This document shows positions 1 through 64,000 of a DNA stretch of 64,000 bases, piece after piece. This stretch comes from Prorocentrum cordatum (Eukaryota; Sar; Dinophyceae; Prorocentrales; Prorocentraceae). A program made the translations under genes and the position numbers. The DNA lies in contig CAUYUJ010000836.1 in the NCBI GenBank assembly GCA_963575745.1, positions 427,951 through 491,950 on the forward strand. The letters run 5' to 3'. A model generated the notes under the pieces. It saw nothing but the letters and a program-made list of their open reading frames with translations. It made no database searches and had not been told where the DNA came from. Position 1 is the first letter of the stretch; the number at the start of each line of letters is the position of its first letter.

Positions 1-85
1 GCCCGCAGCGCGGCAGCCCACCAGGAGGCAGTGGGCGCGGGCCGGGGGCCGGGCGTGGCCGCGCGGGGGCCATGCAGGCCCGTCG

Positions 86-207
86 GCCTCCTCCTCCTCC
101 TACTCCTCGTCCTTGTCCTCCTCCTTCTCCTCCTTCCCCTCTCCCTCCTCTTGTTCCTCCTCCTCCTCCTCCTCCTCCTCCTCCTCCTCCTCCTTCCCCT
201 CCCCCCA
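86..207. repeat. (CTC/CCT)n microsatellite
   Basis: An imperfect pyrimidine trinucleotide tract that is purest at about 150-195. Proline-, serine- or leucine-rich frames across it follow from the repeat and do not indicate a gene. Confidence 0.9.
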
Positions 208-534
208 ACCACGCCGTCCGTCCCCTCGGCGGAGGGGCGGGTGACCCCGCACAGGGCTCTCCCCACAGGCGGAGGAGGCGGGAGGGGAGTCGAAGTCGCG
301 CAAGCATGGATTGAGGCGCGTGGATTCGCGACGGGTCAGGTTTCCGAGCCGCTCCGGCGCAACTTCGGGCTGGAGCCTAGGTTTGAGAGCTTTTGCCTTT
401 CGAATTCCACGCCGTGTTTGTGGGTCATGACTCCAGGCATTGGGCCGGAGGGTGCAAGGTTGAGGGTGGGGACTGCGGCACATGTCATCAGGCTCAAGGC
501 TTCTGGGTCGGGCTGATAGCATTCGGGCGGCAAG

Positions 535-1736
535 GTGTATACCTTCTCGTGTACGCGAGAGCCAGTCTCCAGCGTGGGACAAAACAAGGCGACCCATTCA
601 GCTCTTTGCTTTTCAACTCATTATTAGAAACTGCTTCCCGGAAGGTGCAGATCAAGTGGTTGCGACGTGGGTGCGGTATCCGCGTAAATTTCGCAGACGC
701 CCGGCTCACAAATCTACGATTTGTTGATGGCGTTCTTCTTTTTGGGACTTGCTTGACGTAACTGCAGCTCATGTTGCGGGAAGTACAGGACGAGGCCGCC
801 AAGGTTGGACTCGAGCTTCATCCAGATAACAATAAATCTTGCACAACCAGTTTCAACAACGGCCCTGAGCGAAACTAGAGTTTGCGTCCGGCCCCGACAT
901 GGAAGTATAATTCTTGCCACCCGGAGTTTCGCAAACATATCTTGGCAGGAAGTTCGCATACCAAGACCCTCGTACTAGTGAAGTGGAAAGCAGACTTTCG
1001 GCTGGTTGGCGTACATTCCATTCACTCAAGCATGAGCTTACTACTCGTACTTACCCATTACATGGCAGGATACGTTTGATTAGCGGCACGGTTACACCAA
1101 CAGTGCTGTATGGTTGTGCGTCGTAGGTTTTCACGAGTGAGTTGGGGAAACACCTGCGGCGAACACAGCGTCAAATGCTGCGGATGGTCTTGGGTGCTCC
1201 GCGACGACGACAGGAAACCGCATATAGAAAAATGTCGACCGGGCCAGGTTGCCAAGACCATGCCCCGACATCTGCGACAAGCAGTACCTTGAGCGATGCC
1301 TGCGCGCACGACACCGCGTTGATGGGAGGCGACCAACAATGCGAAAATGATCACTCCGTGCCCTGGGTCGACTGGATCAAGCGGACTACGCATAAGGTAC
1401 AGCGCTTGCTAGAGAAACGGAACATTGACGACTTGATCACCACCCGAAGAAACAGGAAATCGAGATGGGCGGCGCAAGCTGCATCTGATCGCCGTAAGTG
1501 GACCTAAAATGTCTTACTGTGGGAGCCCGCTCTGCACGCGGAATCCCGACAACGAGTGCGCGGAATCCCGACAACGAGTTCGCAAACAAGCGAGGCCAAA
1601 AACGCGATGGGTCGATGATGTGCGCAGGCGCGCGGAGCCATTGGTGTGCGCTGCTGGCGGGGCAGATGAGTGGGTCGACGTGGCCAGAACGCCTACATGG
1701 AATGAGCTGGAAACTAGTTTTGTACATCACGAGTGA
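535..1736 (+). pseudogene. 5'-truncated LINE remnant: reverse transcriptase second half plus C-terminal tail
   Basis: A decayed non-LTR retrotransposon fragment in at least four frame segments. RT motif B reads GTKQGDPFSSLLFNSLLE at 576-629. The catalytic box that should read like FADD or YADD is FVDGVLLF at 720-743, so one catalytic aspartate is Gly. A stop at 759-761 is followed in the same frame by the thumb-like stretch LREVQDEAAKVGLELHPDNN. The frame then shifts to YLGRKFAYQDPRTSEVESRL and GTVTPTVLYGCAS (about 930-1126). It shifts again to LRRTQRQMLRMVLGAPRRR (from about 1145) and PWVDWIKRTTHKVQRLLEKR (about 1360-1420). The last segment is ARPKTRWVDDVRRRA with WNELETSFVHHE, ending at the stop at 1736. 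This order is the usual C-terminal half of a class of LINE common in dinoflagellate genomes. Everything upstream of motif B is missing, as expected from 5' truncation during target-primed reverse transcription. It cannot encode a working enzyme. The exact 5' boundary is uncertain. Confidence 0.88.
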
Positions 1737-2340
1737 GGTTGTTCGCCGCGATGCCCCTGCCTGTCGCTTCAGATAATTTGTTCTTCAGGCGGTCCAGCCC
1801 CGCCCCGCTCAGCCCCCTCGCGTGGGCAGCGTTGCGGGCGCCGTCGCCGTCGCCGGCGAGAGCCAGTCTCCAGGGTTCCCCCTTGCAGCCCAGGCGACAA
1901 AGTAGCAGTTTTTGGGCCCTCGTTTCCCTGGGGCGCCCGTTTCTGCCCAGGGGGCCTCCGTGGCGACCCTGGAAGCGCCGCGGCGCGGTGTCAGCAGGGG
2001 CTCTCCAACAGGTGCTGATTGCCGCTTATTTGGTAGAGGGTGCCCCCTGGGAGGCTCCGCGTTTCGTTCAAGTTGTCCCGGGTCGGGCCGTCTAGAATTT
2101 CGGGGTAGCTCGGATCGCCCAACAATGTCTCTCCGCGGTTTGTCTGTCTTCAAGACGTTTTTATTCTGCGTATTATTCTTCCGCTGGGGTCTTTTTGGTG
2201 CTTTTCTTCGATTTGGTTGCTGCGCCTTTCTCAGTCAGTTTGGAAACGTGGCGCCCCAAAGCACAATATTTGGGATTCGTTGTGGGGCGCGGGGTCGCCC
2301 TTGGGACGTGGCGGGGGGGGGGGCGGAGAATGGGAATCCT
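1737..2340. other. GC-rich stretch, no recognised feature
   Basis: This lies directly downstream of the LINE stop. It has no poly-A tail or simple repeat that would mark the LINE 3' end. Open frames exist on both strands but show no recognisable motif. A run of 10 G at 2314-2323 is the only simple feature. Confidence 0.5.
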
Positions 2341-2342
2341 GT

Positions 2343-2636
2343 TGTATTGCGTAACAAAGAGAGCTCTTTTGTATTCAGCCACGCAAAGGATCCTTTTGTA
2401 TCCCGCCACGAAGGGAATCGAATCCCTTTGCGTTCCGCCACGAAGGGGGTCCCTCTGCATGCTGCTACGAAAGGATTTCCCTTGTATTCAGCCACGCAAG
2501 GAATTCATTTGTATGCCGCCACAAAGGGAACCTCTGCTCTGTGTATTCTGCAACAGAAGGAATCCTAGTGTATTCTGCTACAAACGGAGTCCTTGTGTAT
2601 TCTGCCACGAAAGGACCCCCTTGGCATTCCAGTGCA
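2343..2636 (+). repeat. 27-bp minisatellite array (left arm)
   Basis: About eleven degenerate units of roughly 27 bp. The core reads TTCNGCCACGAAAGGA followed by a short variable part and TTTGTAT. On the minus strand the period shows as a 9-residue repeat (FVAEYTRTP). The same family recurs in the opposite orientation at 3066-3330. Confidence 0.85.
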
Positions 2637-2639
2637 GAT

Positions 2640-3065
2640 GGGGATTGATTTGGCAGTTGACAAACCTGTGTTTCCACAGCGTTTTAATCGTTTTTGAGTG
2701 AACACATTAGTTCCGCCTGTGCCTGCACAGCGTTTGAGGGTTTATATTTATTGGCAGACGCATCGGGAAGATCATGTGTATTTATTTATATATATATATA
2801 TTAACAATCGCTTGTTGCGTGTACACATATGGAGAACATTAGATCTTCTATGTTCACTGGGCCTGGCCATGGGAAGCAACGAGCAACAGCTTCCACGTAA
2901 CATGCGCGACGACGCTGTGCAGACACATGCGGTTTCAGTATATACCATATTTATACATATATATATATACACATATATATGTGTATCTATATATATATAT
3001 AGCAGAAAGCTGTTAACACGCGGAGAAGACGCATGTCTCCAATTATTTCATCAATTTCAATGCGG
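2640..3065. other. AT-rich spacer with TA microsatellites
   Basis: This DNA separates two oppositely oriented copies of the 27-bp array. It is much more AT-rich than its surroundings. It has alternating TA tracts near 2784-2802 and 2941-3001. I recognise no coding content. Confidence 0.7.
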
Positions 3066-3330
3066 AGTGGCAGAATGCAAGGGGTTCCTTATGTGGCTGG
3101 CTACACCAGCCTTCTTCTGTTGCAGCATGCACGCGGTATCCCCTTGTGGCGGCATGCGAAGGAATTCTTTTTGTGGCTGAATATAAAAAGGAAGTCTTTG
3201 TGTAACTGAATGCAAAGGGGCTCCTTTTGTGGCGGGGCGCGCAGGGATTTCCTCTGTGGCGGGATGCACAAGGATTCCAATTGTGGCATGATACAAAGGG
3301 ATTCTCTCGGTGGCTGCGTAAGAAACGCAT
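3066..3330 (-). repeat. 27-bp minisatellite array (right arm, inverted)
   Basis: About nine to ten degenerate units with core GTGGCNGNATGCAAAGGGAT. This is the reverse complement of the unit at 2343-2636. Together the two arrays could pair as an imperfect foldback of about 270 bp per arm around the 430-bp AT-rich spacer. Confidence 0.82.
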
Positions 3331-3389
3331 CATTTTACGGAGCGAATCCATTGCGTGTTTTTTCTTAGTTTTTTTTGTTTTTGTTGAGA

Positions 3390-3665
3390 GGGGGGGGGGG
3401 GGGGGGGGGGGGGGAACGCCAGGTTCTGTTGGCGCCGTCTGTTGCAAAACAATAGGAAAAAACAAAAAAAAAAAAAAAAAAAAAAAAAAGGCGGGGGGGA
3501 TCTGGCAGCCCGAAAGGCGCGCCGCCGCCCGCCCCCCCCCCCCCCTCCCCCCCCCCCTAACCCGCCCCCCCCCCCAGCTGGCGGCGGAAGTGGCTTGCTT
3601 TTCGTCGAGCGCCACCCAGCAGGGGAGCGGCGGGGAGGGGGGGGGGGGGGGGGAAGAGGCGGAGG
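3390..3665. repeat. Cluster of long homopolymer tracts
   Basis: The cluster holds 25 consecutive G (3390-3414), 26 consecutive A (3464-3489) and several C and G runs between about 3495 and 3655. The nested proline-, glycine- and lysine-rich frames are artefacts of these runs. Exact lengths are likely to be unreliable in any assembly. Confidence 0.85.
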
Positions 3666-4072
3666 AGGTTTCGATCGGGAGCCCTCGGGCGACGACTGGA
3701 ATCGGCTCGTACTGTAGTCGCGTTTTTGTTTTAATGTTGCAACTACTTGAGGTGATGTGCAGGTTGAGCCCCCCCCCCTCAGAAACCCGACTTCGCGGCT
3801 CTGCTCGTGATCCACGGTGCGACAATTTAATTGCTCGCGCGGCAAAAGAACTGCTGGCGCGACGAGCCAGAGAGTGCTCGTTCGGTTGCGAGAGCAACTG
3901 TGCAGTCTCAGTCCTTGTAGTGATTCATTATTTTTTCTCCTCCGCCTGACGCGGACAATTGTCGTCGCAGTAGACAGGGGGCCTGGGCCGCGTGATTGCC
4001 GCATGGGGCAACCGCCCTTCCAGCGTTATTGATAATTCTGATATCATTCGTGTCCGCTATTATTCTCATCAC

Positions 4073-4073
<1 letters not shown>

Positions 4074-4144
<71 letters not shown>
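4074..4144 (+). repeat. Uninterrupted poly-C tract of 71 bases
   Basis: 71 C residues with no interruption, flanked by ATCACT and GCATTC. The complementary strand is a 71-nt poly-G. This is the longest pure homopolymer in the window. Confidence 0.95.
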
Positions 4145-4145
<1 letters not shown>

Positions 4146-6650
4146 CATTCATTTTTTTATTTGCGAGAAGCTCAAATCTACAAACCAATGGAACTGCGCC
4201 GACTGCTTGTGGGCTGGGCGGTTAGTTTATGGCTGACGTTGCATGCGGTGGCAGGAGAACGCTCGGCGTTGCATTAGAGACACCAGGGAACACAAATGAG
4301 ATTGCAGACGCGGACGAACAAGTTGCAGGTCAGGTGTTGCAACTTGTCACGGAAAATCCGACCATCAAATTTGATGCGCCCGCGCTAACAGAACTGGCTG
4401 ATTTGCTCATTTACCCATTCCCACATTCCCACACGGCAGCGTCAATGGGAGAAACAAGTGGGCGATTGATTGCATCCTTGATTTGGGCGGGAATTTCGAA
4501 GATATCGTTGAAGCAGATGCAAACAGTTTGCCCCGCGAGTTCCGCGGAAGCAGTGGGTGGAGTGATCGATGGGGCGGCATTCGCAATGGCCATGCGATAG
4601 GATTGTTAGCGAAGGAAATGGAGGCAACCAACCACAACAACTACCATATCTATTAGGCCCGTCGAGCTCGTGGCAAGTGGAGCGCGCCATGCACTTGGTG
4701 ATTTCGCCGGCCGGGGATGAGTGGCATGTAATCAAGCGCCTTATGTTCGACGAGGTGCAACCGATTGTCAAAGTGCAGGAATGGTGGGCGCGCGGCTCGG
4801 TGCACGGCAATTCTCGATGACTTCGCAACCCCGCCAGCGCGAAAAAAAAAACATATACCGTGCCAGATTCGATGTGTCTGGCTGCTTTCAAGTTCTCGAC
4901 GGCAAGTGGCAAGGAGATGCTCAAGAGAGTGTCGTTATTTCAACGAAATCTCAGCTGGGTAGAGGGCAATTCGCCGAGTGGTAAGATGTGGACAAAATAT
5001 CAAGGACACCCAGTCGTATACTGATCAGAAGAATTGATTTTAGCAGATTGTGCGAGATATGCATCTACAGCCAAATTGATTGATTTCAATGTCACCACCT
5101 GCCCAGATCTGATATAACAAACGATATTGCTACACTTAAGGAACGCGGATGTTTATGGACCGGAGTGCATGAGTGCGGAAAAGGCTTGCGTTCGAGAGCG
5201 CGCGCCTTCGCGGTGTCCAATCATTGGAAACAAAAAGCGATTTGCAACCTGCCTCCGATGCCGCCAAAATATGTTGGTCTGTTCAGGGGTGAATGAAATA
5301 TTGCTTTCAAGCGCTGTTTCGCTGATGGCAGGCAATTCTACCAGCTTGGCTCCGACCGTGTGAAGGCTTCGTTGTACCCCGCATAGGTATATGCTCTTCT
5401 ATCGGCCAGGTGGGGCGGCCCTGGCTTCGACTTGCCTTCGTGCCGCCATTGGGTGAGTCAACAGTGCGGCTGCAAATTATGTAAACAACTCGTTCGCAAG
5501 GTGTTCAATTCTGACCAAGACCGGCACGTGCTCATCATGCCGTCAATCGACCAAGAAGGGTGCGAAACTGATTGGGCGGCGCTCGGGCGTTGCATCCACG
5601 CCGTCGTCTTCAGGCGAAGGCGTCTTCCACCGCAGTGCTGCCGAGGAGATCGCGGCCGCTCCCTGCGTCGAGTGACCGGCCGACGAAGCAGTGGGTCTTT
5701 TCAAACTGGAGGAGAAAGATCTCATGTTGAAGTTCAAGAATTGGCAGCTGAAGGAAGTCGTCGAATCATCATGACGACGTAAGGTGGTGCCTGGAACATA
5801 TGCGCAGAGCCACGCAGGGCGAATCGATTCCCCATTCGAGAGCCATCAGGCTTCCATCTGCGCGTCGCGCCAGAGGCTTCTTCAATGATTCATCGTTGGG
5901 TGCCGCCAGTTATGAGCGCTTGTTCTTGGCGGGCGCAGGGTTCTTGCCAACTGTGTGTTGTGCTAACTCGGGAGTGGTTCCGTTCTGCGGAGAAACCGAA
6001 GACGCGCGCGAGTTGCGACGCATCCTGGGCGCGAAGGCAGAAACCCATCACAAGTGCGCTTATGATTTGACCGCTGCCACGCCTGAAATAAAACATACAT
6101 GGCAGACGCGCCGGGGTTTCCTGGGCCCCTCGGAAACAGAAGAAGTCCACGGTTGTATAGGACGATGTAGACGCCAAGGGAAAAGCGGCAGGACGCAGAT
6201 AATGCAAGCATGATGAGAGCAATTCATTTGTCTCGCATCGAAACTGGCGTGTCTGCGTCGTCGTGGCCTACGGGGCTCGACTTGGGCGACGACCAGAATC
6301 CGGTCGTCCATCGCCACTCCGGCATGTGATATGATGCACCGACGCAGCTGACAGGTTGTGCAACGCTCATTTCTTTGGGCGCCGGCAGCGTTGCTGCGCC
6401 GTTGGCGCGCAAGTGCATGCGCTGATAATTTGTCCTGGCAATCAAAATTTTCAGCTGGTGGTGGACTCCTCATGTCGTCTATTTTCCGCTGATTTTGGTA
6501 ATTGCTGGTTGGCTTTTAAGCATTGCTTCCGCGGTGTCAGGTAGGTGGCAAGGGTCAGGTTGACTGTGCCCGGCGTCGAGTGGTACTTCCCGCGCCTGTT
6601 CACCGACGCTTGCTAGTTGCACAACAAGAAATTTAATGGCCCACATTCAG
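4145..6650. other. About 2.5 kb of non-repetitive DNA without a recognised gene
   Basis: Base composition is moderate, with little simple repeat. Small open frames occur. One at 4229-4600 (+, 123 codons) starts MADVACGGRR and looks more protein-like than the repeat-driven frames, with alternating helical stretches. Others lie at 5127-5363, 5432-5782 and 5800-6213 (all +). A frame without a start near 4853-5020 contains SGKEMLKRVSLFQRNLSWVEG, and another near 5705-5770 contains LEEKDLMLKFKNWQLKEVV. None matches a family I know. They are separated by frame changes, which suggests a decayed gene or mobile element rather than one working gene. I make no functional call. Confidence 0.45.
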
Positions 6651-6965
6651 AGTATTCGTAATTCCCCTCGTCATCATTTCTCCCCCTTCTGCTGCGCCAT
6701 CCCCCTCTTGCGTCATCATTAATCATAATCTTTCGTATTCCTCTTTCATCCGTCCTCCTCTACTCATTTGAAACATCCTTGTTGTTCTTCCTTGTTTTGT
6801 TTCCTTTGCAAGTATTCCCCCTACTTCCTCCGCCCACTCCTCCTTCGCACCTTCCTCAGGAATCCGCAGGGATATTCCTGCATGTAGGCGCTTGATGTCG
6901 ATGTTTTATGTGTCAGTTCCTTTATTCCTCGGCATCCAAACTTTCTGACAGTACGGAAACTCAGT
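6651..6965. other. Pyrimidine-rich decayed triplet region
   Basis: The sequence is dominated by CCTC, TCATC and TTCC motifs on the plus strand, and looks like an old, mutated CTC or CAT microsatellite. I see no gene. Confidence 0.45.
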
Positions 6966-6982
6966 CGCGTGCGCCGTCTTTA

Positions 6983-7370
6983 CATGGGGGGTGGGGGGGG
7001 AGGAGGCGGAGGAGGAGGAGGAGGAGGAGGAAACGGAGCAGGAGGAGGAGGAATAGCAGGGGGGGGAGGAGGAGGAGCGGAGGAGGAGGAGGAGGAGGAG
7101 GAGGAGGAGGAGGAGGAGGCGGGGAGGAGGAGGAGGAGGAGGAGGAGGAGGGGGAGGAAGGGAGGAGGGAGGAACAGGAGGAGGAGGGGGAGGAGGAGGA
7201 AGAGGAGGAGGAGGAGGAAGAGGAGGAGGGGGAGGAGGAGGAGGAGGAGGAGGAGGGAAGAGGAGGAAGAGGAGGGGGAGGAGGAGGAGGAAGAGGGAAT
7301 CTGATGATAATGAGGATGAGGAGGAGGAGGAAGAAAAGGAGGAGGAGGAGGAGGAAAAGGAGGACTAATA
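6983..7370 (+). repeat. (GAG/GGA)n microsatellite, about 390 bp
   Basis: Almost pure purine on the plus strand, with GAG triplets interrupted by GGG, GAA and a few GCG. Poly-Glu, Gly and Arg frames on plus, and Leu, Ser and Pro frames on minus, are repeat by-products. Confidence 0.93.
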
Positions 7371-7732
7371 ATAAGAACGATAGTGGTAAGTATACCACTA
7401 AGAAGAGCAATCGCAATAATGATAAACTTCATATTTATACGAGTACGATTCGCACGAATAGTACCAGTAATATCAGGAAACATAGGGATCACAACGCCAC
7501 GAATAATAATAAGAATCGCAATGCGAACGCGAAGAAGTGTATTACGACTAACACTAATATGAATGAGAAGAAAAATACGAGGAGGAGGAGGAAACATATT
7601 AATCATACGAAGAATACTAAGAAACGTGATGCTACTAATGAGAGCGATGAACATAATAATACTACTACTCATACTCATAATCATACTGCTAATACTAACA
7701 CGAAGAACAGTAATACGAGGAACAAGTAAAGG
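7366..7732 (+). repeat. 3-nt-periodic AT-rich low-complexity tract (ANN-type codons)
   Basis: This continues in phase from the (GAG)n tract. It consists of triplets that mostly begin with A (AAT, AAC, ACT, AAG, ATA, CAT), giving a frame rich in Asn, Thr, Lys and His. Exact tandem repeats are few, but the 3-nt period persists for about 360 bp. It reads best as a microsatellite at an advanced stage of mutation. Confidence 0.6.
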
Positions 7733-7801
7733 AAGAGGAGGACAAGGGAAGATCATGAGGACGAAGACGAGGAGAAGGAGGAGGAGGAGGAGGAGGAACG
7801 G
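7733..7801 (+). repeat. Short (GAG/GAC)n tract
   Basis: A purine-rich triplet repeat that closes the low-complexity block beginning at 6983. Confidence 0.8.
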
Positions 7802-8701
7802 CTCCAAATATTGCCAACTGTTGGTTAGTGGCTACGTGGAGCACTTGTTCGTGCGAGGTTCCGTGCACATGGATTTGCGCAAGGCATTCCCAGTGTGGCA
7901 GCTGTATCTCGCGGATTTATCGGATCGCCTTGGCAAAAAGGACAGTTCAACCAGAGCCAACGTGCAATGAACGTGGCGTCGATACCATCGAAGGAGAGGC
8001 GCGTTTCAAGACCAAACGTCTCCAACACGAGGGAGCGAACGGCCAATATTTCCGGATTGGTGGCTTTCCCCAAAACGTTTCGAACCTACAAAGAATTCGC
8101 CGCATTGTGAAACCAAATGTCTTTTTGTGCGGTTTGGCCGTGTCGATTGGCAAGCTCACATTGGGCAGATTCTGACACTACACAAAAACCACGGATGTTC
8201 GCACACAACTATTAACAACGAGTTCAAGGCGAACGTTTTCGAGTCGATGGTGTGGCCCGCACCAGACGCCGCAGTGATGATGACCTTCCCGTCTGCGTAC
8301 AGCATTGGGTTTTATCAACCATTTTGGAACTAAAGAACGGATTTCTGTTGCGGGGGAGTCGGCCGTTAATCGTAGCAGAGGCTTGTATTATCGAATGTAT
8401 TACTTTTTAGCGACTGGAGCGATGTTGCAGCCAGTGCGCCCCAATGCGTCGCTCATGGTCGCCATGTTCGTCCCATCTCGTCTTCGAACGCGCGTCGAGT
8501 ACTTCGATTGTGATACGGAATGCAACATCGACGTCGGAGCCGCTCTGTCGAAGAGGATCGAAGCCCTTTTGCCGCAGGAGAAAGTCATTGAGCTGTGCGG
8601 CCAATGCCATTCAGTATCGTGTGAAATTTTGGAATTCCGCGAATCTACACATCGCAGCATAATGCTAATCGGTTGCAAGGAAGCAGCGTCATTTGCATGA
8701 A
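7802..8701. other. Unassigned region with a 131-codon open frame
   Basis: Non-repetitive DNA. The most protein-like frame is 8305-8700 (+), which starts MGFINHFGTKERIS and contains VRPNASLMVAMFVPSRLRTR and ALSKRIEALLPQEKVIELCG. A second frame at 7895-8110 (+) contains SIPSKERRVSRPNVSNTRER. I recognise no family. The frames differ and the surroundings are repeats, so this may be decayed coding sequence. No start, promoter or splice signal can be defended. Confidence 0.35.
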
Positions 8702-8880
8702 TGTCAACTGCTGGTTGGCCGATCTTGTTCGCACTGCGCCAACATGGTACTTGCGTTTGTATAGCAGTTCCTCAGAGTGTCAACTGCTGGTTGACCGATC
8801 CTTTTGGCAATACGCAAAATTCTACTTCACGTTTGTAACTTATGCTTTCTACTGTCAATTGCGGGTTGAACGGTCCTCCA
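8702..8880 (+). repeat. About 76-bp tandem repeat, about 2.4 copies
   Basis: The block TGTCAACTGCTGGTTG followed by CCGATC recurs at 8702, 8778 and 8853, with spacings of 76 and 75 bp. Between the blocks the sequence has diverged. A related block (TTGCCAACTGTTGGTTAG) at about 7813 lies just before the unassigned region. Confidence 0.75.
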
Positions 8881-8919
8881 GCCACCGCGCGTAATGGTAC
8901 GTGACCAAATGCAGGAATA

Positions 8920-8987
8920 GCAGGGAGAGAAAGAGAGACAGAGAGAGGGAGAGGCAGAGATATAGAGAGATGGACATATACACATAA

Positions 8988-9018
<31 letters not shown>

Positions 9019-9148
9019 AGGAGGAGGAGGAGGAGGAGGACGAGGAGGAGGAAGGGGGGGATGCTGATGATGATGATGATGATGATACTGATGATGATGA
9101 TGCTGATGCTCATGGTGATGATGGTGATGATGATGATGATGATTATGG

Positions 9149-9179
<31 letters not shown>

Positions 9180-9338
9180 AATGAGGAGGAGGAGGAAGAG
9201 GAGGAGGAGGAGGACGAGGAGGAGGAGGAGGAGGAAGAGGAAGATGAGGAGGAGGAGAGAGGAGGAGGAGGAGGAGGAAGGGGGGATGGATGCTGATGAT
9301 GATGATGATGATGATGCTGATGATGCTGATGATGATGG

Positions 9339-9377
<39 letters not shown>

Positions 9378-9590
9378 GATGATGATAATGAGGAGGAGGA
9401 GGAGGAAGAGGAGGAAGAGGAGGAAGAGGAGGAGGAGGAGGAGGACGAGGAGGAGGAGGCGGAGGAGGAGGAGGAGAAGGAGGAGGAGGAGGAACATGGG
9501 AGGAGGAAGGGGAGCAGGAGGGGTAGGAGGAATCAGACAAGGAGGGACAAGAGGAGGAGATACGAGAGGGAGACAGAGGGTGAGATAGAG
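8920..9590 (+). repeat. Compound GA / GAG / GAT microsatellite
   Basis: GA dinucleotides (about 8920-9013) pass into GAG triplets, then GAT triplets (9061-9180). GAG returns, followed by a second GAT block (9291-9385) and a final GAG block. The GGGGGATG junction and following GAT block occur twice about 230 bp apart, so the compound unit itself may have duplicated. Confidence 0.9.
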
Positions 9591-10058
9591 AGAGTGATAT
9601 TCACGAACAATCGCAATATATTGAGCGACGAAGGAGGATGGCCGACCCCCCACCCGACAACAATTTTTGTTCCAGATTCGTTGACGCCCTCCCGCTTTGG
9701 AAAACTTGTGGGGGTTCGGTCTATATCGACCTGTCATGGCCGCTGGCCGCGTGACTCCCGCCGTCCCTGATCGGCGAGGCAATCTCGATGCCGCGCTCGA
9801 AAATTGCTCAGTGAGTTTCAAGAGCAAAAGGGCCCCTGAGTGACCCCAGAGAGCCCCGAAACAATTCCATTACAGCCGGCCCATGGAGGCGTGAGTGAGT
9901 TCAAGCTTGCCACAACATGTGATCACGATGATACACCATGTCTGAGAGACCCACCCCCAAGCAGCGAAACACAGTAACCAGTGTTAGGACACCCTTCGGT
10001 TGCTGGCGTTTCCCCCCCCCCAGCGCTTGCACTTACAGGTTCTCACTTTGGTTTCTAA
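9591..10058. other. Unassigned spacer
   Basis: No repeat or coding motif recognised. The long antisense frame that crosses it is driven by the adjacent microsatellite. Confidence 0.4.
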
Positions 10059-10084
10059 TCAATTGGGTGGGTCCGCGGAGGTTG

Positions 10085-10375
10085 CCCTCGTGGATGGCTC
10101 GTGGGCGTCTCGTGCCCTGGGCGGCGCCTCCTGGGCGCCTCGTGGGCGCCTCGCGGGCCCCCCCCTGGGTCCCCGCCCGTGGGCGCCTCGTGGGCGTCTC
10201 GTGCCCCGGGTGGGTGCGCCGAGGTCTCGCCGCGTGCCCGCCCGTGGGCGCCCCGCAGGCGCCTCGTGCCCTGGGTGGGTGCGCCGAGGATTCGCCGCGT
10301 CTCCGCCCGGGGGGCTGCCGGGGCGATCGTGGGCGCCCCGTGCCCGGGGTTCGGGGGGACCCCCAAGCGGGGTGG
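10085..10375 (+). repeat. GC-rich minisatellite (GGGCGCCTCGTGGGCGTCTCG type)
   Basis: Degenerate repeats built from GGGCGYCTCGTG and CCCTGGGTGGGTGCGCCGAGG. The longer unit carrying GGTGGGTGCGCCGAGG recurs at about 60 bp. The Arg-, Ala- and Pro-rich frames are compositional. Confidence 0.75.
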
Positions 10376-10566
10376 TGACCACACCGTGCGGTGAGTCGGT
10401 GGGGATTCGGGGTCACCGCACGGTTTGGGGACTGGCGTCGTTCTCCGAGGATGTCTCGGGCGACGAGGGCCTCCGGGGTCCCAAGACCGTGCGGTGACGG
10501 ACCGTGCGGTGAGTTCTTGGAGGGTTTCGAGGTCACCGCACGGTCTGTCACCGCACCGTTTCGGGA
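10376..10566. repeat. Dispersed CCGTGCGGT palindromic repeat, copy 1
   Basis: Contains several direct and inverted copies of ACCGTGCGGT / ACCGCACGGT around TTCTCCGAGGATGTCTCGGG. The whole block is similar over its length to 59462-59655. Inverted GACCGTGCGGTGA and TCACCGCACGGTC near 10500-10540 can form a hairpin. It is probably a small non-autonomous foldback element. Confidence 0.72.
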
Positions 10567-10569
10567 CTC

Positions 10570-10690
10570 CAAATGGGCTGGTACCGTGGCTTGCACAACA
10601 TAGCTCACACCGCATGGTTCTCATCGCTTAGGTTGCACAACGCTGTTCACAACATGTCTCACACCACACAGTTTTCTCGGACACGCGCAA
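10570..10690. repeat. Short degenerate CACA(A/C)C-type repeat
   Basis: Repeated blocks such as GCACAACATAGCTCACACCG, GCACAACGCTGTTCACAACA and GTCTCACACCACACAG, at about 22-30 bp. The same flavour of repeat occurs at about 12165-12300. Confidence 0.45.
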
Positions 10691-10789
10691 GACCTCCAGA
10701 CGACCCAAATCGAAGAAAAGGCGCCTTCCCCAAGACGGTTCCAAGGTGGCCTCAGAGCGACCCCAATGTGTCCCAGAAGTTATTATGCA

Positions 10790-10978
10790 CGCTTTGCGTG
10801 TCCTTACCAGACCATTCAGAAACCCGTTCCATGAGAGTTGACGGGACAAGAGACGAAGTGACACATTTAGTGAAACAACTCCAGCGACCAGGGTGAACAG
10901 AGAGATCTCTGGGAGCAAGGGGTTGGCTTTGGAGGGCCTCTTCTGGCCATCCCTGGGGCCCGCGTGGGGGCGAGGCAA
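10790..10978 (+). repeat. Duplicated module, copy 1
   Basis: This stretch contains CCATGAGAGTTGACGGGA, a block with GACGAAGTGACACA, and CTGGCCATCCCTGGGG. It is closely similar to 12548-12715. Both copies lead into a GAG/GAC microsatellite and then a CTTGGG minisatellite, so the whole composite was duplicated about 1.75 kb apart. Confidence 0.8.
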
Positions 10979-11137
10979 GGAGGAGGATGAGGAAGAGGAG
11001 GAGAAGGAGGAGGAGGAGGAGGATGAAGACGACGTCGACGACGACGACGACGACCACGACGACGGCGACGACGACGACGACGACCACGGCGACAAAGAAG
11101 AGGAGGAAAAGGAAAGAAAGATCATGCGGGCAAGGAT

Positions 11138-11170
<33 letters not shown>

Positions 11171-11228
11171 CAGGAGGAGGAGGAGGAGGAGGAGGAGGAG
11201 GAGGAGGAGGAGGAGAAGGAGGACATCG
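10979..11228 (+). repeat. (GAG/GAC)n compound microsatellite
   Basis: GAG triplets, then a GAC block (about 11020-11095), then GAGGAC and GAG blocks. The Asp/Glu-rich frame is repeat-driven. Confidence 0.92.
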
Positions 11229-11254
11229 AGGACGAGTATAGAACCCTCAAAATC

Positions 11255-11705
11255 GCCAGTCTTCGTTGGACTCTTTTCGGGGGTTTGGGGGCCCTCTTGG
11301 GGCCCGTCGGGGAGCCCTCTTGAGAGCCCTGGAGTGCCTCTTGAGGCCATCTTGGAGGCTATCGATCAACATAGGAGGGGTTTTATATTTCTCTCCCCCC
11401 CCCCCTTGGCCATCAAACTCGCCTCTTGGGGCGATCTTGGGGCGCTCTTTGGCCGATCTTGAGCATTCTTGGGGCCGTTTTGGGGGCCTCTTGGGCCCCT
11501 TGTAGGGCTGTCTTCGGCCATCTTTGGGCCATCTTGAAGCCTCAACATTGTTGAGACCAATGTTAACAATCGCAATCGTCTTGGAGCCATGTCGGAAGCA
11601 ATCTTGAACCATTTTCGGCTATCTTGAGTCGCCTTGGAGGCCATCTCAGAGCATCGGAGGCTCGATTGGAAAAATCTTGGGCGACAAGGGACCCTCTGAC
11701 ACCTT
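11255..11705 (+). repeat. CTTGGG-type minisatellite, locus 1
   Basis: Degenerate tandem blocks of about 12-21 bp with core GGNNNTCTTGGGGCC. They belong to the family that fills 12.9-13.5, 40.5-49 and 54.1-54.8 kb. A homopolymer run of C lies near 11395-11405. Confidence 0.8.
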
Positions 11706-11727
11706 GCGGCTCCCCCAAACAAACGTC

Positions 11728-11850
11728 ATGGAGGTGAGGGGGAGGGTATACCTCCCCGAGGGAAAGGGGGTTTTTGGAACAGGAAGAAACAAGTCGTTAG
11801 GCCACCTGCCTTAGCCCAACGGGCTGGTGAGATTTTTAGGTGATCCCACG
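11728..11850. repeat. Dispersed repeat with GGGAGGG..CCTCCCC foldback, copy 1
   Basis: A purine-rich inverted repeat around TATACCTCCCCGAGGGAAAGGGGG is followed by CCACCTGCCTTAGCCCAACGGGCTGGTGAGATTTTT, written here across a gap: CCACCTGCC, then GGGCTGGTGAGATTTTT. The same order (foldback, CCACCTACGCCCAGAG, GGGCTGGTGGGATTTTT) occurs at 54844-54965, also just after a CTTGGG minisatellite. Confidence 0.65.
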
Positions 11851-12544
11851 ACAATGCCAAGGCGCAAACACATGCTGGGATTTGCATCCCGCCCTGGTTT
11901 TACGGGCACCCCAGTGTTAGTCGATGGGAAATGTGTCCGTTTGGAGTAAACGTGTGTGATTCGAGTACTTCAGTCGCGCAGGATCCCGCGCAGACCACGC
12001 AAGAAGGTTGTCTTGCTAGGCTTCTATTGGGCGAGTGGGTTCAGTGTTTTCTGAGGGGGGGTTCAATGCTTCCTGAGCCCTCGTCCCCCTCAGGGCTGTC
12101 GCCACTGAGCTCGTGCTTGCGAGCAGCATACGCATCAAACGAAGTGTTCGGCATGGTGATGTAGGTCATACCGCATGCCTTACACAGCATAGTGCACAGC
12201 ACAGAGCGTACACTACATCGATTACACCACATTGTTTATTCTTCATACTCAACACACGATAGCGTTCACCACACGGCTTACTCCACAAAGCTTCCAACGC
12301 CGCGATGCAATATGCCGCTCTTTGGGTTCCACGCTGGCTAATGCTGATTATTACACAATACGTGTGACTTCTATATTGCTCCGAGCTCTAATATCGTTCC
12401 AGCGGAGACAAAAAGAGGCACATTGAGGAAGGAGGAGGGAGACACTTCATTATAGGACAGGCCGGGGGAATATTATGAGGAGGACGGATGTGTTGAAGGA
12501 AGGACAGCGAGGGAAGGAAACATTTGTCACGATTCGTCTACCCC
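11851..12544. other. Unassigned spacer with a small CACA-type repeat
   Basis: No gene recognised. Between about 12165 and 12300 there are short repeated blocks of the kind CACAGCATAGTGCACAGCAC, resembling 10570-10690. Confidence 0.4.
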
Positions 12545-12547
12545 CAC

Positions 12548-12715
12548 CAGCTCATTCAGAAACCCGCTCCATGAGAGTTGACGGGAAAAGGGACGAAGTG
12601 ACACACGTAGTGAAACAATGCCGGCAACCAGGGTAAAGAGAGAAGAGAGATTTCTCGGAGCAAAGGGGAGTGGAGGGTCTCTTCAGGCCATCCCTGGGGC
12701 GCGTGTGGGGGCGAG
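12548..12715 (+). repeat. Duplicated module, copy 2
   Basis: A near copy of 10790-10978, sharing CCATGAGAGTTGACGGGA, GACGAAGTGACACA and the GGCCATCCCTGGGG-to-GTGGGGGCGAG end. Small indels separate the copies. Confidence 0.8.
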
Positions 12716-12870
12716 GAGGAGGAGGAAGACGACGACCACCACCACCACGACAACCACCACCGCCTCGACGACGAGGAAGAGGAGCAACAGGAAAGGAAGA
12801 CGATGAGCGCAAGAACAAGGATGAGGAGGAGGAGGAGGAGGAGGAGGAGGAAGACAACGAGGACGAGGAC
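12716..12870 (+). repeat. (GAG/GAC/CAC)n microsatellite
   Basis: Triplet-repeat tract following module copy 2, in the same position as the tract after copy 1. Confidence 0.88.
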
Positions 12871-12884
12871 AGAGCCTTCAAAAT

Positions 12885-13490
12885 CGCCTCTTGGAGTTCT
12901 CTACTCTTTTGGTGGATCCTGGGCTCCTGTTGGGGCTGCCGTTTTCAGGCCGTCTTGGGGGCCTCCTGGGCCGTCTTGGTCCTTCTGAGCAATCGTGGGG
13001 GCCCATTGGGGCTGTTTGGGGCGGTCTGGGGGTCCTGTTGGGCTGTCTTGGGGCCCTCTTGGGCCGTCTGGACCCCTCTGGGGGCCCTCTTGGAGCGTCT
13101 TGGGGCCGTCTTGGGCCCCTCTTGGGCCGTCCTGGGCTCGTATTTGGGCCTTCTTTGGCGCCTATTGGGCCATCTCTGAGCGATCCTGGGGGCCTCTTTG
13201 GCTGTTTCGAGCAGCGCTCCAAACCACCGGAATCTGGGGAAACTAGCACCGAAACCTCAGGAGCACCAAAACATGTTGGCCTCTTGGCAGTCGTCTTCGG
13301 CCCCCGTTGGGCCATCTGGCGAGCCCGTTGGGCTGGCCGTCGAGTGGCCATTTTGGGCCCATCTTGGTCCATCTTGGGCCCATCGTGGCCGTCTTGGGGT
13401 GGTCGTCGGGCCCTCCTGAGGCCTCCTGGGGCTCTCGGGGGCCGCATTGGGGCCATCGGGGGCCGTCTTGGGCCCTTTTGTGGCGCTCGC
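12885..13490 (+). repeat. CTTGGG-type minisatellite, locus 2
   Basis: Degenerate blocks such as GGGCCGTCTTGGGGCCCTCT and GGGCCATCTTGG. A long plus-strand frame crosses it, but its Trp/Gly/Leu-rich translation has the same period as the repeat. Confidence 0.85.
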
Positions 13491-14108
13491 GAATCAGTCT
13501 CCCTGGCCGGGCCCGAAGTTGTTCCGGATCATTTGGGACACCATCGGGACAACCAACGGGAGACCCTTCGGGACAACCAGGGGCGACGGCCCAGACACGG
13601 GGGGGGGCGACTCATTTTGATTCGTTTTGGCCCCATACGCCTGCAGAACTCGCGCACCTTCGCCTCGCCAGCAAGTAGCGCTTCGCACGAAACGAAACGA
13701 ATCCCCAGTTGGGGTGCCCCACGTTTCTCTTCGGTCTCACCACTTGACCTCCGATACGTGGATCAGGAGGGGCTTGGACTCGGCATTCTGCAGGCAGGTC
13801 CTATTAAGCCTAGGGATGCGCGTGCGTATCTCTTTCTCGTTACGGTGACGCTTAGGAAGGATTCGCTATCAGGGCTCGGGGCCAGTTGCCGATGTATGAT
13901 CGTCAGTTTCTTTGTCTTCTTCTTCTTTCAGGTCTCCCTCGCTTCTCCTCATCCTCCTTCTGGTCAGCCTCCTTCCTTTGTCCTCTTTTTTCCTCGCGCC
14001 CCCTCTCGATCGAGGCGACGTATGGCCAGCCGGCTGCAAGCCTTCCAGCCTACAGCCCGCAGTACATGGCTGGCGGTGCCTATGGCGCGCTCGCGCGCAC
14101 CCGCTCGA
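13491..14108. other. Unassigned spacer
   Basis: Short GGGACAAC-type repeats occur near 13535-13585. Otherwise I see no recognised feature. Confidence 0.4.
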
Positions 14109-14111
14109 AGG

Positions 14112-14178
14112 ATGGTGATGATGCTGATGATGATGGTGATGATGGTGATGATGATGATGAGGATGATGATGTTGATGT

Positions 14179-14213
<35 letters not shown>

Positions 14214-14214
14214 C

Positions 14215-14245
<31 letters not shown>

Positions 14246-14279
14246 CATCATCATGATGCTGCTGATGATGATGAGGATG

Positions 14280-14336
<57 letters not shown>

Positions 14337-14373
14337 CTGATGCTGATGATGATGATGATGATGATCTTGATCT

Positions 14374-14412
<39 letters not shown>

Positions 14413-14462
14413 GGAGGAGGAGGAGGAGGAGGAGGAGGAGGAGGAGGAGGGAGGAGGAGGAG
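14112..14462 (+). repeat. (GAT)n then (GAG)n microsatellite, about 350 bp
   Basis: GAT triplets with occasional GCT, GTT, CTT and CAT variants to 14410, then pure GAG. The poly-Asp/Glu frame on plus and the Ile/Ser frames on minus are repeat by-products. Confidence 0.95.
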
Positions 14463-15777
14463 GCGAAGGAAAGGAAGCCCGAGGCCCAGCGACGCCCGCG
14501 CAAATGCACGCTTGTTTTTCGCATCGCTGCCGGTCGCGCGTGCTATGATTCAGTTTGCCAATGCGCCGTCTGGGCGCGGCTCCTTTCGTTCCTCCGTTGC
14601 GTGGTAGGCCCTTCCCCAGAGGGCAAGACTGAAGATGGGAGAGGAAACGCCCGAAACCGCCCACGCCGTAGAGGGCCGGTGGGCTTCCGGGAGCTGGGCC
14701 ACCCGACTGGCGACCTGAGGTCCGCGATCCCATGCGCGACGCCCCGCCCGACCCTCCCTCGCGACGCACCTCTCCGACCACTCCCCCCTGGCTGGCGCGC
14801 TTCCCTGGCGCCCTGCCCGGCGCCCCACCCCCTCTTTTGGCAGGCGCGCTCCGCCGACGGCTTCCCCCGCCGGCCGCGGCGTCTCCCCTGACGAACCTCC
14901 CCCCCCCCCTGCCGCGGAGGGTGCTCTTCGCGGACGCGCGGGGCGACGCCCGCGGCTCCCCCCTCCGCTCCGGGCTCGCACGGCCACGTCGGCCATTCCG
15001 ACGGCCAGGGCGGCGCTTTCGACGGCCATCGTCGACCCCCGCGACGGCCACAACGCCAAGGCCACCCCGACGGCCACCTCGACGGCCACGGCGGCCACCC
15101 CGGAGCAGCCCGTGGCCCTGACGACAACCACTCCAGAAACAGCACGACAGACGCTCCGACCAGCGCTCTCAGGCGCGTCCGATTTGCCGACGTGTCTTAG
15201 GCCTCCAACTGCTGGCCCGTTGCGGCCCCTCGACGGCCGCAACACAACAGCGGCCGCGCACCAACAGCGAGGGTGGCCATCACGACGGCACTGGCCACCA
15301 CCATGGTCGCAGACGACAGCCGCCGCCACACAGGCGGCCCGTGAGGACGTGAGGACCACCCCGTCCACCACTGTGGCGGATCCCCCCCTCCCCTTCGACA
15401 CTCGGGCAGGCCTACCAGGACAGGGATGAATCGTTCCAGAGCGTTCCAGAACGCCCAGAGCGGTTCAGAACGTTGTGGAGCGGCCGCGGCGCCCGATGCA
15501 TTCTCCAGAGCCGCCGGATCTCAGGGATTCCCGCTTTATCCCTGTCTGGTGTTGTCCTTGTCTTGGCTTCGTGTTCATCCTTCGACGCTGCAAGGGCTTG
15601 CGGCGCCGCTTCTGTTTGCTCCACCCCTAGAGGTCTCCCTCCCTTCGTTCGGAAGATCCACTCCATGGTCAGCCCTTCGGGGAGATCTAGGAGTCTTCCA
15701 GGCGCTCAGAGGCTCCTTTTTGTCCCTGCCTCCGTCCTCCCCATGGGATTGACTCCTCCCCCCTCGAGGGTTATCCT
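14463..15777. other. GC-rich region without a recognised gene
   Basis: Long Arg-, Ala- and Gly-rich frames exist on both strands, as expected at this GC content. Between about 14970 and 15115 a degenerate repeat of CGACGGCCAC type (9-12 bp) is visible. A short repeat of CGTTCCAGAGCGTTCCAGAA type lies at about 15430-15480. I find no protein motif. Confidence 0.45.
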
Positions 15778-15847
15778 TCCTCCTTCCTCCTCTCCTCCTC
15801 CTCCTCCTCCTCCTCCTCCTCCTCCTCCTCTTCCTCCTCCTCCTCTC
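15778..15847 (+). repeat. (CTC/CCT)n microsatellite
   Basis: A pyrimidine triplet tract that ends at CTCGCATGAATC. Confidence 0.9.
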
Positions 15848-18344
15848 GCATGAATCTCGACGTCGCAGCGGTCATTTTCGTAGTGGCCCTCTCCCTGTCA
15901 CGGTAAAAAAGCTGCGTGAGCGGCGGGGTGTCGAAGGCAGCACCCCTTGGGGTCGAATGCTTTTACACCGTCACGCGTCCGGAGGAGGAGTAGGTCGATT
16001 GTACAGTCGGACCGAGGTTCGAGGTTCGAGGTTTTCGGGTTCGAGGTCCCAGGTTTTCGGACGTTTTCGTCGGTTCTCGGCGGTTTTCTTCCTCGGGATG
16101 TTTGTCAGCAGCTGCGCCTTGCCGAGAGCGTTCTGGGGGTGCCAGGATCGTCCCGAACGGCCGCCAGAGACTCGAGTTTTGACCCCAAAACCAAATTCGG
16201 CGGCGGACCGAGATCGAGGTCGGATCGGGGAGGGTACCCCAGAGTGCTCCGTGTCGGTTGGGTGTTCTCGTGCCTCCTGGGGAGGGTACCTTCGGACGTC
16301 TCTGTGTGTGTGTGTGTGTGCGCGTTGTGACGGGCGGAGGGTCTCATGTTCTCGAGGGGCGTCTTCTGGATTAGGTCCAACTGTGCGGAGCCCGCCCCAC
16401 CCCGTGAGAGAGGCCAGCGGGAGAGGCGGCTGTCTGATCCTTGCTCCATTCATCCCCCGATTGGTCTTGTCCAGAGCAGTAGCAGGGCCTGGGGCCAGGC
16501 AGTGCACGCCTGACTGGTTTCTCGTCTGCTCGCGGACACTCGCCAACGTGACTGCCAGATTGTTTACCCAAGCATCCGTTTTCTCGTTGTTGGTTTCGCC
16601 GGCTGTGCAGCCGCGCGTGCCCGCCTTGACTGCCATGGCGGAGGGGGGGCTTGGCTGCCAGGGCCGCGTGCGCGGGGGGCACCCGAATAGACACAGGCAC
16701 CCAGCCAGGCAGCGCAGGAGCTCCATCCCGCTCCCGCATGCCGGCCGTGACGCATGGCGCCGTGGCACCGTAAATCACTCGAAGTTTGCTGTGGGCTGCA
16801 CCTCCACCCGCTTCACCCGCTCGCCCACCACATTCATCTCCGCCTCGTCGTGGCCGTGGTCGTCTTCGTCTCCCCTGGTGCCCGTGTTTCGCCCGTCTCC
16901 CTGGCGCCCGTGTTTCGCTCGTTGTCCTTTCTCGTCGCCGCGCAGGTGCCTCGTATTCGGCCGCGCCGGCGTACGGCACGAGGTCATGGGTTGGGCAAGC
17001 TGTGCCACAGAGGGGAGGACGTGGGAGGGGGATGTGTGGAGGGGAGGCGTGCTTGGCGGGCTGAGCAAGCGCGGAAGTGGAGCGGGAGGGGGAGCTGTGC
17101 AGGGATGGGGTGGGAAAGCGGGGGCGGGGAGAGGAAAGGGGCTCACGGTGTGCGGGGGACGGGAAAAGTAACCAGGTTATCCGTGCGGTCTGATGGGAGC
17201 TAGTAAGGCATCCAGATGTCCGAGCGTGCGAACGTTCCGACCAGGAACGCTTCCGAGGAAAATGAGCCCTGGGGCGCATGTGAGGAGGTGGGAGAGAAGC
17301 AGGAAGGCAGGGACGCAGGCCAGCAGGGACGGGTGGGGAGGATGCGAGGAGGAGGAGCAAGAGCCGTTCGTCGTAACCGATCGCATGTCACTCCTCGTCG
17401 CCCTCTACGCCGTCTTCTGCCTCCTCCTTGCGATGGTGCTCGACATGGACCATCATCGCACCACTCTACTCGATCAACGCCCGGCCTCTTCCTCGTTGTC
17501 TGCCTGTCTTCCCCCCCCCTACACGCAGTTTCCTCTGGTGTCGCCTCCTATCGGTCTCACGGGGCGCGTAATGCATAGCATTCCCATGTAGCTTCCTCGA
17601 AGGACAACGTGCCCTTCCAAGTGCAATGTGTCTTGAGTGGGCACGTGGATCATGCCCTTTGTTGTAGGCTTGGTGAGTTCAGAGGTGCATGTGGTTCGGT
17701 CGATATGCCTTCGCCGCTGACCAATGTCGACTGTTGCACTTCACTATCGCGGTCATTGGCATCCCATCCGCGCGCTGCCAGTGCGAGCCCGCCGCCCTAC
17801 AGTGCCAGCGCGGGAGGTGCGAGCTTTGCGTTGCTCCTCGCACGCTGGCATCATTTGAGACGTTGTGAGATGGCCGAAGGATGAGGAGGATAGAAGTGTT
17901 TGCTGCGACGACCAGGACCATCAAGGAAAGTTGATCAAGACCCTTAGGATGATACGACAGTTTGGGTGCCAGCAGCGAGGTATTTGCTCCGATATTGCCG
18001 CCGGCGCGTATTACCAGAAGTGCTGTTTCTGAAATTCCTTTGTGAATGTAGGTTGGGCCTTTGAGATAATGCGGCGTTGAACACGTGCATGCAGCAATGT
18101 AAGAGTACGCAAAGGAAGACGACTAGTGCCGCGACGACATGGCTAATCAAGATTACTGAAAGCGGATTGCGCGAATATCACTACGCCACCTCAACATGAA
18201 TCGCAATGATAGTGATGATAATCGCAATCATCTCAACTGTGAGTGTGTGTACGCATCGCAGAGTTGTCAGTGATACAGTGTCAGCGCGTGGGCCCTGGGC
18301 CCGAAATCACACAACACAAAATAGTCTAAGGCGGGACCCCTGCG
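15848..18344. other. About 2.5 kb unassigned GC-rich DNA
   Basis: There is a small GTTCGAGG repeat at about 16015-16060 and a (TG)n tract at 16303-16320. A short perfect hairpin, CACCCC-TT-GGGG, lies at 15930-15942. Frames are long only where GC is extreme. I see no recognisable domain, RNA gene or mobile element. Confidence 0.4.
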
Positions 18345-19085
18345 AGCGGGAAACATTTGACCACAACGAAACCCAATTGGCATGCTCAATTCACGGAGGG
18401 CGGGGTTCTATGGGCGGGGACTATCTGCATCCACCGCGGAACCCTTTCCCGCAGGGCTACCAGGGGCGGGGTCGTACGGGCTTCAGCATTTGCAGCCGCC
18501 GCGAAACCCAATCCACAAGTGCAGCAGCTAAGGGCTGGACCCTGATGGCGGGACGTTTATGACATCTCGACGACAACCAATGCACAGGACGCAATTGGGC
18601 GTGACATCGTGGGCGGCGACCGTGAAATCCAGCAAGTGGTGATCTACTGGGCAGCGACATAACCAACTCGGGGCTAGTCCCTACGGGCGGGGCACTGTTA
18701 AAGTGCCGCGAAACCAAACAGATAACCGCAACTCAGGGTGGGGCCCGATGGTCGGCACTCTGTGGACTCACCACGGAGTCCGTGAACCAGCTAAGTGCGG
18801 GAGCCTGTGCAACCACCGCGAAATCCAACGCAGTTGAGGAAGGGCGGAAGCTTGTTGCCAGGACCTTTTGCAACCACCGCGGAAACCAGCGAATAAAGGT
18901 AACGCGTGGCGGGGCCTTGTGTCAGCAACCAAGGGCAATCAAGGCAGGGCGGGGCCCTACGGGCGAGACCGTATGCAACAACAAGAACACCCAACAAACA
19001 AGGGGGGACAATACGGGCGGGGATCTGTGCAAATAGCGCCACGGACACTGAGGGCGGGGTCAGCTGCAACAGCCGCAAAACCCAT
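18345..19085 (+). repeat. Degenerate ~60-bp tandem array (GGGCGGGG / CCGCGAAACCCA)
   Basis: Roughly a dozen diverged units of about 50-70 bp. Each has an A/C-rich half resembling CAACCACCGCGAAACCCAAT and a G-rich half resembling AGGGCGGGGCCCTACGGGCG. Divergence is highest in the middle. The G-rich halves contain closely spaced GGG and GGGG runs. Confidence 0.7.
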
Positions 19086-19463
19086 CACAGGACCAGCTGT
19101 GTCCTGACCAAGTGAGATCTCCTCTCGAAAGCATTGCGCTCGGGACATTGTGATAGGGTAGGAAAACCACGATGCGTAAAGGGCCGATGCTGGCGTGACA
19201 GCGGGATGGCAGTGACCAGGTACATGGCAATCTGAAAGAGTGCCACCATGACAGTCCTTTCAAAGTGAGTGTTCTTGGGGGTACGGGCCGCGAAGGAGTT
19301 CCTGACAAACATTGTTCTTGCAATGGTGGCGAGTTGGCGACAGGGACGATGACGCTTCTGGTGTTGATCATGCGCTGCCTCCCCGCAGCGTACGCCGGCC
19401 TTGGATACGGGACCAGCGCTTACGCCGGCACTGTCGACGCTGGTGCCCCCGCCCCTGCGTGCT
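19086..19463. other. Unassigned spacer
   Basis: No repeat or coding motif recognised. Confidence 0.35.
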
Positions 19464-19880
19464 TCGGCGGCCAGCCCTGGGATTGAGCGAGAAGGAGAGG
19501 GCCTTCTCATCAGAAGGCTCGGAAGTCCCCGGGCCTTCTGAGAAGCCTCCTGAGCCTTCCCGTGACACGGAGAAATTGCCAGAGGACCCGCGAGCTGGGG
19601 GTATCTCAGAGCGGCCACACGTAAGAGCGATTTTTCGCCAGAGTGACCTTTGGTGCGGGAACACTGGTGTCCCGATCGCCGAACGCGACGCGAATGGGTT
19701 TTGCCCCCCCCCCTGCGGCCCCCCTAAAGCCGCGCACCAAAGGTCACTCTTGCGGCAAGAGTGACCTTTGGTCACTCTTGCGGCAAGTTGCCCAGGGCCA
19801 CTGGCGTGTAGCCGACGCGAAGCCCCGCCGCGTTCTGAGAAGGCTTCCTCATCCTCACTTCCTCCCCCGCTCGCCGCCGA
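19464..19880. mobile_element. Inverted-repeat element, TCGGCRG family, copy 1 (interrupted)
   Basis: The left end resembles TCGGCGGCCAG, then GAGCGAGAAGGAGAGGGCCT and TCTCATCAGAAGG. The right end (19846-19880) is the inverted form, with TTCTGAGAAGGCTTCC, CACTTCCTCCCCC and GCTCGCCGCCGA. The same ends bound 20501-20716 and 59219-59419. It is interrupted by a second inverted-repeat element near 19637-19790. No coding capacity, so it is MITE-like by structure. Confidence 0.6.
19637..19790. mobile_element. Nested small inverted-repeat element (AGAGTGACCTTTGGTGCG)
   Basis: AGAGTGACCTTTGGTGCG near 19641 is inverted as CGCACCAAAGGTCACTCT near 19732-19751. Directly after comes a near-palindrome, GGCAAGAGTGACC-TTT-GGTCACTCTTGC (about 19752-19785), made from the same end sequence. 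It sits inside the TCGGCRG-family copy, so it probably inserted later. Confidence 0.65.
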
Positions 19881-20500
19881 GCTCCCCGCTCGGTTCAGGG
19901 ATCAGGGGCAACGATGAGGGGATGAGGGGGGTACATACAGGCAAAAGGGTGCGGCGCATTGACCCCCAATGGCCCGTTCATGGCCCATCCCATTCATGCA
20001 TCGCCGATGCATCGCCGAGGTATCGGCGATGCGGCGCCATCCTGCGACCCCATCTACTCCGACTCCATCTACGAGGCCTCTACTCTTATTTCCCCTCCTC
20101 GCTCGCCGCCGAGCTTTCTGCGCTCGGCTTAGGAAGCAGGGGTAACAAGAAGGGGGGGTGACATGCACACGGGGGCGGCGCATCGACCCCCAGTGGCCCA
20201 TTCATCGCCGATGGTGTTAAGTCGGGTATGTCCCTCTGCAGGAGGATTATTCAAGAATCGTAATCACAGAGTATGGGGACGATTATTCGTGCTCTTGTGA
20301 TTGATGCCGATTATTGACTTCAAAAAACTCTTTCAAGATCCGCCTGTAGGAGGACATGCCCGACCTAGCGATAGCGTCTGGTGGGTCCGCCCAGCTCGGG
20401 AGCGTGCGGATTCACCATCAGAGGCCAATCGCCGATCTATCGGCGATGAATCGCCGATTCCAGGTCGATGTCCCCCACCTTATGCTAGTCCCCCCGTATC
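19881..20500. repeat. Dispersed repeat with ATCGCCGAT / ATCGGCGAT palindromes, copy 1
   Basis: It contains CAGGGGCAACGATGAGGGG, a GACCCCCAATGGCCC-type block repeated near 19960 and 20185, and several ATCGCCGAT and ATCGGCGAT palindromes. The clearest is ATCGCCGATCTATCGGCGAT at 20428-20447. A related sequence with the same order lies at 50535-50755. Confidence 0.65.
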
Positions 20501-20716
20501 TCGGCGGCGAGCGAGGGGGGGAAGTGAGAAGGAGAAGGCTTTCTCAGAAGGCGGCGGAACTTCTTTGAAGCCCTCGCGCGTTCTGAGAAGTTTTCCGTGT
20601 CTTCGGGGAAGGCTAAGAGCATTCCGCAGAAGGCCGGGGGCCTCTGAAACTTCTGAGAGGGCGCGCCCATTCAGGCGTGCCCCTTCCCACTTCTCCCCTC
20701 CCCCTGCTCGTCCGCA
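20501..20716. mobile_element. Inverted-repeat element, TCGGCRG family, copy 2
   Basis: Starts TCGGCGGCGAGCGAGGGGGG, then AAGTGAGAAGGAGAAGGC. It ends with the decayed inverted form (CCTTCCCACTTCTCCCCTCC, then CTGCTCGTCCGCAG). The interior has TTCTGAGAAG repeats. It abuts the spliced-leader relicts at 20711, and the last few bases overlap them, so the right boundary is uncertain. Confidence 0.55.
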
Positions 20717-20732
20717 GCCGTTCTGGCTCAAG
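20711..20732 (+). other. Relict dinoflagellate spliced leader (DinoSL), copy 1
   Basis: A 22-nt match to the DinoSL consensus at 19 of 22 positions. It differs at positions 5 (C for T), 10 (G for A) and 13 (C for T), and ends TGGCTCAAG exactly as the leader does. DinoSL is added by trans-splicing to dinoflagellate nuclear mRNAs. Its presence in genomic DNA marks reintegration of a reverse-transcribed, trans-spliced mRNA. Confidence 0.82.
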
Positions 20733-20754
20733 TCCGTGGCCATTTTTGCTCAGG
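20733..20754 (+). other. Relict dinoflagellate spliced leader (DinoSL), copy 2, in tandem
   Basis: It begins at the base after copy 1. It matches 19 of 22, differing at positions 6 (G for A), 15 (T for G) and 21 (G for A). Two abutting full-length leaders are the expected product of two rounds of trans-splicing and cDNA reintegration. A weak third match (about 11 of 18) may follow at 20756-20774 but is not claimed. Confidence 0.85.
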
Positions 20755-21137
20755 ATCTGACCTTCCTGGCCAGGGGGGAGCGGCGGCCCCCGCAGTGCAA
20801 CTCGGCTGCCGGGTCCGGCGCGTCTTTTTTTCTTTTGTTTTTCGGCAGGTGAGTTCCCGGAGGAGCATTACGTTTGCCCTGGGCTGTGCGCTGGTGGCAC
20901 CTTCGCAACCATTCGGGTATAGCCAGGACCCCAGGTAAGGAGTCGCGGTTAGCAGAAGGGCTCTGGAGCATTTAAATTGGCCAGAATCACTAAACCAGGT
21001 CTGCCGTAGTTGGTGTTTTTTTCGGGTGACGGCAGTTCGGGTTAGTGGGACGGGCGTGGGGTGCGTCCTCCAGTACACATCACTAAACCAGGTCCCACTA
21101 AACCCAGTTCTGCCAACGCCCGAACCATTCCCGAGTC

Positions 21138-22316
21138 ATGGCGATGCAGAGCAGCCCGACGGGCCACGGCTGGGGGGCGCGTCTTCAACAGGGGTCGCGC
21201 CCAGGCTGCTCTGCTGGAGGTGGAGGCTTACGTGGTGCTGAAGTCGTTCGCTCGTGTCCGTCTTCCGCCGGGGCAGTTGTTCGGGGGTTTCGGACAAGGT
21301 GGGAACGGGGGGGGGAGGACCACAATTTCACCCCCGACGTGGAAAGTGGGCTTGCACGCAATGCCCTTGCAGAAAGAGCGTGGCTTCCACGACCACCTGC
21401 CGGCACTGCGGGGCCCAGCGCTCCGACCCAGGAAAAGGCTTTCGTCCCCCGCCAGGGTTTTTGGTAACTCCCACAGCAAGCTCAGGGTGGTGGTGCTGGT
21501 GGTCAGCGTGGTCCTGTGCTTCTGGTTTTCAGCACTCAGGTCTGTCCTCCCACTGGACACTCCGGATCTCGCCGAAACTGGCTCACCCGTGCAGGCGATG
21601 CCGCGGCGGCCGATGAGTATACGAAGGTGTTGGAAGCAAGGCGCCTAAGCAGCCGTGAACAACCTATTCAGCAGCAGATCGCGAAAGCATTCAATGTTGC
21701 ACGTTCCGTTGAGGACAGATTGGGAAGAACGGTTTCTCGGGTTAAGGCATCACTGGATACTCAACGTGCCTTGGTCGGTCGGCCCCAGGCGGAATATCAG
21801 CAAGCTGACGATCTTCACAAGCAGTTGGTCACGCAATTACTTTCCCAGGTCGTTGAGAAGCTCATTGGCGAAAAGCTCGCTGTTTGGTCAGTTCGTTCAA
21901 TCCTGTTTGGTTCCATTGAAGAGATTCCGGCTTCCTGGGGGAATCTGGTTGGCGAAGCGGAGAGCAGACTCACGCTGTCTCAGGAGGACAAGGATGCCGC
22001 CGACCAACTCGCCACCCAGCTCAAGCAGGCCCTCAAGCAGGCGACCGAGACGTTGTTCTAGCAGGCAGTGGAGCAGGCGAACAAGGCAAAAAGGCAGAGC
22101 ACAAGGCTGCGCTGCAGAGGCTGCAGGCGAAGCGCAGGCGCACTGAGGGAGGTGCAGAGGCAAGCGTGGGTGGCGAGGCAGCCCGACTCTACCCAAGGTG
22201 TTTCTGCAGGTGCCTTTTTGGGGTGCGTCGGCGCCTGCGGAAGCAGCGGTCGCCACCTTTGCGCGCGAGAGAGCCGCGGACACGGAGAGGCCCAGGAGGC
22301 CCCGCAGCAGTCCTAA
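21138..22316 (+). pseudogene. Retroelement first ORF: RanBP2-type zinc finger plus coiled coil
   Basis: The zinc finger is at 21347-21409 and reads WACTQCPCRKSVASTTTCRH followed by C. This gives W-x-C-x2-C-x11-C-x2-C, the RanBP2 (C4) pattern. A frameshift follows. The frame at 21516-22061 then carries a helical, Gln/Ala/Leu-rich region, for example QQQIAKAFNVARSVEDRLGR and TQLKQALKQATETLF, ending at a stop. Another frame (22068-22316) continues with charged helix. Such zinc-finger and coiled-coil proteins commonly sit at the N-terminal side of dinoflagellate LINE genes and are presumed to bind RNA. That role is inferred from position. At least two frame changes make it a pseudogene. Confidence 0.7.
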
Positions 22317-22514
22317 CGTTTTCTCCAGCAGGGTAGGGGGGGCTCTTGGCAAGGCTTCTGCTAGATTTTGGAGGGCCCTGCGTTTTGTGAAGGAACGAAC
22401 GAAGGGCATTCTGTCTCCCTGCAGCCTCAAAGCCTCCGCCACTAGCCCCTGTGCCCCCGTAGGTACAAGTTTTGTGTTTTCCAGTCTTCTCGGGCTCTCG
22501 GAAGGTCGTGGTTC

Positions 22515-22536
22515 AAGATAGCCATTTTTGCTCAAG
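22515..22536 (+). other. Relict dinoflagellate spliced leader (DinoSL), copy 3, 5'-eroded
   Basis: The 3' 18 nt (22519-22536) match DinoSL at 17 of 18 positions, reading TAGCCATTTTTGCTCAAG. The first four bases differ. Its only mismatch, T for G at leader position 15, is the same change as in copy 2. It is preceded by TGGTTCAAG, which resembles the 3' end of another leader (8 of 9), so a tandem relict is possible here too. Confidence 0.78.
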
Positions 22537-22962
22537 CCCCAAAACGGCCCCAAGAGTAATAACAAGAGCCCCACCTCACGTGCTACCGCACCGCACCCCT
22601 GCTCGTGCCCGGCCGCGATGTTCTGTTGCGATTGTGGAGGTAAGGTAGGAGAGTGCTCGTGCACGAGGTCCAGGAGCCGTGAGAGGCATGTCGTCAAGGC
22701 TGGGGCTGGGGCGTGCGAGCTGACCCTCACGAACATCGAGGGCTTGTTCAAGAAAGCGATGGAGGAGGAGAGGAAGGATATCAGAAAGACAATCCAGCAA
22801 GAGGTGTGGGCGATCAGTAAAGCTTTGAACGGGCGTATCGACGTTGTCGATAAGAAGGTCAATGCCGTAGAGCAGCGCACCGCCCAGCTCGAAGCCACGG
22901 TCGCTTCCTTCGAGACTCGGCTTGCGACCAGTCTTTCCAGCGGGACGGGAGGGCCGGCGTAG
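22528..22962 (+). pseudogene. Retroelement second ORF, N-terminal coiled-coil part
   Basis: An open frame of 144 codons. A Cys-rich start, MFCCDCGGKVGECSC at about 22618-22662, is followed by a long amphipathic helix containing IEGLFKKAMEEERKDIRKTI and VDKKVNAVEQRTAQLEATVA. A stop at 22960-22962 directly precedes an RRM-like segment in the same frame. The ATG at 22618 lies about 80 bp after leader relict copy 3 and is a plausible start. Coiled coils before an RRM-like domain are known in LINE ORF1-type proteins, where they mediate multimer formation. The role here is inferred. Confidence 0.6.
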
Positions 22963-23538
22963 GTGCCAGCACATGTCGATATCAAAGGTTTCTGCACGTG
23001 GGAGGAACGTAAGACCAATGGCATCAGCACGCCTGATGCGGCTACTTTGGTGACTACGCTGACCGGACTCTTGGGGGATGACCTCAAGCCTCACGTCGGC
23101 GACGTGCTGATTCGAGGCCAACGGGGGCACCAAGTCAGAGTTCCTATCGCCGATGGGCACGCGGCTCTCGTGGCAGATCTGAGGCGAAATGTCCGTGCTG
23201 GAGAGGCGAACTACTACAATGGTGATACTAAACTGTGGGCTCAAGCTCAACGCTCCCCCCCGGTCCAGAAGAAGTGCTCCATGACAGGGAAGGTCACATA
23301 TTGGGCGAATGCCAAAGTCCCGGGTTCGCACACGGTGCGAACGTTTTGGTCACCAGATTTTGCAGTCTACGCGGAGGGCGGGGACACGGCCATCTTGATC
23401 GCGACTATTTCGGAGCACGGGCCGGAGTGGGGCAGCGACGGCTTGAAGGGACTCCGCCGCGGCTCACCACCAGCTGCGCTGCTTCAGGCGCGGCCCGCAA
23501 TAGGACGCCTCCGGAGACTACATGCCATAATTCGTTGA
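22963..23538 (+). pseudogene. Retroelement RRM-like / nucleic-acid-binding segment
   Basis: In frame with the preceding coiled coil but separated by a TAG stop. It starts VPAHVDIKGFCTWEERKTNG and contains DDLKPHVGDVLIRGQRGHQV, KLWAQAQRSPPVQKKCSM and VRTFWSPDFAVYAEGGDTAI. Alternating beta and helix character, a WEERKTNG-like helix start and its position before the endonuclease fit the accessory nucleic-acid-binding domain seen in related dinoflagellate elements. I assign RRM-like only by pattern. It ends at a stop just before the endonuclease frame. Confidence 0.5.
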
Positions 23539-23551
23539 CACGTTCACCGCA

Positions 23552-24330
23552 ATGACTTGGAACATACGTCACAAGTCGCAGGGGCGCCTACATACTATTA
23601 CACAGGCTATGCAGGCTAAATCATTAGGGTCGGCTGTTGTATGTCTTCAGGAATGCATGGTGTGGGTGGACGGTCGTATTGTCAATGGTTTCGTCGTTTT
23701 CAACGACACTCGCAGGCAACCCAACGGGGGCATCACGAAGGGCGGCGACTGCGGCTTCCTCGTCCCCTTCCACCTGGTTCCGTACATCTCCGACGTTGTG
23801 CATGGCGCCAATTGGAGGGTGATCCTTGTACATAAAAGTCTAATCTTGTCCTCCCACTATCTCGATCTTCTTATTTCTGAGGATGGCGCCCCCTCACGTA
23901 TTCTTCACGACTCTCTTGCCTATGTGCAACGTTGTCGGTGTAGACGTCACGGGATTTTCTTGCCTTTGGTGGCGGGCTTCGACTCGAACGCTACTCTTGC
24001 AGGTTGCGTAGATGGAGCTCCTGGATCTACTGTGCGACCGAAAATGTGATCCCATTCAGTGGCTGTGGAACGTGTCGTGCTGACTTGGTTGCGATATCTG
24101 CATTTCGGGGCTCTCAATACTCTCGGTATTGCCCGCGATCCTGCTGATTTGTGGACGTGCGGGATCCGCCAGAACATGTCGAAGAGGTCGCAGATTGACT
24201 ACATGGCCACGTCTTGCAATCTCGATGGCGCGGCGCATGCTATCAGACACTTGCCTCCAGCATGGGTGAAAGGTTTTGATCATCGGCCGGTGATTGCTGA
24301 GCTATCGGGCACTGCCCCCCTGCTATGCCC
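23552..24330 (+). pseudogene. EEP (AP-type) endonuclease domain of the LINE
   Basis: One frame from 23552 shows the family motifs in order: TWNIRHKS (metal-binding Asn), VVCLQECMVW (catalytic Glu), AGFDSNAT (Asp/Asn), SQIDYMATS (Asp) and FDHRPVIAEL (Asp-His). This enzyme nicks target DNA to prime reverse transcription. An in-frame TGA at 24047-24049 interrupts it between the FDSNAT and IDYM motifs, and the frame continues unchanged beyond. Its length, about 260 codons, is normal for the domain. All key residues survive, so the inactivation is probably recent. Confidence 0.82.
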
Positions 24331-24685
24331 ACAGGCCCATGGGGAGATCTTTGTGCGGCTGGCCACCGGCCGACGACGTCGCATCATAATATTTCGAGAA
24401 GGCTTGCGTATCTCCTGGAATCCTTGTCTTCGTTGGGTGACTTGGAGGATCGATTGCGGCATCTTGTTTGGGCCGTTCAACGCGCGACGGGCCCGAGGTC
24501 TCCAGAGCCGCTTCCTGAAGACGAGCCTGCCAGCTCCGGCAACGCGCGCTTCGCCAGGCGGCTCGCCGTCAGCAGCCATCCAGCACCAGGCCTGCGCTTT
24601 GCGTCGAGAGCGGCTCAAGGAAAGCAGGCAACGAGCATAGCGGAAGCTGAAGACGCTGTCAAGCTGCCGGTCGCGCTGCTGCACG
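24331..24685 (+). pseudogene. Linker between endonuclease and reverse transcriptase
   Basis: Coding character is retained but in shifting frames. The stretch RGLQSRFLKTSLPAPATRAS at 24500-24560 and the basic stretch RRERLKESRQRA to the stop at 24640 suggest a charged, disordered linker. No catalytic motif. Confidence 0.4.
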
Positions 24686-26117
24686 TTGCCCACCTGCTTG
24701 CAGCTGGATGGGCGCCTGGCCGCCGCCCGAGAGCAGTGGCTGCAACATGCGTGCCAGCTTGGGCGCGCTCGCTTCTCCGACGCCGACAACGCCGCCCGCA
24801 AGCAGCTCGATCGGTTGCACACCTCAGTGGCAGTGCATCGCGACAATGTCATCGATGGCTCCGCCAAGACAGCGATCGAACTTTGGGGCGTCGTGCAGGC
24901 GAAGGCCGTGCTTCGACCTGGTTCCGGGCTGGGCCCCGACGGCGTTCCACCTGGAGTGTTCATTTCATTGCCGTGGACTGTTGTGTTGCACATTTGGGAA
25001 CTCTTCCGTACTCGCGCTTCTCTCGGGATTTCTGGGAATTCGGTATATCAGAAGATCGTCGAATTCATAGGCCTACCTAAGGAGAAGTTTATCACCGACT
25101 TCAGTGACCACCGCTGGAGTGGCAAAACAAGCGCGTTGCAAAGGTGGTATATGAGGTGTATGCGACCGCCCGCACTGAACCAACAACGCCCGAGCATTGC
25201 CCGGACGATCGGGTGTAAGAAGGGCTGCAGGCCGGAGCGCGTGTCAGGATTGATTCAACATTTGTTTCACTTCTGGCGCGTGGGGTATTCCTCTTCACTG
25301 CGCCGCCCAGGACGTTGCGACAGCTTTCGATTCGACGAAGCACGTCAGTATGTGCGACGCTTTGACGTCCCGGGGACTTCAATCTGGGCGCGTCGCGTCG
25401 CTCACGCGGGAACTCACTGGCGTCTCCGCGACCGCGCAGATCGCCGGCGCTGGCGTTGCAGAGAGCTTTCCGTACGCGCGGGGAGGTAAACAGGGCGCAG
25501 TAGAAACCCCAGACATTTGGAATTCCATCCTCGAGAACCTCATGGAACCGTTGATCGACGCATGGTTTTCCAGCGGTTTTTGCTTTCTCTCGGATGGAGC
25601 GGTGCGCACGCGCGTCATTTGGGACGACGACATATTTCTTTTGGCACCTCGCCGCGAACGCATCTGGGCCATGACAGAGGACTTTAGCGCCGCTCTAGTA
25701 CTGCGCGGGCTATTTTGGAAACCATCATCATTGCAGCATATAGCTGGTCCAGCTTCCGAGCGCAAGCGCTTGCCGGTTCTCGTCGACCAACAGAACGGAA
25801 GTAGCATGCAGGGGCGCTTGTGGATGGGCCCAGCGCCGCGCAATCCAGCATGGAGCACAGACCTGTCTCTTGCTTCTGGCTTTTATATTTCAAACGCCAG
25901 TGCGCCTTGTTGTCAGGGGCCCCTCTCAAGTCAAAGCTGGCGGCTTGGACGCGCGCGCCCTCCGCGTCTGCGGCCTCTGGATGTTCGACCTGGCATCTGG
26001 GCCAGAGTTTACTGCGACGGGCTCGCCCTTGGGAGTTGGGCCACGCGCGCCGTTTCCTCAAGCTCTGTCCGAGACCAGGCGAAGGCCGATCGAGCTACTT
26101 ACAGCGCACTGCAATGA
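24686..26117 (+). pseudogene. Reverse transcriptase domain of the LINE
   Basis: Two frames. The first (24686-25489) has the N-terminal region with VLRPGSGLGPDGVPPGVF, the usual fingers motif of LINE reverse transcriptases. A frame change near 25280 leads to the second frame. That frame carries motif A, QDVATAFDST at about 25308-25337; motif B, GGKQGAVETPDIWNSIL at 25482-25532; and catalytic motif C, IWDDDIFLL at 25617-25643. Both catalytic aspartates of motif C are present, although the box reads WDDD rather than FADD. The second frame is open to 26117. The domain copies element RNA into DNA at the nicked target. With the frame change it cannot be made as one protein. Confidence 0.85.
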
Positions 26118-27240
26118 GAATACACAAGTGGTTTCAACCATGTGCATTGGATCCGCTGCATGTTCGAATCCAGAAGGCCGTCTTCAAGTCAGCCTGGCAT
26201 GAGCGTTCAGACAAATCTGATTTACTCCGCAACGCCAGATTGTATCGCACCGCTGTGGAATGGGAAACAGTTTGCGCGCTCCATGGGAAGCGTGGCGAAG
26301 GCCGCGGTCGCCGGGTGTCTGGTGCTGGCCGCGCCCCGCGGGAGGTACCTTTCTGCCTGGCTTCCGGCCTGCGCTGGAGGAGCATGCGTGACAGGTGCGA
26401 GAACGTTGCGCAATGGGCGCGGCACTGCGGGGCTTTCCTGGACGCAGTCTGCACTGCGCGGCATCTCCCGCGACTGGAGCATAGTCCTCGCGGCCAACCA
26501 GCCCCAGTCCCTGGCAATCCCCGCGAGCGCACCGTGGACGATATCCCGTGCTTAAGCCTTCGCCCCGAAGACAATACGTGGGGCCCTGGAGGCCGGCAGC
26601 TGCAGGTACGTGTTGACAGCGAGACTGTGGCGGACCTTGTTAATGGGAGAGCGGCTTTGGCCGACGATTCGTTCCGGCCAGTATTCGTGACATTCTGAGG
26701 AAGCTTGCCGCTCTGAGCGAGCGCTGTTGGCTGCCCGTGAGGGGGCGCCTCCCAATCGTCCGTTGGCGGCGCAGGGGGCACAACAACGTGGCAGACCACG
26801 TTGCCGACGTCGTCTTGGAGACGCGGACATCATGGACGTGGTGTCCTGGCGATCTCGCTCGAGCCTGGCCGGCTAGTAGATTTCCTCTCTGCTGCGACGG
26901 CGGTTTTGCGCCAGAGCGCGGCGCTGCAGCCAGCTCTCTCACCGATCTGCGCACCGAGAGACAGGTCCTCGCGGGCGCCAGGGGCCCGCGCATGTACAGT
27001 GGTCGCAGCGCCGTCGAGGCCGAAGCGGTGGCTCTTGACGGCGGCTTAGATGCGTTCCTGGCTTTTTGCAGGCAGGCATTTCCCCCTTCCCTCCTGCTTC
27101 CCCCCGCTTTCTCCGTCGCTTGGCAGATCAGTTTCGGGAGTAGCGTTGTAGCGTCATGTTCTCTCAACGTGCGCCTCGTGAGGCTTGGCGCGCGCGCAAA
27201 GAGAAGACCATATTGCCTTTGTCTTCGCGAATGCTGATGC
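26118..27240 (+). pseudogene. LINE C-terminal region with RNase H-like motifs
   Basis: In the frame ending at 26698 are RIHKWFQPCALDPLHVRIQK and ERSDKSDLLRNARLYRTAVE, then RQLQVRVDSETVADLVNGRA, whose DSETVADLVNG resembles the second RNase H-like strand-helix. After a frame change near 26700, IVRWRRRGHNNVADHVADVV carries the closing H-x-N-x2-AD motif of RNase H. Then comes FPLCCDGGFAPERGAAASSL, resembling the DGG motif of a second RNase H-like unit, and SAVEAEAVALDGGLDAFLAF. Retroelement RNase H removes template RNA. The order and repeat of DGG-type motifs are as I know from dinoflagellate elements. The assignment rests on short motifs. Confidence 0.62.
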
Positions 27241-27772
27241 CTCGGGTTGGGGCGCTGGGCAGATCTTCCTACGCGCGCGCGAGTCGCGCGTGGTGCTCCT
27301 TTGGGAACGCCGCCGGCGAAGCAGGGGGGGCCTCGACCAAACCCTGGCCGGGGCCCTTCGCCCAGGAGCCCCGCGCCCCCTGTATCCAATGATGGTGCTC
27401 GAGGAGGAGTCGCCGTGTTTGCTAAGTCTTTTCTTGGATTGCTTTCCTTGGGGCCCCGTGGTCTGCGCGCGCGGGTGCTTGTGTCGTTATGGTTCTAGGC
27501 GGTTTTGCTGTCGCCGTTTCCAGTGCGCACCTGCAGCGTGGCATTGGTCTTTGAGCGGGCAATCTAAACGCGCTGCGATCCGCGGGCGATTTCGCGTTGG
27601 CCCCAGGACTACCATGGCCTGCGGGGGGAGATTGCAACGCGGGGGGCCGCGCAATTCCAGGGCTTTAAATTCCCCATATCCTAAGATGGGGTTCTTGTTA
27701 TTACTTGGACGCCTCCTACTCCTCCTCCTTCCTCCTCCTTTTTTCTCCTCCCCTCCTGTCGGACATACTCAG
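27241..27772. other. Probable 3' flank / UTR of the LINE, ending in CTC repeats
   Basis: Frames here do not show conserved motifs. A short (CTC)n tract lies at about 27707-27760 and leads straight into a 16-bp tandem array. No poly-A is visible, so the exact LINE 3' end cannot be placed. Confidence 0.4.
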
Positions 27773-27964
27773 ACTTGCTCATACACAGACTTACTCATAC
27801 TCAGACTTACTCATACTCATACCTACTCATACTCAGACTTACTCACACTCAGACATACTCATATACAGACTTATTCATACACAGACTTACTCATACACAG
27901 TAGTAGTCATACCCAGACGTACACATACACAGCCTTACTCATACACAGACTTACTCATACTCAG
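27773..27964 (+). repeat. 16-bp tandem repeat, 12 units
   Basis: Twelve consecutive 16-mers with consensus ACTTACTCATACTCAG and variants such as ACACAG and TATACAG at the end. The array is exactly in register from 27773 to 27964. A partial unit precedes it. The last CAG is shared with the start of the 152-bp repeat. Confidence 0.92.
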
Positions 27965-28430
27965 CACCCCTAAGGGGAGCCGCCAGGGGTGGTTGCACGG
28001 GCTCGTTCGCGGCCATTTTGTGGGGATGTCTCAGGCGGTTTGCCTGTTTCTGGGCCCAACATCCTTCGCTTGGAGAGCAGATTGTGAGGATGTCTCAGGC
28101 GGGGCGCTGGTTTCAGCACCCCTAAGGGGAGCCGCCAGGGGTGGTTGCACGGGCTCGTTCGCGGCCATTTTGTGGGGATGTCTCAGGCGGTTTGCCTGTT
28201 TCTGTGCCCAACATCCTTCGCTTTCGGAGCAGATTTGGAGGATGTCTCGAGCGAGGCGCTCATTTCAGCACCCCTAAGGGGAGCCGCCAGGGGTGGTTGC
28301 ACGGGCTCGTTCGCGGCCATTTTGTGGGGATGTCTCAGGCGGTTTGCTTGTTTCTGTGCCCAACATCCTTCGCTTTCGGAGCAGATTTGGAGGATGTCTC
28401 GAGCGAGGCGCTCATTTTCACACCCCAGGT
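27962..28430 (+). repeat. 152-bp tandem repeat, three units plus a decayed fourth
   Basis: Units start with CAGCACCCCTAAGGGGAGCC at 27962, 28114 and 28266, all 152 bp apart. A diverged start follows near 28418. Each unit holds the hairpin CCCC-TAA-GGGG, the block CGCGGCCATTTTGTGGGGAT and two ATGTCTC boxes. Two more units of the same kind lie at 29017 and 29169 because of the 903-bp duplication. Confidence 0.9.
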
Positions 28431-28494
28431 GGGCCAGATTTTGAGGATGTCTCGATCGGTTTGCTTGTTTTGGTGGCCAGGCTCGTGGGCGCAG

Positions 28495-28762
28495 ATTCTT
28501 CTCAGGATGCCACAGGAGGCTCCAACAGGCTCCAGGAGGCCCCAGGAGACCACATGAGGTCCCAGGAGGCATCAGGAGGCCACAGAAAGACTCAAGAGGC
28601 CACAGGATGTCCCAAGAGGCTCCAGGAGGCCCCAGGAAGCTCCAGAAGGCCTCAGGAAACCACAGGAGACCCCAGGAGACAACAGGAAGCGCCAGGAGGC
28701 CTCGGAAGGCAACAGGAGGCCCCGAGAGGCCCCAGGAGCAGGAGGCCTCAGAAGGCAACAGG
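28495..28762 (+). repeat. CAGGAGGCCC minisatellite (also 29398-29665 and 29950-30045)
   Basis: Degenerate repeats of about 9-12 bp with core CAGGAGGCCC or CAGGAGGCTC. It is present in each 903-bp copy and again in a shorter block beyond the duplication. Confidence 0.85.
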
Positions 28763-28968
28763 AGTGGCTCCAATCCCATGTGTTTTACGTATGCTCCTAT
28801 CGATTGGGCCTCACCTGGAGCACGATTCTTTGATGTTCTACGTATGTTTCTATAGATGGTCCTTCTCCTGTGTACACAATCCTAAATGTTTTACTATGTT
28901 CCTATGTATTGGGCCTCTCCTGGGGCACGAGTCCTTGGTGTTTTACGCGTGTTCCTATATATTGCCCT
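28763..28968 (+). repeat. About 46-bp degenerate repeat with TTTTACGYATGTTCCTAT
   Basis: The block TGTTTTACGTATGCTCCTAT, GATTGGGCCTCNCCTGGAGCAC-like text and AATCCT recurs four times in the left 903-bp copy. It recurs four to five times at 29666-29945, with a spacing near 50-60 bp. Confidence 0.7.
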
Positions 28969-28971
28969 TCT

Positions 28972-29874
28972 CTTGGAGAGCAGATTGTGAGGATGTCTCA
29001 GGCGGGGCGCTGGTTTCAGCACCCCTAAGGGGAGCCGCCAGGGGTGGTTGCACGGGCTCGTTCGCGGCCATTTTATGGGGATGTCTCAGGCGGTTTGCAT
29101 GTTTCTGTGCCCAACATCCTTCGCTTTCGGAGCAGATTTGGAGGATGTCTCGAGCGAGGCGCTCATTTCAGCACCCCTAAGGGGAGCCGCCAGGGGTGGT
29201 TGCACGGGCTCGTTCGCGGCCATTTTGTGGGGATGTCTCAGGCGGTTTGCTTGTTTCTGGGCCCAACATCCTTCGCTTTCGGAGCAGATTTGGAGGATGT
29301 CTCGAGCGAGGCGCTCATTTTCACCCCCCAGGTGGGCCAGATTTTGAGGATGTCTCGATCGGTTTGCTTGTTTTGGTGGCCAGGCTCGTGGGCGCAGATT
29401 CTTCTCAGGATGCCACAGGAGGCTCCAACAGGCTCCAGGAGGCCCCAGGAGACCACATGAGGTCCCAGGAGGCATCAGGAGGCCACAGAAAGACTCAAGA
29501 GGCCACAGGATGTCCCAAGAGGCTCCAGGAGGCCCCAGGAAGCTCCAGAAGGCCTCAGGAAACCACAGGAGACCCCAGGAGGCAACAGGAAGCGCCAGGA
29601 GGCCTCGGAAGGCAACAGGAGGCCCCGAGAGGCCCCAGGAGCAGGAGGCCTCAGAAGGCAACAGGAGTGGCTCCAATCCCATGTGTTTTACGTATGCTCC
29701 TATCGATTGGGCCTCACCTGGAGCACGATTCTTTGATGTTCTACGTATGTTTCTATAGATGGTCCTTCTCCTGTGTACACAATCCTAAATGTTTTACTCA
29801 TGTTCCTATGTATTGGGCCTCTCCTGGGGCACGAGTCCTTGGTGTTTTACGCGTGTTCCTATAGATTGCCCTTC
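28972..29874 (+). repeat. 903-bp tandem duplication, right copy
   Basis: Differs from the left copy at only a few bases seen by eye, for example TTTTATGGGG for TTTTGTGGGG near 29070 and an inserted CA near 29797. Such high identity beside strongly decayed repeats points to a recent event or an assembly duplication. Confidence 0.92.
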
Positions 29875-30045
29875 TCCTGTGGCTCTAATCCGCAATGTTT
29901 TATGTACGTCTGTTGCTATAGATTGCGCCTCCCCTGGGGCACGAAACCTTCCTAGGAGGTCCCAGGAGGTCCCAAGAGGCTCCTGGAGACCCCAGGAAGC
30001 CCCAGTAGGTTTCAGGAGGCCCCAGGAGGCCCCAGGCTCATGCAC

Positions 30046-30398
30046 AGAGACGCGCTCGTACTACTGAGGCTCATTCACACTCCAATTCATTCGCAGTTAG
30101 ATTGATGTCCAGACCGTCACAACTGAAGCCCGTTAATATTCGAAAGCTCTTGCGCCTAGACATTCACGGCGGACAGGTCCATGCGAGTAGATGCACATAT
30201 GGGGAGCGCCACGCAGTGAATAATTTTGAGAAGCCGCGCGTGGTAAGCTTTTTGGACCAGGTGCTGCGCGTGCTTCCTCGGCGGGCGGGCTGCGCCTCGC
30301 CGGCCATTTTCTAGTGAGCCGTTGCCTGTGCGCAGCTGGTCAATCAGTGGTCCTGGCTGGAGATTCTGATCTCAGGAGGAAAAGAAACACACAGACAC
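30046..30398. other. Unassigned spacer
   Basis: No repeat or motif recognised. Confidence 0.35.
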
Positions 30399-30530
30399 AA
30401 TTAATCGTCGACTCCCAGGAAAATATGCAAAAATATGGGAAGTGGGGGGGAAGACAAAAACCCAGAAAATATGGGAAAATATGGGGGATATTTTTATTTG
30501 TGTGTATTTATTTGTGTGTCCTAATTTCCC
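30399..30530 (+). repeat. Dispersed AATTAATCG..TTTGTGTGT repeat, copy 1
   Basis: Order of blocks: AATTAATCGTCGACTCCCAG, AATATGGGAAGTGGGGGG, AAGACAAAAA, ATATGGGGGATA, then TTTGTGTGTATTTATTTGTG. The same order occurs at 59033-59146, with an internal expansion of the AATATGG blocks in this copy. Confidence 0.72.
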
Positions 30531-31020
30531 TTTATGATCTTGTCCCTCGCTCTTCCGTTGGCCTCTGTCCGTGCCCCCCATCGCGCGTCTTTGCGGGCCG
30601 TGGCTTTCCCCTCCCCCGTCCTCTGATTTTGGTAGGCCTCGGCAGGAATGGCATGATGCTTTGCGCGTTGCTCGATCGGGGAAGGACCAGGAAACCGCTG
30701 GCAATCTCGCGCGTATTTGGCTGGTCTTTGGCCGCCGTTGCGGTGTGAGACTGGTGCGTTTTGACCGACGGGCTCTTCCTGTCCTGGGGGCCCGCAGCAA
30801 GCCTCATCGTGTTGTTTGGAAGTCCATCGCCGACGTGGACGTGAACGGCGCAGAGCTTCCCGAGCTGCGTGCCAATCGATGACATCATTCAAAACTTACA
30901 GTTTTTCGCCATCTAGCGTATTTCTTCAATGATTGGGTCGTGACGGGCGTCGTGGCCCCCGCCCCCCCCCGCCCCCCCGCGACGCGACGCCCCCCCCTCC
31001 AGTGCGCTCTGCGCACTGCC
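30531..31020. other. Unassigned spacer
   Basis: Moderately GC-rich, with C-runs at about 30963-31000. I recognise no gene or repeat. Confidence 0.35.
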
Positions 31021-31024
31021 GCCG

Positions 31025-31362
31025 TGAGCATCGGGATCCGCATAGGCTTCCGCATCGGAGCGCACAGGAGTTTTGTCCGCATTGGGGGTCTAATGGGGAT
31101 CCGCATGGGGGTGCGCATGCGCATCCGCATGGGGATCCGCGTAGGGATCCGCGCAAAGATCCGCGTTGGGATTCGCATCGGGGTTCGCATGGCAGTGCGC
31201 ATGGGCATCCGCATAGGCGTCCGCCTCGGGATCAGCACCGGGATACGCATAAGCATCCGCATGAGGGTCCGCGCAGGGATCCGCATAGGGATTCGCCTAG
31301 GGATCGGCATAGGGTCTTGTGTCGGGACCCGCACTAGGGTCCGCGTGGGGATCCGAAGTTGT
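31025..31362 (+). repeat. 12-bp minisatellite GGGATCCGCATA, about 28 units
   Basis: Almost strictly 12-bp units with variants in the last four bases (CATA, CATG, CGTA, CGCA). On plus it gives an (IRIG)n-like frame. The period is regular throughout. Confidence 0.9.
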
Positions 31363-31387
31363 AATTTTGTGTCCCCGGTGAAAACTT

Positions 31388-31498
31388 GTCCTCCTCTTTC
31401 TTCTCCTCGCTCTCCTCTTCCATTTCCTCCTCCTCCTCCTCCTCCTCCTCCTCCTCCTCCTCCTCCTCCTCCTCCCCCTCCTCCTCCTCCTCCTCCTT
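31388..31498 (+). repeat. (CTC/CCT)n microsatellite
   Basis: Pyrimidine triplet tract, pure from about 31423 to 31497. Confidence 0.92.
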
Positions 31499-31784
31499 AT
31501 AGACGCAGGCTGTCGAAGGTCCGCGCGGCTCCCTCGCAGCGGCGGCGGACGCCCTCCCCCCCCCCTCCTCCCCCCCTCCGCCCTCCGGCCGCCCCGCGCG
31601 ATGTTCTTGCAGTTGGCCTTGTCGGGGCCCCCTCGGGCCCCGGACGTGCGCGCAGGCTTTGCGGTGCGCGCAGACGCTGTGGTGCACCCGCGCGGTGCTG
31701 AACTGGTCGTGGTCGTGGCCTCTGGTCGCGGCTCGCGCGCGCAGGCGCTGTGGTGCGCGCGGGGGCGCTGCCATTTTTCCGCCC
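31499..31784. other. Extremely GC-rich spacer
   Basis: C-runs and GCGC-rich sequence, including a TGCGCGCAG-type repeat near 31645-31755. No coding motif. Confidence 0.4.
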
Positions 31785-31813
31785 CCCCTCGTCGCCGTCG
31801 TCGTCGTCGTCGT

Positions 31814-31885
<72 letters not shown>

Positions 31886-31890
31886 TCGTC
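31785..31890 (+). repeat. (TCG/CGT)n microsatellite
   Basis: About 30 TCG triplets with a few CGC interruptions near 31815. The repeat contains a CpG in every unit. Confidence 0.95.
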
Positions 31891-32540
31891 GCTGTTCGCT
31901 CGTCGCTGTTCGCTCGTCGCGCGCGCGGGCGCGGCTGCGGTGTCGGAGCCGCGCGACGGGAGGGGGGGTGCGCTGCGTCGCGCCCCCCCCCCCCCCCCGC
32001 GCCCCCCCCCCCATGGAGCCCATCGTCGCCGAAAATGCAAAAATGCCCCTCGTACTTGTCTCTTGTTGCCACTGTTGTCGAGACCGAGGCTGAGCGGCCC
32101 TGGCCGCGAGCAGCGCGTCCTGGAACCAATGGATTACATGCGGGATTAAGAAGCAGGGGCTCGAAGGGTTCACCAGGTCATTAGGGCCCTTCGAGTCTGG
32201 CCCCCCGCAGCTTGCAGATGATCATGCTGTTGTTTCGGACACCTATTATCCTTCTCTCGGAGGCTGCTCGAGTTAAAGCTACTTGGAAGGCTGAGTTTGA
32301 CCCCTTCCTGTCCTGGCGTTTTCTTTTCGCTCCCCCCCCGGAACTTGAGTTCCCTGGGGTCGACGTCGTCAGAAGAACCAGGCGGGTTTCAGCTGTCAGC
32401 GCAGGCGGCTCTCACCTCCGTCTCTTCGTCGCGGCGACGTTGCTGCCCGAGCCCGTCGGGGGCTTCGGGCCCATCGGGATTTGCGCTGAACCTTATATGC
32501 CCTGGGTCGTCTGGGGAGGCGCGTTGCTCCGGTTCGGGAG
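31891..32540. other. Unassigned DNA upstream of the second retroelement
   Basis: CGCTCGTCGCTGTT repeats occur near 31885-31920, with C-runs near 31982-32015. It may include the decayed 5' part of the following element, but no conserved RT finger motif is visible. Confidence 0.4.
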
Positions 32541-35091
32541 GTGCAGCGCCATCGCCCGCGGCGCGCCGCGCCGCAGGGAAGTGCGCTGGAGCGGCGGATG
32601 CGGTCTGGCGACGAGCCCTCCTCCCCGAGAGGGGGCGCTGCCGCTGGACAGCGTGCCGTCGCACTCTCATGGGATTCTTTGAAATGCTACGAGAGTTCGA
32701 ATGCCGACGAAGTCTTTTCCATGCGGCATCGTTTCAGCTTTCCGCTGGCCGTCTCAAGACTTGCATGCCATGCACATCGCGCTCTCCGGCACCTTTCGCT
32801 CGACGGCGACATCTCCGCCGCGTGTGCGCCATTCGTGGAATTGTTGCTGGAGGTCATGTTGCAACTGCCTTCGTGCGTGTGAATTTGTTAAATGGGCCGG
32901 GCAGCATGCGATGGCATCCGTGCGTGCGTTACTCCTTCTACATCGATGATAACGGTCTTCGCGCAGTCGGGTCCTACAGCGATGTTCTGACTGGCGTGGT
33001 CGAAGGCTGTTTGCAGCTCAAGAGGGTGGTTGTCGCGGACGTCGGCGCGACTCTTGCAGATGATACAGCCTGTTTTCTCGCGTCCAGCAAGGCTGTTGCG
33101 CGCGAGATCCAGCGTCGCCTCGGGCCTTCTCTCGGTGGCCCAGTCGTCAGCTCTGCTCCCAACTGCGGCGCCCATGATTCAGCGGGCAAACCGCTCAGAC
33201 GCAAGGGGCTGGATTCCAAGGCCAAGGTGCGTCGGGCAGGCGCCGTGGGCTGGGCCAACGTCGTTTCGTCCAGAATATTGGGAAGTCTCCCGGGGCGCAG
33301 GCGCAGGCATATCCCGGCGTCTGCGCCGCTCCCTGCCGCCGCCTGCGCTTCGGAAGTGCGCGGCGTCAGCGATTGCGAACTTTGGGTTTGAGGTGGGGTT
33401 TCGCTTCCGTTCTGAAGCCCGCCGCCGGGTAGTTCGTTAATTTTCTTGGCTCTCGAGGAGGGCCCCCCATGGGTCGCCCAGGTCGCCCCCGTCTTCAGGT
33501 GGGCCGAAGAGGTCCGAAACGCTGGAATGCGCGCCCGTCCACCCGCCTTCAGTTTTCAGCGGCTGCGCACTGCCCATGAGAACGTTTGTCTTATGCCGTT
33601 AACAACGTGGCGCTTAGTTTCTGGCCCCGTGTCCGCGTTGAGGCGTCCCCTCGTTTGCCGCGGCCGGGCCGAGTGAGATTTCGCCGCTCTCTTGGCCGAC
33701 TAACTAGCGCCGCGAAGTTTCGCCCGCGCTATTGCGTCCGAGGTTGTTGCGGCCCCAGCCAAAGGATGCAGGGCCCCGCCAATTGGAGCGACGCGTCGGG
33801 GAGAGCTGCTTCCTCGACCGCGTCTGCTTCGGCATGGTCGCTGAGCGCCTTCGGTCCAAGAGGGGCGCTCTGGAGAAGGGCGCCCATGGGGCTGCGGTTT
33901 CTGGGCGCGCTCTGGGCGCGGGTTGACACTTTGAGCAGGGGGGTATTGGGTCGGGGCGCCGCGGCAAGCGGGCGCCCCCATGCCGCGGGTGCCGCGGCAA
34001 GCTTTTTCAGAGGGCGTGGACATGCACCGTTTTGGAAGAAGAGCGGCTGGACATCGCGGGCCAGGGCGCTGAGGGCGAAATCGACGGCCACCTTGCGGTC
34101 CGCAATTGGCTGTTTTCTGTCATGCGGGGTGGCCCCCGCATCCGGGGGGCCTTCGTCCTGGGCCTGCGGCGGAAGGGCCCCGGCGCGTCCGTGTCCGAAT
34201 GGTTTGGCGATCCTCCTGAAAAAGAAGTTGTCGCTGGAAGTTGCCATTTTTACATGTGGATCTTGCTCGAAGCGTCCCAGTCGTGAGCCTCGTCGCGCCG
34301 CTTGGTGTTGCGGCGCCTTTCGAGATGGGGCGCGCGTTTGCGAGATCTGCTGCCCATTCGCCCTCCTCTTCGACAGTCTCCCCGGGCCGCTGAGTATTCA
34401 GGTTTCAGTGGCTCTATTATGTGCCTGACATTGCCTTCTTACGTGTATACCGATGGTGCCGACGTCGTTAATGATTATGCTCATGACCTTGGCGTGTCTT
34501 CTCGTTTTCGCAAGGCGCGCGCTGGGCGCATTGACCTGACCAGAACCGACGAGGCGCACGAGTTTTTAGAAGGCGCAGGACAGGTTAAGGCGCGTCTCGG
34601 TCTTGGTGGACCAGGACTGGCGGCAGAAATTTATTTCCGCGAGATTGGGGATCAACTGCTTGGCCCATAGGGCACGCTGCCGCGCGCGCGGCGCGTGGGC
34701 GGCGTTTTGCCCAGTGGATCAGCTGGCAGATGTTGGTGCTAAAGCTGCGTTGGAGTTGCACCGCGTGGATTCGGATATCCTTCGGGAGACGGACCGTAGT
34801 ATAGAATCCACCAATGCTTTCTGTAGCTTAGCCATGCAATGTTTACCGAGGTTCCCTTCTGTCAGAGATCATGGCGAGGTAAGGTGCGTCAAGCCAGATT
34901 CTTGGAGGGTAGACAGGTCATCGCCTGATTTTTGTAACTTCTCTTGGATCGCTGGGCTTTGGAGGTGCGTCGTCTGCTGCAAAGCCACCAAGTCTCAGTT
35001 CGCGGTGGGGTTCGGAGGGCGCCCAGTTCCGCCACTCAGGAAGTGCGCAGGCCGTGTGTTCGGATTCGGTATTGCCCAGATTGGCTGCTAA
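32541..35091 (+). mobile_element. Second retroelement remnant: RT with YIDD box, distinct lineage
   Basis: Motif A region in frame 32541-32882: ALSWDSLKCYESSN at about 32661-32702, then LSLDGDISAACAPFVELLLE. Near 32810-32830 the frame changes to one carrying RGIVAGGHVATAFVRV (motif B) and VRYSFYIDDNGLRAVGSYSD, with the intact catalytic box YIDD at 32939-32950. It continues through VVADVGATLADDTACFLASS to a stop at 33391. Decayed coding sequence continues in other frames (33446-34428). ARGAWAAFCPVDQLADVGAK and LWRCVVCCKATKSQ follow between about 34690 and 35000. These resemble the RNase H closing helix and the small zinc-binding tail of this lineage. This RT differs in all motifs from those at 0.6 and 25.5 kb. 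Confidence 0.8.
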
Positions 35092-35962
35092 CCGTCGTGC
35101 GGTCGTGGGCTCTTCGTGTTCAGATCATTATGCGTTGTGTATTTGCGGTCGCTGCATCGCTTCGATTTCGACTGGCGCCCCCTCGAGGTCAAACCTGTTT
35201 TTGAAGCGCTGTCCTGGATAAACTCTTGGAAGAAGTCCGAGTGGAACAGATTATTAGGGTGTAGCCACCCGCAGCACAACAACTGGCACGTAAAGGTCAT
35301 TGCGGATGATATAATCTCCCAGACCTCCGGAGGAGGAGCAGTTGGTGCCGCGAGCTCAAGCTATGGTGATTCTGCCATTTCTTCGGACTCAGCCGCCTCA
35401 GGTGCTGATGCCGCGCAGGTGGAGCCTGGACCTGCGGTTCAGTGCTCTCCATCATCTGCGTCGGGCCATATACCCGGGTCCGAAGTTTCGTGTAGATGTT
35501 CTGGTCGTGCATAGCTCCCTGCCGCAAACGCGAGAGCTGTTTCAATGCGGATCTCCGCCTCCCTTCGGGAGGAAGAGGTCTGCTTTACCTTGGGAGGGGG
35601 CTTGGGGGGTGAGTTGGGCGAATCTGGGTCGGGATCGGACTAATTTCTGGGGTGTGCCGTTTGCTTGTCGCAGTCTGTTAGTGTCTCTCCGTTCGGTCTG
35701 TGCTTCCTTGTTTCTGTTCGGGCGCCGCCCTTTTTGGGCAGCCCGGCTCCAGCCTTACGGGCTTTGCCCCTCTGTCTCGCTGCGCGCTCCCGCCCGCGCA
35801 GCGATCAAAGGCTGCCGGTCGTCGCCCTGCAGCCAGTGCAGCTTGTCAGAGATCCGCTGCCTTCTGTCTCCGCCTGTGGTCGGGTGGTTTCCCGCGTCCA
35901 CCTTTCGCAGCTGGAGCACTGCGGGTCAGACAAAACACATCCCCCGTCGCTTGCCGCCGACC
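35092..35962. other. Unassigned DNA downstream of the second retroelement
   Basis: No clear conserved motif. It could include the element 3' end, but no poly-A or repeat marks it. Confidence 0.35.
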
Positions 35963-36178
35963 TATAGTGGGTGCCCGACCACAAGGAACCTTCCGTCCAA
36001 AACCCAACCCTGAGACGCCAGGGCGCCCATGGATTTTTGGCGTGGGAACGTTGCGCTCTCCGTCGCAGAACCATCGAAACCTAAGAAACCCAGGGCACCC
36101 TGGAGGCAAGCAGGGCGTTTCTTGGCAAGGCTGGACCGAAACGTCGTTTTGCTGGACTTCGGCTGTGTTCTGGTTTTC
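35963..36178 (-). repeat. Dispersed ~200-bp repeat with conserved translation, copy 1
   Basis: On the minus strand it reads CLPPGCPGFLRFRWFCDG, VPTPKIHGRPGVSGLGFG. This parallels ACLQGALGFLGFEIFCDG, VPTPKNNGRPGVSGLGFL at 57690-57835 on plus. The DNA itself is also clearly related: TGCTTGCCTCCAGGG and CTCAGGGTTGGGTTT are common to both. It could be a coding fragment or a short interspersed repeat. Confidence 0.65.
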
Positions 36179-36845
36179 GTTTGGCAGGGAGGCGCAGGAA
36201 AACAGGGAGAGCAAAACGAACAACAAAACGAGAACAACACGAAAAACAACGTCTAGGTCCAGCCCTGTTTCTCGGCATGGGCCCCCACTGCAGGCCAGCC
36301 CCCCTGCACCGCTGCCCGTCGCTTCAGGCAGCTCCGTGTGCGCACCGCCTGTGCCGACTGCTCCGTGCCCGCCCCCTCCTCGCACGCCTCTCGGTCTGCA
36401 CCCTCTCTCCCCCGGTGCCGCGCCCGCCCCCCGCCGCTCCCGCCGCAGATCCGACGCTCCAAAAACATTTTTTTCCAAAAGACAAAATCAACAAATCGGG
36501 CTCCGGTGGCCCTCGCTGGGCTTCGGGAGCCTCAGAAAACTCAGGACGAAAAACCAGTCCCGCGGAAGTGGTCTGGACCTCCGGGGTCCACGTATCGAAC
36601 GAGTTGGAGCAGCCGGGTGTCTGGGGAAGTGGACTCCCAGCACGCGCGCTCGGCATGCAGTGGCTGAGCAGGTGCGGTCTCCTGCGGAGAAGGTGAGCAG
36701 GAGCAGTGGCTCCCGCTGCGGGGAGGGGCTGCGGCTCCTCCCCGCTCGTGGCCCCCACCCCCCCCTGCGGAGAAAGCGAGACTGCGTAAGCATCTGCTGC
36801 CCCGGTGGTAAGTCATGGGAGCCTGGCGTGCCCTCTGAGCTCCGC
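36179..36845. other. Unassigned GC-rich spacer
   Basis: Pro-, Ala- and Arg-rich frames on both strands, without motifs. Confidence 0.35.
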
Positions 36846-36848
36846 CTT

Positions 36849-36982
36849 TGGCGTCGACTGGCATCGATTGGCGTTTGGGGGTCGAAGAGACAGCGCCGAT
36901 TTAGCGCCGTTTAGCGTCGATTGGCGCCGATGTAGCGTCGATTGGCATCCACTAGCGTCGAGTAGCGTCGATTCGCAAGATG
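36849..36982 (+). repeat. About 14-bp minisatellite TAGCGTCGATTGGC
   Basis: Eight to nine degenerate units, with variants such as CAGCGCCGATTTAG and TAGCGTCGAG. Confidence 0.8.
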
Positions 36983-37039
36983 GTATGGGAGGCTCTCGTG
37001 AGTTGCCACCGAATGCCCCCTTCCCCCTTTCGCTCACTC

Positions 37040-37112
37040 CTCTCTCCCCATTTCCTCTACCACTGCGTCACGTCCGCCCCGTAAGATCTGGGATGGCGTT
37101 CTCGCGGCGACG
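37040..37112 (+). repeat. CGTCACGTCSGCCCCG repeat, copy 1 of three
   Basis: CCTCTACCACTGCGTCACGT, GCCCCGTAAGATCTGGGATG, TTCTCGCGGCGACGT. A second copy lies at 37308-37372 and a more diverged third at 37737-37790. The foldback element at 37157-37315 sits between copies 1 and 2. Confidence 0.7.
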
Positions 37113-37156
37113 TGCCGCCCCGTAAGATATAGAGCTCGTCCCTCCTCTCCCCTTCG

Positions 37157-37315
37157 AAGGACAAACACATTGCATAAACATACAATTTCGATTGTCCTCG
37201 TGGACTTTTTGGATCTGCGGTTTGCCCCCCTCCCTGGCAGCAGGGAGGGGGGTCCAGCCGCATCCAAGAAATCCGTGCGTACCGTCGAACGTTTATGTTT
37301 ATGCCACTCTTTCTT
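37157..37315. mobile_element. Foldback/MITE-like element, GCATAAACATA family, copy 2 (diverged)
   Basis: The left end holds AAGGACAAACACATTGCATA, AACATACAA and, further in, TTTTTGGATCTGCGG. The right end is the inverted form, with CCGCATCCAAGAAATCCG and GTTTATGTTTATGCCACTC. A CCCCCCTCCC..GGGAGGGGGG palindrome forms the centre (about 37226-37253). It shares termini and the GGATTTCTTGGATC-type inner arm with 60399-60594. Confidence 0.65.
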
Positions 37316-37439
37316 CCTCTACCTCTGCGTCACGTCGGCCCCGCAAGATATGGTACGACTTTCTCGCGGCGATGTTATGACGGGAGTTTTATGTAAATAT
37401 GGCATGAATCTGCCGACGAACGTTTGGGGTAAGTCCGAC

Positions 37440-37935
37440 GTGGATCCTGCGTAAATTGGGTTTCAAGTTGCCGCGCGAGGCCTCCAGGATCTTCTTCACA
37501 ACATATCAACCGCGACGGTTCATGCCTTCGGACATCGTGGAGTGGTGGTGATTATTCTCTGGCCTCCCTGCGGGTGGGCAGGTATCCATGTCCACTGCTC
37601 TCTAGACCAGGGGCCATGGGGAGGACTCCAGCTGTCGTGGATGTGGATGGTTCTCGGTGGCTGCCGATGCGGCCCCCTGGGAGGAACATCCTGGAAAGGC
37701 CCCGTCTGGCGCGCAGTCGACGCATCATCTAGTCCGCACGTCCGCCCCGGCAGCTTTGGGATGACGTTCGTGCGGTGATGTTCCAATGTAAGTCCGACGC
37801 GAACCCGACGTGAACCCGACGTACACCCGAGGCACATCCGACGTATACGCGACGTGAAGCCGACGTGGATCCAGCGTGCATCCCGCGGACACCCGATCGA
37901 GCTGCCGCGCGAGGCCTCCAGGATGTTCCTCATAA
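37440..37935. repeat. Dispersed GTCCGACG..CGCGAGGCCTCCAGGAT repeats
   Basis: TAAGTCCGACG, GGATCC, CAAGTTGCCGCGCGAGGCCT and CCAGGATCTTC at 37430-37500 recur as TAAGTCCGACG, GGATCC, GAGCTGCCGCGCGAGGCCTC and CAGGATGTTCC at 37792-37927. In the second copy a 12-bp repeat (CCGACGTGAANC) has expanded at about 37795-37875. Confidence 0.65.
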
Positions 37936-38204
37936 GGCTCCCTCCTCCTCGACTCACTCGTCCATCTCCCTTCCACATGTTCTACTGGCCAGGCCCGGCA
38001 AGCACCGACCAGTACCTCCGTCCCTGGCGGGTGGCGCCGTGGGCGCACCCGCACGAGCAGAGGGTGCGTTCGTGCCCGCAGGCTGAGGAAACCGCGGATT
38101 TGCGAGGGACGCTTGCCGATTAGGGACCGTTGTGCTTTTTTTGTGGGCGGGGGGGGGGCTGGTGCTTCGGAGAGGTCATGGCCAAGTAGTGGAGGATAAC
38201 CATA

Positions 38205-38578
38205 ATGAAAGGAGGAGGAGGAGGAGGAGGAGGAGAAGGACGAGGAGGAGGAGGACGAGGAGGACGAGGAGGACGAGGACGAGGAGGAGGAGAAGGAGGA
38301 CGAGGACCATGACGACAACGACGAAGAGGCCCGAGGCAAGGAGGCGAGGACGAGGATGAGGACGAAGGCGCTGGCACTGCTGGGCAATGGGAGGGCAGAG
38401 GACGAAACATGATATTCCATACAATATCAGGAGCGGAGGAGGGAGGAGGAGGAGGAGGAGGAGGAGTAGGAGGAGGAGGAGGAGGAGTAGGAGGAGGAGG
38501 AGGAGAAGGAAAGGAGCAGGAGCAGGAGGAGGACGAGGTTGTGGAGGAGGATGAGCATGAGCAAGAGGGGTGTTAAGA
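38205..38578 (+). repeat. (GAG/GGA/GAC)n microsatellite, interrupted
   Basis: Two purine blocks (38205-38330 and 38430-38578) separated by about 100 bp of lower purity. Confidence 0.9.
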
Positions 38579-39520
38579 GGAGTATGAGGATGCGGATGAG
38601 GCGGCCGTTTGCTTTCACGCACGCGCGCAGGTTTTGTAGTGCGCACGTGCACTTCTGATGTTTCCAAGTTGCCTGGGTCCGAACATGTTATGTCGTGATG
38701 GATTGCGTCATAGGGATTGCCGCCCAGACCTTCCGGACGCGTCTGGAGTATAACACCGTCTCAATGACAGTAGTTCGTATTGCCACGCTCTGGAATTAGA
38801 GTTCCGCCGTTGTGTAGCAGTTCCAATCCAGTTTAAACAGCTTGTGCAGTTTAGACGAGTCGAATGTGCCGCATACTCTTTGACATTGAAGAAAGTCCAC
38901 TCCCCCCTTAAGTATGTAGAGGTAGCCCCCATCGGCGCCTGCACCGCCAACCTCAGAGGCTGAAGCGCCAGGCACTAGAGACTCCCAGAGTGTGTGTGCC
39001 TGCTCGCTTGCTTGCTCCGCAAGCCTCCTCCTCCTCCTCCTCCTCCTCCGCACAGCGCGGCCCGCGACGCAGGCTCCTACGGCGCAGCTGCCTACGGTGC
39101 CAGCGCCAGCGGCGCTGCCGACGGCGCCCGCCGCCTCCCCTCACCGAAGGCCCAGGCCAGGGCGCCGAGGCAGGGACCACCTTGGGCTCTGGGGGGGCTC
39201 TGGCTTCCGGGTTGCTCCTTGGGTCGGGGAGCCTACTCGTGGCCGAGGCTCGCCGCGGCCAAAAAACGCCCCATGCGTTCCTTCTTCGGCATCCCTTGTG
39301 ATCGCACGACGGCTGTGCTGGGTGTACCCGCGCCGGGTCGATTCCTCGCGGAAGCTTGTCGTCGTCCTGCCGCCGCTGGTGCTGCTGCTGCTGGTGCTGC
39401 TGATGCTGCTGCCCCTCGTCCTTGCATTCGCCGCGGGCATGGCCCCGCATGCCACCCCCTGTTTGGCGTCTGCGTTCCACCCTTCTTCCAGCGTGTCGGT
39501 CGTGGCCTGAATGATCAGCG
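38579..39520. other. Unassigned DNA with small CTC and GCTG repeats
   Basis: A short (CTC)n lies at 39026-39050 and GCTGGTGCTGCTGCTG-type repeats at 39370-39415. Ala/Pro-rich frames on plus are compositional. No gene recognised. Confidence 0.4.
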
Positions 39521-39640
39521 ATCGCTGTTTCGAGGACGCCTACTGCGAATCACAGCCGCCCCCTGCCTTTTGGGAACTTCTGTACGGCCAAACGTGATGG
39601 CCAGAGCTCGGCCACACTATCGGACTGTGGGTTTCCCCAG
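39521..39640 (+). repeat. Hairpin module, copy E (lacks first hairpin)
   Basis: GAGGACGCCTACTGCGAATC, ACAGCCGCCCCCTG, then CGGCCAAACGTGATGGCCAG and CTATCGGACTGTGGG match the second half of the modules at 41.45, 43.03 and 44.3 kb. The preceding stem-loop is not present. Confidence 0.7.
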
Positions 39641-39706
39641 TCGTCGTGGGAATATTTCGGGGAGTACTCGGGGGACGAAGAGACAGAAGACGGGAGAGAG
39701 GAACAA

Positions 39707-39770
39707 GATGGAGGATGATGATGAGGAGGAGGCGGTTGAGGATGAGAATGAGGATGAGGATGGGGATGAC

Positions 39771-39840
<70 letters not shown>

Positions 39841-39900
39841 CTGATGCTGATGCTGATGCTGCTGCTGCTGCTGCTGATGATGATGATGATGCTGATTATG

Positions 39901-39932
<32 letters not shown>

Positions 39933-40122
39933 GATGCTGATGATGATGATGCTGCTGTTGATTATGCTGATGGTGATGCTGTTGTGATGCTGCTGTTGAG
40001 GATGATGCTGATGATGATGCTGATGCTGATGATGAGGATGATGATGCGGATGCTGTTGAGGAGGCGGTTGAGGATGAGGATGAGGATGGGGATGACGATG
40101 ATGATGATGATGATGATGATGC

Positions 40123-40166
<44 letters not shown>

Positions 40167-40448
40167 CTGATGATGATGCTGATGCTGATGATGATGCTAA
40201 TGGTGATGATGCTGATGATGCTGATGCTGATGATTATGATGATGCTGATGATGAGGAGGACGATGATGGTAATGGTGATGATGAGGATGATGATGATGCT
40301 TCTGATGATGATGAGGATGATGATGATGCTGCTGATGATGATGGTGATGATGATGCTGATGCTGATGATGATGATGATGCTGATGCTGAGGATGTGGATG
40401 AGGATGTGGATGAGGATGCGGGTGAGGGTGAGGATGAGGATGAGGATG

Positions 40449-40479
<31 letters not shown>

Positions 40480-40535
40480 GGAGGAGGAGGAGGAGGAGGA
40501 GGAGGAGGAGGAGGAGGAGGAGGAGTAGGAAGAAG
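39707..40535 (+). repeat. (GAT)n/(GCT)n/(GAG)n microsatellite, about 820 bp
   Basis: The longest microsatellite in the window. GAT dominates with interspersed GCT triplets, ending in (GAG)n at 40479-40525. A block with GAGGCGGTTGAGGATGAG followed by GGGGATGACGATG occurs twice (about 39729 and 40060), showing an internal duplication of about 330 bp. Confidence 0.96.
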
Positions 40536-40555
40536 AGGAGGAGGAGGCTACTTGA

Positions 40556-41440
40556 GATCTTTTTGGGCACTCTTGGGGCCTCTTGGGCGCCTCCTGGAGA
40601 CGTCTTAGAGAATTCTTGGAGGCCTCCCTGGGCCTGGCGGCGGCAGGCGTTGTGCAATTTCCGCTCGTCTTGTGCGTCCCTGGCCTGCCTGACGCTGTCG
40701 AAAGTCGTGTTGGGGGCCTCCCAGGGTCGTCCTGGAGGCCATCTTGGGCGTCTTGGAGGTCTCCCGATGGAGCCGTCTTGGCGGCCTCGTGGCCCGTCAT
40801 GAGGCCATCTTGGAGGCCTCTTGGTCACTCTTTAGATAATCTTGGGGGCCTCCTGGGCCGTCTTAGGCCATGGGAAGGCCATGCAGGAGCAACCACCACC
40901 ATCCTTACAACAGAGGGGGCCTATTGAACCGTCTTGGAACGTCGGACACCCGGAAAGGCGAGAACGCTCGTATTCTTGACACAGTTATCACCTGGAGGGC
41001 ATTTTGGGCCGTCTTGGGGCCATCTTGGCCGTCAGGGAAGCGCCTTGGGACCGTCTTGGAGGCCATCTTGGGCTATGTTGGCCGTCTTGGAGCCATCGTG
41101 GAGTGGGGGCCACATTGGGCTGTTGTGGCCGTCTTGGAGGCGATTTTGGCAATGGGGTAGGTACATCTTTTCGGCGGCATCGTGGGTCCTTCCGGGTGGC
41201 AGGCGGGATCGGCCGAAGGCCCAGTGGGAACTTTTACAATGCACCGTCTGGGAGGCCACCTTGGGCCATCTTGGCCGTCTTGGAGGCATCTTGACGGCCG
41301 TCTTGGGCCATCTTGGCCACCGTCCTGGGACGATTTGTTGTGCACGTTGACATCTTTATGCCGCTTGCCGGGTGGCTGTCCGGTTTGGCCGAGGGCCGTT
41401 GGAACCTTTTCGGGCCGGGCCAGGGATTGCTTAACATCTG
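40556..41440 (+). repeat. CTTGGG-type minisatellite, locus 3 start
   Basis: Degenerate GGGCCGTCTTGGAGGCCATC-type repeats follow the GAT tract directly. Units are less regular than in the next kilobases. Confidence 0.82.
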
Positions 41441-41620
41441 GCCAAGCGCGCACCCCTGTGGCAAGCCACAGGGGGCGGCGGATCGAAGACGCCTACGGCG
41501 AATCACCGCCGACCCCTTCCTTTTTGGAAACGCCTATGTGGCCGAACGTTGTGGCCAGAGGCCTGCCAAGCTATCGGACCATGTGTTCCACGAATCGGTT
41601 TGGAACGCGTTCGGGGAACA
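41441..41620 (+). repeat. Hairpin module, copy A
   Basis: CCCCTGTGGC-AA-GCCACAGGGG forms a perfect 10-bp stem at 41453-41474. It is followed by GGCGGCGGATCGAAGACGCC, TACGGCGAATCACCGCCG, CGCCTATGTGGCCGAACGT, CTATCGGACCATGTGTTCC and TTCGGGGAACAC. The CTTGGG minisatellite restarts just after it. Confidence 0.85.
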
Positions 41621-43012
41621 CGGTGGGCCTTTCTTGGGGTGCTCCAGGGCCGTCTTGGAGGCCATCTTGAGCGTCTTGGAGGCCTCTTGGGCCGTCTTGG
41701 GGGCCTCTTGGGGCCGTCTTGGGGGCCTCTTGGGCCGTCTTGGGGGCCTCTTGGGCCGTTTTGGGGCCATACTGGAGACCTCTTGGGCGATCTTTGGGGG
41801 CTATTGGGCTATCTCGGGCCGTCGGAAGGCCGAACAGAAGCAAATGTCAAAATCCTTCGAACACCTATGGAACATCAATGTTTTTGGCCTTGTCGGGCCT
41901 TCCTGGAGGCCCTCTTGGAGGCCTCTTGGGCCGTCTTGGGCCATCTCAGGGCCATCTTCGGCCGTCTTGGTGGGCGCCTGGCACGTCTGATGCCGTCGGA
42001 AGCCGTTTGGGAGGCCTCCCTGGGCCGACTTGGGGCCCTCTTGGATTGCTCCAGGGCCGTCTTGGAGGCCATCTTGGGCGTCTTACAGGCCTCCTGGGCC
42101 GTCTTGGGGGCCTCTTGGGGCCGTCTTGGGGGCCTCTTGGGCCGTTTTGGGGCCATATTGGATGCCTCTTGGGCGATCTTGGGAGATCTTTGGAGGCTCT
42201 TGGGCCGTCTCGGGCCGTCGGAAGGCCGAAAAGAAGCAACTGTCAAAATCCTTCGAACACCCTTGGAACATCGATATGTTTGGCCTCTTCTGGCCATCCT
42301 GGAGGCCCTCTTGGAAGCCTCTTGGGCCGTCTTGGGCCAGCTTCGAACCAACTTCGGCCATCTTGGTGGGCTCCTGGCCCGTCTGACGCCGTCGGAAGCC
42401 GTTTGGTGGGCCTCTTGGGGCCGACTTGGGGCCCTCCTGGGGTGCCCCAGGGCCGTCTTGGCGGGCCATCTTGAGCGTCTTGGAGGCCTTTTGGCCCATC
42501 TTGGGACCCTCTTGGGACCGTCTTGGGGGCTTCTTGGGCCGTCTCGGGACATCTTGGAGGCCTCGTGGGCGATCTTGGGGCGATTTTTGGGGCCTCTTGG
42601 GCCGCCTCGAGCCGTCGGAATGCCGAGAAGGAGCAAATGCCAAAATCCTTCGAAACCTTAGGACAACCGATGTTTTTGGCCTCTTCGGGCCCTCCTGGAG
42701 GACCTCTTGGAGGCCTCTTGGGCCTTCTTGGAGGCCTCTTGGGGGCCTCTTGGGCCGTCTCGGAGGCCATCTTCAGGCTATCTTAGGCCGTCTAGGGTAC
42801 ATCTTGGGCCGTCTTGGAGGCATCTTGGGGCCATCTGAGCCGTTTTGGAGGCCATCTTGGCCGTCTTGGAGTCATCTTGGCCGTCTTGGAGGCCATCTTG
42901 GGGCCGTCTGGGGCAGGATAACCGTTTGCAACCACCTCTTCCGGGTGTCCGGCGGGACGTGACGAAGCCCCAGGGGGCGTTCTTTTGGAACAAGAACCAA
43001 ACCAAAGGCCAT
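41621..43012 (+). repeat. CTTGGG minisatellite with ~396-bp higher-order unit
   Basis: Short blocks (GGGGGCCTCTTGGGCCGTCT) are grouped into larger units. The A-rich spacer AAAATCCTTCGAACACCT recurs at 41849, 42245 and 42642, with spacings of 396 and 397 bp. A CTCCAGGGCCGTCTTGGAGG block also recurs. Long frames on both strands change with unit phase. Confidence 0.88.
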
Positions 43013-43210
43013 ATCGTTCGGCACGCCAGGCACCCCTTTGATAAATCAAAAGGGGGCGGCTGATCGAAGACGCCTACGGCGAATCACCGCCGCCCCCTGT
43101 CTTTGTGGAAGCGCCTATGTGGCCGACAGCTGGGCTAGAGCTTGCCCAAGCTATCGGACCATGTGTTCCCCGAGTCGGTTTGGAAAACCTTCGGGGAACA
43201 CGTGGACATC
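43013..43210 (+). repeat. Hairpin module, copy B
   Basis: CCCCTTTGAT-AA-ATCAAAAGGGG (43033-43055) is a stem with one extra A. The downstream GGGGGCGGCTG can instead pair with CCGCCGCCCCC at 43088-43099. It ends with CTATCGGACCATGTGTTCCC and CTTCGGGGAACACGTGG. Confidence 0.85.
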
Positions 43211-44280
43211 TTGAAGGTCTTCTTGAAGGACGTCCTGGCCCTTTCGGGCCTTCTTGGAGGACGTCTTGGAGGTCTCTTGGGCCCTCTGGGGGCGCCTCGG
43301 GGCCGTCTTGTAGGCCATCTTGGGCGTCTTGGGCAGTGTTTGGGGCCTCTTGCGGCCGTCTTGGGGCCGTCTTGGGGCGCTCCTGGAGGCCTCTTGGGCC
43401 GTCTTGGGGCGCTCTTGGAGGCCTCCTGGGCTGTCTTTGGAGCGCCGGGAAGCCGAAAAGACAAAAAACAAAATCCTTCCAAAACCATAGTAAAGTGGAC
43501 GATTTTGGCCTCTTCGGGCCCTCCAATCAATGTTTTTGGCCTCTTCTGGCCTTCCTGGAGGCCCTCTTAGGGGGCCTCTTGGGCCGTCTTGGGCCAGCTT
43601 CGAGCCAACTTCGGCCATCTTGGTTGGTTCCTGGCACGTCTGACGCCGTCGGAAGCCGTTTGGGGGGCCTCTATGGGCCGACTTGGGGCCCTCTTGGAAT
43701 GCTCCAGGGCCGTCTTGGAGGCCATCTTGGGTGTCTTGGAGGGCATCTTGGGCGTGTTGGAGGCCTCTTGGGCCGTCTTGGGGCCCTCTTGGGGCCATCT
43801 TGGAGGCCACTTGGGCCGTCATGGGGCCCTCTTGGGGGCCTCTTGGGCGATCTTGGGCGATCTTGGGGGCCTCTTGGGCCGTCTTGAGCCGTCGGAATGC
43901 CGAGAAGAAGCAAATTCCAAAATCCTTCAAAAACCTAAGGAACATCAATGATTTTGCCCTCTTCGGGCCCTCCTGGAGGACCTCTTGGAGGCCTCTTGGG
44001 CCGTCTGGGAGGCCTCTTGGGAGCCTCTTGGGCCGTTTTGGACTATCTTGAGGCCATCTTAGGCGGTCTTGGGTGCATCTTGGGCCGTCTTGGAGGCATC
44101 TTGGGGCCATCTTAGCAGCCTTGGAGACCATCTTGGCCGTCTTGGAGGCATCTTGGAGGCCATCTTCGGCCAGCTTGAGCGAAAAAGCCGACGAGATTGG
44201 GGAATTGAGCGCCTTCCGGGTGGCCGGCGGGACGGGCCGAAGCCCCAGGGGGAGTTCTTTTGGAAACAGAGCCAAAACCA
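43211..44280 (+). repeat. CTTGGG minisatellite, second segment
   Basis: Same family. A-rich spacer boxes lie at about 43443-43530 and 43895-43955. Segments from about 43590 are closely repeated at 44560, after the next module. Confidence 0.87.
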
Positions 44281-44480
44281 AAACCTAGAGGGTTCGGCAC
44301 GCCAGGCACCCCTGTGATGAATCAACAGGGGGCGACGGATCGAAGACGCCTACGGCGAATCACCGCCGCCCCCTGCTTTTTTGGAAGCGCCTATGTGGCC
44401 GAACGTTGAGGCCAGACCTGCCAAGCTATCGGACCACGTGTTCCCCGAATCGGTTTGGAAAGCCTTCGGGGAACACGTGG
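44281..44480 (+). repeat. Hairpin module, copy C
   Basis: CCCCTGTGAT-GA-ATCAACAGGGG (44309-44331) has one bulged A. CAGGGGGCGACGG can alternatively pair with CCGCCGCCCCCTG (12 of 13). The remainder parallels copies A and B. Confidence 0.85.
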
Positions 44481-45235
44481 GCATCTTGAAGGTCATCTTG
44501 GCCGTCTTGGAGGCCTCTTGGGCAAGCTTTGGGCGATCTTTGGGGCTTTTTGGGCCGTCTCGGGCCAGCTTCGAGCCAACTTCGGCCATCTTGGTGGGTT
44601 CCTGGCACGTCTGAAGCCGTCGGAAGCCGTTTGGGGGGCCTCTATGGGCCGACTTGGGGCCCGCTTGGAATGCTCCAGGGCCGTCTTGGAGGCCATCTTG
44701 GGCGTCTGGGAGGCCATCTTGGGCGTGTTGGAGGCCTCTTGGGCCCTCTTGGGGCCCTCTAGGGGCCATCTTGGAGGCCACTTGGGCCATCATGGGGCTC
44801 TCTTGGGGGCCTCTTGGGCGATCTTGGGGGCTTCTTGGGCCGTCTTGAGCCGTCGGAGAGCCGAAAAGGCGCAAATGCCAAAATCCTTCAAAAACCACGG
44901 GAAAATCAATGATTCTTAGGCTTACGCCACACCGCCGACCCCTTGTTTATGCCAATCTGGGGGTAGTAGAAGCTGCGAAGGGGTGAAAAGGCGAGTGATA
45001 TTTGTTTGGTGTCTGTTCGCCGCCACCGCCAGAGGGTCTCGGGCAGTTCCGCGGGGAGGTCCGAGCGGACGGCGACACCGCGAGTTTTGGAGCCACTCGG
45101 GGGCCGTTTCGGAGCCTTTGGGGTGCTTCTTGGTGGTTCCTTGGGGCGTCTGGGCGGCCTCGTGAGGGCCTCTGGGGGCCTCTTGGGGCACTCTTGTGGC
45201 CCCCTGGGGCTCCTGGGGGCAGAACACTAGAGTTT
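44481..45235 (+). repeat. CTTGGG minisatellite, third segment, and transition
   Basis: Minisatellite to about 44915. Then about 200 bp of less repetitive DNA (44916-45110) follows, before a GGGGCCTCTTGGGGC-type repeat resumes. Confidence 0.75.
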
Positions 45236-47835
45236 CAACATGTTTGGTCGCCCTCTTGGGCCCCTATTGGTGCCGTCTTGGAGCCTTCTTGGGCCGTCTT
45301 GGGGACCTCTTGGGCCGTGTTGGGGCCGTCGTGGGCCGTCTGGAGGCCGTCTTGGGGGCCTCTTGGGCCATCTTGGGGCTGTCTATGGGGCCTCTTTGGC
45401 CGTCTTGGAGCGTCGGGAAGCCGAAAAGGCGGAAAAGCAAAAAACATCGAGAAACACCATGGAAAATCAACAATTGTAAACTCTTGGGGCCCTCTTGGCA
45501 CATTTGGGACCTCAAGCCGTCTTGGAGACCTCTTGGCCCGTCTTGGGGCCATCGTGGGCGTCTTGGAGCGGTCGTTTGGCGTCTCGGAGCCTTCGTGGGC
45601 CGTCTTGGAAGCCTCTTGGGGGCTTCGTGGCCCGTCTTGAGGCCCTCTTGGGCCAGGAAAAGCCCCGTGGATCGCTCGTCCCGGACCCCTCCCCACCTCC
45701 AAATCGGCCCTCTTGGGCCGTCTTGGGGACCTCTTGGGCCGTCTTGGGGCCGTCTTGGGCCGTCTGGAGGCCGTCTTGGGGGACTCTTGGGCCATCTTGT
45801 GGCTATCTTTGGGGCCTCTTTGCCTGTTTTGGAGCGTCGGGAAGCCGGAAAGGCGGAAAAGCAAAAAAACATTCGAAAAACAATACTGGAAACTCAGCAA
45901 TTTTCGGACTCTTTGGGCCTCTTGGGAAGCTCATTTGGGACTCAGCGCCCGTCCTTGGGACCCTCTGGCCCGTCTTGGGGCCATCGTGGGCGTCTTGGAG
46001 CGGTCGTTTGGCGTTCCCTCGGAGTCCTTCGTGAGCCGTCTTGGAAGCCTTTTGGGGGCTTCGTGGCCCGTCTTGAGGCCCTCTTGGGCCAGGAAAAGCC
46101 CCGTGGATCGCTCGTCCCGGCCCCCTCCCCCCCGTTTTGGTGACCTCTTGGGCCGTCTTGGGGCCGTCTTGGGCCGTCTGGAGGCCGTCTTGGGGGAGTC
46201 TTGGGCCATCTTGGGGCTATCTTTGGGGCCTCTTCGCGCGTCTTGGAGCGTCGGGAAGCCGGAAAGGCGGAAGAGGAAAAAACATCGAAAAACACTATGG
46301 AAAATCAGCAATTTTAGACTCTTTGGGCCCTCTTGGGAAGCTCATTTGGGACCTCAAGGCTGTCTTGGAGACCTCTTGGCCCGTCTTGGGGCCATCGTGG
46401 GCGTCTTGGAGCGGTCGTTTGGCGTCTCGGAGCCTTCGTGGGCCGTCTTGGAGGCCTCTTGGGGGCTTCGTGGCCCGTCTTGAGGCCCTCTTGGGCCAGG
46501 AAAAGCCCCGTGGATCGCTCGTCCCGGACCCCTCCCCACCTCCAAATCGGCTCTCTTGGGCCGTCTTGGGGACCTCTTGGGCCGTCTTGGGGCCGTCTTG
46601 GGCTGTCTGGAGGCCGTCTTGGGGGACTCTTGGGCCATCTTGGGGCTATCTTTGGGGCCTCTTCGCGCGTCTTGGAGCGTCGGGAAGCCGGAAAGGCGGA
46701 AAAGGAAAAAACATCGAAAAACACGCTGGAAAATCAGCAAAGTTAGACTCTTTGGGCCTTCTTGGGAAGCTCATTTGGGACCTCAAGGCCGTCTTGGAGA
46801 CCTCTTGGCCCGTCTTGGGGCCATCGTGGGCGTCTTGGAGCGGTCGTTTGGCGTCTCGGAGCCTTCGTGGGCCGTCTTGGAAGCCTCTTGGGGGCTTCGT
46901 GGCCCGTCTTGAGGCCCTCTTGGGCCAGGAAAAGCTCCGTGGATCGCTCGTCCCGGACCCCCCCCCCCTCCAAATCGGCCCTCTTGGGCCGTCTTGGGGA
47001 CCTCTTGGGCCGTCTTGGGGCCGTCTTGGGCCGTCTGGAGGCCGTCTTGGGGGCCTCTTGGGCCATCTTGGGGCTATCTTTGGGGCCTCTTTGCGCGTCT
47101 TGGAGCGTCGGGAAGCCGGAAAGGCGGAAAGCAAAAACATCGAAAAACACTTGGAAAATCAACAATTTTAGACTCTTTGGGCCCTCTTGGGAGGCTTGTT
47201 TGGGACCTCGGGGGCCGTCTTGGAGACCTCTTGGCCCGTCTTGGGGCCATCGTGGGCGTCTTGGAGCGGTCGTTTGGCGTCTCGGAGCCTTCGTGGGCCG
47301 TCTTGGAGGCCTCTTGGGGGCTTCGTGGCCCGTCTTGAGGCCCTCTTGGGCCAGGAAAAGCCCCGTGGATCGCTCGTCCCGGCCCCCCCCCCCCTCCAAA
47401 TCGGCCCTCTTGGGCCGTTTTGGGACCTCTTGGGCCGTCTTGGGGCCGTCTTGGGCCGTCTGGAGGCCGTCTTGGGGGAGTCTTGGGCCATCTTGGGGCT
47501 ATCTTTGGGGCCTCTTCGCGCGTCTTGGAGCGTCGGGAAGCCGGAAAGGCGGAACAGGAAAAAACATCGAAAAACACTCTGGAAAATCAGCAATTTTAGA
47601 CTCTTTGGGCCCTCTTGGGAAGCTCATTTGGGACCTCAAGGCCGTCTTGGAGACCTCTTGGCCCGTCTTGGGGCCATCGTGGGCGTCTTGGAGCGGTCGT
47701 TTGGCGTCTCGGAGCCTTCGTGGGCCGTCTTGGAAGCCTCTTGGGGGCTTCGTGGCCCGTCTTGAGGCCCTCTTGGGCCAGGAAAAGCCCCGTGGATCGC
47801 TCGTCCCGGACCCCCCCCCCCCCTCCAAATCGACC
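45236..47835 (+). repeat. About 427-bp higher-order satellite, six units
   Basis: The marker CCGTGGATCGCTCGTCCCGG occurs at 45665, 46101, 46508, 46937 (CTCCGTGG variant), 47363 and 47790. Spacings are 436, 407, 429, 426 and 427 bp. Each unit combines CTTGGG minisatellite, an A-rich spacer (GGCGGAAAAGCAAAAAACAT), the phrase TTGGGAAGCTCATTTGGGAC and the marker with a C-run. Unit lengths are not multiples of three, so the long frames on both strands are not a conserved protein. Confidence 0.93.
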
Positions 47836-48250
47836 GGACCAGGCTCCCGGGGGAGGGGTTTGGGGAGGGGGAAGCATCTCACACGCCGATGATCCCCAAG
47901 GGGTCGGCGGATTTTGGCCTCTTCGGACTCTCCTGGAGGACCTCTTGGAGGCCTCTTGGGCCGTCTGGGAGGCCTCTGGGGGGCCTCTTGGGCCGTCTTG
48001 GGCCGTCTTGGACTCTCTTGGGCCGTTTTGGAGGCCGTCTTGGACCGTCTTGGAGGCATCATAAGGCCATCTTAGCCGTCTTAGAGACCATCCTGGCCGT
48101 CTTAGAGGCATCTTGGAGGCCATCTTGGAACCGTCTGGGGCAGGAAATTGGGGAATTGAGCTCCTGGGCATCCTTTCCGGGTGGCCGGCGGGACGGGCCG
48201 AAGCCCACTGGGGAGTTCTTTTAGAAAAAGAACCAAAACCAAAACCTGAA
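47836..48250 (+). repeat. CTTGGG minisatellite, fourth segment
   Basis: Continues from the satellite after a short GGCTCCCGGGGGAGGGGTTT junction. Confidence 0.8.
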
Positions 48251-48310
48251 ACGTCCAGCACGCCGTGCACCCCTGCAAGCAGGGGGCGGCGGATATAGTG
48301 ACCGTCGGCC
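48251..48310 (+). repeat. Hairpin module, copy D (partial)
   Basis: GCACGCCGTGCA, then CCCCTGC-AA-GCAGGGG (48269-48284, perfect 7-bp stem), then GGCGGCGGATATAGTGACCG. The second half of the module is missing or decayed. Confidence 0.75.
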
Positions 48311-49000
48311 CCTCCCGCCACCGTGCCTAGGTTGAAGGTGTAGGTCAGAGGCCTCTTGGATGCCTGTGGGGATATCTCTGGGGACCTCTCGGCAGCTTCT
48401 TGGAGGCGTATTTTGGGTGCGTCTTGGGGCCTCACGGGGCCTCTTGGGGGTCTCGTGGGGCCTAGTTTGGGCATCTGGGATGCCCCTTCGGGGCCCGCTG
48501 GCAGTCTCGGGGACCATCTTGGGGCGGAGAGCGTGACATGTTAGTTCGAGTTCCCCTTCTTGGGGTCTTCTTGGGTCCCTCTTGGGCCGTTTGGGAGGCC
48601 TCTTGGGCCGTCTAGGGCTTCTCTTCGACCCTATCTAGGCCCTCTTGGGGGCCTTTTGCGGGCCTCTTGAGCCGTCTGGGGGCGATCTTGGAGGCCTCTT
48701 GGGCGGTCTTGGAGCGTCGGAAGTCTGAAAAGGCGAGAACGTTCAAATCCATTCTGATAACCTAGAGAACATCAATGATTTTGGTATCTCGGGACCTCTT
48801 GGGGGGCCTCTTGACATCGTGGGTAGTCTTGGGGCCTTTGGGGCAGTCTCGAGGCGTTCTTGGGCCTTCTTGGGCGCTTCTCAGGAATTCTTAGTTGCTT
48901 CTGGTAGTTTTGGGCGGGGTCACCGTCCCAGAGGCCTACGTGACAAATCCTGGCAGCTCCCAAGAGTTCTGTGGAGCGCCTGAGAATTACAGGAATTGCG
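48311..49000 (+). repeat. CTTGGG minisatellite, final segment
   Basis: Includes the spacer-like box at about 48715-48782 (GCGTCGGAAGTCTGAAAAGG, then AGAACATCAATGATTTTGG). It fades out by about 49000. Confidence 0.78.
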
Positions 49001-49740
49001 TTGTCAAGGCCCTTAAGCATCTTACAGATCCCCCATCCACGGCTCAGAAAATTGCATGAGCCTTGGGGCACTCCACGACTTGCTGAAGGCACGGTGGCGG
49101 GTTATGATCGAGGGCCACAAGAAAGATGACGGACGGAAATTAGTGCTTGAATTGCTTACTATTTCCTGCTCCGAGATGCCCCCGAAGGCCGTGCACATCA
49201 ATACCACTCTTCGTACCAATCTCCTACGTCGCACCGGTGTCTTCTGGGCGACTGCCATGTTCGCAGAGCGAGAGTTGCCGAGGGGCGCTTGTGGCATTTC
49301 TATTGTCTCGGGTGCGCGCGTCCGTGGTGTTGTTTGGAGTAGCTGTGGTTTCGGAAGCGTGACTGCGTTGTACTTCACGAGCGATTGTGGCCTCGAGAGG
49401 GTAAGCGTGTTGTAACTGACGTGGGGACTTGGCCCAGTGAGCGCGATGAAAGTATGAAGCCACAATGGCATTCGACCTGTGAGCGCGAGCTCTCGGTCGA
49501 GCACAGTGACCTCTGGCGGCGGGCGTGCGACTGGCTGGTGCTTCACGGAGCACTTTTTCTGCGGGAGCGTGTTGTTTTGTGACTTCGCACGGGATGGTGG
49601 CCTCGGGAGCGCGGCCGCGAGGTACTCCACGAGAGAGCGTCGGTGGGCAACGCGCGTTCGCTGCGACTTGCGAGGGGCTCTGGCCTCGGCAGCGCGAGCG
49701 GGTCACAGCAGAGTCGTGACCGCGGTGCCAGGAGCGCGAG
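49001..49740. repeat. Degenerate repeat with GGCCTCGGGAGCGCG boxes
   Basis: Blocks such as TTGTGACTTCGCACGGGATG and GTGGCCTCGGGAGCGCG recur loosely every 60-70 bp from about 49280. Similar blocks appear at about 50375-50475. Upstream (49001-49280) nothing is recognised. Confidence 0.5.
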
Positions 49741-49769
49741 CGTGGGGGAGCTCCCAAAGTGTAGGTCGG

Positions 49770-49870
49770 GGGATTACATGCGAACCCTACCCCTACCCCC
49801 CACGATTTCTGAGGGGAGCCCCACCCTCCCACTCAGAAATTGGGGGGGGGTAGGGGTAGGGTTCGCATGT
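49770..49870. repeat. Foldback with ~37-bp arms
   Basis: CATGCGAACCCTACCCCTAC near 49778 is inverted as GTAGGGGTAGGGTTCGCATG ending at 49869. The pairing extends inward through CCCCCC and TTTCTGAG. The loop is about 20 nt. It could form a stable cruciform or hairpin. Confidence 0.85.
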
Positions 49871-49984
49871 GGCCCCCTATCTTGTCCGTGGAGACACCGG
49901 TGGTTGCGACCGCGACTTCGGGGGGCGGCTTTCGGCGTCCCCCAGGTTGCGCGGTCTGCGGTTCTTCGGGCGCTGCCCCGGCTT

Positions 49985-50190
49985 AGTCGGTCTTGGGTCT
50001 TGGGTTCCTCGGGCGCTTCTCGGGTTGCTCGGTCTTGGGTGCCTCGGTCAGGGCTCCTCGGGTGTTCACCGGGTCTTTGATCTTGGGTTTCTGGGGTTCG
50101 CTAGGCGTCTCTCGGGTGTTCGGTCTTGGTCTCCTCGAGCGACTCTCGGGTTGCTCGGTCATTTGCCCCTCGGGTGCCTCACTTGGATTC
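49985..50190 (+). repeat. TCGGTCTTGGG / CTCGGGYG minisatellite
   Basis: Degenerate units of about 30 bp combining TCGGTCTTGGGTTCC and TCGGGCGCTTCTCGGGTTGC. Confidence 0.75.
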
Positions 50191-50194
50191 ATCG

Positions 50195-50312
50195 GGTTCC
50201 CATGCCAATCAATGCCAAGCGATGCTACGCAACGCCCAGCATCGGGAAGCAACTCTAAGCGATACCAAGCAACTCTGAGGAATGCCAAGCAATGCCCAGC
50301 AGTGCAAGCTAC
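50195..50312 (-). repeat. 10-bp repeat ATGCCAAGCA
   Basis: Degenerate units whose reverse complement (TTGGCATTGC) forms a much longer array at 55975-56620. Confidence 0.75.
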
Positions 50313-50534
50313 TTGCCCAGGAAGTGTTCTCCAGATTGGTGTCGCGCCGGGTCTATATTCCAGGAATTTTGGCTCGGTGACGCGAGAGCTTGGAAATTTC
50401 AAGAGATCGTGGCCCCGGGAGCGCGCAGTCCTCGCAATCTACGAAGCATGGTGGTCTTGGGAGCGCGAGGCTGTTGGATCTGCACGTGTTGCAGCGCACC
50501 CGACAGCGCAGGGTGAGAATGCTTGGGCGAGGTG

Positions 50535-50755
50535 GTGACCAGGTGGGGGGTCATCAGGGGCAACGATATGGGCACAAGGGGGGGAATGCATCGATCCCCA
50601 ATCGCCGCCCATTGATTGATCGCCGATAGGGTCCCGCTAGCCCCCACCTGCCCAGGAACGTAGGCATTCACCATCGGGGGCCTATCGCCGATCTATCGGC
50701 GAGTATCGCTGGTTCCAGGTCGAGGTTTCCCGCCCGCCCTATGCCCAATCCTCCC
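50535..50755. repeat. Dispersed ATCGCCGAT/ATCGGCGAT repeat, copy 2
   Basis: Same block order as within 19881-20500: CAGGGGCAACGAT, GATCCCCAATCGCCG, CATTCACCATCGGGGGCC, ATCGCCGATCTATCGGCGA, then GGTTCCAGGTCGAGG. Confidence 0.72.
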
Positions 50756-50868
50756 CCCCTCCTCCTCCTCCTCCTCCTCCTCCTCCTCCTCCTCCTCCTC
50801 CTCCTCCTCCTCCCTCCTCTCCTCCTCCTCCTCCTCCTCCTCCTCCTCCTCCCTCCCCCATCTTTGCC
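50756..50868 (+). repeat. (CTC)n microsatellite
   Basis: Nearly pure CTC triplets with two CCC interruptions. Confidence 0.95.
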
Positions 50869-51325
50869 CCTCAGGTCAGGGTTGCTTCTGGGCGAGAAAT
50901 CATAGGGGGGGGGCGGGTCGCACAGGCCCAGTCGTGCGGGCCTTCGCGGGACCCTCGAGAGCGGCGGCCGAAGGGAGCGAGGCTAGGGTGAGCTCGTGGA
51001 GCGTGCCAGGCGCTGCCTCGCTCAGTTACACCGCGGCGCCGCAGTACTCCTATGCAGCCCAGGGGGGGGGGGGGTCGGGGGCGGGATGTGCGCAGGAGTC
51101 TCAGCGTAGGGAAATATCGGACCGACACGTTTTTTTCGTTCTCGTTTTTTGGTTCCTGGGGAGCACCTTGTCGCCACGGCGGGATTCGCTTCGGAGTCCG
51201 TGGCGGATCGCACAATGGGAAAAGTCCGGAGAGGAAGTGGTGGGGGAAGGATTGGAGCTGGAGGGAGTGGTGCCCCAATTTCGCTGCGTTGTGTTGATTC
51301 GGAAGAGCGTGTTCTACCGCTGCTG
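50869..51325. other. Unassigned spacer
   Basis: No recognised feature; a G-run lies at about 51062-51073. Confidence 0.35.
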
Positions 51326-51548
51326 GCGGAAAACCGGGGGGGGTCACTACCGGTTCGATCCCCTCTTCCTCCCCCCCTCCGGAAAACCGGGGGGGGGTCA
51401 CTACCGGTTCGAACCCCTCCCCCCCCCCCAGCTCATCATGAAAAGGGGTGGGGGTCACTACCGGTTCGAACCCCTCCCCCCCCCCCCCCACGAAAACCGG
51501 GGGGGGTCACTACCGGTTCGAACCCCCCCCCCCCCTCGAAAACCGAGT
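51326..51548 (+). repeat. About 54-bp repeat with GGTCACTACCGGTTCGAACC, forward array
   Basis: Four units, starting at about 51328, 51381, 51436 and 51490, plus a partial fifth. Each reads GAAAACCGGGGGGG, GTCACTACCGGTTCGAACCC, then a C-run. GGTTCGAACC is itself a perfect palindrome. Confidence 0.9.
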
Positions 51549-52175
51549 GGGGGTGCGGCAGTGGTGGGGACGGTGTTGGTGGGGACAGTGGTGAGGGGAG
51601 ATAGCGGGACAGTGGTGGGGACAGTGGGACAGTGGGACAGTGGTGGGGACGGTAGTGGTGGGGACAGTGGTGGGGACAATGGTGGGAACAGGGGGGGACA
51701 GTGGACAGTGGTGGTGACGGTGGTGGTGGGGACAGTGGTGTGGGGACAATGGGAATGAGGTGGAAACAGTGGGACAGTGGAGGGTACAATGGTGGTGGGG
51801 ACAGTGGTGAAGGCGGTGGCGAGGACGGCGGTGGGACAATGGGACAGAGGTACAGTGGGGACAGTGGTGGGGACAGTGGGGACAGTGGTGGGAACAGTGG
51901 GACAGCTCAGTGGGACAGCGGAGGAGTCAGTGGGACAGTGGGGACAGTGGGGATAGTCGGGCAGTGGTTGGGGCCGTGGAGACAGTGGGGAGAGTGGAAC
52001 CGTGGTGGGAACAGTTCTGGGGACAGCGGGGACAGTGCGACAGTGGTGGGGCCACTGGTGGGGACAGTAGGGGCGGTGGTGGAACCAGTGGGGACAGCGG
52101 TGGTGAGGACAGTGGTGCTGGGAACACCAGTGGGGGATGTGATGCGGACGGTGGTGGGGACCGGGAGTCGTTTGC
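51549..52175 (+). repeat. GTGGGGACAGTGG minisatellite, about 620 bp
   Basis: Degenerate 9-15-bp units mixing GTGGGGACAGTGG, GGGACAGTGGGACAGTGG and GGTGGTGGGGACAGTGG. It has very high potential for G-quadruplexes on the plus strand. Confidence 0.88.
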
Positions 52176-52199
52176 TGGCGGTGAGTAGGGGGGGGGGGG

Positions 52200-52375
52200 A
52201 AAGGGGAAGGGGGGGTGCGAACCGGTAGTGGCCCCCTCCAGTTTTCCGGATCCGGAGGGTGGGGGGGGGGGGAGGGTTCGAACCGGTAGTGACCCCCCCG
52301 GTTTTCCAGATCCGGAGGGGGGGGGGGGGAGGGGTTCGACCCGGTAGTGACCCCCCCCGGTTTTCCGGGGGGGGG
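52200..52375 (-). repeat. Inverted array of the GGTTCGAACCGGTAGTGACC repeat
   Basis: Three units at about 52212, 52271 and 52332, reading GGTTCGAACCGGTAGTGACC, then CCCCGGTTTTCC. This is the reverse complement of the array at 51326-51548, so the two arrays flank the minisatellite in opposite orientation. G-runs follow to about 52460. Confidence 0.9.
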
Positions 52376-52460
52376 GGAGGGTTAGGGGGGGGGTATGGGG
52401 GACGGGGGGGGGGGGGAGCAGGGGGGGGGGGGGGGGGATTTTCGGAGGGGGGGGGGGGCG

Positions 52461-52972
52461 ACCCCCGGGCTCCGGAGGAAAAGGTTGGCAATTTTCCACA
52501 GTAAAGCGGCGGTGGCTCACGCTCTCTCGTTGATTCGTATAGAGATGTAGGGTAACGACGAGTCCAGTAAGCCACAATACAAAAACCTTTCCCAAACGAT
52601 TACCCCAAAGGCTAGCACATAGCAGTATGATGTTGACGCGTGGACCCACAACATGTAGTATGTGCAACTTATGGGGTGCACTTGGTTTTAATAAGCGGGT
52701 TGACACATACCATGCTCTTGCAAACAGCCCACCCGACCACCCGCAACTTGGTTTGCAAAACCAATGCGGTGGAAATTGCGATGCATGCGCGGCGTTGTCT
52801 GGTGCATCTCTGCGGCCACGCCAACCCAAGCACGCGCGCGCAGCTGCCAGCTAGTTTGGCGCGGCCGACGCGGCCGCGTTGATGCTGACCGCTGGGCACG
52901 TCCCAGCGGGCACTTCACTGCGAGTCGGCGACTTGGGCGGGCGCGGTATCATGGCAACGTAGACATCGGTAA
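52461..52972. other. Unassigned spacer
   Basis: Mixed composition, no recognised repeat or coding motif. Confidence 0.35.
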
Positions 52973-52973
52973 A

Positions 52974-52980
52974 CATGGTG

Positions 52981-53012
<32 letters not shown>

Positions 53013-53020
53013 GACAATGG

Positions 53021-53072
<52 letters not shown>

Positions 53073-53118
53073 GATGATGGTGATGGTGATGGTGATGGTG
53101 ATGGTGATGATAGTAGTG
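52974..53118 (+). repeat. (GAT)n microsatellite with GGT variants
   Basis: GATGATGAT tract changing to GGTGAT near its end. Confidence 0.94.
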
Positions 53119-53487
53119 ATGCTGGTGACGACGGCGCGGCCCGTGCGGGTGCCGATGCTGATCACGCCAGCGACGATGACGGCGTCCTCGCGTCGGCGAT
53201 GCAGGCTTTAGAAAGAGTTCGACGTGCGCGCGCGGCCGACGTGCGAGAGTGGCCCGCGTTGTATCATTTGACACGGACCGTGCCCCCCCCCAGCGCGCAA
53301 GGGCGAGCGTATGATATTGGCGTGCGGCGCCAGAGGTCCGTTCGGCAGAATGACATGGAAGTGTTGCAACAAACGATGGCCTTCTTTTCAGGGCTCGCAA
53401 GAGCGCGAGCGGACGTTGTTTTGAAATTTGATGTTGCGAAACCGTGTGTTGTTATATGTTTGTTGTTTGGGGAATCGTTACGAAACC
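53119..53487. other. Unassigned spacer
   Basis: A plus frame through here is open but continues from the GAT tract, and I see no domain. Confidence 0.3.
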
Positions 53488-53617
53488 GACGTTGTTGTTG
53501 TTGTTGTTGTTGTTGTTGGTGTTGTTGTTGTTGTTGTTGTTGTTGTTGCTGTTATTGTTGTTGTTGTTGTTGTTGCTGCTGCTGTTGCTGCTGCTGTTGT
53601 TGTGGTTGTGGTTGTGG

Positions 53618-53667
<50 letters not shown>

Positions 53668-53690
53668 ATATATATATTTATATATATAGA
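53488..53690 (+). repeat. (GTT)n microsatellite followed by TA repeat
   Basis: GTT/GCT triplets from 53488 to 53667, then TATATATATTTATATATATA. Cys-, Leu- and Val-rich frames are artefacts. Confidence 0.95.
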
Positions 53691-54075
53691 TATAAACACG
53701 GGTTTCGGCATGCGCGCGCGACGACGCGCGCGCGTGCATTTCGCCCCGTCTTGTGCCAGGGAGCCTCGCGACGGCACGCGCGCAAGGGCGTTCAAACGAT
53801 TTCGACATGCTCGCGCGCGAAGCTCGTTTGGTAGGGTGTTGTGAGCATGATGAAAAAAACAATGCTTCTCCTCCGGATTCGCAAGACCGCGCGCGCAAGT
53901 TTTGTTTGGAAATCCGTGTTGCGACGCATTTTTTTTCTGGACTCGATTTTGGGAGCCTTACAAACCCGGAAATTGTTGTCGCTTCGCGAATCCCCACCAG
54001 CCCATCCAGAAACGATGCCCAGAGGAATTGCCTCGATCAGAGAAGTGGGCAGCACACAGAGGAAGCCATTATGAG
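53691..54075. other. Unassigned DNA with a dispersed TTTCGGCATGCGCGCGCGAC box
   Basis: TTTCGGCATGCGCGCGCGAC at 53703-53722 recurs at 54966-54985, with similar following bases (GACGCGC, GTGCA, TTCG). Nothing else is recognised. Confidence 0.5.
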
Positions 54076-54835
54076 ACATCTTGGGATATCTTGAGCCATC
54101 TTGGAGGTCATTTTGGGCTCTCCCAGACGCTCTTGGAGTCATCTTAATCCGTGCCCCCCCCCAAGAGGCCTCCATGTGGCTAAAACCTGTGTAGAATCAA
54201 TGATTAGGCATTCTCGCCGAGGCCTCTTGGAGCATCTTGGGTGCATCTGGGGGGGCTCTTGGGGCCTCTTGGGGGTCTCTTGGGGGCCTCCGGGGGGCCT
54301 CTTGGGGGCCTCTTGGGGCCATTTTGGGGCCATCTTGGGACCTCTTGGGGCTTCCTGGGCGCTTCTTGGGGCCATCTTGGAGGAGATCGATCAAACAAGA
54401 GGGGGGGTTTAATTAGCGTCCCCCCTCGGAAGCCCCTAAAATCGCCTCTTGGACCCCTCTTGGAACGCTCTTGGAGTGCTCTTGGGCGCTCTTGGGGCCG
54501 TCTTGGGGCTCTTTTGGGGCTCTCTTGGGGCCCTCTTGGGCCATCTTGGAACCATCTCCAGGCCTCGGATGGCCATCGGAAGCGAAAAGGCGAGAAAGCA
54601 AAAATCATTGATTTTCCTTAGGTTTTGGGACGATTTTGGCCTCTTCGGGGCCTCCTTGGGGAGCTGTTTGGCCACTTGGAGTTATCTTGGGGCCGTCTTT
54701 GGGCTTCTTGGAACCATCTTAGGAGCCATCTCGAGCGATCTTGCGCTATCTTGAGCCATCTTGGAGCTCATCTTGGGTTCTCTGAGGCGCTCTTGGAGCC
54801 GTCTTGGGCCATCTGGGACGCTCTAACTACCCGCG
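54076..54835 (+). repeat. CTTGGG-type minisatellite, locus 4
   Basis: Same family as 40.5-49 kb, including one A-rich spacer box at about 54568-54640 (CATCGGAAGCGAAAAGGCGA, GAAAGCAAAAATCATTG). Confidence 0.85.
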
Positions 54836-54843
54836 GCCCCCCC

Positions 54844-54966
54844 CGTCCAGGTCCAGGGGAGGGGGTAGGGGGAGGGGTAAACCCCTCCCCAAGGGGGAAG
54901 AGGGAGGGGTGGAAGAGGATCTGCTCTAGACCACCTACGCCCAGAGGGCTGGTGGGATTTTTGAAT
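54844..54966. repeat. Dispersed GGGAGGGG..CCCCTCCCC foldback repeat, copy 2
   Basis: GGAGGGGTAAACCCCTCC is a near-perfect hairpin. It is followed by CCACCTACGCCCAGAGGGCT and GGTGGGATTTTT, parallel to 11728-11850. Confidence 0.68.
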
Positions 54967-55415
54967 CATTTCGGCATGCGCGCGCGACGACGCGCTCGTG
55001 TGCACTTCGTCTCGTTTTTTTGCACGAGATTCTTGTAAATGGATGGTTTTTGATGGACGAGTGCGCGCACATGGTCGTTTTTTTCAAGGATGGCGGGGGT
55101 GACGGATACCAGTTCGGCTGGGACGGAAAAAGTTCATATATAGGATGGGCGGTGGGGCAGAATCATATGTAAAGTACAATGCGAAGGTGGGGCTCGGGGT
55201 AGAGTAGGTTCTCCGATTAGAAAGGACAAAAAAGTGCTACCTGCGACGCGCACGACCACCTCTCGTGCTCGAGCAAGCATCCCCCCCATCCCCCTCAACT
55301 TGTTGACAACTCAACTAGACCGTGAGTGCACTTACCCAGCACAAACAGTTCGAAAATCTCAAGCCGCGCAGTGTCGGGCGGACCTTGCTCATGCCGATCC
55401 ATGACCCGGACGGAT
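54967..55415. other. Unassigned spacer
   Basis: No gene or repeat recognised beyond the GCATGCGCGCGCGAC box at its start. Confidence 0.35.
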
Positions 55416-55672
55416 GAATAATGATGGGGACGACGACATCGGTGACGACGACCACGGCGACGACGATGACGGTGATGGAGATTATGGTGGTGATGGTGGT
55501 GATGATTGTGGTGGTGCTGATGATGTTGGTGATGATGATGGTGATGATGATGATGGTGGATATGATGACAATGTCGATGATACTGCCGACGATGATGACG
55601 ATGGTGGTAATTATGACGGCGACGATGGAAAAGATGACGATGACGATGGCAATCACGACGCCAGCGATGATG
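55416..55672 (+). repeat. (GAC/GAT/GGT)n microsatellite, imperfect
   Basis: Triplet repeat with many substitutions; Asp/Gly-rich on plus, His-rich on minus. Confidence 0.88.
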
Positions 55673-55970
55673 CAAGGATGGTGTTGATGAGGTTGATTAC
55701 AAAGTGCTCGCGCAGACGCTGTTCACGTATGCCATATCTATTGAAGAGCAGCTGAATCGCCGTGTCGTTTGGGCACGTCGACGTTCGCGCGCGGAAACGC
55801 GCGCGCGTGGCCTGCGTGCCACTATCTGCCGGGCTTCGCGGGCGTGCGATGACTGTTGGGTGCTTTCGACACAGGCGCGCGCGCGTGGCCTGCCTGCTCT
55901 CGTGGGCTCTGGGACGGCAGAGGAAGACGGAATTGGCGCGACCTCAATTCAGGGTCTAAAACAATGCAAC
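55673..55970. other. Spacer with GCGCGCGCGTGGCCTGC duplicate
   Basis: GCGCGCGCGTGGCCTGC occurs at about 55800 and 55875. No gene recognised. Confidence 0.4.
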
Positions 55971-55974
55971 GCCA

Positions 55975-56620
55975 TGCAACTTACATCAATGCAATGTGTT
56001 TCATCGGCTTTGCATTGCCTGGTTCTGCTTTGCACTGCTTGGCACTGCTTGGGATCGTTGCCTGAAATCGCCGCTTTGAGTCCCTGCCAGAACTCGTCGG
56101 TTGGCATTGCTTGGCATTGCTTGGCATTGCTTGGCATTGTCTTGGTGTTGCTCGGCATTGGCTTGACGTTTCTTGGCAATGGCTTTGCATTGGCATCGCA
56201 TGGCTTAACATTGCTTGGCGTGCTTGGCATTGCGTGGCATCGAATTTCCAGTAGCACTGTTTGGCGTTGCTTTGCGGTGCTTGCCGTTGTTTGGATTTGC
56301 TTGGCATTGTTTGGCATTGGCTTTGCAACACTTGGTACTGCTTGTTGGTATTCCATGGTCTTGCTTTGCAGTAGCCTTGCATTTGCTTGACATTGGTTGG
56401 CATTGACTCTGCATTGGCTTGGCATTGATTGCTGCTGCTTGGCATTACTTTGCGTTGCTTTGCATTGCTTGGCGTTGCTTGGCATCGTTGCTCGGCATTG
56501 CTTGGCTTTGCCAGGCAGCGTTGCTTGACAGTTTCTTCGCACTGCTTGGCGTGAGCTTTGCATTGCCTGTCGTTGACTTTGCACTGCTTGGCTCCGCTTG
56601 GCGCTGCTTCGCTTCATCTT
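55975..56620 (+). repeat. 10-bp repeat TTGGCATTGC, about 60 units
   Basis: A long array of 10-mers, purest at 56100-56150 (TTGGCATTGC repeated). It is increasingly mutated on both sides, with 15-bp and 20-bp composite variants. Confidence 0.92.
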
Positions 56621-56815
56621 CGCCGCGCTCGTCGGACGTTTGGTGCTCTCCCGCCCTTGCGCGGCCCGAGTAGCTTTCCCCCTCGCCGATGCATCGGAAT
56701 GGAGCACCGCGCGCGCGCGCCGTTCGTTCGCTAGGTGGGAACGCGTTCCAATCCCAATGCCAAGTTGTGCCACCCCTGATTATTGTATTCTGTGAGTGTG
56801 GGAATAGGGGGACGA

Positions 56816-57110
56816 ACAATGACATAAACATACGGTAGGTTCGTGTCGTGTCGACCGGCGGCGACCCCAGCGTGGGCGTTCAAGGTTGAACGCCGCCGGC
56901 GACCCAGAATCGATCGACGTTGAACGATTGGACGTTGCGGAGACGGCCGATCATTCAAGGTTGAACGATTCCCGCGGTGTCAAGAACCATCGCCTGGGTC
57001 GGCACGACACGAACCCGCCGTACAGACTCGGAAGTCCGCGCGGATTTCGCAGATCGGCGCTGGACCCCCCCCGGCGGCGCCTCCAGCGCCGCCCCTCGCG
57101 CGCTCCGCGC
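56816..57110. mobile_element. Foldback/MITE-like element, GCATAAACATA family, copy 3 (interrupted, 3'-truncated)
   Basis: The left end is AGGGGGACGAACAATGACAT then AAACATA (56816-56842). The internal arm resumes after an insertion, with GACTCGGAAGTCCGCGCGGA, then GATTTCGCAGATCGGCGCTG and GGCGGCGCCTCCAGCG. This parallels the internal part of 60399-60594. The right terminal repeat is absent. Confidence 0.65.
56831..57022. mobile_element. Nested inverted-repeat element (TACGGNNGGTTCGTGTCGTG)
   Basis: TACGGTAGGTTCGTGTCGTG at 56831-56850 is the inverse of CACGACACGAACCCGCCGTA at 57003-57022. The arms extend to 26 bp with 23 matches. The interior contains GTTCAAGGTTGAAC palindromes. It interrupts the GCATAAACATA-family element. 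Confidence 0.75.
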
Positions 57111-57185
57111 GTGGGAAATGGCGGGACCCGCCGTCTCGCTCGACCTGACCAACTCGACCCTCTTCCACAAGGGCTCCCACGAGGG

Positions 57186-57435
57186 CGCGAAGTTATTCGC
57201 GCTTCGCGCTTCGCGGTCCTCCTTCCTCCTCCTCCTCCTCCTCGTCCTCCTTTTCTCCCTTTGGGAGGGCGGCGCGAGAGCGCGAAGTTATTCGCGCTTC
57301 GCGCTTCGCGGTCCTCGTTCCTTCTCCCCCCTCCTCCTCGTCCTCCTTTTCTCCCTTTGGGGGGGCGGCGCGAGAGCGCGAAGTTATTCGCGCTTCGCGC
57401 TTCGCGCAGCGCGAAGCGCGAAGTTGGGAGCCCTT
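57186..57435 (+). repeat. About 95-bp tandem repeat (CGCGAAGTTATTCGCGCTTC)
   Basis: The block CGCGAAGTTATTCGCGCTTC occurs at 57186, 57281 and 57377, each followed by GCGCTTCGCG and a CTC-rich stretch. GCGCGAAGCGCGAAG palindromes occur at the end. Confidence 0.9.
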
Positions 57436-57655
57436 GCTTCCACGCCCTCTCCCTCATCCTCTCCTTCTCGCCGGCCCCTGTCTCGCTTCGAGCATGTGAT
57501 TTTTGAGCGCAGCTTCGTGCCCCAGCCACCGTTCGACACGCAAAGCATGTAGCGCGATCGAACGCGCACACGTGGTGTCATCGGCTAGAGCCCGAGCGCG
57601 CGGCAAGCGCGCGCGATTGATCATACAGCCAGGACTTCACATGTAACCGGCTTGG
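57436..57655. other. Spacer
   Basis: No recognised feature. Confidence 0.3.
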
Positions 57656-57856
57656 GCTCAGCTGGGGCTACAGTGGAAGCCAAGACCAAGAAGATTTACC
57701 CTGCTTGCCTCCAGGGAGCCCTGGGTTTCTTGGGTTTTGAGATTTTTTGCGACGGAAAGCATGACGTTCCCACACCAAAAAACAATGGACGTCCTGGGGT
57801 CTCAGGGTTGGGTTTCTTGTGGAAGTTTCTTGTGGACTGGCCTCCACGGTAGTATT
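57656..57856 (+). repeat. Dispersed ~200-bp repeat with conserved translation, copy 2
   Basis: On plus it reads ACLQGALGFLGFEIFCDGKH then DVPTPKNNGRPGVSGLGFLW within an open frame at 57652-57852. Copy 1, in reverse orientation, is at 35963-36178. The frame starts MGSAGATVEAKTKKIYPA. Two copies cannot decide whether this is coding. Confidence 0.65.
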
Positions 57857-58145
57857 TTCGGGCCGTTCCTTAGATCTGGGTCGCCGAGTCCATGCGTGGC
57901 CCACGCTCGCCGTGCCGAGCAAAACGCCCCTTCGTTTCTGATCCATCGTTCCTCATGGCAGCACGATGGCTATACCTCTTGTCACTTGCCATCAGCCTCC
58001 AGATCGTGGCGACTGGCGCGCATTGTGCTCGAAGGTGAAGTGTGCCCGCTCGTCTCGTGCTTCCGTCCCGTCCGTCCCTGCGCTCTCGCGCCTCTCACAG
58101 CAGAGCTACTCCCTTTCGGAGGGGGGGGGCAGTGGAGCTGGAGAG
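57857..58145. other. Spacer
   Basis: No recognised feature. Confidence 0.3.
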
Positions 58146-58187
58146 TGAGGAGGACGAGTAGGGAGTAGGAGGAGGAGGAGGAGGAGG

Positions 58188-58221
<34 letters not shown>

Positions 58222-58540
58222 ACAGGGGCAGCAGCAGCAGCAGCAGCAGGAGCAGAAGGAGAGGAGGACCAGGCCACGAACCCTCCTGCGTCCAGGCGGG
58301 GAGCCCTGGCGCATTTGAGGCTGCGCGAAGCTTTGCTGCTTGCCCTGACCCCCCTGCAAGACATGGACCTGGGGGTGGTCCAAGCACGGAACATGGAAGA
58401 GAGGAGGAGGAGCAGGAGGAGGAGGAGTTGGAGGAGTTGGAGGAGGAGGAGGAGGAGGAGGAGTTGGAGATGCATGAAACTCGTGCAAAAGTGGGTGGAG
58501 GTGGAGGTGGAAGTGGAAGTGGAAGATGAGGAATATTGCT
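58146..58540 (+). repeat. (GAG/GCA)n microsatellites, interrupted
   Basis: GGA and GCAGGA triplets at 58146-58270 and GAG/GTTGGA repeats at 58400-58470. A GTGGAAGTGGAA repeat lies at about 58495-58525. Confidence 0.88.
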
Positions 58541-59032
58541 GAATAATCGATAGATCCGGCGCAGACCACGAAGACAGGTGCGGCAGCCATGGACGCCCCC
58601 GGGCAAAAAAAAGGCCACCGAGGCGCCCATTCCGGCGGTGGTGGCGGAGGAGGAGGGAATCATAATACGACGAGGAGGACAGGAGTGGCGGGAGGCGCTG
58701 GGGAGGAAGGGATGGGGGAACAGTCGGGCGGGGCCAGGACGAGGACAATTCCGTTCCACGGAACGCTCTCTGAGAACGTTAGGGAGCGCTCTGAGAAGGC
58801 CGCGGTGCCCAAGAATCCTTCCAGAACCGCCAGATCTCAGAGATTCTCGACGTGTCCTCACCCGACTTCATCCTCGTCCCGGCCTCGAGATGTGGAGGGA
58901 ACAGTGAGGCTGCCCTGGATGCTCTTCGCTTGGTCTCCAGCCCCGCCAGAGTCGGAGGGGAGGGCCAGTACGCGGACCCGTCGAGCACCGCCGTGGCACA
59001 GCCGTCCGCCGCCTGGCCAAACTCAGGAGGCC
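58541..59032. other. Unassigned spacer
   Basis: GCTCTGAGAACG-type short repeats near 58760-58800; otherwise nothing recognised. Confidence 0.35.
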
Positions 59033-59146
59033 AAATTAATCGCCGATCCCTAGGAGAATATGGGAAGTGGGGGAAGACCATATAAGAGAATGCGGGGGAT
59101 CCTGGGATTTGTTGTGTGTGTGTTTAGATTTGTTTGTGTGTCCCTG
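59033..59146 (+). repeat. Dispersed AATTAATCG..TTTGTGTGT repeat, copy 2
   Basis: AATTAATCGCCGATCCCTAG, AATATGGGAAGTGGGGG, AAGACCATATAAG, GGGGGATC, then TTTAGATTTGTTTGTGTGTC. Same order as 30399-30530. Confidence 0.72.
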
Positions 59147-59218
59147 GGCCCCTTCACAAGCGTTGGCGGTGGCAGCGTGCTGCTGCACAGTGCGGTCCTG
59201 GGCTGGGTCCGAGCAGTC

Positions 59219-59419
59219 TCGGCAGTGAGCGAGGGGGGAAGTGAGAAGGAGAAGGCCTTCTCAGAAGGTTCGGGAGTCCCCCTGGCCTTCCGAGAAGTTT
59301 TCTAGGCCTGTCTCGAAGAGCAACACAATATTCTCATAAGGCGCGAGGGCTTCTGAGAATCGCCGCCGCCTTCTGAGAAGGCCTTCTCCTTCTCGTCCCC
59401 CCCCCTCGCTCGCTGCCGA
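59219..59419. mobile_element. Inverted-repeat element, TCGGCRG family, copy 3 (intact ends)
   Basis: The left end is TCGGCAGTGAGCGAGGGGGG, then AAGTGAGAAGGAGAAGGCCT and TCTCAGAAGG. The right end is the inverse: CCTTCTGAGAAGGCCTTCTC, CTTCTCGTCCCCCC, TCGCTCGCTGCCGA. Arms are about 50 bp, with a 2-3-bp gap and one or two mismatches. The element is about 201 bp with no coding capacity. It is the cleanest of the three copies. Confidence 0.8.
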
Positions 59420-59461
59420 CAGTCTACCGAAATTGGGCCTCACTGGGAAGTCCCACAAGCC

Positions 59462-59655
59462 AGTGCGGTTGCTACGCCGTCGGTGACGTCGGTTGGGATC
59501 CGGGGCGACCGCACGGTTTTGGAATTCGGTGCGTTCTCCGAGGATGTCTCGGGCGATGGAGGCCCCCGGGGATGCCAGAACCGTGCGGCGACTGACCGTG
59601 CGGTGAAGTCTTCCGTGATTTCGAGGTCACCGCACGGTCTGTCATCGCACCAATG
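59462..59655. repeat. Dispersed CCGTGCGGT palindromic repeat, copy 2
   Basis: Shares GACCGCACGGTTTTGG, GTTCTCCGAGGATGTCTCGG, ACCGTGCGGTGAAGTCTTC and GAGGTCACCGCACGGTCTGT with 10376-10566. By eye the two are similar over about 190 bp. Confidence 0.75.
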
Positions 59656-60175
59656 TGAGACCCCCAACCCATCGCACAAACAGGTCTTTGTGGCGAGGCT
59701 GTCCAGTCCCCGTTGGACGCGATCAGCATAACTAGCCCCGAGTTCTCTTCCTAGTTGAACCTGCTCATGTGTATGTAGCAGTTGGTAAGCGAGCTGCGCT
59801 AGGAGCGCATTCTCTGTCCTGTGGAACTTCTTGGACGCACGGGAATACTTCTTGTGGTGTCATGGCCGATGCGGCAGAAGCAGCAAGGGCTCACAGTACC
59901 AGTACAGCTTGCGACCGAACACCGTTGATAGGTTTCACGGATTTCACGGGTGTCATTTGATATTTCTTTTGTGACATGAGAGACATGCGCACGCTCTTGG
60001 CAAGTCCCACCAGCCTTCTGGGCGCAACCGGTTCCGGGGGGTCACCTCTTCCACCCCCCCCCGTTTTCGCCGTCGTGGAGGGGTGCATCTCGCTCCCCAC
60101 CCCACGTCGCAGGACTTCGCCCTCGCCCAGCCACGCGAAGAGGGCGGCCGCGGCCGCCTCGGGCCAGCCGCGATG
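59656..60175. other. Unassigned spacer
   Basis: No recognised gene or repeat. Confidence 0.35.
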
Positions 60176-60398
60176 AGTTCCTTCCGGGGCCGTGTTGGGG
60201 CCTGCTGGGCTCCTCTTGGAGCCCCTTGCGAGCACATGCGGGCCGTCTTGGGCCCATCTCTGAAGGCCATGTCCTGACGTCGTCTGGTGGCACTGTGGCA
60301 CTATGGACCTCTGGCCGACTTGGGGACATGTTGGGGGGCCTCTGGAGGCCATCCAGGGGGGTATCGGGGCCGGCTTGGGGACCTCCTGGACCATCTTT
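60176..60398 (+). repeat. CTTGGG-type minisatellite, locus 5a
   Basis: Degenerate GGGCCGTCTTGGGCCCATCT-type sequence into which the next element appears to have inserted. Confidence 0.6.
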
Positions 60399-60594
60399 AG
60401 GGGAACGAGCAATGGCATAAACATAATGATTCGGAGGTCCGCGCGGATTTCTCGGATCCGCGCTGGGGCCCCCTGGCGGCGCCTCCGGCGTCGCCCCTGG
60501 CGCGCTCCGCGCGTCAGTGAGGGGGTCCAGCGCGGATCCAAGAAATCCGAGCGGACCTCCGAGTTATTATGTTTATGCCATTGCTCGTTCCCCT
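60399..60594. mobile_element. Foldback/MITE-like element, GCATAAACATA family, copy 1 (intact)
   Basis: AGGGGAACGAGCAATGGCAT followed by AAACATAAT at 60399-60427 is the exact inverse of 60566-60594. The arms continue inward with TCGGAGGTCCGCGCGGATTT and GGATCCGCGCTGG, giving about 68 bp per arm with few mismatches. The outermost bases extend to TTAGGGG/CCCCTAA, flanked by TCT on both sides as a possible short target duplication. The interior is GC-rich without an ORF. The minisatellite continues on both sides, so insertion into it is the simplest reading. Confidence 0.85.
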
Positions 60595-60800
60595 AATCTT
60601 TGCGGCGATCTTGAGGGTCTCTTGGGCAGTCTTTGGCGCTCTTGGTCCCGACAGGCGAGCAAGCACACAGCTCAGACCTGCCGTGGTTTGCAGTCGGGAT
60701 CTCTCTTGGGGGGCCTCTTGGTGACATCTTGGAGGCTCTCTTAGCTTTCAGGGAGGCCATCGAGGGCCATCTTGGCCGCCCTTGGAGGCGCCGACATGCC
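60595..60800 (+). repeat. CTTGGG-type minisatellite, locus 5b
   Basis: Continuation of the array on the far side of the foldback element (GGCGATCTTGAGGGTCTCTT and similar). Confidence 0.6.
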
Positions 60801-61750
60801 GGCCTTACAGCCGCAGGCGGCTGGACGGGTTGGCACATCTTATTCAAAGCAAGAAGGGCCAGTCCTTCCCCTTCGACCCATCCTTGGCAATTTTCGCTGG
60901 CCAGCTCCGTTCGAAAAACGTCAACGTGCCCTAATAAGGCCCTTGTATCCTTTCCGCTCATTCTTATAATGCGTTTTTATTGGATCTGGATGGACTGCCG
61001 GGGATACGCGTCAACCATTTTGCAATCTGCGTTTGCAGATAAGCATCGTTGAACTTACTTGGCTGACTTCTACAGAGAGGTTGGCAGTTGTCGGCACGGA
61101 TAGGGTTTATCCCTCAATGCACCAGGCTTGCAGCAGATCTTTGAGGGGTGGCATTCAGGGATGCATGCTTCAGGGTTGTGGCAAGCCAGGGTCTGTTTCG
61201 CTCAGTGAGGTCTCCGATGGTCGAATCCATCGGGTTCGATGCGGACCGCGCATTCGACCGATCGAGCAGGTCGAGCGCGATCACGCCAGTGACTAAGGTC
61301 ACGATGCTGGGACTGACGGAAGAGCGAACGGAAGATGTGTTGCCGCAGGCATTTGCTCTCAATTCGGCTTTGCTTAGGGTTCCCCTCCTCTCGTAAACTC
61401 TAGGCGAGATTATGCTGATCAGAGTTGCGCGTGCGCTGAGGAGGCGTTCGTTTGCAGACCTGTCAACGCGCCCTGGCGGATCTAGGCTGATGCTATACTC
61501 GGGAAACGTCGTCTACGTCGTCAGCGGAAGACTTATTGGCTTTCCCCTACGTCCCTACTCCCTCCCTTTCCTCTCCCTCTTCTCCAGAACCGCTCTGAAA
61601 TGACCGTCTACCCTCGCTGCCCCCTGCATGCTTCCGTTGTCTTCTTCCAGCCAGGCCATACGAGTACCTCCCGACGGCGCCGTCAATGGTGGCAGTGCCA
61701 TCGGCAGCGCAGCAGGCCGTCGACCCGCTGTTAATCGAGTAAAGAGGAGG
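60801..61750. other. Unassigned DNA
   Basis: Moderate base composition, short frames only, no motif recognised. Confidence 0.35.
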
Positions 61751-61754
61751 ACGA

Positions 61755-62467
61755 TGTCTACTAGCATGGTGATATTTATGGTGATGATCATGATCCTGAC
61801 CCTGATGCTGATGATGCTGCTGCTGATGCTGATGCTGATGCTGGTATTGCTGCTGATGATGATGGTGAGTGGCGATGATGCTGCTGATGACGATGATAAG
61901 GATGATGAGGAATATGACGATGATGATGCTGATGCTGATGCTGATGCTGATGCTGATGCTGATGATGATGATGATGATGTTGGTGGTGGCGGTGGCGATG
62001 CTGGTGGTGATGACGATGCTGATGATGCTGATGATGCTGATGCCGCTGATGAGGATGATGATGCTGCTGATGATGATGGTGGATCTGACGATTATGACGA
62101 TGATGCTGATGAGGATCATGATGAGGAGGATGATGATGACGCTGTTCTACATATTGTTGCTGTTGCTGGTGTTAATGATTATTCAGATGATGTGTTTCAT
62201 GATGCTGATGCTGGTGATGCTTGTGATGATGGTGACGGATGATTATGGTGCTGATGTTGAGGAACAGGAGGATGATGCTTGCTTCTGCTGCTGTTGCTGA
62301 TGATGATGACGATGACGATGACGATGCTGATGATGATGCTGCTGATGATACTGATGATGATGCTGATGATGATGCTGATGATGATGATGCTGATGAGGAT
62401 CATGATGATGATGATATGATGATGATGCTGATGATGATGATGATGATGATGTGGTTGTTGTTGTTGT

Positions 62468-62528
<61 letters not shown>

Positions 62529-62530
62529 AA
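61755..62530 (+). repeat. (GAT)n/(GCT)n microsatellite, about 775 bp, imperfect
   Basis: GAT with GCT, GGT and CTG variants. It ends in a purer (GAT)n at 62469-62527. Confidence 0.95.
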
Positions 62531-62539
62531 AGGCGAGGC

Positions 62540-64000
62540 ACATGACCTTTCTGATCCTCAGCCTCAGCGCGGCGCACGCCATGGAATACGACCTCCGCAT
62601 GATGTCTATGAGTGCAACGAGCGCGTCGCTGGCGAGCACCAGGCTGCCGTGGAGGCCGCCATTGCCGTGCTGGTCGGCGGCTGTGGCGACTGGGCCTGGC
62701 GCGCCGAGACGCTGCCGACGGAGTACGGAGGACTGGGAATCTTTGCGAGCTGCAGCGAAAGGCAGGCAGCGGCGGCGTCTTGGGTCCGGTGGTGCAGCGT
62801 GCGCACGCGATCTGGAGCCTTGAGACGGGGATCGCTGCAAACGAGGGTCAGCCAGAGCGCCAGATCTTGCAGGATCCTGCAAAGCCAGTGTTGCAGTGGC
62901 CTTGGCTTGCGTGCAGGATCCTGCAGGATCTTGCAGGGTCCTGCAAAGCCTGACTGACCCGGGTTTGCATTAACCCAGGTCAGTGCGTCCCCGACGCAAT
63001 TGCCAGCGCTCGCGGGGCAGCTTGGCGACGCCTTGCGGCTCGGCTCGATGCGCGAGCGTGCCCAGTGAGCGAAGCAGTGCCTGCAGCAGCGTGGACTGGT
63101 CGAGGAACGGGGCGTCCTCCTCTGCGGCGCGGCGCAGCACGCGGAGCACAGTGCCGGGCCCTGAGCTGCTCTTGCGAGCGCCTGTTCTCCAGCGCCCCTC
63201 GCGTCAAACGAGCTGGACATGTGCGGGCAGAGGGTGGTCGGCCAGCTCACAGACAGTGTCATGCACTGCCGACGACACGCCGCTGGCGAGAGGCGGATGC
63301 GCATCGCAAGCTGGCGGTGGGGGCGCCAACACAGGGTGCGTCTGGCGCGACGTCAAGAAGGGATAGTGCCGAGCTTTCTCCCTGATGCTCATTCGTCGTC
63401 GCCACGCTTGGGCGCCTGGGCCTCTTGAGAGGAGGCGGCGCGCTCTTGTGCTGCCGATGCGATGGTACGTCTGGTGGGACGCGTGGGAAGTACTTGGGTG
63501 TGCAGCAGCGTGCGTGGCGCTGCTCAAAGCAGGGTGGCCGCTAGCGCCCGCATCGGAGCGTCTTCAACGCGCTGAAGAAGGCTATAAGTTGCGCCGTGAA
63601 CGAGGGGCGCCACGTCCCGGAGCTGTATCAGTGGCAGGAGCCAGCGCGTGCAGCGCGCGAGGGGCGGTGACGGACGCCGACGTGCAAGGATGTGATCTTG
63701 GACGTTGTCTCCAGCTACCAGGGCTGGAGGTCGCAACCTGCTCGCCGCTCGCCTTGCGGTCGGCGCCCTCGGGCAGGCCAGCGGCGGATATGGCAGGCGC
63801 CGTAGCGCGTGCCGGACCAGAAGACAAGGCGCGCCGGTACGGCCCATCGGTTGCGGCTCTTGCTTGGGAGATTTTCGGCCGGCTGCGCGCGGCGACCGCA
63901 GAGGCTTTGGAGGAGCTGGCGCGGCGCGCGGCCTCTGGCGGCGGCAGGGAGCCCTTTTCTGGGCTTTTAGGCATCCGCGGCCGCCGCTGCGCCGTGCGCG
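62540..64000 (+). pseudogene. Third retroelement remnant: RT C-terminal tail, truncated by the window
   Basis: It starts immediately after the microsatellite. The frame to about 62800 carries HDVYECNERVAGEHQAAVEA, then RAETLPTEYGGLGIFASCSE and RQAAAASW. The LP-x-GGLGI..A..A motif is the post-thumb region found in many dinoflagellate RT elements. Further on, in other frames, come SNELDMCGQRVVGQLTDSV (about 63200-63260) and YGPSVAALAWEIFGRLRAAT then AEALEELARR (about 63835-63925), the usual extreme C-terminal helix of this type. About 130 bp near 62865-62995 are a palindrome-rich insertion. Frames change repeatedly, so it is not functional. It continues past the window end. Confidence 0.65.
62865..62995. 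repeat. AGGATCCTGCA repeat and hairpin inside the RT remnant
   Basis: Five to six copies of (A/G)GGATCCTGCA or GGATCTTGCA between 62868 and 62950. They are followed by the stem CTGACCCGGGTT-TGCATT-AACCCAGGTCAG (62952-62981), which pairs at 11 of 12 positions. It interrupts the coding similarity and may be a small insertion. Confidence 0.6.

Follow-up and report, generated by a model that had tools for sequence, protein, structure and literature searches.

The locus described here raises the question of how two copies of the dinoflagellate spliced leader (DinoSL), standing head to tail in genomic DNA of the bloom-forming dinoflagellate Prorocentrum cordatum, came to be there, and whether they record one round of message recycling or two. 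Slamovits and Keeling are said to have described DinoSL relicts of recycled cDNAs in 2008. The original prediction read the two units as such relicts, as the outcome of at least two cycles of trans-splicing and reintegration, and as the head of a LINE whose transcript may have been the recycled message. These claims were followed in the whole stretch of 64,000 nucleotides (the window), whose features are given in Table 1.

Table 1. Features of the window around the DinoSL relict dimer; positions are counted from the first letter of the window.
Feature	Positions	Strand	Remarks
Terminal-inverted-repeat element (MITE or introner-like)	20501..20710	+	Lacks its last 7 nt at the start of copy 1
Further ends of the inverted-repeat family	19880(-), 20112(-), 59219(+), 59419(-)		
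Pyrimidine-rich tract	20690..20717	+	88% of 25 nt; ends in CAG of copy 1; candidate trans-splice acceptor
DinoSL relict copy 1	20711..20732	+	22 nt; mismatches T5C, A10G, T13C; internal AG retained as CAG
DinoSL relict copy 2	20733..20754	+	22 nt; mismatches A6G, G15T, A21G; without internal AG acceptor (GTGG)
Coding exon 1, P0005 gene	21138..21225	+	ATG is the first after the dimer, 383 nt downstream
Intron, P0005 gene	21226..21594	+	Same protein under all four border placements; GC-AG chosen
Coding exon 2, P0005 gene	21595..22061	+	TAG stop
Third DinoSL relict (relict 3)	22519..22536	+	Leader positions 5-22; 17/18 matches; precedes the LINE-like unit
LINE ORF1-like frame	22618..22962	+	Cys-rich start, coiled coil; in frame past TAG to 23538
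Endonuclease region, LINE-like unit	23531..24640	+	Weak Exo_endo_phos match; one in-frame TGA
Reverse transcriptase region, LINE-like unit	25254..26117	+	Weak RVT_1 match; 53%-identical ENA protein

The two units are spliced-leader relicts. Each differs from TCCGTAGCCATTTTGGCTCAAG at three positions, which do not overlap between the copies, and no gap separates them; the coordinates, the 19 of 22 matches, the differing mismatches and the gapless contact were all reproduced as predicted. No other site in the 64-kb window, on either strand, comes within three mismatches of DinoSL. An equal frequency of relict-like 22-mers in shuffled sequence had been named as the outcome that would speak against this identity; within the window, 100 dinucleotide shuffles contained no site at up to three mismatches. 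Likewise, exact Markov models of orders 1 to 4 predict only 0.0008 to 0.0014 such sites on the two strands of 64 kb, and only 4 of 3000 permuted leaders found one. The mismatch sum of the abutting pair is 6 for the real leader and was never below 12 among 3000 permuted leaders. A search of the window against Rfam gave no match at gathering scores.

The dimer very likely consists of two full-length units in tandem. As no mismatch is common to both copies, each appears to have decayed separately from a near-perfect leader. Five of the six changes are A-to-G or T-to-C and may be fossil RNA edits, for which six changes are too few to tell. We file the dimer as a DinoSL relict of atypical arrangement. 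The class requires just similarity, a dinoflagellate host and an upstream, same-sense position: the similarity to DCCGTAGCCATTTTGGCTCAAG is above chance, one protein encoded in the window is on record for Prorocentrum cordatum, and the dimer and relict 3 lie 5' of the ATGs at 21138 and 22618 (383 and 81 nt, respectively), in the same sense as the frames that follow. The truncation of inner tandem units after nucleotide 7, which is usual in transcripts, is not seen here. Additional decayed leader units are not claimed, since the better scores depend on ends selected by hand. The sequence just after copy 2 has a leader score of 1, which is equalled by 3.9% of 6000 random positions; an end at 20774, chosen by eye, raises the score to 3 with the full leader and to 4 with the 15-nt one, values that 0.95% and 0.53% of random positions attain, and a hand-picked end before relict 3, at 22517, scores 4 and 3 (0.57% and 1.5%).

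What follows the dimer is not a LINE, as had been supposed, but a two-exon gene (21138-22061) for an annotated P. cordatum protein. This unnamed protein of 184 aa (P0005) was the sole match to the open reading frame 21468-22061 in a protein search (1 of 684 candidates), and the BLAST alignment is identical from the EYTKV motif through the C-terminus. The exon that starts at 21138 supplies residues 1 to 29 and part of residue 30, and the second exon the remainder; removal of the intron yields a product of 184 residues which shares the first 49 residues and the end of P0005. No ATG lies between the dimer and this start. The same search of 684 candidates returned just P0005's own record and thus no parent gene, and no recognisable domain was found in the protein. 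The motif CACTAAACC, which we take to resemble a branch-point sequence, has three copies in the window, counted on both strands, and all of them lie between dimer and gene (20988, 21081 and 21096); they may point to introns in the 5' UTR of the gene. We chose the GC-AG border for the coding intron because 51.4% of the donors in the P. cordatum genome are GC (PMC10666404). The same study excluded transcript-based gene models with transposable elements before its later steps (PMC10666404), a filter which weakly suggests that P0005 is unlikely to be a recognised element. The mean G+C content of the window, about 59%, agrees with the published value of 59.7% for P. cordatum (PMC10666404). From the protein match, the DNA belongs to P. 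cordatum or to a nearly identical organism.

The LINE-like element begins about 1.8 kb downstream of the dimer, beyond the annotated gene, and is headed by a separate relict, which the original prediction overlooked. Once the dimer is set aside, this is the best DinoSL site of the window: over 22515-22536 it departs from the 21 defined letters 4 times, with 3 of these mismatches within positions 2 to 4, and among 3000 permuted 18-mers not one matched anywhere as well as the leader does at 22519-22536. Its distance of 81 nt to the next ATG, the start of ORF1, fits the usual 5' UTR length of 50 to 100 nt given in a review (PMC6050394). The TAG of relict 3 is without a pyrimidine tract (44% pyrimidines), and its G15T is common to copy 2, which may be coincidence or point to a variant leader. 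The suggested recycling of a retroelement message therefore suits relict 3, placed before a LINE-like unit, better than the dimer, placed before an annotated gene.

The frames of the LINE-like unit are open to direct observation, and their domain matches are weak. The ORF1-like frame from 22618 has 114 residues, with a weak resemblance to a coiled coil. The order of ORF1, endonuclease and reverse transcriptase corresponds to that of an APE-type LINE, and motifs such as DHRPV are associated with the endonuclease and reverse transcriptase domains of this type. The matches to Exo_endo_phos (E 0.00038) and RVT_1 (E 0.004) are both below the Pfam cut-offs, and a translation of the endonuclease frame across its TGA matched no better (E 0.0013). 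Over 77% of the reverse transcriptase region, one ENA protein (1 of 5083 candidates) is 53% identical, and its own match to RVT_1 is likewise weak. Neither homologues of the endonuclease frame (0 of 36 candidates) nor relatives of the reverse transcriptase region in viral contigs (0 of 41 stretches) were found; solved structures gave unrelated matches only (E 0.87 and 0.36), and the predicted structure of the region, with a mean pLDDT of 29.7, was unusable. Since stops and frameshifts break its frames, this copy looks dead, to judge from its sequence.

We interpret the locus as two consecutive units, in the same orientation, of reverse-transcribed and SL-tagged messages, with two-step trans-splicing and reintegration for the dimer and a LINE message as the origin of the second unit, and give this reading a probability of roughly 0.6. 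The first unit would comprise the dimer and the small two-exon gene, to whose message the dimer would belong, and the second relict 3 and the degenerate LINE-like element. A pre-mRNA would have gained DinoSL by trans-splicing and, after reverse transcription and reintegration, left copy 2; a later transcript of this earlier locus would then have been trans-spliced at an AG just 5' of the relict, placing copy 1 ahead of the intact old leader, and the two-leader message would have been reintegrated in turn. The acceptor AG supposedly used would have lain at the earlier locus, out of sight of the window. In the second unit, a trans-spliced LINE message would have returned to the genome nearly complete at the 5' end. 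A LINE enzyme is the putative copier.

The recycling of messages is favoured by the position of the relicts, as the first ATG after the dimer is the start of the gene and the first after relict 3 is the start of ORF1. Against it stand the distance of 383 nt from dimer to ATG, which exceeds the usual length, and the intron of the gene; the equal number of mismatches in both copies (3 and 3) speaks against copy 2 being the older one. The missing AG at positions 6-7 of copy 2 would fit its escape from truncation. By a hand calculation, three random changes would hit position 6 or 7 about one time in four, and A6G may have arisen after integration and would then explain nothing, so that this change is only suggestive as the cause. 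An 11-bp repeat, CCCCTGCTCGT, at the boundary (20701 and 22596) was a candidate target-site duplication but was not accepted as one, as it is expected by chance with P 0.11; none was found for the first unit, and nothing beyond chance for the second.

The atypical part of the dimer is its inner unit. Tandem relicts are reported to be truncated after nucleotide 7 at the AG acceptor, with decay growing downstream (PMC3229502), and a survey of 2025, which reports two or more relicts in 5% of its retrogenes, searched transcriptomes for a 37-nt DinoSL-DinoRL tandem of 22+15 nt (PMC12014239). The period of the present dimer is 22 (22+22), in contrast to these published transcript tandems. A single full-length relict in DNA is to be expected, since genomic relicts, unlike transcript relicts, contain CCGTAG according to one report (PMC6616646) and a leader copy with 21 of 22 matches is described in genomic DNA at an Amphidinium gene (PMC2488372). 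It is the inner unit, therefore, that the standard account would have truncated. Of the predicted minimum of two cycles we retain that two are possible and rank them, not firmly, above a single double-leader event; the number is unsecured, because the spacing is 22+22 rather than 22+15 and both units could come at once from a tandem-SL gene.

Such a single delivery, in which a tandem-SL RNA gene provides a double leader in one trans-splicing event followed by one reintegration, is unlikely, though the best placed of the alternatives. In Fugacium, tandem-SL genes composed of two and of three units have been described in a report that proposes an origin of tandem relicts in one event (PMC6616646), and the equal decay of both copies would fit their simultaneous arrival. 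The relict units in that report are, however, 17-nt AGCCATTTTGGCTCAAG and not full 22-mers (PMC6616646).

Quite unlikely, too, is the duplication of a single relict in the DNA itself, by slippage or unequal exchange soon after integration. An exact, gapless head-to-tail layout of 22 nt is what a tandem duplication produces, but the event would have had to take exactly the leader with zero flanking bases, and the lack of any common mismatch requires that it predate the decay.

A further alternative concerns the left border of the dimer, where the inverted-repeat element adjoins copy 1. The latter could be a standard truncated relict of 15 nt (CCGTTCTGGCTCAAG), and its first 7 nt, ending in CAG, could come from the element, which would thereby supply the acceptor. 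The last 15 nt do match the published truncated form with two mismatches, and extending the inverted-repeat alignment into the first 7 nt raises its score from 11 to 16. Yet 17.75% of 4000 random 7-mers from the window extend the inverted repeat equally well (P 0.18), whereas only 0.28% of 200000 match the leader as well (5 of 6 defined letters; P 0.0028). The first 7 nt are thus better explained by the leader than by the inverted repeat, copy 1 is most likely full-length, and we consider a truncated copy 1 improbable.

The upstream element is one of several related short elements that have the inverted repeats TCGGCGGCGAGCGAGG... and lie at 19819-19880, 20084-20112, 20501-20710 and 59217-59419, the last of which has a candidate AGACTG duplication. 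A 70-bp stretch just 5' of the element (20410-20479) recurs 30 kb off at 50666-50734 with 84% identity; because of this match, 50666-50734 was rejected as a copy of the element itself. The AG of copy 1 owes a strong acceptor context to the pyrimidine-rich end of the element; it sits 43 nt past the preceding AG, and only 7 of the 3809 AGs of the window combine at least 88% pyrimidines in 25 nt with at least 43 nt to the previous AG. A present-day transcript could conceivably be joined at this CAG. As dinoflagellate acceptors have no simple consensus beyond AG (PMC2488372), the tract is not proof of an acceptor.

Very improbable is the derivation of the dimer from a decayed cluster of SL RNA genes (SL-like pseudo-genes) rather than from a retroposed message. 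Fugacium does have SL-like loci with several units and without a donor site (PMC6616646), and 23.8% of the donors in P. cordatum are GA (PMC10666404); copy 2 with the next bases reads CTCAG followed by GATCTG. Against this origin, a gene lies downstream of the dimer, and no GT or GC donor directly follows either leader (TCCG after copy 1, ATCT after copy 2), for which reason an SL RNA gene was rejected. By contrast, a contig assigned to a Dehalococcoidia genome bin has an exact leader (L003:4334-4354) with GTACG directly behind it, which is the arrangement of an SL RNA gene; this contig is probably a dinoflagellate contaminant.

A chance resemblance in a GC-rich, repeat-rich window is practically negligible: the GGCC(A/G)TCTTGG tandem repeats, abundant in the window, do bear a likeness to the leader core, but they yield no site at up to three mismatches, the expectation is about 0.001, and the permuted leaders speak against it as well. 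For the same reason the dimer was rejected as a by-product of the GGCCGTCTTGG tandem repeats. Tandem repeats of 152 bp at 27961-28426 and 28978-29320 (94-95% matches) likewise contain a motif resembling the leader core, GCGGCCATTTT.

Leader sequences were also encountered in other contigs. The 7157-base contig L001 of a viral collection (IMGVR_UViG_3300045993_001077) contains, at 1780-2920, an island of 48-50% G+C (windows 1850-2749), and the G+C content at both ends of the 1400-3349 profile is 12-27%. An exact DinoSL 21-mer lies on the minus strand at 2746-2766, 45 nt before the ATG of a frame of 254 residues; the frame is followed by a GGGAAAAAATAA stretch, and a second exact DinoSL is found at 2893-2913. 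Unless the contig is chimeric, the island may represent a message of dinoflagellate origin that was copied into a giant-virus-like genome. An exact leader after a TCA repeat stands at the extreme end of another contig of a Dehalococcoidia bin (L002:32-52), a possible chimera, in which the other long frames are bacterial-looking by eye. Perfect 22+22 or 15+15 leader dimers were not found in the viral contigs.

The enzyme behind mRNA recycling in dinoflagellates was called unknown in a review of 2018, which leaned to LTR elements (PMC6050394), and, in the case of endogenous viral elements, a study of 2023 points to LINEs (PMC10235124). If the LINE family found here regularly carries DinoSL before ORF1, its messages are trans-spliced and copied back, which would make LINEs good candidates for the recycling. 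Going further, we suggest, as a tentative and rather doubtful generalisation, that dinoflagellate LINEs are themselves trans-spliced, each new full-length copy bringing a leader relict and an acceptor before ORF1, so that the leader would serve as a reusable 5' end; the same machinery would explain the frequent recycling of host messages, and full-length dimers would mark messages in which the loss of the internal AG stopped truncation. A 22+22 dimer without an internal AG thus offers a testable rule for when relicts remain full-length, and it warns that the count of relicts does not simply equal the count of cycles.

Compared with known systems, the second unit is like the APE-type LINEs, which we take to be its type, in the order of ORF1-like frame, endonuclease and reverse transcriptase, here broken by stops and frameshifts; it differs from them by the DinoSL relict directly before ORF1. 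Among the titles and abstract openings of the matches listed, no report of a DinoSL relict heading a LINE was found. The nearest concerns Symbiodiniaceae, where 6 of 26 endogenous viral frames have a leader relict no more than 500 bp away and LINE sequences occur close to some of these (PMC10235124). The element upstream of the dimer resembles the introner elements reported for P. cordatum (PMC10666404) in its terminal inverted repeats, its purine-rich and pyrimidine-rich ends and its several copies in the window. With the tandem-SL and SL-like genes of Fugacium kawagutii (PMC6616646) the dimer shares at least two head-to-tail leader units in genomic DNA; those loci, however, are SL RNA genes with GU or GC donors or pseudo-SL genes with 17-nt units, whereas here there is no GT or GC donor and a gene lies downstream. 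Relicts that DinoSL left in recycled cDNAs (Jaeckisch et al. 2011, PMC3229502; Song et al. 2018, PMC6050394) are like the dimer in their worn, same-sense 22-nt leaders before genes, their tandems and their differing mismatches. In the published transcript tandems, a full leader is followed by relicts cut after nucleotide 7, with decay rising downstream, whereas both units of the present dimer have 22 nt and are equally decayed.
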